Virus record (IMG/VR): IMGVR_UViG_3300030380_001708
Location: 1 to 31,588 of that record
Direction: 5' to 3' (one strand)
Length of the DNA: 31,588 bases
From: a virus
Part shown: positions 1 to 31,588 of the stretch, piece by piece
How the letters are laid out: each line of letters opens with the position of its first letter
Numbering within the stretch: position 1 is the first letter of the stretch
Made by a program: the position numbers and the translations under genes
The notes under the pieces: generated by a model
Databases searched by the model: none
What the model saw: only the letters and a program-made list of their open reading frames with translations
What the model was told of the DNA's origin: nothing

Positions 1-671
1 TCTTCTGTTGGTGCTAATGTTATAGTAGTGGTAGCACCACTATCATAAGTAACTAAAGCATTATCTATTGATGTAGTACTTGTGTATTGAGCATATTGTA
101 TTTTTTGATTTGAATTACCATTATCATTAAATGAATCTGTTTCATTAACAGTCGCACCTGTGCGCCATTGAACAGAAGTGACTCTTTCTGCATTTACAGG
201 TATTGTTAATGTGCCATTTAAATCATACTGTAAATAAGTACCACTTATCATTGCGGTTGGTTCTACTGCGTAGTTTACATTATCTTTAAATTTGTTATAA
301 CCTTCTTGCGCTAAATAAGTGTTTGATGTTACTGAACCTATTAAAGTGCCATCTGATTCTCTTGCTGATGTGCTTACTGTTACCCATACAGAAGCTTTAT
401 CAGAAGATGCAGAATAAGAGCCATTAAATATTTGTTCTATCTGGTCGTTTACTATTTCACTAATGTCTACAGTTACAGAAACTTCTGCTCCTAATGGTTT
501 CTTTTGTAATTGATATGAAACTGATAAATCATCACAAGGTGTAGAAACACTTGAGCCATCAAATATGCCAATAGTAATTTGAAAGTAACTTAAATTTGCT
601 ATATTGGTTGAACCCGTTACTTGTGGTGTTCTTATAAAAAAAGGGCTTCTTGTTCTAATTATTGTACTCAT
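1..671 (-). CDS. Large phage tail protein, N-terminal part (cut by the left edge)
   Basis: ATG at 671-669 overlaps the TGA of the upstream gp10-like gene (ATGA), and the frame stays open for 223 codons to base 1, so the gene is cut by the window edge. The protein starts MSTIIRTRSPFFIRTP and is rich in Thr, Ser and Asn with beta-type periodicity, with stretches such as YLAQEGYNKFKD and NQKIQYAQY. I recognise this N-terminus as a type common in Bacteroidota phages, where it belongs to a large tail or tail-tip protein of unknown biochemical role. Position after the tail chaperone and tail completion genes fits a tail component. It is absent from automatic calls because no stop is in the window. 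Direct joining of the two window ends does not keep the frame with the right-edge gene. Tail role is inferred from context. Confidence 0.75.
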   Translation of the reverse strand, partial: MSTIIRTRSPFFIRTPQVTGSTNIANLSYFQITIGIFDGSSVSTPCDDLSVSYQLQKKPLGAEVSVTVDISEIVNDQIEQIFNGSYSASSDKASVWVTVSTSARESDGTLIGSVTSNTYLAQEGYNKFKDNVNYAVEPTAMISGTYLQYDLNGTLTIPVNAERVTSVQWRTGATVNETDSFNDNGNSNQKIQYAQYTSTTSIDNALVTYDSGATTTITLAPTE

Positions 672-1219
672 TTTTTAACTAATTTTTTTAATATTTCATT
701 TCCGTAAGCAACAACAATATTGTCGCCAAACCTTCTAACACCTGATTCAAATGGTTTTGTAAAAAATAAAGTTGGTTTTATTCCTCTTGTATAAATGCTA
801 CGAGCAATTAAATAACTCATACTTTTATAACTCATAAATCTTCCTGTAACTTTATCTCGCCATCTGATTTTTCTTTTTTCTAACCACTTGCGCATAATAC
901 CAGACATACCCCCATTTTGTTTGCCTATTAAAGCAGTTCTATTTCCAAATTGATAAGGCGATTGTGCTTGTTGGTTTCCCTTGCTACTGCTTAAACTACC
1001 TTTAACTCCTTTGTCAACAAACTTCCCGTAGTCTTCCATATCAAATGTAACTGTATAACCACTTTCAAACCTTCCTGTAGCACCTCTGTTTTGTAAAATT
1101 ATGTAGCTTAAACTTTTATAAAGCGAACCTTTATTTTTACCAGCTTTACTTAATCGGCTTCTAGATTGTTGAACAACATACTTAGCATAATCTTCTATGG
1201 CTCTTTTAAATTCACTCAT
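668..1219 (-). CDS. HK97 gp10-like minor tail / tail completion protein
   Basis: About 183 residues. A TTG two codons upstream (1225) is possible, but the ATG at 1219-1217 overlaps the preceding stop as TAATG, the usual coupling in this operon, so I prefer it. The protein has the layout of HK97-gp10-like tail components: an N-terminal amphipathic helix (FKRAIEDYAKYVVQQSRSRL), a central DYGKFVDKGVKG segment matching the family's aromatic-x-x-(F/Y)-V-(E/D)-x-G signature, and a C-terminal TKPFESGVRRFGDN helix. Proteins of this type act at the head-tail interface or tail terminus during assembly. It lies between a terminator-like protein and the large tail protein, the expected neighbourhood. Family assignment is by motif only. 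Confidence 0.65.
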   Translation of the reverse strand: MSEFKRAIEDYAKYVVQQSRSRLSKAGKNKGSLYKSLSYIILQNRGATGRFESGYTVTFDMEDYGKFVDKGVKGSLSSSKGNQQAQSPYQFGNRTALIGKQNGGMSGIMRKWLEKRKIRWRDKVTGRFMSYKSMSYLIARSIYTRGIKPTLFFTKPFESGVRRFGDNIVVAYGNEILKKLVKK

Positions 1220-1674
1220 TAGCAATATGTCATTTCATCAGTTGTATTAATATCAAAAGTTATTGCCCATCCTGCCAAACTGTTTTCAAACCTTTCTGTA
1301 AATGGTTCACAGCTTGGGGGATTGTTTAATTCAAATTGTTCTTTGTATAAACTGTTTTTTTGTAGCACTCTAATTATTCTAGTGCCTAATGCCATTTGAG
1401 TGTTAAGTACATCCTGTATATTGTTATTGCCTAGAAATAAATCGTTAACTGCTTCTTTATTAAAATCAACAATATCCATAAGGAATAATGTTACGTTAAA
1501 TGCTACGTGGTTTTCGTTTATTGTAGCATTATTAATCATTAAATGTGCTAATGGAAATATGCTTTGTTTGTTTAAATCAATGTCGCTTATATCTCCAAAA
1601 CTTATATTGTTGTTAAATGGTTCAGCAGTTACTACTGTTTTAATACTGTCTAATATGTTGTAAAAACTTTTCAT
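1219..1674 (-). CDS. Tail terminator-like protein (hypothetical)
   Basis: A 151-aa protein with ATG at 1674-1672 overlapping the upstream stop as ATGA. The N-terminus MKSFYNILDSIKTVV is an amphipathic helix and is followed by beta-rich sequence with NEN-H-V-F-V-LFLMDIVDFN, a layout seen in tail terminator/tail completion proteins (helix, then a sheet that packs on the tail end). I do not see a diagnostic motif, so the function is inferred from size and from position directly before the gp10-like gene and after the chaperone. It ends with a run of polar residues (TTDEMTYC). Alternative: a neck protein. Confidence 0.5.
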   Translation of the reverse strand: MKSFYNILDSIKTVVTAEPFNNNISFGDISDIDLNKQSIFPLAHLMINNATINENHVAFNVTLFLMDIVDFNKEAVNDLFLGNNNIQDVLNTQMALGTRIIRVLQKNSLYKEQFELNNPPSCEPFTERFENSLAGWAITFDINTTDEMTYC

Positions 1675-1922
1675 AAATATTTAATAAATATTGGAGTCTT
1701 ATCTCCAAAGTCTAACTCTGTTAATTCGTCTAATGTGTCTTTAGCTGTGTCAAAGTCCATATTCATTTTTTTTAATAGAATATCAAGGCATTTAAAATAA
1801 TCTAGTACAAACTGTTTTTTATTTGTAGTTATAGCAACAGTTGCTTCTTCTAAACCTTGAGCAATTATTAAATTCTCCAAATCGTTTTCAAAAATTATAT
1901 CTAATAATTTGTCTCTTGTCAT
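1671..1922 (-). CDS. Small acidic protein of the tail module, unknown function
   Basis: An 83-aa acidic, mainly helical protein; ATG at 1922-1920. Its start overlaps the stop of the -1 frameshift extension of the tail chaperone (TGA at 1921-1919) in an ATGA arrangement, and its own stop overlaps the next start in the same way. It contains FENDLENLIIAQGLEEATVAI and DTAKDTLDELTELDF. No domain recognised. The strict coupling on both sides says it is co-translated with the tail assembly genes, so a tail assembly or tail structural role is a reasonable guess. Confidence 0.6.
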   Translation of the reverse strand: MTRDKLLDIIFENDLENLIIAQGLEEATVAITTNKKQFVLDYFKCLDILLKKMNMDFDTAKDTLDELTELDFGDKTPIFIKYL

Positions 1923-2655
1923 TTGTTCTTTTTGAGCATTTTCGCTTCTAGTTCGTATTTGTCTTTTTCAAATGCTAAGTGGTTCAAACAGGTGTGTATA
2001 TTTAGTTTAGTAACATTATCTAACCTTTCTATATTCCCATTGCATAAGGAATAGATAGATTGATACCAACCCCATTTAACAGCGAAACCCGCAGTTGCGG
2101 AGAGATTTCCACTTCCGTTTGTGTCGCTAAATAGCTCAGGATATTTTTCTGCAATTCCTTGTTTAAAGTCAAAAAAAAAGTCATTGCTCCAAATACAATA
2201 TCAAGTGGCATCTGTTTCATATTTGCATTTTCTTTAGCTTCATATTCCTCTATTAAATATTTATTCTTTTTCTTGTATGTTATTGGTCTAAATAAAACAT
2301 TCATAGCAATGTGCATTTGTTCCCATTCAGTTAGCAAATTATCTAAGTCAACATACTCGCCCAATGTCATATTATTTAAATCGGGTATAAAACCATATTC
2401 AACACCACTTAATGTAAACCTATCCTTAAAAGGAGATTCTTCCTTAAACAGCTTTAAAATGTCATTTACTATCGTATCAGCATCAGTTGCTTTAATAGCA
2501 GTAACAGTTTTTAGTGGAATATTGCAAAATATTTCAATCAACTTTTGCTGTAAGAAATTATCCATTTCTTTTTTATCAGCTATTTTCAACCATTGCTGAT
2601 ATTGGTTTAAAGTAATATCGTTTAATGATGTTGGGATGTTAATACTTACTTTCAT
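1919..2655 (-). CDS. Tail assembly chaperone, -1 frameshifted long product (about 245 aa)
   Basis: The minus strand reads ACT TTT TTT TTG in the zero frame at 2181-2170, so U UUU UUU is a canonical slippery heptamer in the right phase. After slipping, the -1 frame reads FFF-DFKQGIAEKYPELFSD and then AVKWGWYQSIYSLC, NIERLDNVTKLNIHTCL and FEKDKYELEAKM, ending KKNK at TGA 1921-1919. The WGWYQSIY...G(D/N)I.R.D.VTKL pattern is, from memory, a conserved C-terminal region in Bacteroidota phage tail proteins. The -1 frame has a stop (TGA) eight codons before the T run and no ATG, GTG or TTG between that stop and the conserved segment, so independent initiation is unlikely. Its stop overlaps the next ATG (ATGA), as elsewhere in the operon. 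The alternative is a sequencing error in the homopolymer. Confidence 0.7.
2029..2655 (-). CDS. Tail assembly chaperone, short (zero-frame) product
   Basis: A 208-aa protein with ATG at 2655-2653. Mostly helical, with an N-terminal NQYQQWLKIADKKEMDNF segment and a central EWEQMHIAMNVLFRPITYKK segment. It sits between the large terminase and the small tail proteins. In tailed phages the gene before the tape measure/tail tip set usually codes for a chaperone made in two forms by frameshifting (lambda G and GT are the model). The zero frame passes the T9 run at 2179-2171 as Thr159-Phe-Phe-Leu162 and ends in SIPYAMGI. Both this frame and the -1 frame are open over 2171-2029, and the -1 frame closes the gap to the next gene exactly. 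Chaperone role is inferred from position, helical content and the frameshift. Confidence 0.65.
   Translation of the reverse strand: MKVSINIPTSLNDITLNQYQQWLKIADKKEMDNFLQQKLIEIFCNIPLKTVTAIKATDADTIVNDILKLFKEESPFKDRFTLSGVEYGFIPDLNNMTLGEYVDLDNLLTEWEQMHIAMNVLFRPITYKKKNKYLIEEYEAKENANMKQMPLDIVFGAMTFFLTLNKELQKNILSYLATQTEVEISPQLRVSLLNGVGINLSIPYAMGI
2171..2179 (-). promoter_or_regulatory. Programmed -1 frameshift slippery site (T9 on the minus strand)
   Basis: Nine consecutive T on the minus strand. With the zero frame ACT-TTT-TTT-TTG, both P-site and A-site tRNAs re-pair perfectly after a one-base slip. Downstream structure was not evaluated. This is the only such run in the window where both frames are open and meaningful on the 3' side. 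Confidence 0.65.
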
Positions 2656-2659
2656 ACTA

Positions 2660-2667
2660 TATAGACG
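2660..2667 (-). promoter_or_regulatory. Shared leader element CGTCTATA before the chaperone start
   Basis: On the minus strand the chaperone gene is preceded by CGTCTATA, four bases, then ATGAAAG. The scaffold gene at 26134 has the same CGTCTATA, same four-base spacing and the same GTATGAAAG context (pattern CGTCTATANNGTATGAAAG, 17 identical bases). Only these two copies were found. A late promoter giving a near-leaderless transcript or a translational control site are both possible; nothing in the sequence decides. Confidence 0.35.
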
Positions 2668-2695
2668 TTAAATAGTTTTAAATTATATATCAGAA

Positions 2696-3868
2696 TCAAT
2701 ACAAATAATATTCTCCTCTGTTTGGGTTTTCTAATACCATCATAATACAATAACGAGCAGCGTCAATAGCGTGGTCGCCATTCATAGAGTTTGGTTTCTG
2801 TAGGGTGTTACCTTGTTTGTCTTTCATCCATATATAACCTTCTAATTCTTTTTTTAGGTTTTTACTTCTTCTTGTTACAAATACTTCATTTTGGTTAATT
2901 AAGTTAATTCCATATATAATAGAGTCTTTGCCTTTAGTAACTGGGAATATGTCGTGTCCATAACTACGTAATTCTGCTATTGACTTTGGCTCTGCTGAAT
3001 CAGCATATATATAACCCATTAAATTGTTGTTTAAAATAAAGTTGGATATATCACTATTAAGCATTTTATTCCTGTATAATACTTCATCAAATATGTAACT
3101 GTCATTGTATTTATATAATGCTACAATTGATGTACTGTCTACGCTGTAGCCAAAGTCCATTCCATAACCCATTAATCGTGCTTCATTTGGAACTATTTCA
3201 ATTTCTTTCCACGCTGGAATACAAGCACCCTCTAAACTTCCTATTTGCCCAAGTCCGTAAACTTTCCACCAGTTTGCCCAATAAGTTGAAGTCTTTGCTT
3301 TTTCCCTGTTTTTTTCTAATTCATCAATAATAGTTTGTGGCAATACATCATTGTCTTTATAAGTCAGAGTAATAAAATCAGTGTTAGGTTGATTTATTAA
3401 TTCTTTATCTACCCAAAATAAAGTAGCTGGATTGTAGTCTAGCCAAATATCTCTGCTGGTTCTTATTGCTAATTGTTGATATGCTTCAAACGTTACATTG
3501 TTACACTCGTTAACAAATAAACAATGCCTACGAGCCCCTCGTAATTTATCTGGACTATCAGTTGAAAAAAACTCTATGTAACTACCATTACTAAATTCGT
3601 ATTTTAAGGAGCTTTTATTATAGTTGTGGGGTTTATATATACCCGTTGTCTTAAGTATGTTTAGAAAGTCTTTTAATGCACCACGCCTTAACGCTGGTAT
3701 GGTGTCAGTAACTACACTAATTTCTGAATAGGGTGTAGCTATTGCATAATCAATTAACAATGATAGTATAGCAAATGTTTTACCAGCACTCGTTCCACCT
3801 CTTACAATCTTTGTTCTGCTTTTAAGTAATGATAATTTCTTGACTGCTTTTGTGTGCGCCCATTCCAT
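2696..3868 (-). CDS. terL: Terminase large subunit (DNA packaging motor, PBSX/Terminase_3-like)
   Basis: A 390-aa ATPase-nuclease that drives DNA into the prohead and cuts it. Walker A is GGTSAGKT at residues 24-31, Walker B is CLFVNE at 116-121 (with Asn before the catalytic Glu121), and a motif III-like stretch DYNPA follows at 144-148. The C-terminal RNase H-like nuclease has acidic positions at MDFGYS (Asp238), YADSAEP (Asp290) and DHAIDAARY (Asp366, Asp369). Length and motifs are complete for the family. ATG at 3868-3866 overlaps the stop of a 26-aa ORF as TAATG, and the small terminase-like gene lies just upstream. The domain organisation fits headful or cos packaging; the type cannot be read from this alone. 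Confidence 0.95.
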   Translation of the reverse strand: MEWAHTKAVKKLSLLKSRTKIVRGGTSAGKTFAILSLLIDYAIATPYSEISVVTDTIPALRRGALKDFLNILKTTGIYKPHNYNKSSLKYEFSNGSYIEFFSTDSPDKLRGARRHCLFVNECNNVTFEAYQQLAIRTSRDIWLDYNPATLFWVDKELINQPNTDFITLTYKDNDVLPQTIIDELEKNREKAKTSTYWANWWKVYGLGQIGSLEGACIPAWKEIEIVPNEARLMGYGMDFGYSVDSTSIVALYKYNDSYIFDEVLYRNKMLNSDISNFILNNNLMGYIYADSAEPKSIAELRSYGHDIFPVTKGKDSIIYGINLINQNEVFVTRRSKNLKKELEGYIWMKDKQGNTLQKPNSMNGDHAIDAARYCIMMVLENPNRGEYYLY

Positions 3869-3948
3869 TAAAATTTGCTCATATATTTATAAGTAATGTA
3901 TTTAAGAGCTTCCCAAACAATAATTAAAATAAATGCTTTAGATATCAT
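3868..3948 (-). CDS. Tiny single-span membrane protein between terminase genes
   Basis: A 26-aa ORF: MISKAFILIIVWEALKYITY and six more residues. It starts inside the end of the small terminase-like gene (11-base overlap) and its TAA overlaps the ATG of the large terminase (TAATG), so it fills the only gap in this operon. One hydrophobic segment (AFILIIVWEAL) followed by a basic end predicts a small inner-membrane peptide. Function unknown. Position and exact overlaps are the main evidence for it being translated; it might serve only to couple translation of the two terminase genes. Confidence 0.5.
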   Translation of the reverse strand: MISKAFILIIVWEALKYITYKYMSKF

Positions 3949-4273
3949 CGTAAGTTAAGTTTGGAAATAAGCGTGGTTCTTCATTAACAGTAATGTCTTT
4001 ACTTTCTTTTGGTTTACCATAAACTGAGTTCATTAAAGCATCATATGCTCTGACATCACCTTGCCTTGCTTTTTTTAAAACTGCTAGTGTCATTATATCT
4101 TCCTGAGTTAAATCTTCATACAAACCAGTTATCGGGTTTTTAGATTTCTCTAATGTTTCTAACCATCGTTTTGCTATACTGCTTCTGCTAAATGCTCCAA
4201 CTGGTCTGCCTAATGGATTACCGCTTTGTCCTTTTTTAAATTGATGCTTTTTTATATTTTCTTCGTTTGCCAT
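3938..4273 (-). CDS. Terminase small subunit-like protein (DUF5681-type)
   Basis: A 111-aa protein that starts with FKKGQSGNPLGRPVGAFS, the hallmark of the DUF5681 family often found directly before large terminase genes in phages and prophages. The C-terminal half is helical (EDIMTLAVLKKARQGDVRAYDALMNSVYGKP), consistent with an oligomerising DNA-recognition subunit. The ATG at 4273-4271 overlaps the stop of the ABC-ATPase/GNAT gene (TAATG). Small terminase role is inferred from family and position; the protein would recognise the packaging site and load the genome on the large subunit. Confidence 0.7.
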   Translation of the reverse strand: MANEENIKKHQFKKGQSGNPLGRPVGAFSRSSIAKRWLETLEKSKNPITGLYEDLTQEDIMTLAVLKKARQGDVRAYDALMNSVYGKPKESKDITVNEEPRLFPNLTYDDI

Positions 4274-5385
4274 TATTGTTTATATTCAAAATTATACGTC
4301 TTAACTCCTTTTTCTCTAAATCCTTTTTTTCTTAACATATTACGTCCAATAGTCAATTTTCCCATTGTTCTTTTAAAACCTAAATATTTCCAACATTCTT
4401 GTTTTATCATTGCTTTATAAACTGGTGCAGAACTAAATTTTGCCATTATGCGACAAGTTATTTTTTTAGATAATAATTTACTTGTTTCATTTATTAATTT
4501 TATTCCTAATCCCATTCCAGTATAATCTGGATGTATTACAGTTCTATTTGAATGATAAATAATTTTAGTTCCTTTTTTGTGTGGTGTATAATTAGCAAAA
4601 CATTGAAAACCTATTTGATTGTTATTATGAAATAAACCATATAAATATATTTTACCGCCCGGCAATCGTTCATTTAAATAATGATACTTGCTAAAGTATT
4701 TCCAACTTGTTCTGTCAATTTCTTTAATTTCAAATTTGAGTTGTTCCCGTTTTGTAAAAAAAAAATCTTCCGACTTTGGAAGTGTAAATTTTTGTTTGTT
4801 ACAATCAATCATCCAATCAGGATGTAACCACTCCAAAACATCTTGATGACAAGAACACAATATTATTTTTTTATTATTACGTTTAGCGTATTTATGTAAA
4901 CATAATGACATAGCTTTGGCAACAGTTCTATCCACAACTGATGTCCATTCATCTATAAAAACAATATCGTCTGATTTAGTCATTAAATAAACTGCTTCGG
5001 CTCTTGCTCTTTGTCCATTTGATAGAGTTTTAACAGGTCTTATCCAACAAGGAACAGAATTTAAACCAATACCATTTAACATTCTAGCACATTCTTCATA
5101 AGACATTTTTTTTGGTAATTGATTTATAATCGGCTCATCTTCATTTAATTTTACATCAAATATTTTATCTCCAAATAAATGTTTTATCATTGTTGTTTTG
5201 CCACTTCCACTATTGCCATAAACTAAACCAATATTCCATTCATTAGGTATTTTAATATTGTTAACTTTTAAATGATGAATTGATTTTTTTTCGACATCAA
5301 TATCTAAACTATTAGCAGCAACTTGGCATCTAAATTCTTTGTTAACATTTGATTTTAATATTACTTCAATATCGTTTGGTATCAT
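4273..5385 (-). CDS. ABC-type ATPase fused to a GNAT acetyltransferase domain (COG2401-like)
   Basis: A 370-aa two-domain protein. Residues about 1-205 are an ABC ATPase: Walker A GNSGSGKTT (57-65), signature LSNGQ (121-125), Walker B IVFIDEW (141-147) with catalytic Glu146, and an H-loop-like His180 in CSCH. It has no membrane segment, so it is not a transporter subunit. Residues about 220-345 look like a GNAT domain, with HYL at 235-237 and the acetyl-CoA loop HPDYTGMGLG at 285-294. This is the architecture of COG2401 (ABC ATPase fused to a predicted acetyltransferase). Phage Mu Mom, which hypermodifies adenine, also has a GNAT fold. The gene follows ParB by an ATGA overlap and precedes the small terminase, so a role in DNA marking, protection or packaging is plausible. 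Substrate unknown. Confidence 0.85.
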   Translation of the reverse strand: MIPNDIEVILKSNVNKEFRCQVAANSLDIDVEKKSIHHLKVNNIKIPNEWNIGLVYGNSGSGKTTMIKHLFGDKIFDVKLNEDEPIINQLPKKMSYEECARMLNGIGLNSVPCWIRPVKTLSNGQRARAEAVYLMTKSDDIVFIDEWTSVVDRTVAKAMSLCLHKYAKRNNKKIILCSCHQDVLEWLHPDWMIDCNKQKFTLPKSEDFFFTKREQLKFEIKEIDRTSWKYFSKYHYLNERLPGGKIYLYGLFHNNNQIGFQCFANYTPHKKGTKIIYHSNRTVIHPDYTGMGLGIKLINETSKLLSKKITCRIMAKFSSAPVYKAMIKQECWKYLGFKRTMGKLTIGRNMLRKKGFREKGVKTYNFEYKQ

Positions 5386-5885
5386 TGTACTATTTTAATA
5401 TTTAAATTTTCTAATTTTAATTTTTCGTACCATTCTTGAGCTTTTTCTTCCGATTCAAATTCTATATTTAAAAACCATAAATCGTTTTCAATTTCGTGTT
5501 CTTTGTCATCATCATAATGAAATTCTGGAACAGTTAAACCCCAGTCATTTAGTTCTTTGTTATCCCATTCATTGGCTAACATATCCCAATCCCATTCACC
5601 AAAACCAACATTGTCTTTTATTATGAATTCTCGCTGTTCTTTCGCTGATAATTCGCTTGCTTTAACTACATAAACTTCTTTCAATCCAGCTTCTTTACAA
5701 GCCTTTAAACGCATATTACCACCCAGCACAATCATATCATCATTCACAACGATTGGGCGTAGTTCTAACATCTTAGGAAATTCTTTAATTGAGTTAACTA
5801 ATTTCTTAAACTTAATGTCTTTAATTAGCCTTGGGTTATCTGGATTAGCCTTGACCTTTGATATTTTAATTAATTCACTTTTCAC
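5382..5885 (-). CDS. ParB/Srx-fold nuclease-like protein
   Basis: A 167-aa protein with an N-terminal ParB-like domain: ANPDNPRLI at 13-21, ELRPIVVNDDMIVLGGNMR at about 41-59 (the GGNMR replaces the usual GE/GHRR) and an AKEQREFIIKDN helix at about 81-92. The acidic C-terminus has no HTH, so it is not a full partition protein; stand-alone domains of this kind in phages are usually linked to DNA methylases or other DNA-modifying enzymes. Start is GTG at 5885-5883 overlapping the previous stop (GTGA), and its end overlaps the ATPase/GNAT start (ATGA), so the two are translated together. ParB-fold CTP or ATP use and DNA binding are family knowledge, not visible here. Confidence 0.8.
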   Translation of the reverse strand: MKSELIKISKVKANPDNPRLIKDIKFKKLVNSIKEFPKMLELRPIVVNDDMIVLGGNMRLKACKEAGLKEVYVVKASELSAKEQREFIIKDNVGFGEWDWDMLANEWDNKELNDWGLTVPEFHYDDDKEHEIENDLWFLNIEFESEEKAQEWYEKLKLENLNIKIVQ

Positions 5886-6055
5886 GAGCCACAGTTTAAA
5901 CAGTCATCATCATCTATTTCGCAAGTTCTTTCAGGACTTTTAATAGCTGACCTTATTATTGGTCTTAACTTGTTTCCTAGTTCTTGGTCATTTGGTGTTA
6001 TGCTTTCTATAAAAAAAAGGTTTCTCATTATTTCTGAGTCAGTTTCTACTTTCAC
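5882..6055 (-). CDS. Small acidic Cys-containing protein
   Basis: A 57-aa ORF from a GTG at 6055 (an ATG at 6028 would give 48 aa). It reads MKVETDSEIMRN, then a segment with PNDQELGNKLRPIIRSAIKS, and ends CEIDDDDCLNCGS, a possible metal-binding tail with three cysteines. Its TGA overlaps the GTG of the ParB gene. It fills a gap of about 260 bases otherwise empty between the 117-aa protein and ParB. No known family. Tight coupling with ParB suggests it belongs to the same functional unit. Confidence 0.5.
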   Translation of the reverse strand: MKVETDSEIMRNLFFIESITPNDQELGNKLRPIIRSAIKSPERTCEIDDDDCLNCGS

Positions 6056-6167
6056 TTTTAATTGTTTTAATGATTGATAATTTGGTTAATTCTTCTTTGT
6101 GTTTAGTTAAGTAGTTCTGTAACTTGTTTAGGTTGTTTGTTCTTTTTTTAATCGTTGTATGTATCAT
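6039..6167 (-). CDS. Small basic helical protein, hypothetical
   Basis: A 42-aa Lys-rich ORF starting MIHTTIKKRTNNLNKLQNYL and containing KHKEELTKLSIIKTIK. ATG at 6167 lies inside the last 20 bases of the upstream 117-aa gene. The predicted single amphipathic helix with a heptad-like leucine spacing could dimerise. It overlaps the next small ORF by about 17 bases. Coding is supported only by the packed arrangement of this operon and by the helical pattern. Confidence 0.4.
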   Translation of the reverse strand: MIHTTIKKRTNNLNKLQNYLTKHKEELTKLSIIKTIKSESRN

Positions 6168-6501
6168 ATAATTTTTTTACTTCATTGTATAAATCTTTAA
6201 CACAGCTACCACAACTAGATGGTTGCTTATTGGTTTTAAAAACCCTGTTATGTATATCTAGCATTTTATGCTGTTCGTCTCGTGAAATGACACTACGATA
6301 AGTTTCAAAATAATCTTTGCACCAATTGTATTCTTCTTCTGTAAGACATTCTGCTTTTTTGTAAGGAAACATCTTATTTAGTTTTTCTTTACGTTTGTCG
6401 CATCCGCAGTCTTCGCCTGCTATCCATTTAACTACCTTTTTAATTCCAGTAGCTGTTGTGAAGCGTTCAACAGTATCGCCAAAGCCTTTTTCATTTGCCA
6501 T
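6148..6501 (-). CDS. Conserved phage protein with Cys motifs, unknown function
   Basis: A 117-aa protein: MANEKGFGDTVERFTTATGI, then KKVVKWIAGEDCGCDKRKEKLN with a C-G-C pair near 32-34, an ECLTEEEYNWCKDYF helix and a second pair SCGSC near 96-100. The four or more cysteines could bind zinc. From memory this layout (amphipathic N-terminus, GEDCGCDKRKEKLN, EYN, SCxSC) is common in phages and prophages of Bacteroidota and sits beside a sigma-like factor, as here. ATG at 6501 overlaps the end of the sigma-like gene by 11 bases. No function known to me. Confidence 0.65.
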   Translation of the reverse strand: MANEKGFGDTVERFTTATGIKKVVKWIAGEDCGCDKRKEKLNKMFPYKKAECLTEEEYNWCKDYFETYRSVISRDEQHKMLDIHNRVFKTNKQPSSCGSCVKDLYNEVKKLYDTYND

Positions 6502-6997
6502 TTTCGTATTGTTTTTTTATTAGTTTTTTTATTTGGTTGATGTCGTTCCATACCGTTTTATAACTGATTTTAGTTTCCTTAGCCAGTTTGCTGATATTGC
6601 CTTTAAATTTTCTTGTATATAGTTTAAATAGTTTTTCATAGTACCAGTAAAAATTGTCAATAATAGAATCAATCTTTTCTAAGAATTGTGTTTGTTCTTC
6701 TTCTTGTGTGTTGATTAATTCGTCTTTTAATGGAAGTGTTTCTTGTTCAGTTCTGAAAACATCATTACTTAAATTAATAAGTGTTACATATATATAATTG
6801 AATTGAACTTTGCCCTCCTTTATTATTAACGTTTTTTTTATCTTTTTTTCCTTTAATTTTTGATAAATTTTTAAATACATATCTTGAACTATATCTTCAG
6901 CAGTTATTGGCGCATACATTGGCAGTCTATTTTCCACCATTAATAACCAAACAGAATGCTTTCTATATAGCTTATCTAATATTTCTGAACTTGTCAT
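6491..6997 (-). CDS. Sigma-70-like RNA polymerase factor
   Basis: A 168-aa protein with a region-2-like segment ITAEDIVQDMYLKIYQKL (about 31-48; AEDxVQdxYlK is the ECF-type pattern) and a C-terminal HTH of region-4 type, ISKLAKETKISYKTVWNDIN (about 134-153). The linker is acidic and carries QEEEQTQFLEKID. ATG at 6997-6995 overlaps the upstream stop. Such factors in Bacteroidota phages are thought to redirect host RNA polymerase to late promoters or to act as packaging/transcription regulators; which one cannot be said from sequence. It directly precedes the block that leads to ParB and packaging genes. Confidence 0.7.
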   Translation of the reverse strand: MTSSEILDKLYRKHSVWLLMVENRLPMYAPITAEDIVQDMYLKIYQKLKEKKIKKTLIIKEGKVQFNYIYVTLINLSNDVFRTEQETLPLKDELINTQEEEQTQFLEKIDSIIDNFYWYYEKLFKLYTRKFKGNISKLAKETKISYKTVWNDINQIKKLIKKQYENGK

Positions 6998-7368
6998 CTA
7001 ACCAATACCAGTTTTGTTTTGTCAGGGTCTTCGCCTTCAATCTGTCCTGAATAGAGTAGGGCTTCGGTCAGTTTCCATTTAACTTTCCACAGGTCAGTAG
7101 CAAAGCCTTTTACTTCAATTAATTCGTAGGTATCGTCTGTTAGGGTGGTTTTAAAATCTATATAGTAATTGGTGATTAATTTACCATTTACATAAAGAGG
7201 TAGTTTGTGTTGGGGTTTAATATGCTTTATTTCACCAGCTAATTTTCGTAGTTCTAGTTGTTCAGCATACTGAGCTTCTTTTTTAGAATGATAGGAACGA
7301 CCGCCAAAAGTTTGCCTTTTAGCACGGTACTTGTTTCCTCGATTTTGGTATTGTTTTGTGTAACGCAT
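6994..7368 (-). CDS. DUF1064-family PD-(D/E)XK nuclease (Holliday junction resolvase-like)
   Basis: A 124-aa protein. ATG at 7368-7366 is preferred over the GTG one codon upstream. It has the DUF1064/VRR-like pattern: RSYHSKKEAQYAEQLELRKLAGEI near 25-47, NGKLITNYYIDF near 62-73 with the metal Asp, and the EVKGF...WKVKWKL active-site segment near 88-102 (E-x-K). These small enzymes are commonly annotated as phage endonucleases or resolvases acting on branched DNA before packaging. The region before the start contains an inverted repeat CATCAC-N6-GTGATG that overlaps the start codon. Specific activity is inferred. Confidence 0.75.
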   Translation of the reverse strand: MRYTKQYQNRGNKYRAKRQTFGGRSYHSKKEAQYAEQLELRKLAGEIKHIKPQHKLPLYVNGKLITNYYIDFKTTLTDDTYELIEVKGFATDLWKVKWKLTEALLYSGQIEGEDPDKTKLVLVR

Positions 7369-7383
7369 CACTCATTGGTGATG
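7366..7383. repeat. Inverted repeat CATCAC-N6-GTGATG at a gene start
   Basis: A 6-bp perfect inverted repeat covering the start codon of the DUF1064 gene and the bases just upstream. It lies at the border of the AT-rich 80-base gap 7372-7452, where no gene or clear promoter is seen. It could be an operator or an RNA hairpin that hides the start. Confidence 0.35.
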
Positions 7384-7452
7384 ACTAAGCAATGCTAATG
7401 TATATATTTTTTTATTTAATTTTTATATATCTTTTTTATATTTTATTAACAA

Positions 7453-7707
7453 TCAGTTGTTTCTAAGTTGGTTTTGTTCTTTTTTTCTTTCTTCGTCAAA
7501 TAAATCTTCAAGGTTAAATTGATACATAGTTCCATTTAAAACGATTGGTATTTCTTCGTCTAGTTCCATCATATCTACGTAACGTTTTCCATCTTTATCA
7601 AACTTAGTTACTGGAACTGTAATGTCTTTAGCTAATAGCCAAAGGAATTGAACTTTTTCTTCGGGTGTTGATTTATTATAAAAATCATTAATTAGTTTAG
7701 TGTTCAT
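7453..7707 (-). CDS. Hypothetical early protein
   Basis: An 84-aa acidic protein (MNTKLINDFYNKSTPEEKVQ...), with VTKFDKDGKRYVDMMELDEEIPIVLNG in the middle and a charged end. ATG at 7707-7705; A-rich upstream bases without Shine-Dalgarno. No domain recognised. It lies 13 bases after a nuclease-like gene and is followed by an 80-base AT-rich gap, one of the longer ones in the early block. Confidence 0.55.
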   Translation of the reverse strand: MNTKLINDFYNKSTPEEKVQFLWLLAKDITVPVTKFDKDGKRYVDMMELDEEIPIVLNGTMYQFNLEDLFDEERKKEQNQLRNN

Positions 7708-7720
7708 ATTGTAAATTTAA

Positions 7721-8068
7721 TTATAATTCTTCTATTGGTAATAATATTCCTTTACTTGAATTATTATCTCCGCCACGTACATTTCTTGCAGTATAAAGGT
7801 ATTTCCTACAATTTATTTTTAATTGGTTTGTTTTAATTATCCTGATTTTAGAATCGCTTATATTAAATGCCCAGTAATCTGCTTTGCTTTTAGCTAGCCC
7901 ACTTGGTTTTCCTCTGCTTTCATATTCCACAAATACATTACCAGTTTCATTAGCTTGTAAATCTCTTTTACATTCTACTGTAAATTTACCTTCAAATATA
8001 TATGCAAGTTCTTTTTCAAATACTTGACCAACTTCTAAATCATAACTAAAGTCACTACAATATTTCAT
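7721..8068 (-). CDS. PD-(D/E)XK-type endonuclease-like protein
   Basis: A 115-aa protein with VGQVFEKELAYIF at the N-terminus, a FTVECKRD strand (E-C-K core, residues about 29-36), GNVFVEYESRGKPSGLAKSKADYW (about 43-66) and a C-terminal basic half. The E-x-K followed by GN(V/I)-(F/A)-(V/I)-E-Y-x-SRGKPSG pattern is typical of small restriction-endonuclease-fold phage proteins. Start overlaps the upstream stop (ATGA). Likely acts on phage or host DNA in recombination, repair or degradation of host DNA. The exact substrate is unknown. Confidence 0.65.
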   Translation of the reverse strand: MKYCSDFSYDLEVGQVFEKELAYIFEGKFTVECKRDLQANETGNVFVEYESRGKPSGLAKSKADYWAFNISDSKIRIIKTNQLKINCRKYLYTARNVRGGDNNSSKGILLPIEEL

Positions 8069-8160
8069 TCTGTGATAATCAAAAACATTTTATAAATAAG
8101 CACCCCAAATAATATTGCTACTAAATGGGATGCGATATAACAAGCGTAAATTGTAATCAT
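8065..8160 (-). CDS. Tiny single-span membrane protein
   Basis: A 31-aa ORF, MITIYACYIASHLVAILFGV then LIYKMFLIITE. Its ATG follows the SSB-like gene's stop directly (TAA at 8163-8161, ATG at 8160-8158), and its TGA overlaps the next ATG (ATGA). It is almost entirely hydrophobic, one membrane segment. Exact packing between two genes is the main support. Function unknown; could be a superinfection or toxin-like peptide, but nothing shows this. Confidence 0.5.
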   Translation of the reverse strand: MITIYACYIASHLVAILFGVLIYKMFLIITE

Positions 8161-8526
8161 TTAAAATGGTAAATCAGATTGTTCAGCTCCTACAGGAACA
8201 AATCCTTTTTCTTTAGTTTCTTCTTGTGGCATTGGGTTTAATTCATTTATACCCCAACAATCAACTTGATTGTAATATTTATCATTCCATTCTTTAGAAT
8301 AAACATTAATCATAAATTCATAGACATTGCCTTCAATTAATCTTCTTACAAAGTCTATATTGTCTCCTAAAAAACTTAAAGAAAGTTTATTATTAAAAGT
8401 TCTGTTTTGTTCTATAATGACTTCCTGTTTAGTCCATTCATTACCTTTTTTGCTTATTCTTGTTATTGGCTTGTTAATCTTTAACACTTGCCCAGTTACT
8501 GTTGTTTTTTTATTTGGTTTTATCAT
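8161..8526 (-). CDS. Single-stranded DNA-binding protein (DUF3127-like OB fold)
   Basis: A 121-aa protein: VTGQVLKINKPITRISKKGNEW at about 10-31, EVIIEQNRTFNNKLSLSFLG, then VRRLIEGNVYEFMINVYSKEWND and VDCWGINEL, the beta pattern of an OB fold as in Bacteroidota DUF3127 proteins. The linker is short and the C-terminus ends EQSDLPF, the acidic tip through which SSB proteins recruit replication and repair partners. It sits between the helicase-loader-like gene and nuclease genes, matching a replication/recombination block. ATG at 8526-8524. Confidence 0.75.
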   Translation of the reverse strand: MIKPNKKTTVTGQVLKINKPITRISKKGNEWTKQEVIIEQNRTFNNKLSLSFLGDNIDFVRRLIEGNVYEFMINVYSKEWNDKYYNQVDCWGINELNPMPQEETKEKGFVPVGAEQSDLPF

Positions 8527-8540
8527 ATTTATTTATTTAA

Positions 8541-8696
8541 TTAAAATTTGTAGGCGATTCCTACAGCTACAAAAAACCCTCCTGTAGCAATAGCAATTGT
8601 ATTTGGGTTGCTGTTGAACTTCTGCTTGTGCCAAAGTATGTTGGTAGTTCCAGCAGTCATTAAACTAAGTCCACCTATTATTGCTAATCTTTTCAT
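8541..8696 (-). CDS. Small membrane protein with two hydrophobic segments
   Basis: A 51-aa ORF: MKRLAIIGGLSLMTAGTTNI, a basic loop WHKQKFNSNPN, then TIAIATGGFFVAVGIAYKF. Start ATG overlaps the stop of the upstream gene (ATGA at 8696-8693) and the end lies 14 bases before the SSB-like start. Both hydrophobic segments are glycine-rich, so a two-span hairpin in the inner membrane is likely. Function unknown. It fills a gap of about 165 bases in the replication block. Confidence 0.6.
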   Translation of the reverse strand: MKRLAIIGGLSLMTAGTTNILWHKQKFNSNPNTIAIATGGFFVAVGIAYKF

Positions 8697-9169
8697 AGTT
8701 GTTTATATTCTTGATGTTCTCTTTTTGATTTCTCTCCACCTAATGATGTTCTTTCATTTAAATAGTTTCTGAAGAATGTCATTATCTTAGGTGGGTTTAG
8801 TGATTCATATAATTCACCATATTGACCAGATAATATTTTTGTAAATAATAATTGTAAATCTGCAATATGTAGCATCCAAAATTCATCAGATATTAACTGA
8901 GCCGAAAAAGTAATTTGACTTTCTGTCATTGGTCTTCTCAGGTTTAACATCTCATTTAATTCTACTAACCAGATTTTTATATATCCAGTAGTAAATGTTG
9001 CTCCCATTTCTTTTTTAATAACAACTATAGATGGAGTTTTATTTTCAAACACTTCATCATAGGTTTTTACGCTTTGGCTACTGTTCAATAGCTTCTGCGG
9101 ACTGTATGTCATTAAGAATTTCTCTTTTGAAACTGTCGGAGTAAGTTGTTCCTGTTTTTGTATTGCCAT
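8693..9169 (-). CDS. Helicase-loader-like / replication accessory protein (DUF6633-like)
   Basis: About 158 residues. Starts are possible at 9181 (MET IMA) and 9169; the second is given because it shortens a long overlap with the replisome organizer gene, still 92 bases. The conserved part is C-terminal: SDEFWMLHIADLQLLFTKIL, GQYGELYESLNPPKIMTFFRNYLNER, a pattern I know from Bacteroidota phage and plasmid replication regions (DUF6633). In those contexts it is considered a helicase loader or primosomal partner. Frame overlap and position directly downstream of the organizer support joint action in initiation. The N-terminal 40 residues are Gln/Ser-rich and probably disordered. Confidence 0.6.
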   Translation of the reverse strand: MAIQKQEQLTPTVSKEKFLMTYSPQKLLNSSQSVKTYDEVFENKTPSIVVIKKEMGATFTTGYIKIWLVELNEMLNLRRPMTESQITFSAQLISDEFWMLHIADLQLLFTKILSGQYGELYESLNPPKIMTFFRNYLNERTSLGGEKSKREHQEYKQL

Positions 9170-9827
9170 AATTGTTTCCATTGTTTTGTGGTTTATTGGT
9201 GTAACATTTTAAATTGGGTATTGTATTTCTAAGGGTTGTTTTCCAGATTTTGATTGGCTTGTTAAAACCATTTTTCCATCCGTTGTCTTTCCAAGCATCA
9301 TACTTTGATGTGATTTCAAACTTGGCTTTGTCGTCAAATAATAAATCTAGTTTTGAAAATACTATTGAAGCGTATTGTAAAAATTCTGAAATTTTTGGAA
9401 TTTCTTTTTTTACTTTTTTATTTACATCTTCAATTATATTTACATCTTCATTTACATTTACATTTACTAAAGGCATTGCCATGGCATTGCCACTTTGTAT
9501 GCCACTTTTATGCGATGGCATACTTTTTTGTTTATTCCATCTTTTTTTGGCATTCTCACTTTGTCGTTTAGAATGTTTAGCTCTTTTTTCTTTTTCTAAC
9601 TTTAGTCTTTCGTTAAAATATCCTTCATCACTTTTAATAAATTTGTTTAGTACATCATTACTTATATTACCGTTAAATGTTAATTGAATTAACTTTTCAC
9701 TTATAGCACCTTTCTGATGTTGTAAACATAACAGGGTTATATACTGACCTCTTTCTTCCATTGTTAAGTCAGTTATTCCAGTTAAAAAGTCTTTTGGATA
9801 AAATAAAAATGCTGGGTCTTTAGCCAT
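9078..9827 (-). CDS. Replisome organizer / replication initiator (DUF1376-like N-terminus)
   Basis: A 249-aa protein. Residues 1-60 (DPAFLFYPKDF, TDLTMEERGQYITLLCLQHQ, KGAISE) are the winged-helix DUF1376 type found in phage replication initiators. A basic linker follows (KRQSENAKKRWNKQK), then a low-complexity Asn-Val stretch with MAMPLVNVNVNEDVN (about 116-130), then a helical C-terminal part with FDDKAKFEITSKYDAWKDNGW and IKIWKTTLRNTI, as in DnaD/DnaB-like loaders. The low-complexity part is coded by iterated DNA that looks like an origin (9421-9523), the arrangement known from lambda O. Downstream is a loader-like gene and upstream a DnaA-like gene. Confidence 0.75.
   Translation of the reverse strand: MAKDPAFLFYPKDFLTGITDLTMEERGQYITLLCLQHQKGAISEKLIQLTFNGNISNDVLNKFIKSDEGYFNERLKLEKEKRAKHSKRQSENAKKRWNKQKSMPSHKSGIQSGNAMAMPLVNVNVNEDVNIIEDVNKKVKKEIPKISEFLQYASIVFSKLDLLFDDKAKFEITSKYDAWKDNGWKNGFNKPIKIWKTTLRNTIPNLKCYTNKPQNNGNNYGNTKTGTTYSDSFKREILNDIQSAEAIEQ
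9421..9523. repeat. Iteron cluster and inverted repeat inside the replication gene, putative origin
   Basis: On the plus strand TTTACATCTTCA occurs twice (9421-9432 and 9439-9450, an 18-base period), followed at once by TTTACA, TTTACA, TTTACT (9451-9468). GGCATTGCC is then repeated (9472-9480, 9483-9491), and a perfect inverted repeat GTATGCCA-N11-TGGCATAC lies at 9497-9504/9516-9523. All of it lies in the part of the organizer gene that codes for its low-complexity linker. Repeats inside the initiator gene are the lambda and lactococcal phage origin design. Function as origin is inferred. Confidence 0.5.
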
Positions 9828-10272
9828 TGTGTTCTCTCATTAAATAATTAATAACATTCTGCAATTTGTCATCTGTGAAATTGCTACATATAAAATTGAT
9901 TTGCTCTCTTGCAGTTTCAGCATAGGTTTCTTCTATTGTGTTACTGTCGTGTAAACGACCTTTACAAGCTTTTGCTATTTCCTGAAACAGTTGGTCGTGC
10001 TTATAATAAGAATCGTATTTTTTCATTGCATTATTTACAGACAATGAGTAATCTTTCCCAGTAAAACCACCTCCAAGCGCAATTTTCTTTTTGTTAAAAC
10101 TTGTATATAAATAAGCTAGTTTGCAATAGATTTTATAAACAAAAATGTTTCTGTAAAATTTTGGAACATTGAACTCAAAATCAATAACAAATTTTACAGT
10201 TCTGTGAATTTCTAACAAAGAAATTTTTTTCTTTTTAAGTTCTTTTTTTGGTTTAGTTAATACAGTATTCAT
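9820..10272 (-). CDS. DnaA domain IV-like DNA-binding protein
   Basis: A 150-aa basic protein. The central part, VYKIYCKLAYLYTSF (about 45-59), ALGGGFTGKDYSLSVNNAMKKYD (about 65-87), resembles the C-terminal DNA-binding domain of DnaA, whose signature is a helix-turn-helix with (G)GRDHSTV; here GKDYSLSV takes that place. There is no AAA+ part, so it could bind DnaA-box-like sites without ATPase activity. It lies directly before the replisome organizer (8-base overlap) and is therefore likely to take part in origin recognition. Start is ATG at 10272-10270. An alternative is a general HTH protein of similar fold. Confidence 0.55.
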   Translation of the reverse strand: MNTVLTKPKKELKKKKISLLEIHRTVKFVIDFEFNVPKFYRNIFVYKIYCKLAYLYTSFNKKKIALGGGFTGKDYSLSVNNAMKKYDSYYKHDQLFQEIAKACKGRLHDSNTIEETYAETAREQINFICSNFTDDKLQNVINYLMREHNG

Positions 10273-10286
10273 AGTTTAAAATTTAA

Positions 10287-10316
10287 GGGAGCATTAATGC
10301 TTAGTCATCTGCTCCC
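10287..10316. repeat. Intergenic hairpin GGGAGCA-N16-TGCTCCC
   Basis: A perfect 7-bp inverted repeat between the 191-aa gene and the DnaA-like gene, with GCATTAATGC (a 10-base palindrome) at 10291-10300. There is no T run after it, so it is not a standard terminator. The loop side contains TGCTTAGTCATC, whose reverse complement occurs at 7380-7391 next to the DUF1064 start. It may be an operator, an RNA processing site or a leader structure of the DnaA-like gene. Confidence 0.4.
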
Positions 10317-10323
10317 GTTTAGT

Positions 10324-10899
10324 TCATACTTTTTTTATTATTACTGAATCCTTCCTTTGTTTAATGGTTGGTATTTCAACTACTTCGCCATCACTTAAAA
10401 CCATACCGCCATCAATAACAGTCGTTGAACCTTTTTCAATTCCAGTTACTGCGTGTTTTAGTTTTTCTTTGATGTTTTTGAGTTCTTGTTCTTTTTCTGT
10501 GTATTCTTTAACATTAGAAAAGTCATAATACTTACCGCCATTTCTTTTTTGTATTTTAAAACCATTGTAATCAAACTCAGAATTGTTAGGAGCATATTGT
10601 TCACACTCTGCTAATACTTGTTCGTTAATTTTTTTTTCAGCTTTTTCTAATAGTTTTCTAAGGTGTTGAAAGTTGGCTTTAACATTCAGCGCATCTTGAT
10701 TACCTTCTGCCACTTCATTAGTAATATTGTCAATAAACTGTTCTAAGTTTTTAGATTCACCAACTGTTTGTATTGATTTTTCAACTATCCATTCAGTTGG
10801 TATTCCTGAATCTAATTCATCTTGATAATTGTCAAATTGATTTTCTCGCCAGTGTTCAAAATGACTATCGTTTAAGTTTTCAAGTTTTACGCTTCTCAT
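10324..10899 (-). CDS. Hypothetical phage protein with helical N-terminal half
   Basis: A 191-aa protein: FEHWRENQFDNYQDELDSG near the start, a long charged helical region with VKANFQHLRKLLEKAEKKIN (about 74-93), FDYNGFKIQKRNGGKYYDFSN in the middle and an EIPTIKQRKDSVIIKK C-terminus. The pattern (helical part, then NGFKIQ(K/R)...YDFS) is familiar from phage proteins between early regulators and recombination genes, possibly related to Gam-like or recombination accessory families, but I cannot assign one. ATG at 10899-10897; overlaps the end of the upstream gene by 4 bases. Confidence 0.6.
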   Translation of the reverse strand: MRSVKLENLNDSHFEHWRENQFDNYQDELDSGIPTEWIVEKSIQTVGESKNLEQFIDNITNEVAEGNQDALNVKANFQHLRKLLEKAEKKINEQVLAECEQYAPNNSEFDYNGFKIQKRNGGKYYDFSNVKEYTEKEQELKNIKEKLKHAVTGIEKGSTTVIDGGMVLSDGEVVEIPTIKQRKDSVIIKKV

Positions 10900-11177
10900 T
10901 GGTTTAGTTTTTTATAGGTTTCTAATAATGCTTTAGACGCTTCTAATAACATTTCTAAACTGTTGTTATATTGCCAATTATGTTTTAAATGTTCTTCTGG
11001 TAAATGAATTTCTAAAACCCTTCTCCTTTGAGAATAAAATTGTAAATCATATAAAGCGTCTTCAAACTTTTGCTTCCTAGAATTTTTAATTATTTCTTTA
11101 GCTTGTTCGTATTCCTTTTTTTCGCCATCAGTCATAAATGGTTCTGGAATGTCTAAGGTGTTTGTATCTTGTTTCAT
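10896..11177 (-). CDS. Hypothetical early protein
   Basis: A 93-aa protein. An upstream start at 11231 would add 18 residues inside the preceding gene; the ATG at 11177-11175, just after that gene's TAA, with an A-rich leader, is more likely. It reads MKQDTNTLDIPEPFMTDGEK, then a basic helical stretch KEIIKNSRKQKFEDALYDLQ and an acidic end with NNSLEMLLEASKALLETYKK. No domain recognised. It is coupled to the 191-aa gene by a 4-base overlap. Confidence 0.55.
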   Translation of the reverse strand: MKQDTNTLDIPEPFMTDGEKKEYEQAKEIIKNSRKQKFEDALYDLQFYSQRRRVLEIHLPEEHLKHNWQYNNSLEMLLEASKALLETYKKLNQ

Positions 11178-11181
11178 AGTT

Positions 11182-11553
11182 TTATTTTTTAAATGTGTCA
11201 GCTTCTGAATCAGAAAATATTCCATATTCATAGGCGTTAATTAATTTTAGGGTAAGCCTGTCTTTAAGTCTTTTCTCAGCCATAGCGAAAGGGTAGGGAG
11301 CTTTACAATTATTTGGGGATACTTCACCTGTTGTCCAAGTAGTTGTTTCCCCCATTTTTGCACCGCCTAACATTGCTACGTTTTTGTTATCGTCTCTAAA
11401 AACAGTTGGTGTATCAAATTTTATATTTTCTTGATAAGCTATTTTTTCACAAGCATCGTGGGTAATTATCCAAATATCTTTTCCACCACGTTGTAAGTTC
11501 CAAAAGTCGCTTTCAGTTAATTTGTATTTAGTTGCAATTTCTTTTATTTTCAT
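11182..11553 (-). CDS. Conserved phage early protein, possibly recombination-associated
   Basis: A 123-aa protein with YKLTESDFWNLQRGGKDIWI near the start and a C-terminal segment APYPFAMAEKRLKDRLTLKL (about 84-103) followed by YGIFSDSEADTF. The YP-x-AMAEKR-x-KDR-LKL pattern occurs, from memory, in many phage and plasmid proteins of Bacteroidota, often near recombination or ssDNA annealing genes. No catalytic motif seen. It overlaps the upstream excisionase-like gene by 4 bases. Confidence 0.55.
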   Translation of the reverse strand: MKIKEIATKYKLTESDFWNLQRGGKDIWIITHDACEKIAYQENIKFDTPTVFRDDNKNVAMLGGAKMGETTTWTTGEVSPNNCKAPYPFAMAEKRLKDRLTLKLINAYEYGIFSDSEADTFKK

Positions 11554-11768
11554 AGGTGTTTTTTTAATTCTGTGTGGCTAATTCTATATTCATAGCCAAC
11601 CATTTTGTATTTTATTTTTCCGTTGTGTATCCAATTTAAAAGTGTTCTATAATTAACACGTAAGTAAGTAGCTGCTTCGTGGGCAGTATACCACCTTTCA
11701 AAGCCAAGTATTTTATGCACTTCTTTCATTAATTCAGACAGTATTTTATTTTTATCTTTTCGTGTCAT
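11550..11768 (-). CDS. Excisionase/MerR-type helix-turn-helix protein (HTH_17)
   Basis: A 72-aa protein with a C-terminal winged helix: WYTAHEAATYLRVNYRTLLNWI (about 26-47) is the MerR/Xis recognition unit, followed by NGKIKYKMVGYEYRISHTEL, the wing and the usual 'I-x-K-x-G-x-x-(W/Y)R(I/F)' end. Such proteins bend DNA at attachment sites for excision or act as small regulators. It lies third in the early operon and the integrase/attP is about 1.7 kb away, so an excisionase role is plausible but not shown. ATG at 11768-11766. Confidence 0.75.
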   Translation of the reverse strand: MTRKDKNKILSELMKEVHKILGFERWYTAHEAATYLRVNYRTLLNWIHNGKIKYKMVGYEYRISHTELKKHL

Positions 11769-11780
11769 AATTATTTAGTT

Positions 11781-12086
11781 TTAACTTAATTCTAATTCGT
11801 TGCATAATTCTAACCCGTACCAATACACTAAATGGTTTACTAAAGTTTCTGCATTGTCATAGGTGGTTTGTAATTCTCCGAAATGTTCTATCTCAAATAC
11901 TTGACATATCCCAATAGCATCAAAAACTTGTAATTCGTGTTTTTTTAACCATTGCTCAGCTTGATAATATCCAATTATGTAATTATCTTCATTAAAAGCG
12001 TGAAAGTGTATTTCATCATTAGAATCTAAATTTTCAATAGTTTCGTTTAAATGTTCTGTTAATTCTTCTCTAATTGAATCTTTCAT
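11781..12086 (-). CDS. Hypothetical acidic early protein
   Basis: A 101-aa acidic protein: an amphipathic helix (IREELTEHLNETIENL), HFHAFNEDNYIIGYYQAEQWLKKH in the middle and VFEIEHFGELQTTYDNAETLVNHLVYWYG towards the end. The pattern 'HNE-F--DYYIIGY--A-QWL' is, in my memory, seen in other Bacteroidota phage and plasmid proteins without function. Its small size and early, acidic character fit an anti-host or regulatory protein, but this is only a guess. ATG at 12086-12084. Confidence 0.55.
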   Translation of the reverse strand: MKDSIREELTEHLNETIENLDSNDEIHFHAFNEDNYIIGYYQAEQWLKKHELQVFDAIGICQVFEIEHFGELQTTYDNAETLVNHLVYWYGLELCNELELS

Positions 12087-12096
12087 TTTTTAAATT

Positions 12097-12312
12097 TTAG
12101 TGGGTTATTAATTCTGATTGTTCTACTTTTAAATAGTTTTGCATTATCCCTATTAATCTTTTTTGATGTTTTTCTGGTACTTGATAAAATTCTCTGAACC
12201 ATACTTGTTTAACAGATAAGGGATTCATACTAAAACTATTAGCAACCAACTCAATCAATTGTTTTTTATCTTTTGTTTGATTAAATAATTGTTTTATATT
12301 TTGTTTATACAT
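12097..12312 (-). CDS. Cro-like small early regulator
   Basis: A 71-aa basic protein, first gene behind the leftward early promoter and divergent to the repressor gene, the place of cro. It contains QLIELVANSFSMNPLSVKQVWF and then YQVPEKHQKRLIGIMQNYLK; the 'S-x-x-T/S-V-K-x-x-WF' followed by 'iPE--Q-R-I-I-LQ' pattern is one I associate with Cro-like HTH regulators of Bacteroidota phages. Function as Cro is inferred from place and size. ATG at 12312-12310. Confidence 0.55.
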   Translation of the reverse strand: MYKQNIKQLFNQTKDKKQLIELVANSFSMNPLSVKQVWFREFYQVPEKHQKRLIGIMQNYLKVEQSELITH

Positions 12313-12335
12313 CTTTTATCTATTTAATTATTTAA

Positions 12336-12366
12336 CAAATATATATTAAAATTATAAAAAAACAAA
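12336..12366 (-). promoter_or_regulatory. Early leftward promoter, Bacteroidota type
   Basis: On the minus strand TTTG (12366-12363) and TATATTTG (12343-12336) are separated by 19 bases, a near-perfect match to the TTTG (-33) / TAnnTTTG (-7) consensus of Bacteroidota sigma factor. The start of the Cro-like gene lies about 24 bases after the -7 box. The surrounding region is full of A tracts. It would drive the early block from 12312 downwards. Confidence 0.65.
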
Positions 12367-12410
12367 AAAAATATAAAAAAAAATATAAAAAAAGATAGAT
12401 ATATGAAAAG

Positions 12411-12498
12411 AATTGTTGTAAAAAAGATTATAATAAAATAGATATTAATTGAATATTTATCGTAAATTGTTGAAAATCAAACACTAAACAACACTAAA
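12411..12498 (+). promoter_or_regulatory. Repressor upstream region with short direct repeats (possible operators)
   Basis: AATTGTTG is repeated at 12411-12418 and 12465-12472, and AACACTAAA is repeated with a single base between the copies at 12480-12488 and 12490-12498, directly before the repressor ATG at 12508. They could be repressor or Cro sites for autoregulation. I find no clear -33/-7 pair for the plus strand here; TAAATTG at 12463-12469 is a weak -7 candidate. Confidence 0.35.
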
Positions 12499-12507
12499 TA
12501 ATTAAAA

Positions 12508-12987
12508 ATGAAACATCCATCAGAGAGACTGGAGGAGTTGATAAATGCTTTAGGGCATAATCTAAATTCTTTTTCTATGGAATGTGGATATCAAAATGCA
12601 ACTACTATCTGGTCAATAATTGCAAAAAAGAAAAAACCAAGTACGCCTACACTAAATAAAATATGTAATGCTTTTCCAAACGTTAACAGGCGTTGGATAA
12701 TTTCAGGTAATGAATCAATGTTTATTAACGAACCAAAACAACCAATACAAGAATTAACCGTAACTGCAAAACAAATAATAGATTATTTTGGTCCGCTCAC
12801 GCCAAACCCAGAAACTGTGTTGAACATCGAAGAAACAATGTTGCAAATCAATGGCTTTTTAAGTGAAGTAGGACAAATTAAAAAAGATATAAAAGACATA
12901 CACGCTTCTATTAATGCAATTAAATTAATTAGAGGGTATGAAGCTATAAAAAAAGATAAAAAACAAAAAAACGGAAATGGGCAGTAA
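12508..12987 (+). CDS. XRE-family HTH transcriptional repressor (CI-like, without peptidase domain)
   Basis: A 159-aa protein and the only sizeable plus-strand gene, divergent from the early operon. Residues about 1-70 form an XRE HTH (ERLEELINALGHNLNSFSME then TPTLNKICNAFPNVNRRWII, SGNESMF, the usual end of the HTH_3 domain in this phylum). The middle has LTVTAKQIIDYFG, and the C-terminal part is a coiled coil (INGFLSEVGQIKKDIKDIHA) and Lys-rich tail for oligomerisation. There is no S24 peptidase domain, so induction by RecA-driven self-cleavage is unlikely and another trigger is expected. Maintenance of lysogeny is the expected role. Confidence 0.8.
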   Translation: MKHPSERLEELINALGHNLNSFSMECGYQNATTIWSIIAKKKKPSTPTLNKICNAFPNVNRRWIISGNESMFINEPKQPIQELTVTAKQIIDYFGPLTPNPETVLNIEETMLQINGFLSEVGQIKKDIKDIHASINAIKLIRGYEAIKKDKKQKNGNGQ

Positions 12988-13082
12988 AACAAAGTCCTTT
13001 TTTTACGAAAATTTACCTTTTTTCACCAATATTTTAATATAAAACATAAATAGATTACTATTACTTTTATTATATTTATAAA

Positions 13083-13232
13083 ATGACAGAAGCAGAAAAA
13101 TATTTTTTAATAATAAAAGATAATATTGATGTTTTACCGAAAGAAGAATTAAATTTTCATTTCATAAATGCCATAAAAATGTATGATAATGAAACTAAAT
13201 CTTTAGTAAAAGTTTTAGTTAATCAAACATAG
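13083..13232 (+). CDS. Small acidic ORF downstream of the repressor
   Basis: A 49-aa ORF: MTEAEKYFLIIKDNIDVLPK, EELNFHFINAIKMY, ending KVLVNQT. Its last 14 bases overlap the 3' end of the convergent integrase gene. It follows the repressor by 95 bases of AT-rich sequence in which I see no hairpin terminator, so it may be cotranscribed with the repressor as a lysogenic gene. No family recognised; the sequence looks like a helical domain. Confidence 0.45.
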   Translation: MTEAEKYFLIIKDNIDVLPKEELNFHFINAIKMYDNETKSLVKVLVNQT

Positions 13233-14415
13233 AATTAACAAAACTTTCAAGTAATTCAACATTAAATTTCTTATAAGTTTTAAGCGTTTTAATATCCTTT
13301 ATTCCGCATATATTCATAATAATATGGTCAGGAACATTGCTTTCAGCAGCCAAAGTTATGAATGTGCGTCTAGCAGTATGAGAACCAACGCAATTATAAA
13401 AAGGTTTAATGCTTTCAATCTTTTTATTTCCTAAATAAGTTATTTTAGTCACATCTTCTGTAAAACCAGCTAATTCACAAACTGTTTTTATATTCTGATT
13501 AAACTTTTGGTTACTTAATTTTGGCAAACGCCAATCCCATTTATTTAACAATATTTCTAATTTATTGCTAATTGGTATATATGCCTTTTGGTCTGTTTTT
13601 TCTTGTCTTTTTTCTATTCTATTATTAAATACATCAGCTTTTTTAAACACAGAGTAATCGCTAAATCGTTGCCCTGAATAAATACCTATTAAAAATAAAT
13701 CTCTGTATTTATCAAGTGTTTTATTCAGTTCTAAATTTTCTAATATTTTGACTTTTTCTTTAGTTAAATGTATATGGTCTGCTTCACGATTTGCGACAGT
13801 TACTTTTTTATAATTATTATCTATATTTAAACCCATTTCTAAACACCATTTTAAGAACGTTTTAAGAAAGCCAATTGTTCTGCTTAATGATATGTCAGTT
13901 AACTGGTAATCGTTCCTTAAAAACGCTATAAAATCAATCATAAATTCTTTATTAATATCGCTGGTTTTTAATTTAGGGTTATAGGTAATTAATTTATTTT
14001 TTAAGTTTTTGTATTTATATATGCTTTTTTTACTGTTTTTAGCTTGTTTTTCCTTGTTTTTTATAAAATATTGCAATTCATCAATTAATGTTTTTCTTTT
14101 TGTTTCAGTGTTTTTGAAATAATTATCTAGTCTTTTTTTAAGTTCATATCTAGTTACTTTTAACCCTTCTAGTTCAATGTCTCTAATAATTAAATGCAGT
14201 TGATTAATGTATTTATTTAATTTATTGGTGATTTGTTTTAATTCAAAACCAGCACCACCAGCTTTAACAATAGGCATCCGATTATTTTTATTCCAATTTT
14301 TACTTTCAATTGAAATTCCAGTAGAATAAACAAATATTTTCTTCTCTGCTTTTAAATAATAGCGTATCCTAATAGCAGATTTTGTTTTGTTGGGCGTGTC
14401 TAAAAAAAAGTACAT
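13219..14415 (-). CDS. int: Tyrosine site-specific integrase
   Basis: A 398-aa protein from ATG at 14415; a GTG at 14457 would add 14 residues but overlaps the repeated CCGTACAGT arm-type sites, so I prefer the ATG (MYFFLDTPNKTKSAIRIRYY is also the usual beginning of Bacteroidota integrases). Numbering from the ATG: an arm-binding region in the first 100 residues, a SAM-like core-binding region about 110-205, then the catalytic domain with Arg250 (YSGQRFSDYS), HTARR with His346 and Arg349, and Tyr381 in TLKTYKKFN. All catalytic residues are present. It would join attP at 14546-14568 to a host tRNA gene. The end overlaps a small plus-strand ORF. Confidence 0.93.
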   Translation of the reverse strand: MYFFLDTPNKTKSAIRIRYYLKAEKKIFVYSTGISIESKNWNKNNRMPIVKAGGAGFELKQITNKLNKYINQLHLIIRDIELEGLKVTRYELKKRLDNYFKNTETKRKTLIDELQYFIKNKEKQAKNSKKSIYKYKNLKNKLITYNPKLKTSDINKEFMIDFIAFLRNDYQLTDISLSRTIGFLKTFLKWCLEMGLNIDNNYKKVTVANREADHIHLTKEKVKILENLELNKTLDKYRDLFLIGIYSGQRFSDYSVFKKADVFNNRIEKRQEKTDQKAYIPISNKLEILLNKWDWRLPKLSNQKFNQNIKTVCELAGFTEDVTKITYLGNKKIESIKPFYNCVGSHTARRTFITLAAESNVPDHIIMNICGIKDIKTLKTYKKFNVELLESFVNSMFD

Positions 14416-14545
14416 CCGTACAGTATTCCGTACAGTTTTTATTACATCAAACTGCACTGTGAGTGTAAAATTTTTATAATATTAATGAAAATAATCTGTA
14501 AATAACAGTGAAAATTACACTAAGAGTGTAAAACAGTGTAAAAAA

Positions 14546-14568
14546 GTTCAAGTCCCTGTCTCTCCGCA
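14546..14568 (+). other. tRNA 3' end fragment, likely attP core
   Basis: GTTCAAGTCC followed by CTGTCTCTCCGCA reads as the T loop (GTTCAAGTC), T-stem 3' strand, acceptor 3' strand TCTCTCC, and discriminator G of a tRNA. This looks like a serine tRNA end from this phylum. The 5' part of the tRNA is absent: the bases before it are AAAAAA, not a T-stem. So it is a fragment that restores the host gene upon integration. tRNA identity is a guess; being a tRNA end is not. Confidence 0.7.
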
Positions 14569-14576
14569 ACCCTAAG

Positions 14577-14614
14577 CCATAACTGTTTTATTTACAGATA
14601 GTTATGGTTTTTTT
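14577..14614 (+). terminator. Intrinsic terminator downstream of the tRNA fragment
   Basis: CCATAACT at 14577-14584 pairs with AGTTATGG at 14600-14607, followed by seven T (14608-14614). In the integrated state it would terminate transcription of the reconstituted host tRNA gene. It also protects against transcription entering the phage from that side. Confidence 0.75.
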
Positions 14615-14645
14615 ATTTTAATTCCGTACACTATACAGTACAGTT

Positions 14646-15401
14646 TTACAAATCCATCATACAATTAATAGCTGTTTTACCGCCAATTATAACAGCACAA
14701 CCAACTGCTGGCTTTTTCCCAGCTTTAGCATAAGCCATAGCATACGAACTAAAGTCAATTCCGCAACCAACCTGAGTTCCAAAAATTTTAAATCGTCTTC
14801 CAACTGTGTATTCTGTATATGCCTGTGTATGTAAATGCCCTTGTACTGTGCTTTGCATATCAGCTTTACTTTTAGTTCTAGCAGTTCCAGCTTCTCCGTG
14901 AATGTATTGTACATTATCATATTCAATACGTTCTATAAAACGCCAATTAGGCACTTCCAAAACATCTTTGTAAGCTTTTATCCATTTAGTTGGTATAGAA
15001 GAAGTTTGTGCTTTACGCATAATCATTCTATCGTGGTTGCCAATTATTACATCTGCTTTTGGAAATGATATATAATACCTTTTTAATCTATTTATAGCTA
15101 AATCTAATTCATCAGCACCGCCCATACCATCAGCATCAGTTTCGTGGTAGCTACTATAATGATTATCTATGACATCACCTATAAAAATTACTTGGTTGCA
15201 ATTCCATTTATTATAAGTGCTTACACAATGTTGGTGGTATTCTTCTAAATCAAAGGGGGTGTGTAAATCACCTATAACTAAAATACGTCTTTCAGTAGGT
15301 TTTTTATTTTCCCTATAATTATATATTAATTCGTATTCTTCTTCATTCAATCTAACCTTTGGGTTTCCTGAATCTGAATACCTTTCTTGAAATGATTTCA
15401 T
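14646..15401 (-). CDS. Calcineurin-like metallophosphoesterase
   Basis: A 251-aa enzyme with the full set of metal-binding motifs: GDLH at 44-47, GDVID at 75-79, GNHD at 121-124, H168 (YIHGE) and GHLH at 188-191. The family hydrolyses phosphate esters, and in phages it may process nucleotides, RNA ends or act in defence against cyclic nucleotide signalling; substrate is not evident here. No signal peptide. It is the last gene of the rightward-starting late block and overlaps the holin-like gene by 4 bases, an odd neighbour for an enzyme of nucleic-acid metabolism. Confidence 0.85.
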   Translation of the reverse strand: MKSFQERYSDSGNPKVRLNEEEYELIYNYRENKKPTERRILVIGDLHTPFDLEEYHQHCVSTYNKWNCNQVIFIGDVIDNHYSSYHETDADGMGGADELDLAINRLKRYYISFPKADVIIGNHDRMIMRKAQTSSIPTKWIKAYKDVLEVPNWRFIERIEYDNVQYIHGEAGTARTKSKADMQSTVQGHLHTQAYTEYTVGRRFKIFGTQVGCGIDFSSYAMAYAKAGKKPAVGCAVIIGGKTAINCMMDL

Positions 15402-15844
15402 TCTTTGTTTTTGGCTATGCTCCCAAAATAGTAACCAACGATGCTTAAAACGATTCCCTCTACTATTCCAGTTGTGTGAATCATTAATTCACTATTATGT
15501 TCTGGTACTGTAATAAACACTATTGCATAAATCAGAAATATAAAACTCCCTAAACCAATAATTCCTGTAGCATTCATCATCCAATCAGTAGCTCCAGTTT
15601 TAACTATTTCAACTTCTCTTTTTCTCGCTGAATTTCTGTCTTCTACTTCTTGTTTGTATGTTTCTACAGCTTGTTCGTGCAACATTTGTTTTGTAGCTGG
15701 GTCAATAGTTTCATCTTTATCAATTAAATTCTTAACCACGCCCATTACCCCCTGTTCAGGTAATACATCGCCAACAAAATCTAAAATTTTAGGAGCAACA
15801 GTACTAAGCGTTTTTCCTAGCTTTGTTTCTTTTAGCTTTTTCAT
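15398..15844 (-). CDS. Holin-like protein (3TM holin family)
   Basis: A 148-aa protein: N-terminal amphipathic part, EDRNSARKREVEIVKTGATD (about 72-91), then hydrophobic segments WMMNATGIIGLGSFIFLIYA and IVFITV, followed by HTTGIVEGIVLSIVGYYFG. The DRNSAR...(K/T)G-x-D-W motif followed by two to three membrane segments and GIVEG--LSI--YYFG is typical of the GTA_holin_3TM-type family. It would form membrane lesions that release the amidase. It overlaps the amidase gene by 41 bases, and the two form a lysis cassette. Confidence 0.75.
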   Translation of the reverse strand: MKKLKETKLGKTLSTVAPKILDFVGDVLPEQGVMGVVKNLIDKDETIDPATKQMLHEQAVETYKQEVEDRNSARKREVEIVKTGATDWMMNATGIIGLGSFIFLIYAIVFITVPEHNSELMIHTTGIVEGIVLSIVGYYFGSIAKNKE

Positions 15845-16325
15845 CTTTACCAGCTTTGCTTAATGGTTTAAAATTCTTTGGTTGGAATTCAGCATACTCA
15901 ATCTCGGCATCAAAACACGGACACATTTTCATAAATTCGTGCTTCTCAACCCCATCTCCATCTTTATCTATGCTAAAGTCTCTATGCCCGTGAATTGTTG
16001 CCTTTGGGTATAAACTTTTTAATCTTTTTATTAACTCAATCATTAATTCTTTTTGAGTTTCTGTCCTTGTGTCTTTTGGTTTTCCGTTGCTATCTAACCC
16101 CCCAACGTAAGCAAGTGCAATTGCGTGTTTATTTCTTCCTTTAACACTAGCTGGGCTACGATAATCTGGGCGACCTTCTGCCATTTTATTAAGCATACAT
16201 ATATAATGGTAACCCACGTCTGACCAACCACGTTTTAAATGCCATCTTCTAATAGTATTTACATCAATATTTTGCCCTTCTCTAGTGGCTGTGCAATGAA
16301 TGTGAATTTCTTTAATTTCTCTCAT
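15804..16325 (-). CDS. N-acetylmuramoyl-L-alanine amidase (endolysin, Amidase_2/PGRP type)
   Basis: A 173-aa protein from ATG 16325-16323; an ATG at 16361 gives 12 more residues but extends into the preceding gene. The zinc site is complete: His10 in HIHCTAT, His114 in HGHRDF and Cys135 in MCPCFD, with Tyr39 of GYHYI and Lys133 matching the catalytic Tyr and Lys of T7 lysozyme. RSPASVKGRNKHAIALAYVGG follows in the middle. There is no signal peptide, so release needs a holin, which is the next gene. The Lys-rich C-terminus (about 150-173) could bind the wall. It cleaves the amide between muramic acid and the stem peptide. Confidence 0.9.
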   Translation of the reverse strand: MREIKEIHIHCTATREGQNIDVNTIRRWHLKRGWSDVGYHYICMLNKMAEGRPDYRSPASVKGRNKHAIALAYVGGLDSNGKPKDTRTETQKELMIELIKRLKSLYPKATIHGHRDFSIDKDGDGVEKHEFMKMCPCFDAEIEYAEFQPKNFKPLSKAGKDEKAKRNKARKNA

Positions 16326-16608
16326 CTTTTTTTCTTCTAGTTTGTACTCTGCGTTTAGCATTAGTAATCAACTTCTCTTCCATTCTTGCAACCTTTACTA
16401 ATAGTTGGGTATTTTCTTCAATAAGTGTTTGAATTTTACTTTCTAACTGTTCTATTTTATCAGTTAAATTTTTAATCTGTTCTGTGTATAGATTGTCCTC
16501 TCTTTCATCTTTTTGAGCAGAAATATCTATTTTCTTTTTCCAGATATTCCAAATCTCTTTTAATCCCAATGCGGAGATTAATCCTATTAATAATGTATGG
16601 TCATCCAT
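16312..16608 (-). CDS. Membrane-anchored coiled-coil protein, spanin-like or lysis regulator
   Basis: About 98 residues from ATG 16608-16606; a GTG at 16632 would add 8 residues but lies inside the previous ORF. N-terminal hydrophobic helix (TLLIGLISALGLKEIWNIWKK) followed by a long coiled coil (EQIKNLTDKIEQLESKIQTL, LVKVARMEEKL) and a basic end (NAKRRVQTRRKK). Its topology, membrane helix then coiled coil, matches i-spanin-like proteins, but no o-spanin lipoprotein is seen. Directly upstream of the amidase with a 14-base overlap. Alternative: a small structural or regulatory protein. Confidence 0.55.
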   Translation of the reverse strand: MDDHTLLIGLISALGLKEIWNIWKKKIDISAQKDEREDNLYTEQIKNLTDKIEQLESKIQTLIEENTQLLVKVARMEEKLITNAKRRVQTRRKKDERN

Positions 16609-16615
16609 TTTTATA

Positions 16616-16735
16616 TTATTTACCTTGTCCACGATAGACTTTTTTATATCCTACTTGCCCTTTAGACGCATTCTTACTATGTATGCCTCTTCTTCTTTTT
16701 CTCGGTTTATCCATCTTAGCTACTAAAGTTCTCAT
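16616..16735 (-). CDS. Small very basic protein (39 aa)
   Basis: MRTLVAKMDKPRKRRRGIHS then KNASKGQVGYKKVYRGQGK. Start overlaps the preceding stop (TAATG at 16737-16733). The pattern KPRKRRRG-HSK...Y(K)K-YRGQG(K/R) is, to my memory, a common small protein in late regions of Flavobacteriia phages and prophages. It could bind nucleic acid or be a minor structural protein; no function is known to me. Confidence 0.6.
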   Translation of the reverse strand: MRTLVAKMDKPRKRRRGIHSKNASKGQVGYKKVYRGQGK

Positions 16736-16980
16736 TACTCAGGGTTTTCAGGTGTCCAGTCACTACCCGCTAAAATTTCTAATATTTCACTATGATTATA
16801 AATTCCTAAAGGTGTTAAAGTTCCATCAGTTATAAAACTTGGTTCAACTTGGTAACTTAAAACCATTTGTGTATTAGCTAAATTTCTTCTAACAGATTGA
16901 GCAGAACTCTGATTTACTTGCGAAAAAAGTACAAGGTTGCTATCTGATAAATTACAAATTATATATGTTCTATTATTCAT
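16735..16980 (-). CDS. Small conserved protein downstream of the fibre genes
   Basis: An 81-aa protein: MNNRTYIICNLSDSNLVLFS, then QVNQSSAQSVRRNLANTQMV, QVEPSFITDGTLTPLGIY and a C-terminal HSEILEILAGSDWTPENPE. The HS-(I/M)-L-(E/D)IL-A-G-S/P-(D/E)W motif near the end is familiar from small genes near tail-fibre genes in Bacteroidota phages. Function unknown; possibly a fibre-associated assembly protein. ATG at 16980-16978; 19 bases after the fibre stop. Confidence 0.55.
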   Translation of the reverse strand: MNNRTYIICNLSDSNLVLFSQVNQSSAQSVRRNLANTQMVLSYQVEPSFITDGTLTPLGIYNHSEILEILAGSDWTPENPE

Positions 16981-16999
16981 TTTTATTTATTTAATATTA

Positions 17000-19204
17000 T
17001 TAACTTGGTGTATCACTAACTCTATCTTCTACATCCATGTTGACCGATAGAGAATTTGCTGTGCTGTAAGGTGCATCTCCTACAACTTCATCTCCACCCA
17101 TTCCAGAGCTTAAACCATTTGCATAACTTCCAACTCCATCTACTATATCGTCTTCAGTCATATTTACAGAAGTTCCATTTGAACCAGTACTAATTTCATT
17201 TAATACGGTCCAGTTAGTATTAAAAGAACTATTAGAACCTAACTGCCACCAGCTTACTAAGTTTGAATAAGCACTATGGTTATTTAAGTTAGATGGTACA
17301 CCCTCATTATAAATTTCTGATACTTCACTTGGTGTTAATTGTTTATTCCAAACAGATAAATTTGAAAGTTTCCCAATCCAATACCAACCTATATAAGCTG
17401 CGCCTATAGTTTCAAGAACTCTTCCAGTTCCATTGTCGTAGGATGTTGAACTGTAACTTTCAGAATTATCTGTATATACTTTAATAGTTGTTGAACTATG
17501 GTCATAAGCAAAAGTTAAATGATGCCAGTTTCCATCATTTATTACTGGAGTTAGTTCTGTGTAACCTATCCCTTGTAACCAAGTTTCAATTTTACCGTTA
17601 CTTTTTGTTTTTGGTCCGAAAGAAAAAAAGTCATATGGTGTGCTTTGGTTTCTACTTGTTAAAATACCTTTATTAGCTGAAGTTGTAGTTGTGTTAATCC
17701 ATATACTAACTGACCAGCTATCTGATAAAGTCATTCCAGTACCAAAAGGTAAAATTCTTATATAGTCAGTTGTTCCATCAAAATCTAAAGCATAAGGAGA
17801 GTAACCACTTGTAAATCTTAAATCACTTTGTACTAAATTGGCTTGTGTTAATCCATAACTTTCTGTTGTGTTTGAATTTGTGCTATCATCTGGAATAGCC
17901 CACCATGAATTTGATGAATCCCAAGTAGCAGATGCGTCTAATTTCCACCAACCTTGCAAAGAAGTAAACCCACTCATTGAAGTTAGAGGATAACCATTAT
18001 TGTAAAGAGTTTCTATTGAGTTAGAACCTGTTGCTGGTAGTGCTGTATTGAAAATGGTTAAATTTGAAACATCGTGTGTCCATTTACCTGGAGAAGAAGA
18101 ACCTATCATTCCAACTACAGTGTCAGAAGTAAAATTTGAATTAGAATTACTACCTTGCAATTGGTCATTAAAATACACAGAAAAATTAGTATTGTTTCTA
18201 ACCACAGTTAATAAAAACCAACCTGTTGGATATGTTAAACCAGTTACACAAGTATAATGAGCTGAACCTTGTGTTGCGCCATAACAAAGGTAATTTTGAC
18301 CAGCATGTGTGTTTATCATCCAATTACCAGCATATGTTGATATTAACATGTCATCCCCTATAGTTCCGTTAAAATTAACCCATATACTAATAGTATTTTG
18401 TTGACCAATATTAACTCCTGAACTACCTAACCTAATATAATTTACGCCAGATGAAGGAAAAGAAAAAACATAATCTTTCAAAGAACTATTAGGCACTAAA
18501 TAATTAGAACCATTAAAGGAATCTTGGTCACCTAAAGGATAGTAAGCAACTGGAGCTGGAGATAAACTCATTGGGTTTCCTATACCAGTAGAGCTTGAAC
18601 CATAAAGAGTTGTTACTTGGCTTGAAGAAAGAGCGTAGTTAAAAATTGCTACTCCATCTAATAATTTATTTCCATCTTTGTTTGAATAATTACCACCAAT
18701 TTCAAATCTTCTAATTAATGAGATAGATGTTGTAGATGGAATTACTCCTGTGAATGATAAAGTTTCTTGATTTCCGTTTATATATCCTTTTAATTTATCA
18801 GCATTTGTTGAACCACTACCATCATAAACCATAGCTAAATGATACCAAGTATTAGCAACTATTTTACCTGAAGATATAACTTCGACCTCTCCAGCGGTAT
18901 CAGCTCCAAAGCCAACCCTAAAAGACAATTTACCAGTAGATTGCAAAAACCTAATATCAAGCATATGGAATGCTGACCTATAAGTACCAAGAACAGTAAC
19001 ATCAGTACTTAAATCTTTAAAATTTACCCAAACAGAAAAAGAAACAGTTGTTACGTATTTATAATAAGTATCAAGAGTTGTGCCTAAGTCTATATAGTTT
19101 GTGCCATCAAATTCAAGCGAGAAGTTTGATTGTTTATTAACATTGCTTTCCGTACCGTTCCAAGCATTAGGAAGCCTCCATTGTCTATTATAGTAGTTAC
19201 TCAT
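17000..19204 (-). CDS. Receptor-binding/adhesin protein with three LamG domains
   Basis: A 734-aa Ser/Thr/Asn-rich protein. Three concanavalin/LamG_3 units can be seen, each with a 'F(D)G-x-(N/D)YI-(D/R)LG' start, a 'SIWVNF' (or SVWVNF, SIWINT) strand and a 'W(Y/H)HLA-V-DG' strand: about residues 27-210, 240-400 and 470-640. A short linker with WWQL or WWKL follows the second and third. The N-terminus (MSNYYNRQWRLPNAWNGTES) is likely the attachment to the particle. LamG domains bind glycans or proteins, so host surface recognition is likely. It lies next to another LamG-ended protein. No signal peptide, as expected for a phage structural protein. Confidence 0.75.
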   Translation of the reverse strand: MSNYYNRQWRLPNAWNGTESNVNKQSNFSLEFDGTNYIDLGTTLDTYYKYVTTVSFSVWVNFKDLSTDVTVLGTYRSAFHMLDIRFLQSTGKLSFRVGFGADTAGEVEVISSGKIVANTWYHLAMVYDGSGSTNADKLKGYINGNQETLSFTGVIPSTTSISLIRRFEIGGNYSNKDGNKLLDGVAIFNYALSSSQVTTLYGSSSTGIGNPMSLSPAPVAYYPLGDQDSFNGSNYLVPNSSLKDYVFSFPSSGVNYIRLGSSGVNIGQQNTISIWVNFNGTIGDDMLISTYAGNWMINTHAGQNYLCYGATQGSAHYTCVTGLTYPTGWFLLTVVRNNTNFSVYFNDQLQGSNSNSNFTSDTVVGMIGSSSPGKWTHDVSNLTIFNTALPATGSNSIETLYNNGYPLTSMSGFTSLQGWWKLDASATWDSSNSWWAIPDDSTNSNTTESYGLTQANLVQSDLRFTSGYSPYALDFDGTTDYIRILPFGTGMTLSDSWSVSIWINTTTTSANKGILTSRNQSTPYDFFSFGPKTKSNGKIETWLQGIGYTELTPVINDGNWHHLTFAYDHSSTTIKVYTDNSESYSSTSYDNGTGRVLETIGAAYIGWYWIGKLSNLSVWNKQLTPSEVSEIYNEGVPSNLNNHSAYSNLVSWWQLGSNSSFNTNWTVLNEISTGSNGTSVNMTEDDIVDGVGSYANGLSSGMGGDEVVGDAPYSTANSLSVNMDVEDRVSDTPS

Positions 19205-19216
19205 ATCTTAAATTTA

Positions 19217-21241
19217 TCAATCGCCCATTCTTAACCATAGCTTCAAATTACTTCCAGAAACAGTTGACAAGTCCTTAGTTAAATTAGTTGAAGTTGCATC
19301 ATAAATGCTTTGTATTTGTGTAGATGTTAGAGCTGTATCCCAAACTGCTACTTCATCTATAGAGCCATTAAAAAACTTCTCTGGACTTGAGATTTTTCTT
19401 GCTCCAATCATAAAATTATCTGTTGATGCTTGTACTGGAGTGATGTTTGTTGTATTACTACCACTTGCAGAACCATCTATATATAGATTAATTCCTGAAC
19501 TATTATAAGTAAATGCTACGTGATGCCAATTACCATCTAAAATTGTTCCTGTGCTGTCAAGAAGTGAATTAACAGTACTACTCTTATAAAGTATTAATCT
19601 AATTTTTCCATTTGTTTCTGTTCGAAACTGCACTTGCCTACTACCTGAAACAAATTTACCAATAATCATTTGAAAATCACTTGTATTAGAAGATTTTATC
19701 CAAGCTGAAACTGTACCAGCATTTGCGTTTAAAGAAAAAGAACCAACATCAATAAAATCATTTGTACCATCAAGGCTCATACTGTAATTATTAGCAATAC
19801 CAGCAGCGGTGACTGCTAAATCAAATGTGGATGAGTTAGGACACCCAGCACCACTTGTTTCATAGAATATTTTATAGGATTGAATAGTAGAAGCAGCCAA
19901 ATCAATCTCACCTGTTGATGAATTAATACTTAATCCACTTGGATATGCGCTATATGTACCACCTGAAGTGGTTGGCGTAGTTGTTAAACTTGCTGTTCCT
20001 GTTTGTGGTAAACTACTTGCAGAATAACCAAATGTAGCACCATCTAAAGCATTTATTGTTACTGTATTATTAACTGTATTTGGGCAACTTCCATTAGTAG
20101 TATATACAACTGTATATGTTCCAGCAGTAGAATTATTTACATTAATAACACCTGTAGAACTATCAATAGATAAGTTTCCAGTAGATTCACTAAACGTTCC
20201 TGTTTCACCTGTAATTGTAGGCGCTGGAGTAGTTAAAGAATATGTTCCATGATATATAATTACACCATCATTAGGCATATAGTAAGTAACTCCACCTAAT
20301 ACGTGAGTGTGTGAAGTACCATCTGAGCTAACTGCATTAGAAGCAGATTCTGTAGTGTATAAAGGATAATAACCATCTACAGCAGTTGCACCTGTTGGCA
20401 TTTGACAATAAGAACTTGCACTATAAGTTACTGTTGCACTATCTAAAGGTAATTCTGTTACTGTAGAAGCAGAAGAAGTAGCACTACAACCATTAGAATC
20501 TGTACCAGTTACTGTATAACTACCAGCAGTTACATTAATAGCTTGTGTAGTTGCTCCTGTACTCCATAAGTAAGAACTTAATCCAGCAGTAGCGGTTAAT
20601 GTTGTTGTACTACCAGCACAATAAGTTAAAGTTCCTGTTATTTCAACAGTAGGTAAAGCATTTACAGTAATTGTAGTTGCTCCAGTATTAGAACAACCAT
20701 TAGAATCTGTACCAGTTGCAGTAAATGTAGTTGTAGTAGTTGGTGATACTGTTCTTGGGTTATCTGTATTACCATCATTCCATACATAAGTAGAAGCACC
20801 AGAAGCGGTTAATATTGTGCTTTCTCCATCACAAATAGTACCAGTAGAAGGACTTACTATAACAGTTGGTAGTGCATGAATAGTTAAATCAAAAATAGCA
20901 GTTGCAGAATATGTAACAGTATATGTAGAAGCAGTAGAAGCATCTATATCAATTACACCAGTTGAACTACTTGTATTTGAACCACTATCTAAAAATACCA
21001 AACCAGTAGTAGAGCTAAATGTACCAGCACCAGCATTATTAGAAACAGTTGGTGTAGGGTCGCTTGCATCAGCACAGAAAGAATTTGATGGGTAAGATAT
21101 CCTAACACTTGTTACACCTACAATATCAGTTTGACCAGCAGCACTTTCAGCTTGTATTTTACCCCAGTCTATCGCATTGTTAGCTCCTTGCCCCCAACCA
21201 ATATTGTTGTTTCTACTACCTTTTCCCCAAGTTTCACTCAT
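19217..21241 (-). CDS. Tail fibre/adhesin with Ig-like repeats and C-terminal LamG domain
   Basis: A 674-aa protein: N-terminus SETWGKGSRNNNIGWGQGAN with WG repeats (typical structural anchor), then several Ig-like (SprB/Ig_7-type) units with 'TYTVTGTDSNGCS' and 'CAGSTTTLTATAG' motifs (about 60-490), and a LamG/concanavalin domain at about 490-674 (YSMSLDGTNDFIDVG, WHHVAFTYN, IYLSIDG-like, FMIGAR). DNA of the Ig region contains exact internal repeats (25 bases at 20486-20510 and 20693-20717). Bacteroidota use such Ig units in surface adhesins, so host-derived modules are possible. A role in host attachment is likely. It is followed by the three-LamG gene. Confidence 0.75.
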   Translation of the reverse strand: MSETWGKGSRNNNIGWGQGANNAIDWGKIQAESAAGQTDIVGVTSVRISYPSNSFCADASDPTPTVSNNAGAGTFSSTTGLVFLDSGSNTSSSTGVIDIDASTASTYTVTYSATAIFDLTIHALPTVIVSPSTGTICDGESTILTASGASTYVWNDGNTDNPRTVSPTTTTTFTATGTDSNGCSNTGATTITVNALPTVEITGTLTYCAGSTTTLTATAGLSSYLWSTGATTQAINVTAGSYTVTGTDSNGCSATSSASTVTELPLDSATVTYSASSYCQMPTGATAVDGYYPLYTTESASNAVSSDGTSHTHVLGGVTYYMPNDGVIIYHGTYSLTTPAPTITGETGTFSESTGNLSIDSSTGVINVNNSTAGTYTVVYTTNGSCPNTVNNTVTINALDGATFGYSASSLPQTGTASLTTTPTTSGGTYSAYPSGLSINSSTGEIDLAASTIQSYKIFYETSGAGCPNSSTFDLAVTAAGIANNYSMSLDGTNDFIDVGSFSLNANAGTVSAWIKSSNTSDFQMIIGKFVSGSRQVQFRTETNGKIRLILYKSSTVNSLLDSTGTILDGNWHHVAFTYNSSGINLYIDGSASGSNTTNITPVQASTDNFMIGARKISSPEKFFNGSIDEVAVWDTALTSTQIQSIYDATSTNLTKDLSTVSGSNLKLWLRMGD
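20486..20717. repeat. 25-base direct repeat in the fibre gene
   Basis: ACAACCATTAGAATCTGTAC followed by CAGTT occurs at 20486-20510 and again at 20693-20717, coding for the same TGTDSNGC unit in adjacent Ig-like domains. This points to recent domain duplication and allows recombination to change the number of Ig units. Confidence 0.75.
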
Positions 21242-21244
21242 ATT

Positions 21245-21751
21245 CTAACTCATTACCCACCCACCAAAATTATCTTCATAATCTGGTGAGATATCTTCAT
21301 TACTATTTGTATAATATTCTGGAAACTGACTACCAGCATTAAAATTTAAAAAGTCAATCATACGTTGACTAAAATACTGGGCAGTATCACGTTCTTTTTC
21401 TACTAAAGTGTTTATTTCATCACTACTTAAAGCAGTAGCATTTTCAGGGTTGTTTCTATATACACCACCATTGCTAATAGTTACACTTAAATAGGGTAGT
21501 GCATACATCATAGCGTAGTGTATTAATATCGGCTTTATATAAGTGTCTACAAGCGTTAAATAATTGCCTGTTAAAGTTCCACCAGTAATATCAGACTTTA
21601 ATTTGTCATATAATTTTGTGCCTAATAAACGTTGTACTTCTATGCTTTGCGCCATATCGACATACGGAAGCAATTTGTCCGTGTCAATGTTACCATTTGC
21701 CGAAGTAAATGTTACTAAATCTTTTCTTTGTATAAATAATACTTTGCTCAT
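21245..21751 (-). CDS. Head-tail connector-like protein (DUF6712-like)
   Basis: A 168-aa protein: MSKVLFIQRKDLVTFTSANG, NIDTDKLLPYVDMAQSIEVQ, RLLGTKLYDKL, then IKPILIHYAMMYALPYLSVT, GGVYRNNPENA, and a C-terminal QFPEYYTNSNEDISPD. The pattern 'YIKP-LIH-A---(Y/F)(L)P', 'I-NGGVYK', and a 'FPEY' tail is that of the DUF6712 family of Bacteroidota phages, in the place of the gp6-like connector that follows the portal. ATG at 21751-21749, one base after the portal's stop region. It would form the adaptor ring under the portal. Confidence 0.7.
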   Translation of the reverse strand: MSKVLFIQRKDLVTFTSANGNIDTDKLLPYVDMAQSIEVQRLLGTKLYDKLKSDITGGTLTGNYLTLVDTYIKPILIHYAMMYALPYLSVTISNGGVYRNNPENATALSSDEINTLVEKERDTAQYFSQRMIDFLNFNAGSQFPEYYTNSNEDISPDYEDNFGGWVMS

Positions 21752-23530
21752 TTAATTTTTCTTTTTTGGTCTTGGGCTTTTATAACCCTTATTAGGCATT
21801 TTAAATGGCGCAGTTGAAACTAATTCATCATTGGTTTCATATCTTGCAGCATCTCTTTCTCCATCTTTTATAGGCAAAGCAGTAATCATTCTACGTGCTT
21901 GACCAACACTGATTTTTTTATTGTTTTTTCTTAAATAAATATTACGAACCCAAGTATGGTGACAATTAGCACCCCCCTTGTATAACCAGATATTATACTT
22001 GCTTTCCCCTTTAGGTGCTAATTCAGTATTAGCAGCACTTTGTTTGTCTAAATCTTCTTTACGATAAACCTTATTGGCTTTAACCATTTTCTCGCAAAAC
22101 CTTCTACTATTTTCGCCAGTTACAGGCGGATAATATTTGTATCTAATTTTAAATAAAGAAGTATCTTGTTCGCTTACCTTTTTTGGAGTTGATTTTACTA
22201 CTGTTGACCTAGTAGCCATAGCAAATTTAAAATGACTTAATATATTGTCTTCATCGTCTGTTGCTTCTTGACTGTGTAATAGCTCATATTCTTGCATTTC
22301 TTCATCTTCGCCTAAAGCAATTAAATCATCAGCTAACTTGTCTAATTCTTCATCTGAAACATCGTGAAAACAAACTTTATTTAATTCAGTTTCTTCTTCT
22401 TCCTTAACTCCAGTTTCTTCTTCTTTTACTTCATCATTATTAATGTCATCAACATCAATGTCCATAAAATCTAATGGGTCTAATGTTTTAAAATAAAGGT
22501 TTAATGCTATGTTATTTGTGCTTAATATCTCGTCTAAGCAACTTATAATTAAATCCTGATAAGGTTTTATAGTTGTATTGCTAAAAAGTCTTTGAGCGTT
22601 CTGTATTTCGTCTGCATTATTTCCTAAACCATTGTTACCATCACGTAAACCAATTAATAAAGGCGATGTAATACGATGTGTTAGCATTATTTTTCTACTA
22701 CATTCTTCACTTAAGTAACTATAATGCTCAGGAGCGTTGTTTAAGGGTATGTCATCAACTGTAGTTTTTTGTTCAGCATTGTGATTAAAAGCAATAATGA
22801 CTTTTTCACCGAAACCACCAGTTAATTTTCCCATTACTTGGTTTTTAATTTCGTGCTGTTTCTCGGATGACGGAATACCGCTATTAAAATTGATAACCTT
22901 AGTACCTGAAAAAGAATTTTGAGCATCGTTTATTAAATAGTCTGCTATTTCGGATTCCAGTTTAGGATAAGCTAAACAATAGTCGGCAGGACTGTAATAG
23001 TAATAACCAGTTACATATCTTTTAATTACGTATATTTCGTTTTTAGCACCACTTCCAAAAACAGGTATCTTTTTTAGTTCAGTATTTTGGGTTACTTTAC
23101 TCCAATCAGCAGAATAATAATAGTTTTTTATTTCACCCTTATTATCCATTTTTTCAGCACGTAACGTTTCTCTAGGAAAATGTGAAATATTACTGATTTT
23201 TTTACCTGTATAACTAATTTGCAATGATGCTTCACCCAACATTTTTAAATCCAAACAAATTTTACGCATACAACTGTCTTTAAGCAGTTCTTTCATTTGT
23301 GCAAATTGTTCGGGCTTTTCATTACTGTCAGTAGCTTCTAAACCCCTACCAAATATTTGTTGAGATATACCATTTATAACACTTTGATTTGTTGTGCTAT
23401 TCATATAGCTGTCAATCAGTTCTTGATAATACCCATTACCGTCACCAATGCCTACCCAATCCCTGTTTTTATCTTCAGTTATTATAGGTGCTTCGTATTG
23501 ATTTAATTGTATTAAATGTAAATTATCCAC
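21752..23530 (-). CDS. Portal protein with fused C-terminal domain
   Basis: About 592 residues from GTG 23530-23528 (MDNLHLIQLNQYEAPIITED); an ATG at 23578 gives 16 more residues but overlaps the previous gene by 56 bases, whereas the GTG overlaps by 8. WVGIGDGNGYYQELIDSYMN and NSTTNQSVINGISQQIFGRGL are typical of portal N-termini. SPLLIGLRDGNNGLGNNADE is the portal 'R-D-G-N-GLG' region. After an acidic linker (about 375-440) a C-terminal domain begins at KIRYKYYPPVTGENSRRFCE, with NIWLYKGGANCHHTW and a basic tail. The dodecameric portal is the DNA gate of the capsid; the C-terminal extension is typical in Bacteroidota phages but of unknown role. Confidence 0.8.
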   Translation of the reverse strand: MDNLHLIQLNQYEAPIITEDKNRDWVGIGDGNGYYQELIDSYMNSTTNQSVINGISQQIFGRGLEATDSNEKPEQFAQMKELLKDSCMRKICLDLKMLGEASLQISYTGKKISNISHFPRETLRAEKMDNKGEIKNYYYSADWSKVTQNTELKKIPVFGSGAKNEIYVIKRYVTGYYYYSPADYCLAYPKLESEIADYLINDAQNSFSGTKVINFNSGIPSSEKQHEIKNQVMGKLTGGFGEKVIIAFNHNAEQKTTVDDIPLNNAPEHYSYLSEECSRKIMLTHRITSPLLIGLRDGNNGLGNNADEIQNAQRLFSNTTIKPYQDLIISCLDEILSTNNIALNLYFKTLDPLDFMDIDVDDINNDEVKEEETGVKEEEETELNKVCFHDVSDEELDKLADDLIALGEDEEMQEYELLHSQEATDDEDNILSHFKFAMATRSTVVKSTPKKVSEQDTSLFKIRYKYYPPVTGENSRRFCEKMVKANKVYRKEDLDKQSAANTELAPKGESKYNIWLYKGGANCHHTWVRNIYLRKNNKKISVGQARRMITALPIKDGERDAARYETNDELVSTAPFKMPNKGYKSPRPKKKN

Positions 23531-23876
23531 TATAGTATAAATATTCGTTAGCACCAGTATTGTGCTCTGTGTAAACATTGTTTGTTATTACATAGCTACT
23601 GGCATTTTGGTTAGTACAAAAAATCTTGTCTTTAAAAATGATGGTATTGTCAGTTGTGTTTTTAATTTCTAAGTTGTAAAAACTATCAGAAACTAAATTT
23701 TGACTTGTTGCATAAGTAGAGTAGTAGTCATTGCTACCAAAAGTTGGTGTGCTGTCAGTTAAAATGACTTTATTTTTATTTTCTGATGTTAAAGTAAGTT
23801 GATAATTTTTAGTAGCTACAATATCTTCTCTAGCTATAAAATTGATTGTCCCTCCTGTTGTACTCAATACTTGCAT
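23523..23876 (-). CDS. Small beta-rich structural protein, hypothetical
   Basis: A 117-aa protein. The ATG at 23876-23874 is the true start; an upstream ATG at 23921 would fall inside the terminator hairpin and add a non-native MDGFILSTFFF. It reads MQVLSTTGGTINFIARED, then beta strands with YYSTYATSQNLVSDSFYNLE and IFKDKIFCTNQNASSYVI. A similar short beta protein precedes portal-type genes in several Bacteroidota phages (from memory). Function unknown; a decoration or adaptor protein is plausible. Overlaps the portal gene by 8 bases. Confidence 0.6.
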   Translation of the reverse strand: MQVLSTTGGTINFIAREDIVATKNYQLTLTSENKNKVILTDSTPTFGSNDYYSTYATSQNLVSDSFYNLEIKNTTDNTIIFKDKIFCTNQNASSYVITNNVYTEHNTGANEYLYYSG

Positions 23877-23888
23877 TTTTAAAATTTT

Positions 23889-23922
23889 AAAAAAAAAGGT
23901 GGATAAAATAAATCCATCCACC
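23889..23922 (-). terminator. Intrinsic terminator after the tail-tube-like gene
   Basis: On the minus strand GGTGGAT (23922-23916) pairs with ATCCACC (23904-23898), loop of 11 bases, followed by nine T (23897-23889). Strong hairpin plus U tract. It separates the capsid set from portal and connector genes, so the downstream genes need read-through or an own promoter. Confidence 0.85.
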
Positions 23923-23973
23923 CTTTCTACACCCTGTATTATGTTACTTTAAACACAACACCCACTAAACATC

Positions 23974-24528
23974 TTAACTGTTTGTTCCAGCAGTAGTAGT
24001 CACTGTTCCACTAAACACGCTAGAATCAGCAAATGGGTTACCAGCAACAGCGCCACTTATAAAATTAGCTGGCATTACTTCTTGTCCACTAAATGTCAAA
24101 GTGTAACCGCTCATATCGCCCATAGCAGTTCCCGTAGCAATTGTTCCACCACTAACGGACATCCCGTGTTCTCTACCGCATAAAAAAGCATTTCCATTAT
24201 AGTCTTCTACGATAATTTGAGGTCTTCCGTATGCAAGTAACTTTAATTCCTTATGGTCTTCTTTATATAATTTTTGAAGATTTAAAGTCAAAGTTTGCTC
24301 GAAAAAAGTTGTTCCATTTTCAGGAGAACTTGTAATTGCTTGTTCTAAACTGTTACCACCTTTTAATTCGTAAACAAAAGCTGTAAAACTTGCCGTACAG
24401 GCAGTTACTTCATCATTTGTTAATTCTAAACCGCTTATTGTGCCGAAGTCGCTGATATATACTCTAGCGATGCCTCCGACAACATCTTTACACGGTACAT
24501 TTCTTCCTTTAGTCGCTAAACACGCCAT
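23974..24528 (-). CDS. Tail tube-like / structural protein
   Basis: A 184-aa protein: MACLATKGRNVPCKDVVGGI, ARVYISDFGTISGLELTNDE, ELKGGNSLEQAITSSPENGT, QTLTLNLQKLYKEDHKEL, LLAYGRPQIIVEDYNGNAF and SGGTIATGTAMGDMSGYTLT. The order (GGI start, 'LKG-NS-EQ', 'ENGT-FFEQTL-L-L', 'GRP--IVED-NGN', 'TGTAMGD-SGYTL-F') is that of a frequent Bacteroidota phage structural protein that I consider a tail-tube-type protein on the basis of beta pattern and position after the major capsid protein. The last gene before a strong terminator. Confidence 0.6.
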   Translation of the reverse strand: MACLATKGRNVPCKDVVGGIARVYISDFGTISGLELTNDEVTACTASFTAFVYELKGGNSLEQAITSSPENGTTFFEQTLTLNLQKLYKEDHKELKLLAYGRPQIIVEDYNGNAFLCGREHGMSVSGGTIATGTAMGDMSGYTLTFSGQEVMPANFISGAVAGNPFADSSVFSGTVTTTAGTNS

Positions 24529-24554
24529 AGTATTTTAATTTTTAAGGTTAATAA

Positions 24555-25493
24555 TTAAGCGTGATACAATACAATCTCTGAACCAATTGCATATTGTACT
24601 CCACTTGTATATCTCATTACTACTCTAAAATTCTGACTTCCGTCAATTGGGCTCATGTCAATAACTTTAGCTTCGTTCATATCATTTAATAAACCAGTAC
24701 CAAAGAATAAATTAGATTTTTGAGTAGCCATTGCTGTATCGTCAGCTAATCCATTAGCAACAAATAATTTTACTCCATCAAAAGATAAATCTCCACTACC
24801 GTTATACCATTGAGTTCCTTTTGCATCAGTACCAGCAGCTCCAATACCACTTGAAAAACCACCAAGAGCTCTTACGTACGCTCTCGCAATATTTTGACTG
24901 ATATATACAAACATATCATCCTTGTTGTATAATTTAGATGGTATAGCATCTACAATAGAACCTAATTTTGCGATTACATTTGAAGCATCTACAGCAGCGT
25001 GTGAAGCAACGTCAATCACATCACTATCTGCTAAAGCTAAAGTTACTAAACCATCGAACTCGCCATCGTTAGAATTGACACCTTCCCAAATATTTTGTTC
25101 TGTTTTTTCTTTTATTAAACCACCAACGTGACCTAAAACAAAATCTACAAATGACTTTGGTGGGTTCTTATAAGCAGACATTCCTAATTCTATCGCTTCC
25201 CAAGTAGGAACAAAATCTTTTTTACAAAACTGTAAGTTACTTTGAAATTCTTCTGGTTGTAAAATTCTTTCAGTTAGAGTAACAGTTGAAGTTGCATCGA
25301 AATCACAGCTCCCGTTTTTAATTACATTAGCATCAGTAGCAATTTTTTGCATTACTTGCTTGTATCTAATGTTTTGTCTTACTTCTATACCACCCTTAGC
25401 AATAGTGTTTCCTTCTAAAAGAGCAGCAGCCAAATAACCTTTTGCAGCTTCTCCTGCGTAAGTTGGACTTGTTATTGTTAATGTTGTAGCCAT
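24555..25493 (-). CDS. Major capsid protein (HK97-like, predicted)
   Basis: A 312-aa protein, the right size for a processed HK97-type capsid protein. It lies after the protease and scaffold genes. Features: N-terminal TSPTYAGEAAKGYLAAALLE, LPEEF-like LQPEEFQSNLQFCKKDF, VPTWEAIELGMSAYK, FVLGHVGGLIKEKTEQNIWE, and the C-terminal SQNFRVVMRYTSGVQYAIGS plus 'IVLYHA', the typical strand at the end of HK97 folds. Abundant product expected. ATG at 25493-25491 with an A-rich leader. Confidence 0.8.
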   Translation of the reverse strand: MATTLTITSPTYAGEAAKGYLAAALLEGNTIAKGGIEVRQNIRYKQVMQKIATDANVIKNGSCDFDATSTVTLTERILQPEEFQSNLQFCKKDFVPTWEAIELGMSAYKNPPKSFVDFVLGHVGGLIKEKTEQNIWEGVNSNDGEFDGLVTLALADSDVIDVASHAAVDASNVIAKLGSIVDAIPSKLYNKDDMFVYISQNIARAYVRALGGFSSGIGAAGTDAKGTQWYNGSGDLSFDGVKLFVANGLADDTAMATQKSNLFFGTGLLNDMNEAKVIDMSPIDGSQNFRVVMRYTSGVQYAIGSEIVLYHA

Positions 25494-25516
25494 TTTGTTT
25501 TTTTTATTTTTTGATT

Positions 25517-26134
25517 TTAATTATTGTTAATTCTTGCATAAATTCTATCCATTGCTGTATCAACGTTTTTTGATGATATATGGAACTCAAATTTTTGCTT
25601 TTCTTCTGCTTCAGGATTGTGTACTAATGGCTCAGTGGGTTCAGCAGACAATTCTTCTTTGTTTTCTGAAATAGGTTCTTCTTGCATTTTTTCTTTGTCT
25701 TTGTAACCCATTTTTTCAATCATTGCTTTGATTTCTTCAACCGCTTTAGCAAATTCTTGTTTGGTTACATACTGCATTTCTTCTTCTTCTAGTTCAGTTT
25801 CTTCAGTGCTTTCTTCGCTAGTTTCTTCTGCACTAGCTTCAACTTCTTCTTCTACTTTTTCTTCAACTTCTTCCTTTACTTCTCCAATGCTTTCAATTAA
25901 TCCTTCTTCTTTAACAACTAATTCTCTGCCATCTTCTAAAGAATATTTTCCGATAGGTAAAGCAATTTCTTCATCTTCGGATTTTATAAATACAGAAGCA
26001 CCAGACTCAAATTTTTCGGCTACTATAATAGTACCGTTGTCTAGTTTAACTTCTTCTAATTTTACTGCTGTGTCTTCAGATAGTTTGACACCAACAATTT
26101 CTTTGATTTGATTGAGTATACTTTGCGCTTTCAT
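25517..26134 (-). CDS. Scaffold-like protein
   Basis: A 205-aa acidic protein. N-terminal part (MKAQSILNQIKEIVGVKLSE, KLDNGTIIVAEKFESGASVF) contains beta strands and 'ALPIGKYSLEDGRELVVKEE'. The middle is a Glu-rich low-complexity region (about 90-122) followed by a coiled coil (TKQEFAKAVEEIKAMIEKMG), then a disordered region and a conserved end 'DTAMDRIYARINN'. This is the make-up of phage scaffolding proteins, between protease and major capsid genes. Preceded by CGTCTATA and an intergenic terminator upstream, so a separate late promoter is likely. Confidence 0.65.
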   Translation of the reverse strand: MKAQSILNQIKEIVGVKLSEDTAVKLEEVKLDNGTIIVAEKFESGASVFIKSEDEEIALPIGKYSLEDGRELVVKEEGLIESIGEVKEEVEEKVEEEVEASAEETSEESTEETELEEEEMQYVTKQEFAKAVEEIKAMIEKMGYKDKEKMQEEPISENKEELSAEPTEPLVHNPEAEEKQKFEFHISSKNVDTAMDRIYARINNN

Positions 26135-26138
26135 ACCC

Positions 26139-26146
26139 TATAGACG
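26139..26146 (-). promoter_or_regulatory. Shared leader element CGTCTATA before the scaffold gene
   Basis: CGTCTATA on the minus strand lies four bases before ATGAAAG, in the same arrangement as before the tail chaperone (2660-2667). It is just downstream of a terminator at 26179-26210, so transcription of the scaffold-capsid operon probably starts in this 45-base interval. I see no TTTG/TAnnTTTG pair here, which suits a phage-type rather than host-type promoter. Confidence 0.4.
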
Positions 26147-26178
26147 GACAGAACGCAATTATTATGTAGTAACTATTT

Positions 26179-26210
26179 AAAAAAAAAAGCCACTTAATAA
26201 AAAGTAGCTT
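26179..26210 (-). terminator. Intrinsic terminator before the scaffold-capsid operon
   Basis: On the minus strand AAGCTACTT (26210-26202) pairs with AAGTGGCTT (26195-26187; one G-U pair), loop of 6 bases, followed by ten T (26188-26179). It ends transcription from the tape measure/protease block. The 12-base palindrome TTGAATATTCAA lies at 26253-26264, upstream of it. Confidence 0.85.
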
Positions 26211-26286
26211 TAATTTGAATGACTGCTTGGTGTTTTTCCATTGAGCCATTTCGTTGAATATTCAATAATTAAATATACTAATAATT

Positions 26287-26439
26287 TTACACTTTACCTA
26301 TTCCTTGCGCTTGTAAAGTACCATCGCAGCAGTCCACGTGATAAGTAGCATCACTACACAAACAAGCTCTTTTACCTCCAACTCTAGATATTTTGCTAAC
26401 TGTAGCATCTTTCCTCCTTTTATTTATTTTCTTTTTCAT
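26287..26439 (-). CDS. Small Cys-rich basic protein (50 aa)
   Basis: MKKKINKRRKDATVSKISRV then GGKRACLCSDATYHVDCCDG and TLQAQGIGKV. Start overlaps the 3' end of the protease gene by 20 bases. Four cysteines (C-x-C and CC) and the pattern 'GGKRACLC-D-TY---CCDG-LQAQGIG' are familiar from small genes in phages of Bacteroidota, where they have no known function. Could be a zinc-binding or minor structural protein. The last gene before the terminator at 26179-26210; a sub-100-codon gene that automatic callers miss. Confidence 0.7.
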   Translation of the reverse strand: MKKKINKRRKDATVSKISRVGGKRACLCSDATYHVDCCDGTLQAQGIGKV

Positions 26440-27634
26440 ATTTTATTTTTACGCAGTTAGGTCTTCTTTTACCATTTATCATTTTATAGCCTTTTTGTTG
26501 GTAACCATCCCAACAAGGGCTTTTACTATTTTTACCAGCATCAATTTGATGTTTTTCGCAAGGCATATACCAAATTTTTCCTTCAAATTCGTGTTCGTGC
26601 ATTCCTTCACAACCTATGTTTTTAGCCATCTCTAATGCTTTTTCTTTTGTACTATATGCTAATCTGTCATCAATAATTGCAAAGTATTCATCCACAACTA
26701 CAGATTCTAAGTTAATTTCACCTAATTGTTTTAACTTGCTTCTACTCCAAGACAGACCAGCTTTTCCACCCCATAATAAATAACTAATCGTTCCGCACGC
26801 TTTAGTATCACTAGGGTCGTAGTATGTTTCTGCTCTAGATAAATAACTATACATACGTTTAATTGTTGGCACAGTCAGTTTTCTTTTCGCTGACAAGTCA
26901 GCACTCCTTATTTTTCCTACGTCCGTAGCACATTTATTATTTACTTTTTCATTAAGCTCTCGACCTCTTTTAGCATTATTGCTAACTGACTTTGGGTAAT
27001 CATTATAACTTTCTAATGTTATTTTTTCGTTTGTTAATACGTTTTTAACTTGACTGAGTATGTATTCCGCTTCTGTGTTTTCAATAGCAGTCATTTCATC
27101 TTTAACACTATCTCTGCTAATTTTAGCTCGGTCAGCAAAGTAACCCTCTATACTAAAGCCTTTAACCTTATTTTCTTTTACATATTCTTCCCAGACTTCT
27201 TCATTATTAACTTTCATTGATATCATCCACGTACCATTTGGAACATTTAAACCATACATAGTTGATTTATCCATTTTGTTATCTTCTACAATCCAGCTTT
27301 CTACAACTGTCAGCCCTTTAACTTCCATATCGTGTTCCAAGGTAGCATTGTTTTGATTACCATTTTGAAAGAACATCTCACTAGCTCTACGCACAGTATC
27401 TTTTGAAAAGTATACATAAAAGTCAGTATCGTTTCGCTTTCGGTAGATAGGTTTGTTGGGTATCAAGGCAGCACCCATTAAAAGTTTCTTTTCTTCATCT
27501 ATTTTTGCCAATTGTACTTCTTCACTAGCCAAAGCAATAAAGTCGCTTTCAATGGCTGGGTTTTCAACGATAGAAACAGCTTCAATTCCTGTCATTTCTT
27601 CGTTTTCGTCTAATATAAGTTCTATTATTTCCAT
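26420..27634 (-). CDS. Prohead protease (XkdF-like) fused to additional domains
   Basis: A 404-aa protein. Residues about 1-175: XkdF/Peptidase_S78_2-type maturation protease with GAALIPNKPIYR, LEHDMEVKG (candidate catalytic His101) and VKGFSIEGYF (Ser161). A second domain at about 210-305 (YPKSVSNNAKRGRELNEK, VGKIRSADLSAK, RMYSYLSRAETYYDPSD, CGTISYLLWGGKAGLSW) is an accessory domain found in other phage structural proteins. The C-terminal part (330-400) has cysteines and histidines (C342, H346, H348, C359, H362) and the 'SPCWDGYQQKGYK---G-R-PNCV' tail. The protease would cleave scaffold and itself during prohead maturation; the extra domains may target it to the shell. Fused layout larger than a simple protease. 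Confidence 0.8.
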   Translation of the reverse strand: MEIIELILDENEEMTGIEAVSIVENPAIESDFIALASEEVQLAKIDEEKKLLMGAALIPNKPIYRKRNDTDFYVYFSKDTVRRASEMFFQNGNQNNATLEHDMEVKGLTVVESWIVEDNKMDKSTMYGLNVPNGTWMISMKVNNEEVWEEYVKENKVKGFSIEGYFADRAKISRDSVKDEMTAIENTEAEYILSQVKNVLTNEKITLESYNDYPKSVSNNAKRGRELNEKVNNKCATDVGKIRSADLSAKRKLTVPTIKRMYSYLSRAETYYDPSDTKACGTISYLLWGGKAGLSWSRSKLKQLGEINLESVVVDEYFAIIDDRLAYSTKEKALEMAKNIGCEGMHEHEFEGKIWYMPCEKHQIDAGKNSKSPCWDGYQQKGYKMINGKRRPNCVKIKYEKENK

Positions 27635-27644
27635 TTTATTTTAT

Positions 27645-30041
27645 TTAAAAAGTTGCTTGTTGTATTGTATTGTTTTGTAGCTGTTGTGCTGTGGTTACAT
27701 CTCCAGCCACCACGAACGCTTGTACTGGTTGTTGTTGCCCTAATGCTCCAGCAATTTGGTTAAAACCCGACTGCCCAACCACGTTAAAAGATGGCGGTTG
27801 TGTTGCAGCATTTAAACTTCCCCCACCAGTATCGTCTGTTGTCGTTGGTTTAGCACCCCCACCAGAATCAAATCTTGTTGCAGATATTGTTGCTATTTGA
27901 GCAGCACCAGCCAATGCCATTGCAGCAGCAGCAGCGTAGTTTGTAAATGTTAAACTTTTTACTGGATGACTTAATTCATTGACAATACCTCTAGCTGTGT
28001 TAATTGTTGCCTGTGCTATACCAATAGCTTTATTTATTTTAAATGCTTTCTTTGCCCTTTCTTTATCTCCCTGAGCAAAAGCATCAGCAATTTGCCCAAT
28101 AGAACTTAAAGCATCTAAAGCAAAATCAACTTTAGCATTATTCAGGGCTCTATTTCTTTCAAATTCTTCATTTTCTCTAATAACATCATCACGAGTTGTT
28201 TCGTCTTTAATTTTTTTAATATTTCTTGAAACTAAATCTTCTGCGCCAGTTCTTATTTCTATTTTTTGTGCTTCTCTCGCTTGCAACTTTGGCATTTCTT
28301 CAAAGTCCATTTTTTCAATATCAAACTTGACTGTTCTTAAATTTTGCAGTTCTTTTATTTCAGCTTGTATTGCTTTAACTTTTTCATTTCTAACAGCTAA
28401 TTCTTTTCTTGTTGTAGCTTCAGTATCTAGTATTGCTTTTAGTTCTGCTTCTTTTAACTTTATTAAATCCCTAGTTGCTTTTTCTTCTTCTTCTAAACCA
28501 TCAATATTAGCATCTGATTTAATTTTATTGCTTTCTGCTAACTCTCTATCAATTCTTTCTTGTTCTTTTTGTTTTAATCTGTTTAAAGTTCTTTCAAAAA
28601 GGTTGCCTTCTTCTGCTCGTTTCTTACTTATATCAGCCCAGTATTTAGCATCCTCATTTGCTTTTGCTAATGCTTGGTTTAATGCTTCTCTATCTCTAGC
28701 AAGTTTTTCTTTATCAATTGCTTTGCCTATAAATGGAATGTCAGCAATAGTTTCTTTAAAATTTAAAAAAGAACTTTGAATATTCCTTAAAGCATTTTTA
28801 ATTCCTGTTTTTAAAACTGCGATTGAAACACCAGCAGTTTCTCTTATTTCTTTAAAAAACGCTCCTGTTGCTTTACTAACAAAAGTTAATGTAGATACAA
28901 TACTGGTTAGCCCTTGAACAAAACCCCTAGCAATGTTAGAAAAAATTCCTTCGCCATCTTCAACAGATAATAAAAAGCCTTCCCAAGCTGAACCAAGTTT
29001 TGTAGTATCACCATCTAAATTATCTAATCTAGTTTCAGCAATACCAGCAGCAGCACCTAAACCATTAAAAGCATCTGTAGCGCCATTTAGTTCAGTTAAT
29101 AGTTTACCAGTTGCTTCCGCATTTTCTGCTAAGGTTATAGCTACACCAGCACCACGCTTGTCAAATAAATCTAGGGCAACAACATTTTTATCCGTTGCAT
29201 TGTTAATTTTTGCAAATGCTTCTTCCATTGTTAACCCTTCTTGAGCTAATGTCAAAAATATATTTCTAAGTGCTGTTCCTGATGTTGAAGCATCGAAACC
29301 AGAATTGGCTAAAGTTCCCAACATTGCAGTAGTTTCTGATAGTGATACATTTGCTGTTTTAGCAATGGGGGCAACAGTAGTTAAAGCAGTATTTAATTTA
29401 TTAAAATCTAATGCAGAAGATGAAGTCGATTGAGCTAATATGTCAATAACTTCTTTAGAATCAGTTGCCTCTAAACCAAAAGCTCTTAAAGTAGAACCAG
29501 TAAAAGCAGCAGCTTCCCCTAAACTAATACCCATTGAAGATGCTAAATTCAAAGTGGCTTCACTCATGTCTAATATATCTGCTGTTGGGAATCCTAATTT
29601 TGCTAATTCTGTTTGTAATGATGCTACTTCCATAGCAGTAAATTCAGTAGAACTTCCTAATTCTTTTGCGCTACTTGCTAAAGCATTCATTTCTTTTTCT
29701 GTTGCGCCTGTAACCGCTTTTAAACCTGACATTGATTTAGCGAACTCTGAACCTTTTTTAGTAGCTGAAATAAATAAACCTACCAATGAACCAGCAGCAA
29801 CCACCAATGCACCAATACCTGTTGAAACTAAAGCAACTTTTAATGTTTGTAAACCGCCAACAATTCTTTGTATTGATGCTGGCATAACCCCTAAAGTATT
29901 ATTTAAACCACTAAAAGATTTATTTGCAGTATTACCAGTTTTAACAACTTGTTTTTCAGTTTTATCTAATGCCTTGTCAATTTTTTTAATTGCTGGCGTT
30001 GCTTTGTCTTTTACTCTTATTTCTAAAATCTTAGTTTCCAT
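27645..30041 (-). CDS. Tail tape measure protein (TP901 type)
   Basis: A 798-aa protein. N-terminal coiled region, a hydrophobic segment GIGALVVAAGSLVGLFISAT (about 77-96), then the TP901 core with TEFTAMEVASLQTELAKLGF, SSALDFNKLNTALTTVAPIA, TTAMLGTLANSGFDAS and ALRNIFLTLA (about 100-330). A coiled-coil part follows (about 470-610) and a Gly/Ala-rich segment near 700-740, then a Gln-rich end (VTTAQQLQNNTIQQ). The length of tape measure proteins sets tail length, so a mid-sized siphovirus-like tail is expected. ATG overlaps the 47-aa gene by 11 bases. Confidence 0.93.
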   Translation of the reverse strand: METKILEIRVKDKATPAIKKIDKALDKTEKQVVKTGNTANKSFSGLNNTLGVMPASIQRIVGGLQTLKVALVSTGIGALVVAAGSLVGLFISATKKGSEFAKSMSGLKAVTGATEKEMNALASSAKELGSSTEFTAMEVASLQTELAKLGFPTADILDMSEATLNLASSMGISLGEAAAFTGSTLRAFGLEATDSKEVIDILAQSTSSSALDFNKLNTALTTVAPIAKTANVSLSETTAMLGTLANSGFDASTSGTALRNIFLTLAQEGLTMEEAFAKINNATDKNVVALDLFDKRGAGVAITLAENAEATGKLLTELNGATDAFNGLGAAAGIAETRLDNLDGDTTKLGSAWEGFLLSVEDGEGIFSNIARGFVQGLTSIVSTLTFVSKATGAFFKEIRETAGVSIAVLKTGIKNALRNIQSSFLNFKETIADIPFIGKAIDKEKLARDREALNQALAKANEDAKYWADISKKRAEEGNLFERTLNRLKQKEQERIDRELAESNKIKSDANIDGLEEEEKATRDLIKLKEAELKAILDTEATTRKELAVRNEKVKAIQAEIKELQNLRTVKFDIEKMDFEEMPKLQAREAQKIEIRTGAEDLVSRNIKKIKDETTRDDVIRENEEFERNRALNNAKVDFALDALSSIGQIADAFAQGDKERAKKAFKINKAIGIAQATINTARGIVNELSHPVKSLTFTNYAAAAAMALAGAAQIATISATRFDSGGGAKPTTTDDTGGGSLNAATQPPSFNVVGQSGFNQIAGALGQQQPVQAFVVAGDVTTAQQLQNNTIQQATF

Positions 30042-30174
30042 ACTTCATTCTAATTTGCTGTATTCCTTCTTTAAATGTCATTGGTATTTTATTTTGTCCT
30101 AATGCTATTTTAATATGTTTATCATATAGTTTATTGTCTTTACAAAATTCTAATGCTTCTAATATTGTTTTCAT
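30031..30174 (-). CDS. Small protein upstream of tape measure (47 aa)
   Basis: MKTILEALEFCKDNKLYDKH, then IKIALGQNKIPMTFKEGIQQ and IRMKYGN. Start ATG overlaps the stop of the tail protein (ATGA at 30174-30171) and the end overlaps the tape measure start. The helical sequence and place resemble small adapter genes near tape measures, but no family is recognised. Exact coupling is the main support. Confidence 0.6.
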   Translation of the reverse strand: MKTILEALEFCKDNKLYDKHIKIALGQNKIPMTFKEGIQQIRMKYGN

Positions 30175-31588
30175 GATGGCTCGTTTAGTAGTTCAAAATT
30201 CGTTTCTCCTGATTGTAGCTTAGTAGACATTTTATTTATTGTATAAGCTCTTGTGCCAACTACAATCAAATCATCTAATGTTAAATTCAATAACACTTTA
30301 AGTGGTAGTATTGCATTGAACTTAAATATTCTTGTTCTTTTGTTAAATACTCTTGTAATGTAATTAGTATAATAAGTTTGAAATAAGCTGTTATTATCAC
30401 CACCATAATCTGTTAAAGTGTAGGTATTTATTTCACTGCCAAAGTTTAAGTTATATAATGGTGGTACAGATGTTCTTCCTAACGTATTGCAAACACTTGG
30501 TATCCAATAATCATCTAAAGAGTGATTTGTTCCTGTTGGACATAAAGCAGCATAGGTTTCTGGTCTTGTACTTTCTAAGAAGTTAATTGATGTAGAAACA
30601 TTTTGCTGATAGATAGCATAAAATAAAAGCGGTTGTCCTATACTTGGTTCTAAATTATCATCTAAGAAACTACCAACTTGTACTGTAGATAATGCTCCAC
30701 TTGTTTTGTCTTGCAATCTTTCAAATAACATATGTTCAAATGGTAATGTTATTTTATACTCCTTCTTTTTAGTAGTATCACCTATATAGTTTAACTCACC
30801 ATATCTTCTATTGTTCATACTTAAAAAAGTTTGAGCCAATATGCTTTTAGGTTCACTATATTCTAAATCTACATTTGAAAATGGTAGTGCTTCACTTACT
30901 GTATGCTCATCAGTTTTAACAAATTCTGTAATATTAAAAGTATCACCACCAGCATAATAGTTATCTAAAGTTCTAACTACTATTTCATCATTAAAATCTA
31001 CATAAGCAGTTAGGTTGAATGCTCTAAACAAACCATTTAAGAAATCCTTAACTTTTATTTCTGGTATTTGCTCTGTAATTATTATTGATGCAGTTGTAAC
31101 AATGCTTGATGAAACACTTTGATAATTAGCAGTTAATAATAAATTTCTACCAAGTAAAACTGTGTCATAAAAACTATGTGTAAGCGATAATACCACAGTA
31201 AATGAAATAGCAACTTCACTCCTTACTCTTGCATACAACCTTTTAGATTCACCTGTTTGCAGTGTATTAGTTTGATTAAATCCATAACCTATTGAAAAAG
31301 AATTAGTACCTACTAAATTTGTTGCTGTTGCTTCTACAGTATCTGTTAAATCATCTACTATTTCTATTGTGTAAGGTTCTGATGAAGTTGTTATTATTTG
31401 CACACTAAAACCAAACCCTTCTTCCATTGGTGTAGGTGGTGATGCACTTGATGAATTTAATTGTGTTAAAGCATAAACACCATCATCAAATTGAACTGAA
31501 TCATAAGTAACACCATCATAGTGTGTACAATTAGCTCCTGAATTACAATTAAAAGAAGTGTTTTTTATTTCAACAAATAAATCTCCTG
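30171..31588 (-). CDS. Tail protein, C-terminal part (cut by the right edge)
   Basis: The visible 471 residues come from a frame that is open to base 31588; the ATG at 31427 is internal, since the upstream codons (FVEIKNTSFNCNSGANCTHY, QFDDGVYALTQL) read like the same protein. Beta-rich with IPEIKVKDFLNGLFRAFNLT, FNDEIVVRTLDNYYAGGDTF, KITLPFEHMLFERLQD and a C-terminal RIFKFNAILPLKVLLNLTLD, LIVVGTRAYTINKMSTKLQS, ETNFELLNEPS. The order resembles tail-tip/hub or distal tail proteins of this phage group. Together with the left-edge gene it would form the tail tip genes of one module. Confidence 0.7.
   Translation of the reverse strand, partial: GDLFVEIKNTSFNCNSGANCTHYDGVTYDSVQFDDGVYALTQLNSSSASPPTPMEEGFGFSVQIITTSSEPYTIEIVDDLTDTVEATATNLVGTNSFSIGYGFNQTNTLQTGESKRLYARVRSEVAISFTVVLSLTHSFYDTVLLGRNLLLTANYQSVSSSIVTTASIIITEQIPEIKVKDFLNGLFRAFNLTAYVDFNDEIVVRTLDNYYAGGDTFNITEFVKTDEHTVSEALPFSNVDLEYSEPKSILAQTFLSMNNRRYGELNYIGDTTKKKEYKITLPFEHMLFERLQDKTSGALSTVQVGSFLDDNLEPSIGQPLLFYAIYQQNVSTSINFLESTRPETYAALCPTGTNHSLDDYWIPSVCNTLGRTSVPPLYNLNFGSEINTYTLTDYGGDNNSLFQTYYTNYITRVFNKRTRIFKFNAILPLKVLLNLTLDDLIVVGTRAYTINKMSTKLQSGETNFELLNEPS

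Follow-up and report, generated by a model that had tools for sequence, protein, structure and literature searches.

Predicted −1 recoding at a conserved T9/T10 run in a family of marine phage genes resembling lambda G/GT

Among the closest known systems is the gene of phage lambda, with counterparts in P2 and HK97, in which a −1 shift at a G GGA AAG-type heptamer yields the extended protein gpGT in addition to the short gpG. The combination of a short and an extended product is the hallmark of the G/GT tail chaperones (PMC5009743), and virion proteins of two lengths can likewise arise via frameshift, as is the case for SPP1 gp17.1 and its longer form (PMC8718954). A second group of described systems depends on the RNA polymerase: the threshold for transcriptional slippage in bacteria is usually a run of nine T or A, and in Shigella mxiE insertion at a U run joins two reading frames (PMC1088944). 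The stretch of DNA analysed here (the window) is a virus record of 31,588 bases, whose minus strand carries a gene with two overlapping frames immediately behind the large terminase gene. Like lambda gpG/gpGT, this gene would specify a short and a −1 extended product, but it has no detectable sequence similarity to them, its slip run is T9 or T10, and it is placed directly after the terminase with several genes before the tape measure. With the 9A/9T slippage genes (Shigella mxiE, IS elements and Thermus dnaX) it shares the uninterrupted run of nine, and with mxiE also an extended product obtainable through one inserted base, whereas here a perfect ribosomal heptamer also lies inside the run and slippage in the RNA is a candidate mechanism. 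Nonlabens (Persicivirga) phages P12024L (genes 40/41) and P12024S (genes 38/39) carry a homologous gene with T9 and both frames, with the terminase before it and the tape measure downstream; it is about 30% identical, and there it is annotated as two separate hypothetical proteins with the frameshift not noted. The gene is of a known kind but belongs to a family that is new and unannotated, present in marine Flavobacteriia-type phages including Nonlabens P12024S/L; its homopolymer slip site is unusually strict, and its position is unusual as well. Taken as a whole, an account in which programmed −1 recoding, ribosomal or by the polymerase, produces a G/GT-like chaperone pair appears fairly likely.

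Slip site and overlapping reading frames in the window

Near the 3' end of the zero-frame ORF (2655–2029) the sequence reads ATG ACT TTT TTT TTG, and the following features were assigned around it.

2029–2655, minus strand: zero-frame ORF encoding the short product of 208 aa; the N-terminal domain up to the slip site is common to both products (homologues; AlphaFold2 pLDDT 80.8)
2171–2179, minus strand: T9 slip run with the in-phase heptamer T TTT TTT (2179–2173); T9 or T10 in every scored relative
2032–2172, minus strand: 141 bases with dual coding (reading frames and phase of substitutions)
1919–2172, minus strand: −1 extension past the slip, 84 codons plus TGA, predicted to give a long product of about 245 aa; kept in about 315 loci, pN/pS 0.11–0.26 in close pairs
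2051–2074, minus strand: WGWYQSIY segment in the −1 frame, which holds no start codon upstream of it (sequence)
1671–1922, minus strand: next ORF, 83 aa, whose ATG overlaps the −1 stop (ATGA; sequence)

The initial annotation had described a T9 run at 2179–2171 with U UUU UUU in phase, followed by about 140 bases open in two frames, and both its coordinates and its phase were confirmed on the minus strand, the overlap amounting to 141 bases (2172–2032). The zero frame terminates at TAG (2031–2029) and the −1 frame at TGA (1921–1919), which overlaps the ATG at 1922–1920 as had been proposed; also as proposed, 106 bases (2028–1923) form a gap if the −1 frame is left unread. After the slip the −1 frame translates as FDFKQGIAEKYPELFSDTNGSGNLSATAGFAVKWGWYQSIYSLCNGNIERLDNVTKLNIHTCLNHLAFEKDKYELEAKMLKKNK, and, in agreement with the claim that the WGWYQSIY segment has no usable start, neither ATG, GTG nor TTG was found upstream of it in the −1 frame of the window. 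Members of the window's own clade (L002, L003 and L321) have the 83-aa ORF that follows, but L004–L010 lack it, and in them a homologue of the 151-aa gene directly follows the frameshift gene.

By itself, a T9 run is unremarkable in this AT-rich record. Eight pattern matches to T9-type runs, at six sites, were counted in the window against a mean of 15.75 in dinucleotide shuffles, and the rarity of T9 was dropped as an argument, the window holding fewer such runs than the shuffles; T9/T10 runs also occur elsewhere in the relatives. The phase of the heptamer says little either, because every T9 run includes an in-phase T TTT TTT. As T9 is not rare in the window, the case rests on the comparison with relatives, and what stands above chance there is conservation: a T9 or T10 run with both frames open was present in every scored relative.

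Conservation and selection in both frames

Relatives were gathered with three types of query, namely the zero-frame protein, the −1 segment alone and diverged −1 segments. Among the first 80 loci, found via the −1 segment, all 80 had T9 in the same phase behind a long upstream zero frame, with a −1 frame of 85–88 codons and a zero frame running on for 49–64 codons. In the enlarged set of 301 automatically scored sites, which comprise 239 different surrounding sequences and fall into 81 clusters at 80% identity, 209 had T9 and 92 had T10, and shorter, longer or interrupted runs were found at 0 of the 301, with pairwise protein identity down to 19%. Loci missed by the scoring script, including L011 and L012, proved on checking to have T9 or T10 as well, and two loci that had been automatically misassigned (L109 and L151) had T9 and T10, respectively, when inspected by hand. 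Altogether, an uninterrupted T9/T10, an open upstream zero frame and a −1 extension with the WxWY segment were shared by about 315 related loci, a number that counts loci rather than independent phages, a few contigs having been entered twice under different locus numbers. The same arrangement was found in two bacterial genome contigs, labelled Bacteroidetes and Flavobacteriaceae, and, with the same site, in the isolated viruses Nonlabens P12024L/S. No relative had T8, and in the T10 relatives differing flanking codons leave the zero and −1 frames unchanged; a version of the protein encoded in a single frame, which would have spoken against the initial annotation, was found in none of the roughly 315 loci. 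One 33.6 kb record (G019, the source of L123) contains near its ends two diverged copies of the whole gene (L322 and L323), each with its own T9, which result from a duplication or else from two phages having been joined in the assembly.

Alignment of both frames with those of related phages, as the initial annotation had suggested, showed both to be under selection. In close pairs, pN/pS for the −1 frame was 0.19–0.26 in the overlap and 0.11–0.18 in the tail read only in the −1 frame, and the overlap read in the zero frame gave 0.7–0.8, an average that masks a split along the overlap. When changes were counted by codon position on a tree of 71 unique sequences, those in −1 codons 16–27 (about 2095–2134) fell most often on zero-frame position 3 and less often on the other two positions, the pattern typical of coding in the zero frame; from −1 codon 33 onward the pattern was that of −1 coding, and −1 codons 3–15 evolved slowly both at positions synonymous in the zero frame and at those synonymous in the −1 frame. 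Between codons 16–31 and 33–47 the phase distributions differed with p about 1e-14, an approximate value in which changes are treated as independent. This split indicates that both about 30 zero-frame tail residues past the slip and the −1 domain are selected; the remaining zero-frame tail varies in length and has no visible constraint. Openness of the zero frame is in itself weak evidence: in synonymous shuffles of the −1 codons it stayed open that long in 1–37% of cases.

Two alternatives would do without recoding. Homopolymers are prone to errors, and the T run could be a sequencing or assembly error in what is truly a single-frame gene; hundreds of independent contigs and the genomes of two isolates have identical frames, and zero-frame selection continues past the run, which refutes this idea and leaves it a negligible probability. 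Alternatively, the −1 frame could be an independent gene translated from a start of its own, which is how the Nonlabens phages are annotated; this would agree with the −1-frame ATG that P12024L/S have shortly before KWGWY, but the window has no start codon upstream of WGWYQSIY, the conserved −1 residues extend right to the run and the first codon past the slip is usually TTA or TTT, so that we regard it as highly improbable. The conservation of T9/T10, the lack of any single-frame relative and the selection on both frames together make it close to certain that the gene is recoded by a programmed −1 shift to give a short and a longer product, supporting the programmed shift at the T run (T9/T10 in 301/301 scored loci) that the initial annotation had put forward. 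Both products are very probably functional. In hundreds of marine phage contigs this one gene is at present split in annotation (phrog_32199 and phrog_38404).

Mechanism of the shift and nature of the products

We propose that most translation would keep to the zero frame and yield the 208-aa protein, and that some would shift by −1 to give a protein of about 245 aa, the first ~161 residues being common to both and followed in the longer one by a different helical C-terminal domain with WGWYQSIY. The shift may come about when ribosomes slip in tandem on U UUU UUU or, alternatively, through polymerase slippage at the same run. By analogy with lambda gpG/gpGT, the common part would hold the tape-measure protein and the −1 domain would recruit subunits of the tail tube. 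Stimulatory RNA structures are common at −1 recoding sites and not essential. A check for such a structure, which had been recommended, turned up no conserved one: the window fold had z = −0.44, and no shared fold was seen by eye across 21 sequences.

A shift that is chiefly ribosomal is modestly preferred. In the other mechanism, RNA polymerase would add one U at T9/T10 and ordinary translation would then read the −1 frame; ribosomal and polymerase slippage give identical trans-frame residues, and the trans-frame peptide would therefore be the same either way. Several features of the run fit the polymerase. It always has 9 or 10 T and never 7–8, although 7 make the heptamer, and in two clades that lack the flanking T on one side the other side restores nine (ACT TTT TTT TTG and TTT TTT TTT CTG). 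Moreover, a T-to-C change at the last base of the heptamer, which in 56 clusters would alter neither protein and leave the valid ribosomal heptamer U UUU UUC, was never seen, compared with TTC making up 23% of the upstream Phe codons. Nine T or A is also the usual slippage threshold in bacteria, an insertion in a run of U links two frames in mxiE (PMC1088944), and a conserved uninterrupted run of at least nine, by which 9A/9T transcriptional slippage is recognised, was present in all 301 scored loci (209 T9 and 92 T10). On the other hand, most of the flanking Ts are dictated by the hydrophobic or aromatic residues that the neighbouring codons specify, U UUU UUU may shift better than U UUU UUC, and the T9/T10 runs elsewhere in the window and in relatives indicate that such runs are tolerated. 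Weighing these points, we consider polymerase slippage possible but distinctly the less probable of the two, and the small share that remains falls to both acting together or to another mechanism. Of what had been called a canonical −1 frameshift, the −1 recoding therefore stands and its ribosomal nature is only somewhat probable, polymerase slippage at T9 predicting the same products. A broader version, in which polymerase slippage on the length-locked T9/T10, and not ribosomal frameshifting, sets the ratio of the two tail-assembly proteins in this widespread marine phage lineage and the gene is kept apart from the tape-measure gene, seems unlikely. Because the length of T9/T10 is so strict, the run offers a direct way to tell the two kinds of slippage apart in a phage assembly gene.

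Whichever way the shift occurs, the short-plus-extended design within the virion block is the G/GT hallmark (PMC5009743), which makes a chaperone role the best inference, and by this analogy the gene is likely to encode a tail-assembly chaperone pair comparable to gpG/gpGT. Within the virion block it shares its strand with the tail genes and is located upstream of both these and the tape measure. Searches of Pfam, PHROG and PDB sequences gave no match to a known tail chaperone, and in PHROGs the two frames sit as separate families without function. A fold search of BFVD with the zero-frame model, which is of fair quality, returned 35 confident matches, all to phage proteins and almost all of these uncharacterised, as well as weak matches to proteins annotated as tail assembly chaperone and as tail assembly protein (E 0.016 and 0.18); the PDB fold search with this model gave nothing. 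The model of the −1 domain is helical and of low confidence (pTM 0.40), and its fold search found only nameless relatives. Flavobacterium phage 6H, the source of a weak fold match (R9VW65, 191 aa; probably gp10, judged from its length), was rejected as a further example, as neither a slip run in phase nor a conserved −1 segment was found in it. With real recoding, the gene could instead specify, in two lengths, some other protein of the virion or of its assembly, for example a scaffold-like factor or one that joins head and tail: it directly follows the terminase, stands several genes away from the tape measure and has no homology to chaperone families, and virion proteins of two lengths made by frameshift do exist, e.g. 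SPP1 gp17.1 and its longer form (PMC8718954). However, the known two-length cases add a surface domain such as FN3, and here the addition is a short domain predicted to be helical; in size and layout the gene agrees with G/GT, and the weak fold matches name tail assembly proteins, so that a non-chaperone role appears rather improbable. Returning to the tail-assembly chaperone, as neither adjacency to the tape measure nor sequence similarity is seen, we file the gene as working like G/GT and not as a proven member. Accordingly, of the label tail chaperone gene given initially, the G/GT-like layout of a short and a −1 extended product is supported by the sequence, and the chaperone identity is no more than likely, the gene having no homology to a known family and no adjacent tape measure. 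If it is a true tail chaperone, the G/GT scheme reaches phages with a rearranged virion gene block, and the gene would be a marker for such phages.

Genome context

Wherever both genes were located, the tape-measure gene lay about 4–6.5 kb downstream of the frameshift gene, and in no case was it adjacent; in P12024L the tape measure is a 686-aa gene, assigned via its sequence and matches to it and not via annotation. The closest relative with a more complete record has, in this order, the terminase, the frameshift gene, genes of 83, 151, 194, 385 and 740 aa, and the tape measure. A second frameshift candidate was looked for directly upstream of the tape measure in the window and in P12024L and none was found, the window having only a small single-frame ORF there. 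This ORF, of about 46 aa, is located at 30042–30170 in the window and has an equivalent in Nonlabens P12024L (L094, 30918–31058).

The order of the virion genes is unusual: terminase, frameshift gene, tail genes and tape measure are followed by a protease, a capsid candidate and the portal (window 21752–30041). The ends of the window (1–671 and 30171–31588) fall inside two adjacent tail genes, and comparison with the close relative L321 shows about 1.3 kb to be absent between bases 1 and 31588; the record is therefore a circular or permuted genome with a gap and not complete. Just upstream of the terminase genes, the region 4273–5885 encodes a 370-aa ATPase plus acetyltransferase-like protein with a weak match to Mom-like DNA modification, and also contains a ParB-like protein.

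Follow-up and report, generated by a model that had tools for sequence, protein, structure and literature searches.

The junction between the ABC ATPase half and the GNAT half of one phage gene is rather probably a programmed slip site, judged from sequence, from which the gene would give two products. In the window (the whole stretch of 31,588 nucleotides that was analysed), this junction carries exactly 10 consecutive T in the coding strand, which the sequence-only reading had overlooked. Some related genes carry runs of 10 A or 10 T at the same place, and a group of Firmicutes-type phages has the GNAT half in the -1 frame there. The gene lies between a ParB-like gene and the terminase region.

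The locus and its proteins

The coordinates are listed in Table 1. Open reading frames and Pfam matches showed that the ParB-like, ABC ATPase-GNAT, DUF5681 and TerL genes lie in this order on the minus strand, as the sequence-only reading had claimed, and the ATGA overlap of the first two (5382-5385) is real. TerL matched Terminase_3C at 1.4e-15. The gene adjoining the fusion had been called the small terminase; its place was correct, and its 111-aa product matched DUF5681, which has no known function, at 1.6e-14, so that the terminase role is a guess from position only. No transmembrane partner of the ATPase was found among the scanned window neighbours.

Table 1. Features in and around the ABC-GNAT gene of the window
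Feature	Coordinates	Strand	Details
ABC ATPase-GNAT fusion gene	4273..5385	-	370 aa, ATG; ABC part about 4810-5385, GNAT part about 4276-4746
ParB-like protein gene	5382..5885	-	167 aa, GTG start; ATGA overlap with ABC-GNAT start
DUF5681 gene	3938..4273	-	111 aa; Pfam; candidate small terminase by position only
Terminase large subunit (TerL) gene	2696..3868	-	Terminase_3C Pfam match
57-aa acidic protein gene, three Cys	5882..6055	-	GTGA overlap with ParB-like gene; no convincing relative
T10 tract (U10 in mRNA), ABC/GNAT junction	4756..4765	-	A10 on the plus strand; proposed slippage site
Stop codon reached after one-base loss (or two-base gain) in tract	4674..4676	-	ABC-only product of 236 (237) aa, ending in LASIII
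Stop codon reached after one-base gain in tract	4730..4732	-	ABC-only product of 218 aa; coordinates by arithmetic

The ABC ATPase half was borne out. The fusion matched ABC_tran at 9.4e-7 (30.0 bits, cut-off 25), and its motifs are kept across 79 aligned sequences, in which G57, S59, G60, G62 and K63, L121, S122 and G124, D145 and E146, and H180 are invariant. We take these residues to be Walker A, the signature, Walker B and the H-loop, respectively. The model of the GNAT part reached a pLDDT of 86.8 and a pTM of 0.80, and the fold search matched it to 1y9k (Foldseek E 8.5e-6, VIA Z 14.9). This confirms the claimed identity of the C-terminal half, which folds as a GNAT in the model and carries the CoA motif P-D-Y-x-G-x-G-x-G (G-x-G-x-G type). 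Acetyltransf_7 matched the window fusion below its cut-off (3.2e-4, 21.4 bits, cut-off 27) and was matched by 64 of the 68 family members at E up to 0.1. The full-length fusion modelled without an alignment gave a pLDDT of 33 and was unusable.

Kinship with Mom of phage Mu had also been suggested. Mu Mom (8bv8) was among the fold matches of the GNAT model, with a Z of 13.4, level with ordinary GNATs. The Pfam Mom model (PF25680) gave 18.7 bits on the window GNAT part, under the cut-off of 27.1, and matched 14 of the 68 family members at E up to 0.1 (best E 0.0015). Kinship with Mom is only partial, and Mom as the parent family was rejected on the score. An hhalign comparison with only six Mom rows and no control family gave a probability of 28 and an E of 6e-4 over 72 columns.

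The ParB-like protein matched ParB_N at 1.9e-5 (25.0 bits, just under the cut-off of 26.3). It scored 20.3 bits against TIGR00180, where 58.45 is the cut-off for a canonical partition ParB, and no gene for a ParA partner was present among the 19 window proteins scanned. The linkage of ParB to the ATPase is conserved, with ParB directly upstream of ABC-GNAT in 145 of 198 testable loci (an earlier count gave 104/131); the ParB profile derives from 12 proteins belonging to 10 of the counted loci, and those 10 are positive by construction. ParB was upstream in all 48 loci with a tract of 9-12 bases versus 80 of 128 plain loci. Among the 17 phage-record loci whose upstream stretch is long enough, 8 lacked ParB there. 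Proximity to the terminase holds in many loci and fails in others: a TerL profile of nine proteins found TerL in 37 of the 67 loci with 4 kb downstream. Some relatives have a formyltransferase-like gene directly downstream (ORFs chosen by the HPS-x-LP motif).

The Cys-rich 57-aa protein had been counted as a third partner. At the thresholds applied, it matched neither a Pfam nor a PHROG family, and it gave only a weak match to a ferredoxin NCBIfam (E 0.021, 15 bits versus a cut-off of 65). A tblastn search at E up to 1 against the family loci, where many close relatives have little upstream DNA, returned, besides the protein itself, only a match over 25 residues (E 0.84). With no convincing relative in the loci, its partnership is not supported, and it probably stands outside the ParB/ABC-GNAT unit. 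Com of Mu is a small zinc-finger protein of the mom operon, and a Com-like role for the 57-aa protein was dropped for the same reason.

The junction between the ABC and GNAT halves

The window gene has the sequence features of a transcriptional-slippage gene of the dnaX/mxiE type, namely an A or T run of at least 9 and a shift that leads to a second defined product (T10, with predicted products of 236 and 218 aa). A frame census covered 221 distinct loci with both domains: 192 were in frame, 25 had GNAT in -1, 3 in +1 and 1 had an in-frame stop. A junction run of exactly 10 was found in 47 of the 192 in-frame genes including the window (31 A10 and 16 T10; related genes, not 47 independent events), and runs of 9 or 11 in none of the 192. 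The junction peptide QKK, KKK or FFF is encoded by an unbroken run of 10 in 47/47, with no interrupting synonymous codon. The identical run codons (31/31 A10, 16/16 T10) were dropped as evidence because the sets were chosen by the run, which makes the argument circular.

Sixty codon shuffles that keep the protein and codon usage gave a junction run of at least 10 in 30.3 genes on average and in 37 at most, versus the 47 observed; much of the enrichment is thus explained by the amino acids used, and the set includes loci from a scan that required A10. Outside the junction, long runs are depleted in ABC-GNAT genes: 1 segment had a run of at least 10 (6.8 shuffled) and 5 had a run of at least 9 (17.0 shuffled). 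A length count that is not tied to 10 came from viral contigs with one A-tract context and free length. There, 64 of the 67 distinct tracts beside ABC or GNAT were A10 and 3 were A11 (80 of 120 stretches), and one A9 tract was among the other stretches. The A10 run is followed by T in 31/31 genes (codon AAT), so that gaining one base creates an immediate stop in 31/31. Tract lengths of 9, 10, 11 and 12 occur at the junction and set GNAT in different frames.

The tract is confined to part of the family. On the tree, 144 of 218 loci have no tract or shift, which means that two products are not general, and only 8 changes separate recoded from plain loci, several of them single loci. The 77 distinct genome loci (from 80 of 469 relatives) are in frame and have no long run. 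The A/T-tract loci come from viral contigs with no named isolate, and no named phage record or isolate genome was found to carry an A10 or T10 tract. The 395 genomes of the phylum of locus L265 (titled Bacteroidales) yielded three relatives with an E limit of 1e-20; their identity was 32-39%, and none was close.

Among the 25 loci with GNAT in -1, 23 have the shift at the ABC/GNAT junction, the exceptions being L175 and L266, which are shifted elsewhere in the gene. Sixteen of the 23 form one Firmicutes-type group with a homopolymer codon and mostly a downstream stem; L114-L120 and L130 have one shared overlap sequence and were counted once. Named records with the -1 layout are Lactococcus P335, Streptococcus Javan141 and MismyG, and Oenococcus Vinitor-27. 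The phage records label the two halves 'iron siderophore transporter' and 'hypothetical protein', or set the GNAT start too late. In L112, the GNAT part is interrupted; a script classed it as +1, and its junction resembles the -1 group. Enterococcus 9184 and Thomasclavelia TR-TP2 are also split at the junction, but they have start codons in the overlap. A genome-contig search with the Firmicutes-type ABC alignment gave no matches.

All 16 Firmicutes-type sequences (L112 included, L126 left out) have TTT or CCC as the codon that precedes the spacer. The A-site codon is a homopolymer in 16/16, and a canonical X XXY YYZ heptamer is present at the proposed codon in 3/16 (L122, L125 and L128; L126 is alike and outside the set). 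Most loci read N GTT TTT, for which P-site re-pairing is poor, and several have other canonical heptamers further down the overlap. The exact slip point is therefore not pinned. The GNAT frame contains no ATG, GTG or TTG from its opening to the H-Y motif in 15 of the 16 distinct loci of the -1 group (exception L122), and the GNAT profile match in this group starts upstream of the ABC stop.

A stem folds a few bases downstream in 15/16 sequences, with z at -2.9 or lower in 11/16; L033 has no stem (z +1.05). The 3' arm of the stem occupies two registers, which were counted apart in a post hoc grouping, so that the counts lean towards structure. In the first register, pairing holds in 93.3% of cells versus 31-46% when slid, and both sides change in 6/10 pairs, a value as high in 0/500 shuffles. 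In the second, 98.4% of cells pair versus 30-54%, and both sides change in 2/9 pairs, no better than shuffles (360/500 as high). The stem is thus kept by compensatory change clearly in the first register and more weakly in the second. The arms are also constrained by the codons of the conserved P-R and E-W in the -1 frame. RNAalifold on all 17 junctions pooled missed the stem.

Proposed explanation and its alternatives

We propose that the packaging region houses an acyltransferase module, guided by ParB and driven by the ABC ATPase, and that two products are decoded from the central gene of this module. As a whole, this explanation is put just short of an even chance. In the lineage of the window, RNA polymerase (or the ribosome) would slip on U10; the plain reading would give ABC-GNAT, and the slipped readings, which would run into a stop after no more than about 30 codons, would yield only ABC. 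The A-tract relatives may follow the same scheme with A10, with the roles reversed at 9, 11 or 12 A. For the Firmicutes-type phages, ABC-GNAT would come from a -1 frameshift near the UUU (or CCC) codon, usually with the stem after it, and ABC alone from unshifted reading.

The ABC-only and ABC-GNAT subunits may form mixed ATP-sandwich dimers, which the ParB-like protein would bring to phage DNA. Before the DNA is packaged, the GNAT arm would then acylate a base, with acyl-CoA as the donor, and so protect the DNA from restriction. The mixed dimers, the ParB guidance and base acylation with DNA as the target are, taken together, evenly balanced. The evidence for DNA as the target is the gene neighbourhood and the partial likeness to Mom. 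A wider idea is possible but doubtful: a widespread phage DNA-hypermodification family in which recoding (U10/A10 slippage, or stem-assisted -1 in Firmicutes phages) would set the ABC-only/ABC-GNAT ratio, an ATP-driven ABC dimer would load the acyltransferase at sites marked by ParB, shortly ahead of packaging, and a formyltransferase-like partner in one branch would attach one more group, so that the modified base would be of a kind not described so far.

For the tracts, the chief competing explanation is phase variation. The tract would then be a contingency locus, where replication slippage toggles the GNAT half between phage individuals with no programmed second product. The four tract lengths that shift the GNAT frame are consistent with this, and long runs are likely to be hypermutable through replication slippage, as passages of PMC1088944 indicate. 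However, a length that is nearly fixed (64/67 exactly 10 among the listed stretches of the scanned clade) is unlike free switching, and most Firmicutes-type loci keep the -1 layout, mostly with a stem, without a long run at the proposed shift site. We consider the contingency locus unlikely. Still less likely, the frame breaks in metagenome contigs reflect decaying genes or mistakes made at homopolymers in sequencing or assembly, and the tract simply comes with coding that is rich in A+T. The origin of the tract loci in contigs with no named isolate, the shifts elsewhere in L175 and L266, the interrupted GNAT part of L112 and the mean of 30 of the 47 runs obtained by shuffling alone would suit this. 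Separately deposited phage records of three genera have the -1 layout, however; 23/25 of the -1 shifts in the census fall at one junction, and runs of at least 9 are depleted elsewhere in the same genes while both halves stay conserved. For the split loci, it is very improbable that the halves are two coupled genes, with the GNAT half starting alone when ribosomes re-initiate at the ABC stop. The annotations of P335 and Vinitor-27 do place a GNAT start there (5663 in L020 and in L033), and in nickie one gene codes for ABC and another for a GNAT-like protein; yet a start at the ABC stop would remove the conserved first GNAT part with the H-Y motif, and in 15/16 loci of the group no start codon precedes this motif in the GNAT frame.

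Another alternative concerns the target and leaves us in some doubt about DNA, being possible and less probable than not. The GNAT may acylate a protein or a small molecule (terminase, portal or a host factor). The best fold and profile matches of the GNAT half are protein or amine acetyltransferases (RimI, Naa50, SpeG and others), with Mom not above them, and the 8/17 phage-record loci without ParB point the same way. Against this stand the ParB linkage and the position beside the terminase, where DNA-modifying genes gather according to the accessible text of PMC6536676, and the weak Mom profile match, which aligns the H-Y motif.

Comparison with known systems

With Mu Mom, the window protein shares the GNAT fold and, in the hhalign alignment, the H-Y near the domain start and a following R. 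It differs in keeping G-x-G-x-G, in scoring below the Mom cut-off and in having, by eye, none of the other residues invariant in six aligned Mom proteins. The phage GNAT described here is also fused to, or beside, an ABC ATPase.

An ABC-GNAT pair acylating phage DNA has already been predicted (PMC7824862, crediting Iyer et al. 2013), and the ParB-to-terminase interval has been described as a site of modification genes (PMC6536676, crediting the same work), in the sections of both available to us. Tenacibaculum phage pT24, named in the former, is among the relatives found here (H17). The predicted base-acylation system, or ParB-Tls locus, as outlined in those sections, combines an ABC ATPase and a GNAT with a ParB-like gene upstream and a terminase downstream, all present in the window. 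The same sections mention neither the recoding predicted here nor a junction tract or formyltransferase partner. ParB-CTPase-fold proteins fused to acetyltransferases are also on record, one bacterial fusion binding GTP only (excerpts of PMC12704722). These share a ParB-like domain working with an acetyltransferase; here, in contrast, the genes are separate and the acetyltransferase is joined to an ABC ATPase.

In the portions of the GeneTack survey PMC3711429 at hand, ABC-transporter frame transitions are mostly booked as translational coupling, and inclusion of ABC-GNAT is not evident. No recoding in an ABC-GNAT gene was found in the literature searched, as far as its accessible text goes (the review PMC5009743 by related words only). 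The ABC/GNAT junction as a predicted recoding site, with one gene giving ABC alone and ABC-GNAT, looks new. The sequence-based prediction of 2013 thereby becomes testable: the subunit ratio is measurable, and virion nucleosides can be checked in the culturable phages P335 (L. lactis) and LE3/LE4 (Leptospira biflexa).

The closest parallel is dnaX. In E. coli, dnaX tau and gamma are made by a -1 ribosomal frameshift. In Thermus, dnaX uses transcriptional slippage on A9, as given in part of PMC1088944. The likeness is that one gene gives a long and a short ATPase product and that relatives rely on either a homopolymer run or a signal for frameshifting. Should both products exist here, dnaX-like recoding will have arisen in phages for an enzyme of DNA modification or packaging, with what look like two distinct mechanisms acting at one and the same junction of the protein. 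The differences from dnaX are that here the gene belongs to phages, the ATPase is unrelated, the products are predicted, and the plain reading differs between lineages.

Gene order around the ABC-GNAT gene

Integrase, portal, tape-measure and amidase genes are present in the 31.6-kb virus record, and this gene content suggests that the window is the whole or a large portion of a temperate tailed phage genome. The ParB-like, ABC-GNAT (ABC ATPase fused to GNAT acetyltransferase), DUF5681 and large terminase genes follow one another on the minus strand in this order.

Coordinates of the ABC-GNAT locus in the window and of formyltransferase-like genes in collected loci (L numbers)
Feature	Location	Strand
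ParB-like gene	5382-5885	minus
ABC ATPase-GNAT fusion gene	4273-5385	minus
DUF5681 gene	3938-4273	minus
Large terminase gene	2696-3868	minus
Formyltransferase-like gene	L027 6044-6517	
Formyltransferase-like gene	L028 1823-2473	
Formyltransferase-like gene	L029 5984-6601	
Formyltransferase-like gene	ABC-GNAT end in L241, L247, L250, L255, L256, L258, L264, L265	

At an E cut-off of 1e-5 the ABC-GNAT protein matched 79 phage records, and in 21 of these the match covered 80% or more of the protein. Viral contigs gave at least 595 relatives and genome contigs of bacteria and archaea 469; 80 from each of the two sets were kept. The sequence-only reading had joined ParB, ABC-GNAT and a Cys-rich protein into one DNA modification or marking unit. 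The ParB linkage is conserved in relatives: of 198 distinct loci with sufficient DNA upstream, 145 (9/17 phage records, 89/109 viral contigs, 46/71 genome contigs, and the window) have a ParB-like ORF whose end falls -150 to +60 nt from the start of the ABC match, as found by a profile trained on some of the tested loci. The 57-aa Cys-rich protein had no convincing relative among the loci and was dropped as a third partner. A same-strand terminase occurs no more than 6.5 kb downstream in at least 37 of 67 loci, a lower bound from a profile of nine proteins. The order ParB-like, ABC-GNAT, terminase occurs in Pasteurella phage Pmp13, Leptospira LE3, Streptococcus Javan141 and MismyG, Lactococcus P335 (ParB annotated "unknown" and called ParB-like from its sequence) and Gordonia BiggityBass (ParB-like protein with no Pfam match). 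No ParB was detected beside the ABC-GNAT gene of P12024S, vB_VmeM-32 and PX29.

The C-terminal third of the ParB-like protein (window 5382-5480) is a short tail, similar by eye in distant members, and is perhaps a small added domain common to ParB proteins of this locus. In Pseudomonas phage nickie, two separate genes (4968-5606 and 5925-6806 of locus L034) encode an ABC and, by eye, a GNAT-like protein, and stand behind two ParB-like genes. The GNAT-like protein has no Pfam match, and its PHROG 886 label, "ABC transporter ATP-binding subunit", looks like a misannotation. The gene next after ABC-GNAT in Gordonia phage Jace (6101-6526 of locus L024) is annotated as aspartate decarboxylase; its product matched no PHROG family at E up to 0.01. 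The ABC-GNAT match of a Treponema MAG (3358-4768 of locus L213) spans 1411 bases against the usual 1000-1100, possibly owing to an insert.

The GNAT part and a formyltransferase-like neighbor in some relatives

The ATPase motifs of the ABC part are kept across 79 aligned sequences. A model of the GNAT part, residues 206-370, built from a 68-row alignment, had a pLDDT of 86.8 and a pTM of 0.80. Every fold match listed was a GNAT-kind acetyltransferase (best Foldseek E 8.5e-6; VIA Z 14.9 to 1y9k), in agreement with the GNAT fold proposed earlier. Mu Mom (8bv8) scored a VIA Z of 13.4, tied with other rows. The general GNAT models Acetyltransf_7/Acetyltransf_1 matched 64 of 68 members at E up to 0.1, versus 14 of 68 for the Pfam Mom model (best E 0.0015). 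Model, fold matches and Pfam counts therefore indicate a GNAT domain, and membership in the Mom family was rejected; of the suggested kinship, some Mom-like traits in the first part of the domain are left. Aeromonas phage PX29 (GU396103.1) has, at two widely separated positions (36312-36908 and 53140-54318), a gene for a true Mom (194 bits) and one for ABC-GNAT.

A formyltransferase-like ORF, assigned to phrog_9240, lies at or, often, overlaps the ABC-GNAT end in 11 loci (10 of the 204 with 700 nt downstream, and L027). These are from Porphyromonas, Pseudomonas and Gordonia phages and from Bacteroidales, Rikenellaceae, Alphaproteobacteria, Rhizobium, Microbacterium and Helicobacteraceae contigs, covering several phyla. 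PF00551 was found in all three ORFs tested against Pfam (E 7.1e-10, 3.2e-17 and 4.3e-11). In one clade of 12 on the ABC-domain tree, five of the six members listed carry this ORF. A further elaboration of the acyl group is a possible reading of this arrangement.

The junction between the two halves

Sorting of 257 loci gave 221 distinct ones with both domains. The halves share one frame in 192; GNAT is in the -1 frame in 25 and in the +1 frame in 3. Of the 25 -1 shifts, 23 are at the ABC/GNAT junction. The remaining locus, Tenacibaculum phage pT24, has an in-frame stop early in the GNAT part (5697-5699 of locus L022) with both halves otherwise conserved, which may reflect readthrough, error or decay.

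Among the 192 in-frame genes, the junction run of A or T is exactly 10 bases long in 47 and 7 or 8 bases long in three; lengths of 9 and 11 do not occur. Junction runs of at least 10 were commoner than in codon shuffles (47 genes versus 30.3, maximum 37 in 60 shuffles), while runs of at least 9 outside the junction were rarer (5 segments versus 17.0). A length-free scan of one A-tract context gave A10 in 64 and A11 in 3 of 67 distinct confirmed tracts. Split relatives have a tract of 9, 11 or 12, or 10 in a different phase (L060). Computed readings of the window give an ABC-only protein of 236 aa when one U is lost from the tract and of 218 aa when one is gained. In the tract genes, one-base loss leads to a stop 29 or 30 codons further on, and in A10 genes one-base gain leads to a stop directly 3' of the run (31/31). 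Where the upstream DNA is long enough, ParB is directly upstream in 48/48 loci with a 9-12 base tract versus 80/128 plain loci, as raw counts with kinship ignored.

The Firmicutes-type group comprises 16 distinct -1 loci, including P335, Javan141, MismyG and Oenococcus Vinitor-27. In the 16 sequences read (locus L112 included, L126 left out), the codon before the spacer is TTT or CCC, and a stem (arms such as CCCCAC/GTGGGG or GCCCAC/GTGGGC) folds in all except Vinitor-27. The 3' arm occupies one of two places. Pairing was far above slid controls in both sets; both-side changes occurred in 6 of 10 pairs in the first, and their count was no better than shuffles in the second. In 15 of the 16 loci (exception L122), no ATG, GTG or TTG occurs from the GNAT frame opening to the H-Y motif, and the GNAT profile match begins upstream of the ABC stop. 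Since the overlap holds further canonical heptamers at other positions, the exact slip point given here is a proposed one. A split at the same junction is also seen in Enterococcus 9184 (A AAA AAG) and Thomasclavelia TR-TP2, which have start codons within the overlap.

Three well-populated arrangements were counted: T tract, A tract and stem type. On a FastTree tree of the ABC domain (218 loci), the T-run genes make up a single clade of 15, and the A-run genes share a grouping with the Firmicutes-type loci (support 73, 55 loci, one plain member, L062). L060, L030, L031, L022 (pT24) and L266 stand apart. Plain versus recoded requires at least 8 changes, the single loci among them being weak evidence.

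Target and comparison with known systems

From the gene's place, ParB and the partial Mom likeness, we infer that the acyl acceptor would be DNA. The pertinent passage of PMC7824862 names phage pT24 and predicts acyl modification of a nucleobase by GNAT coupled with an ABC ATPase. PMC6536676 places modification genes in the interval between ParB and terminase and gives ParB a possible role in directing them during packaging. Both attribute these predictions to Iyer et al. 2013; the DNA-modification idea is therefore largely a rediscovery.

For the junction, we believe that both ABC-only and ABC-GNAT proteins may be wanted, and these would probably form mixed dimers. A10 and T10 would suit slippage by RNA polymerase, and the stem would suit the ribosome; phase variation is a possible explanation at the tract genes. 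As for production of both proteins, some dnaX relatives use a frameshift to obtain one short and one long ATPase. The junction pattern in the ABC-GNAT family resembles this making of two ATPases from one gene. In other dnaX relatives, the two forms arise through slippage (PMC1088944).
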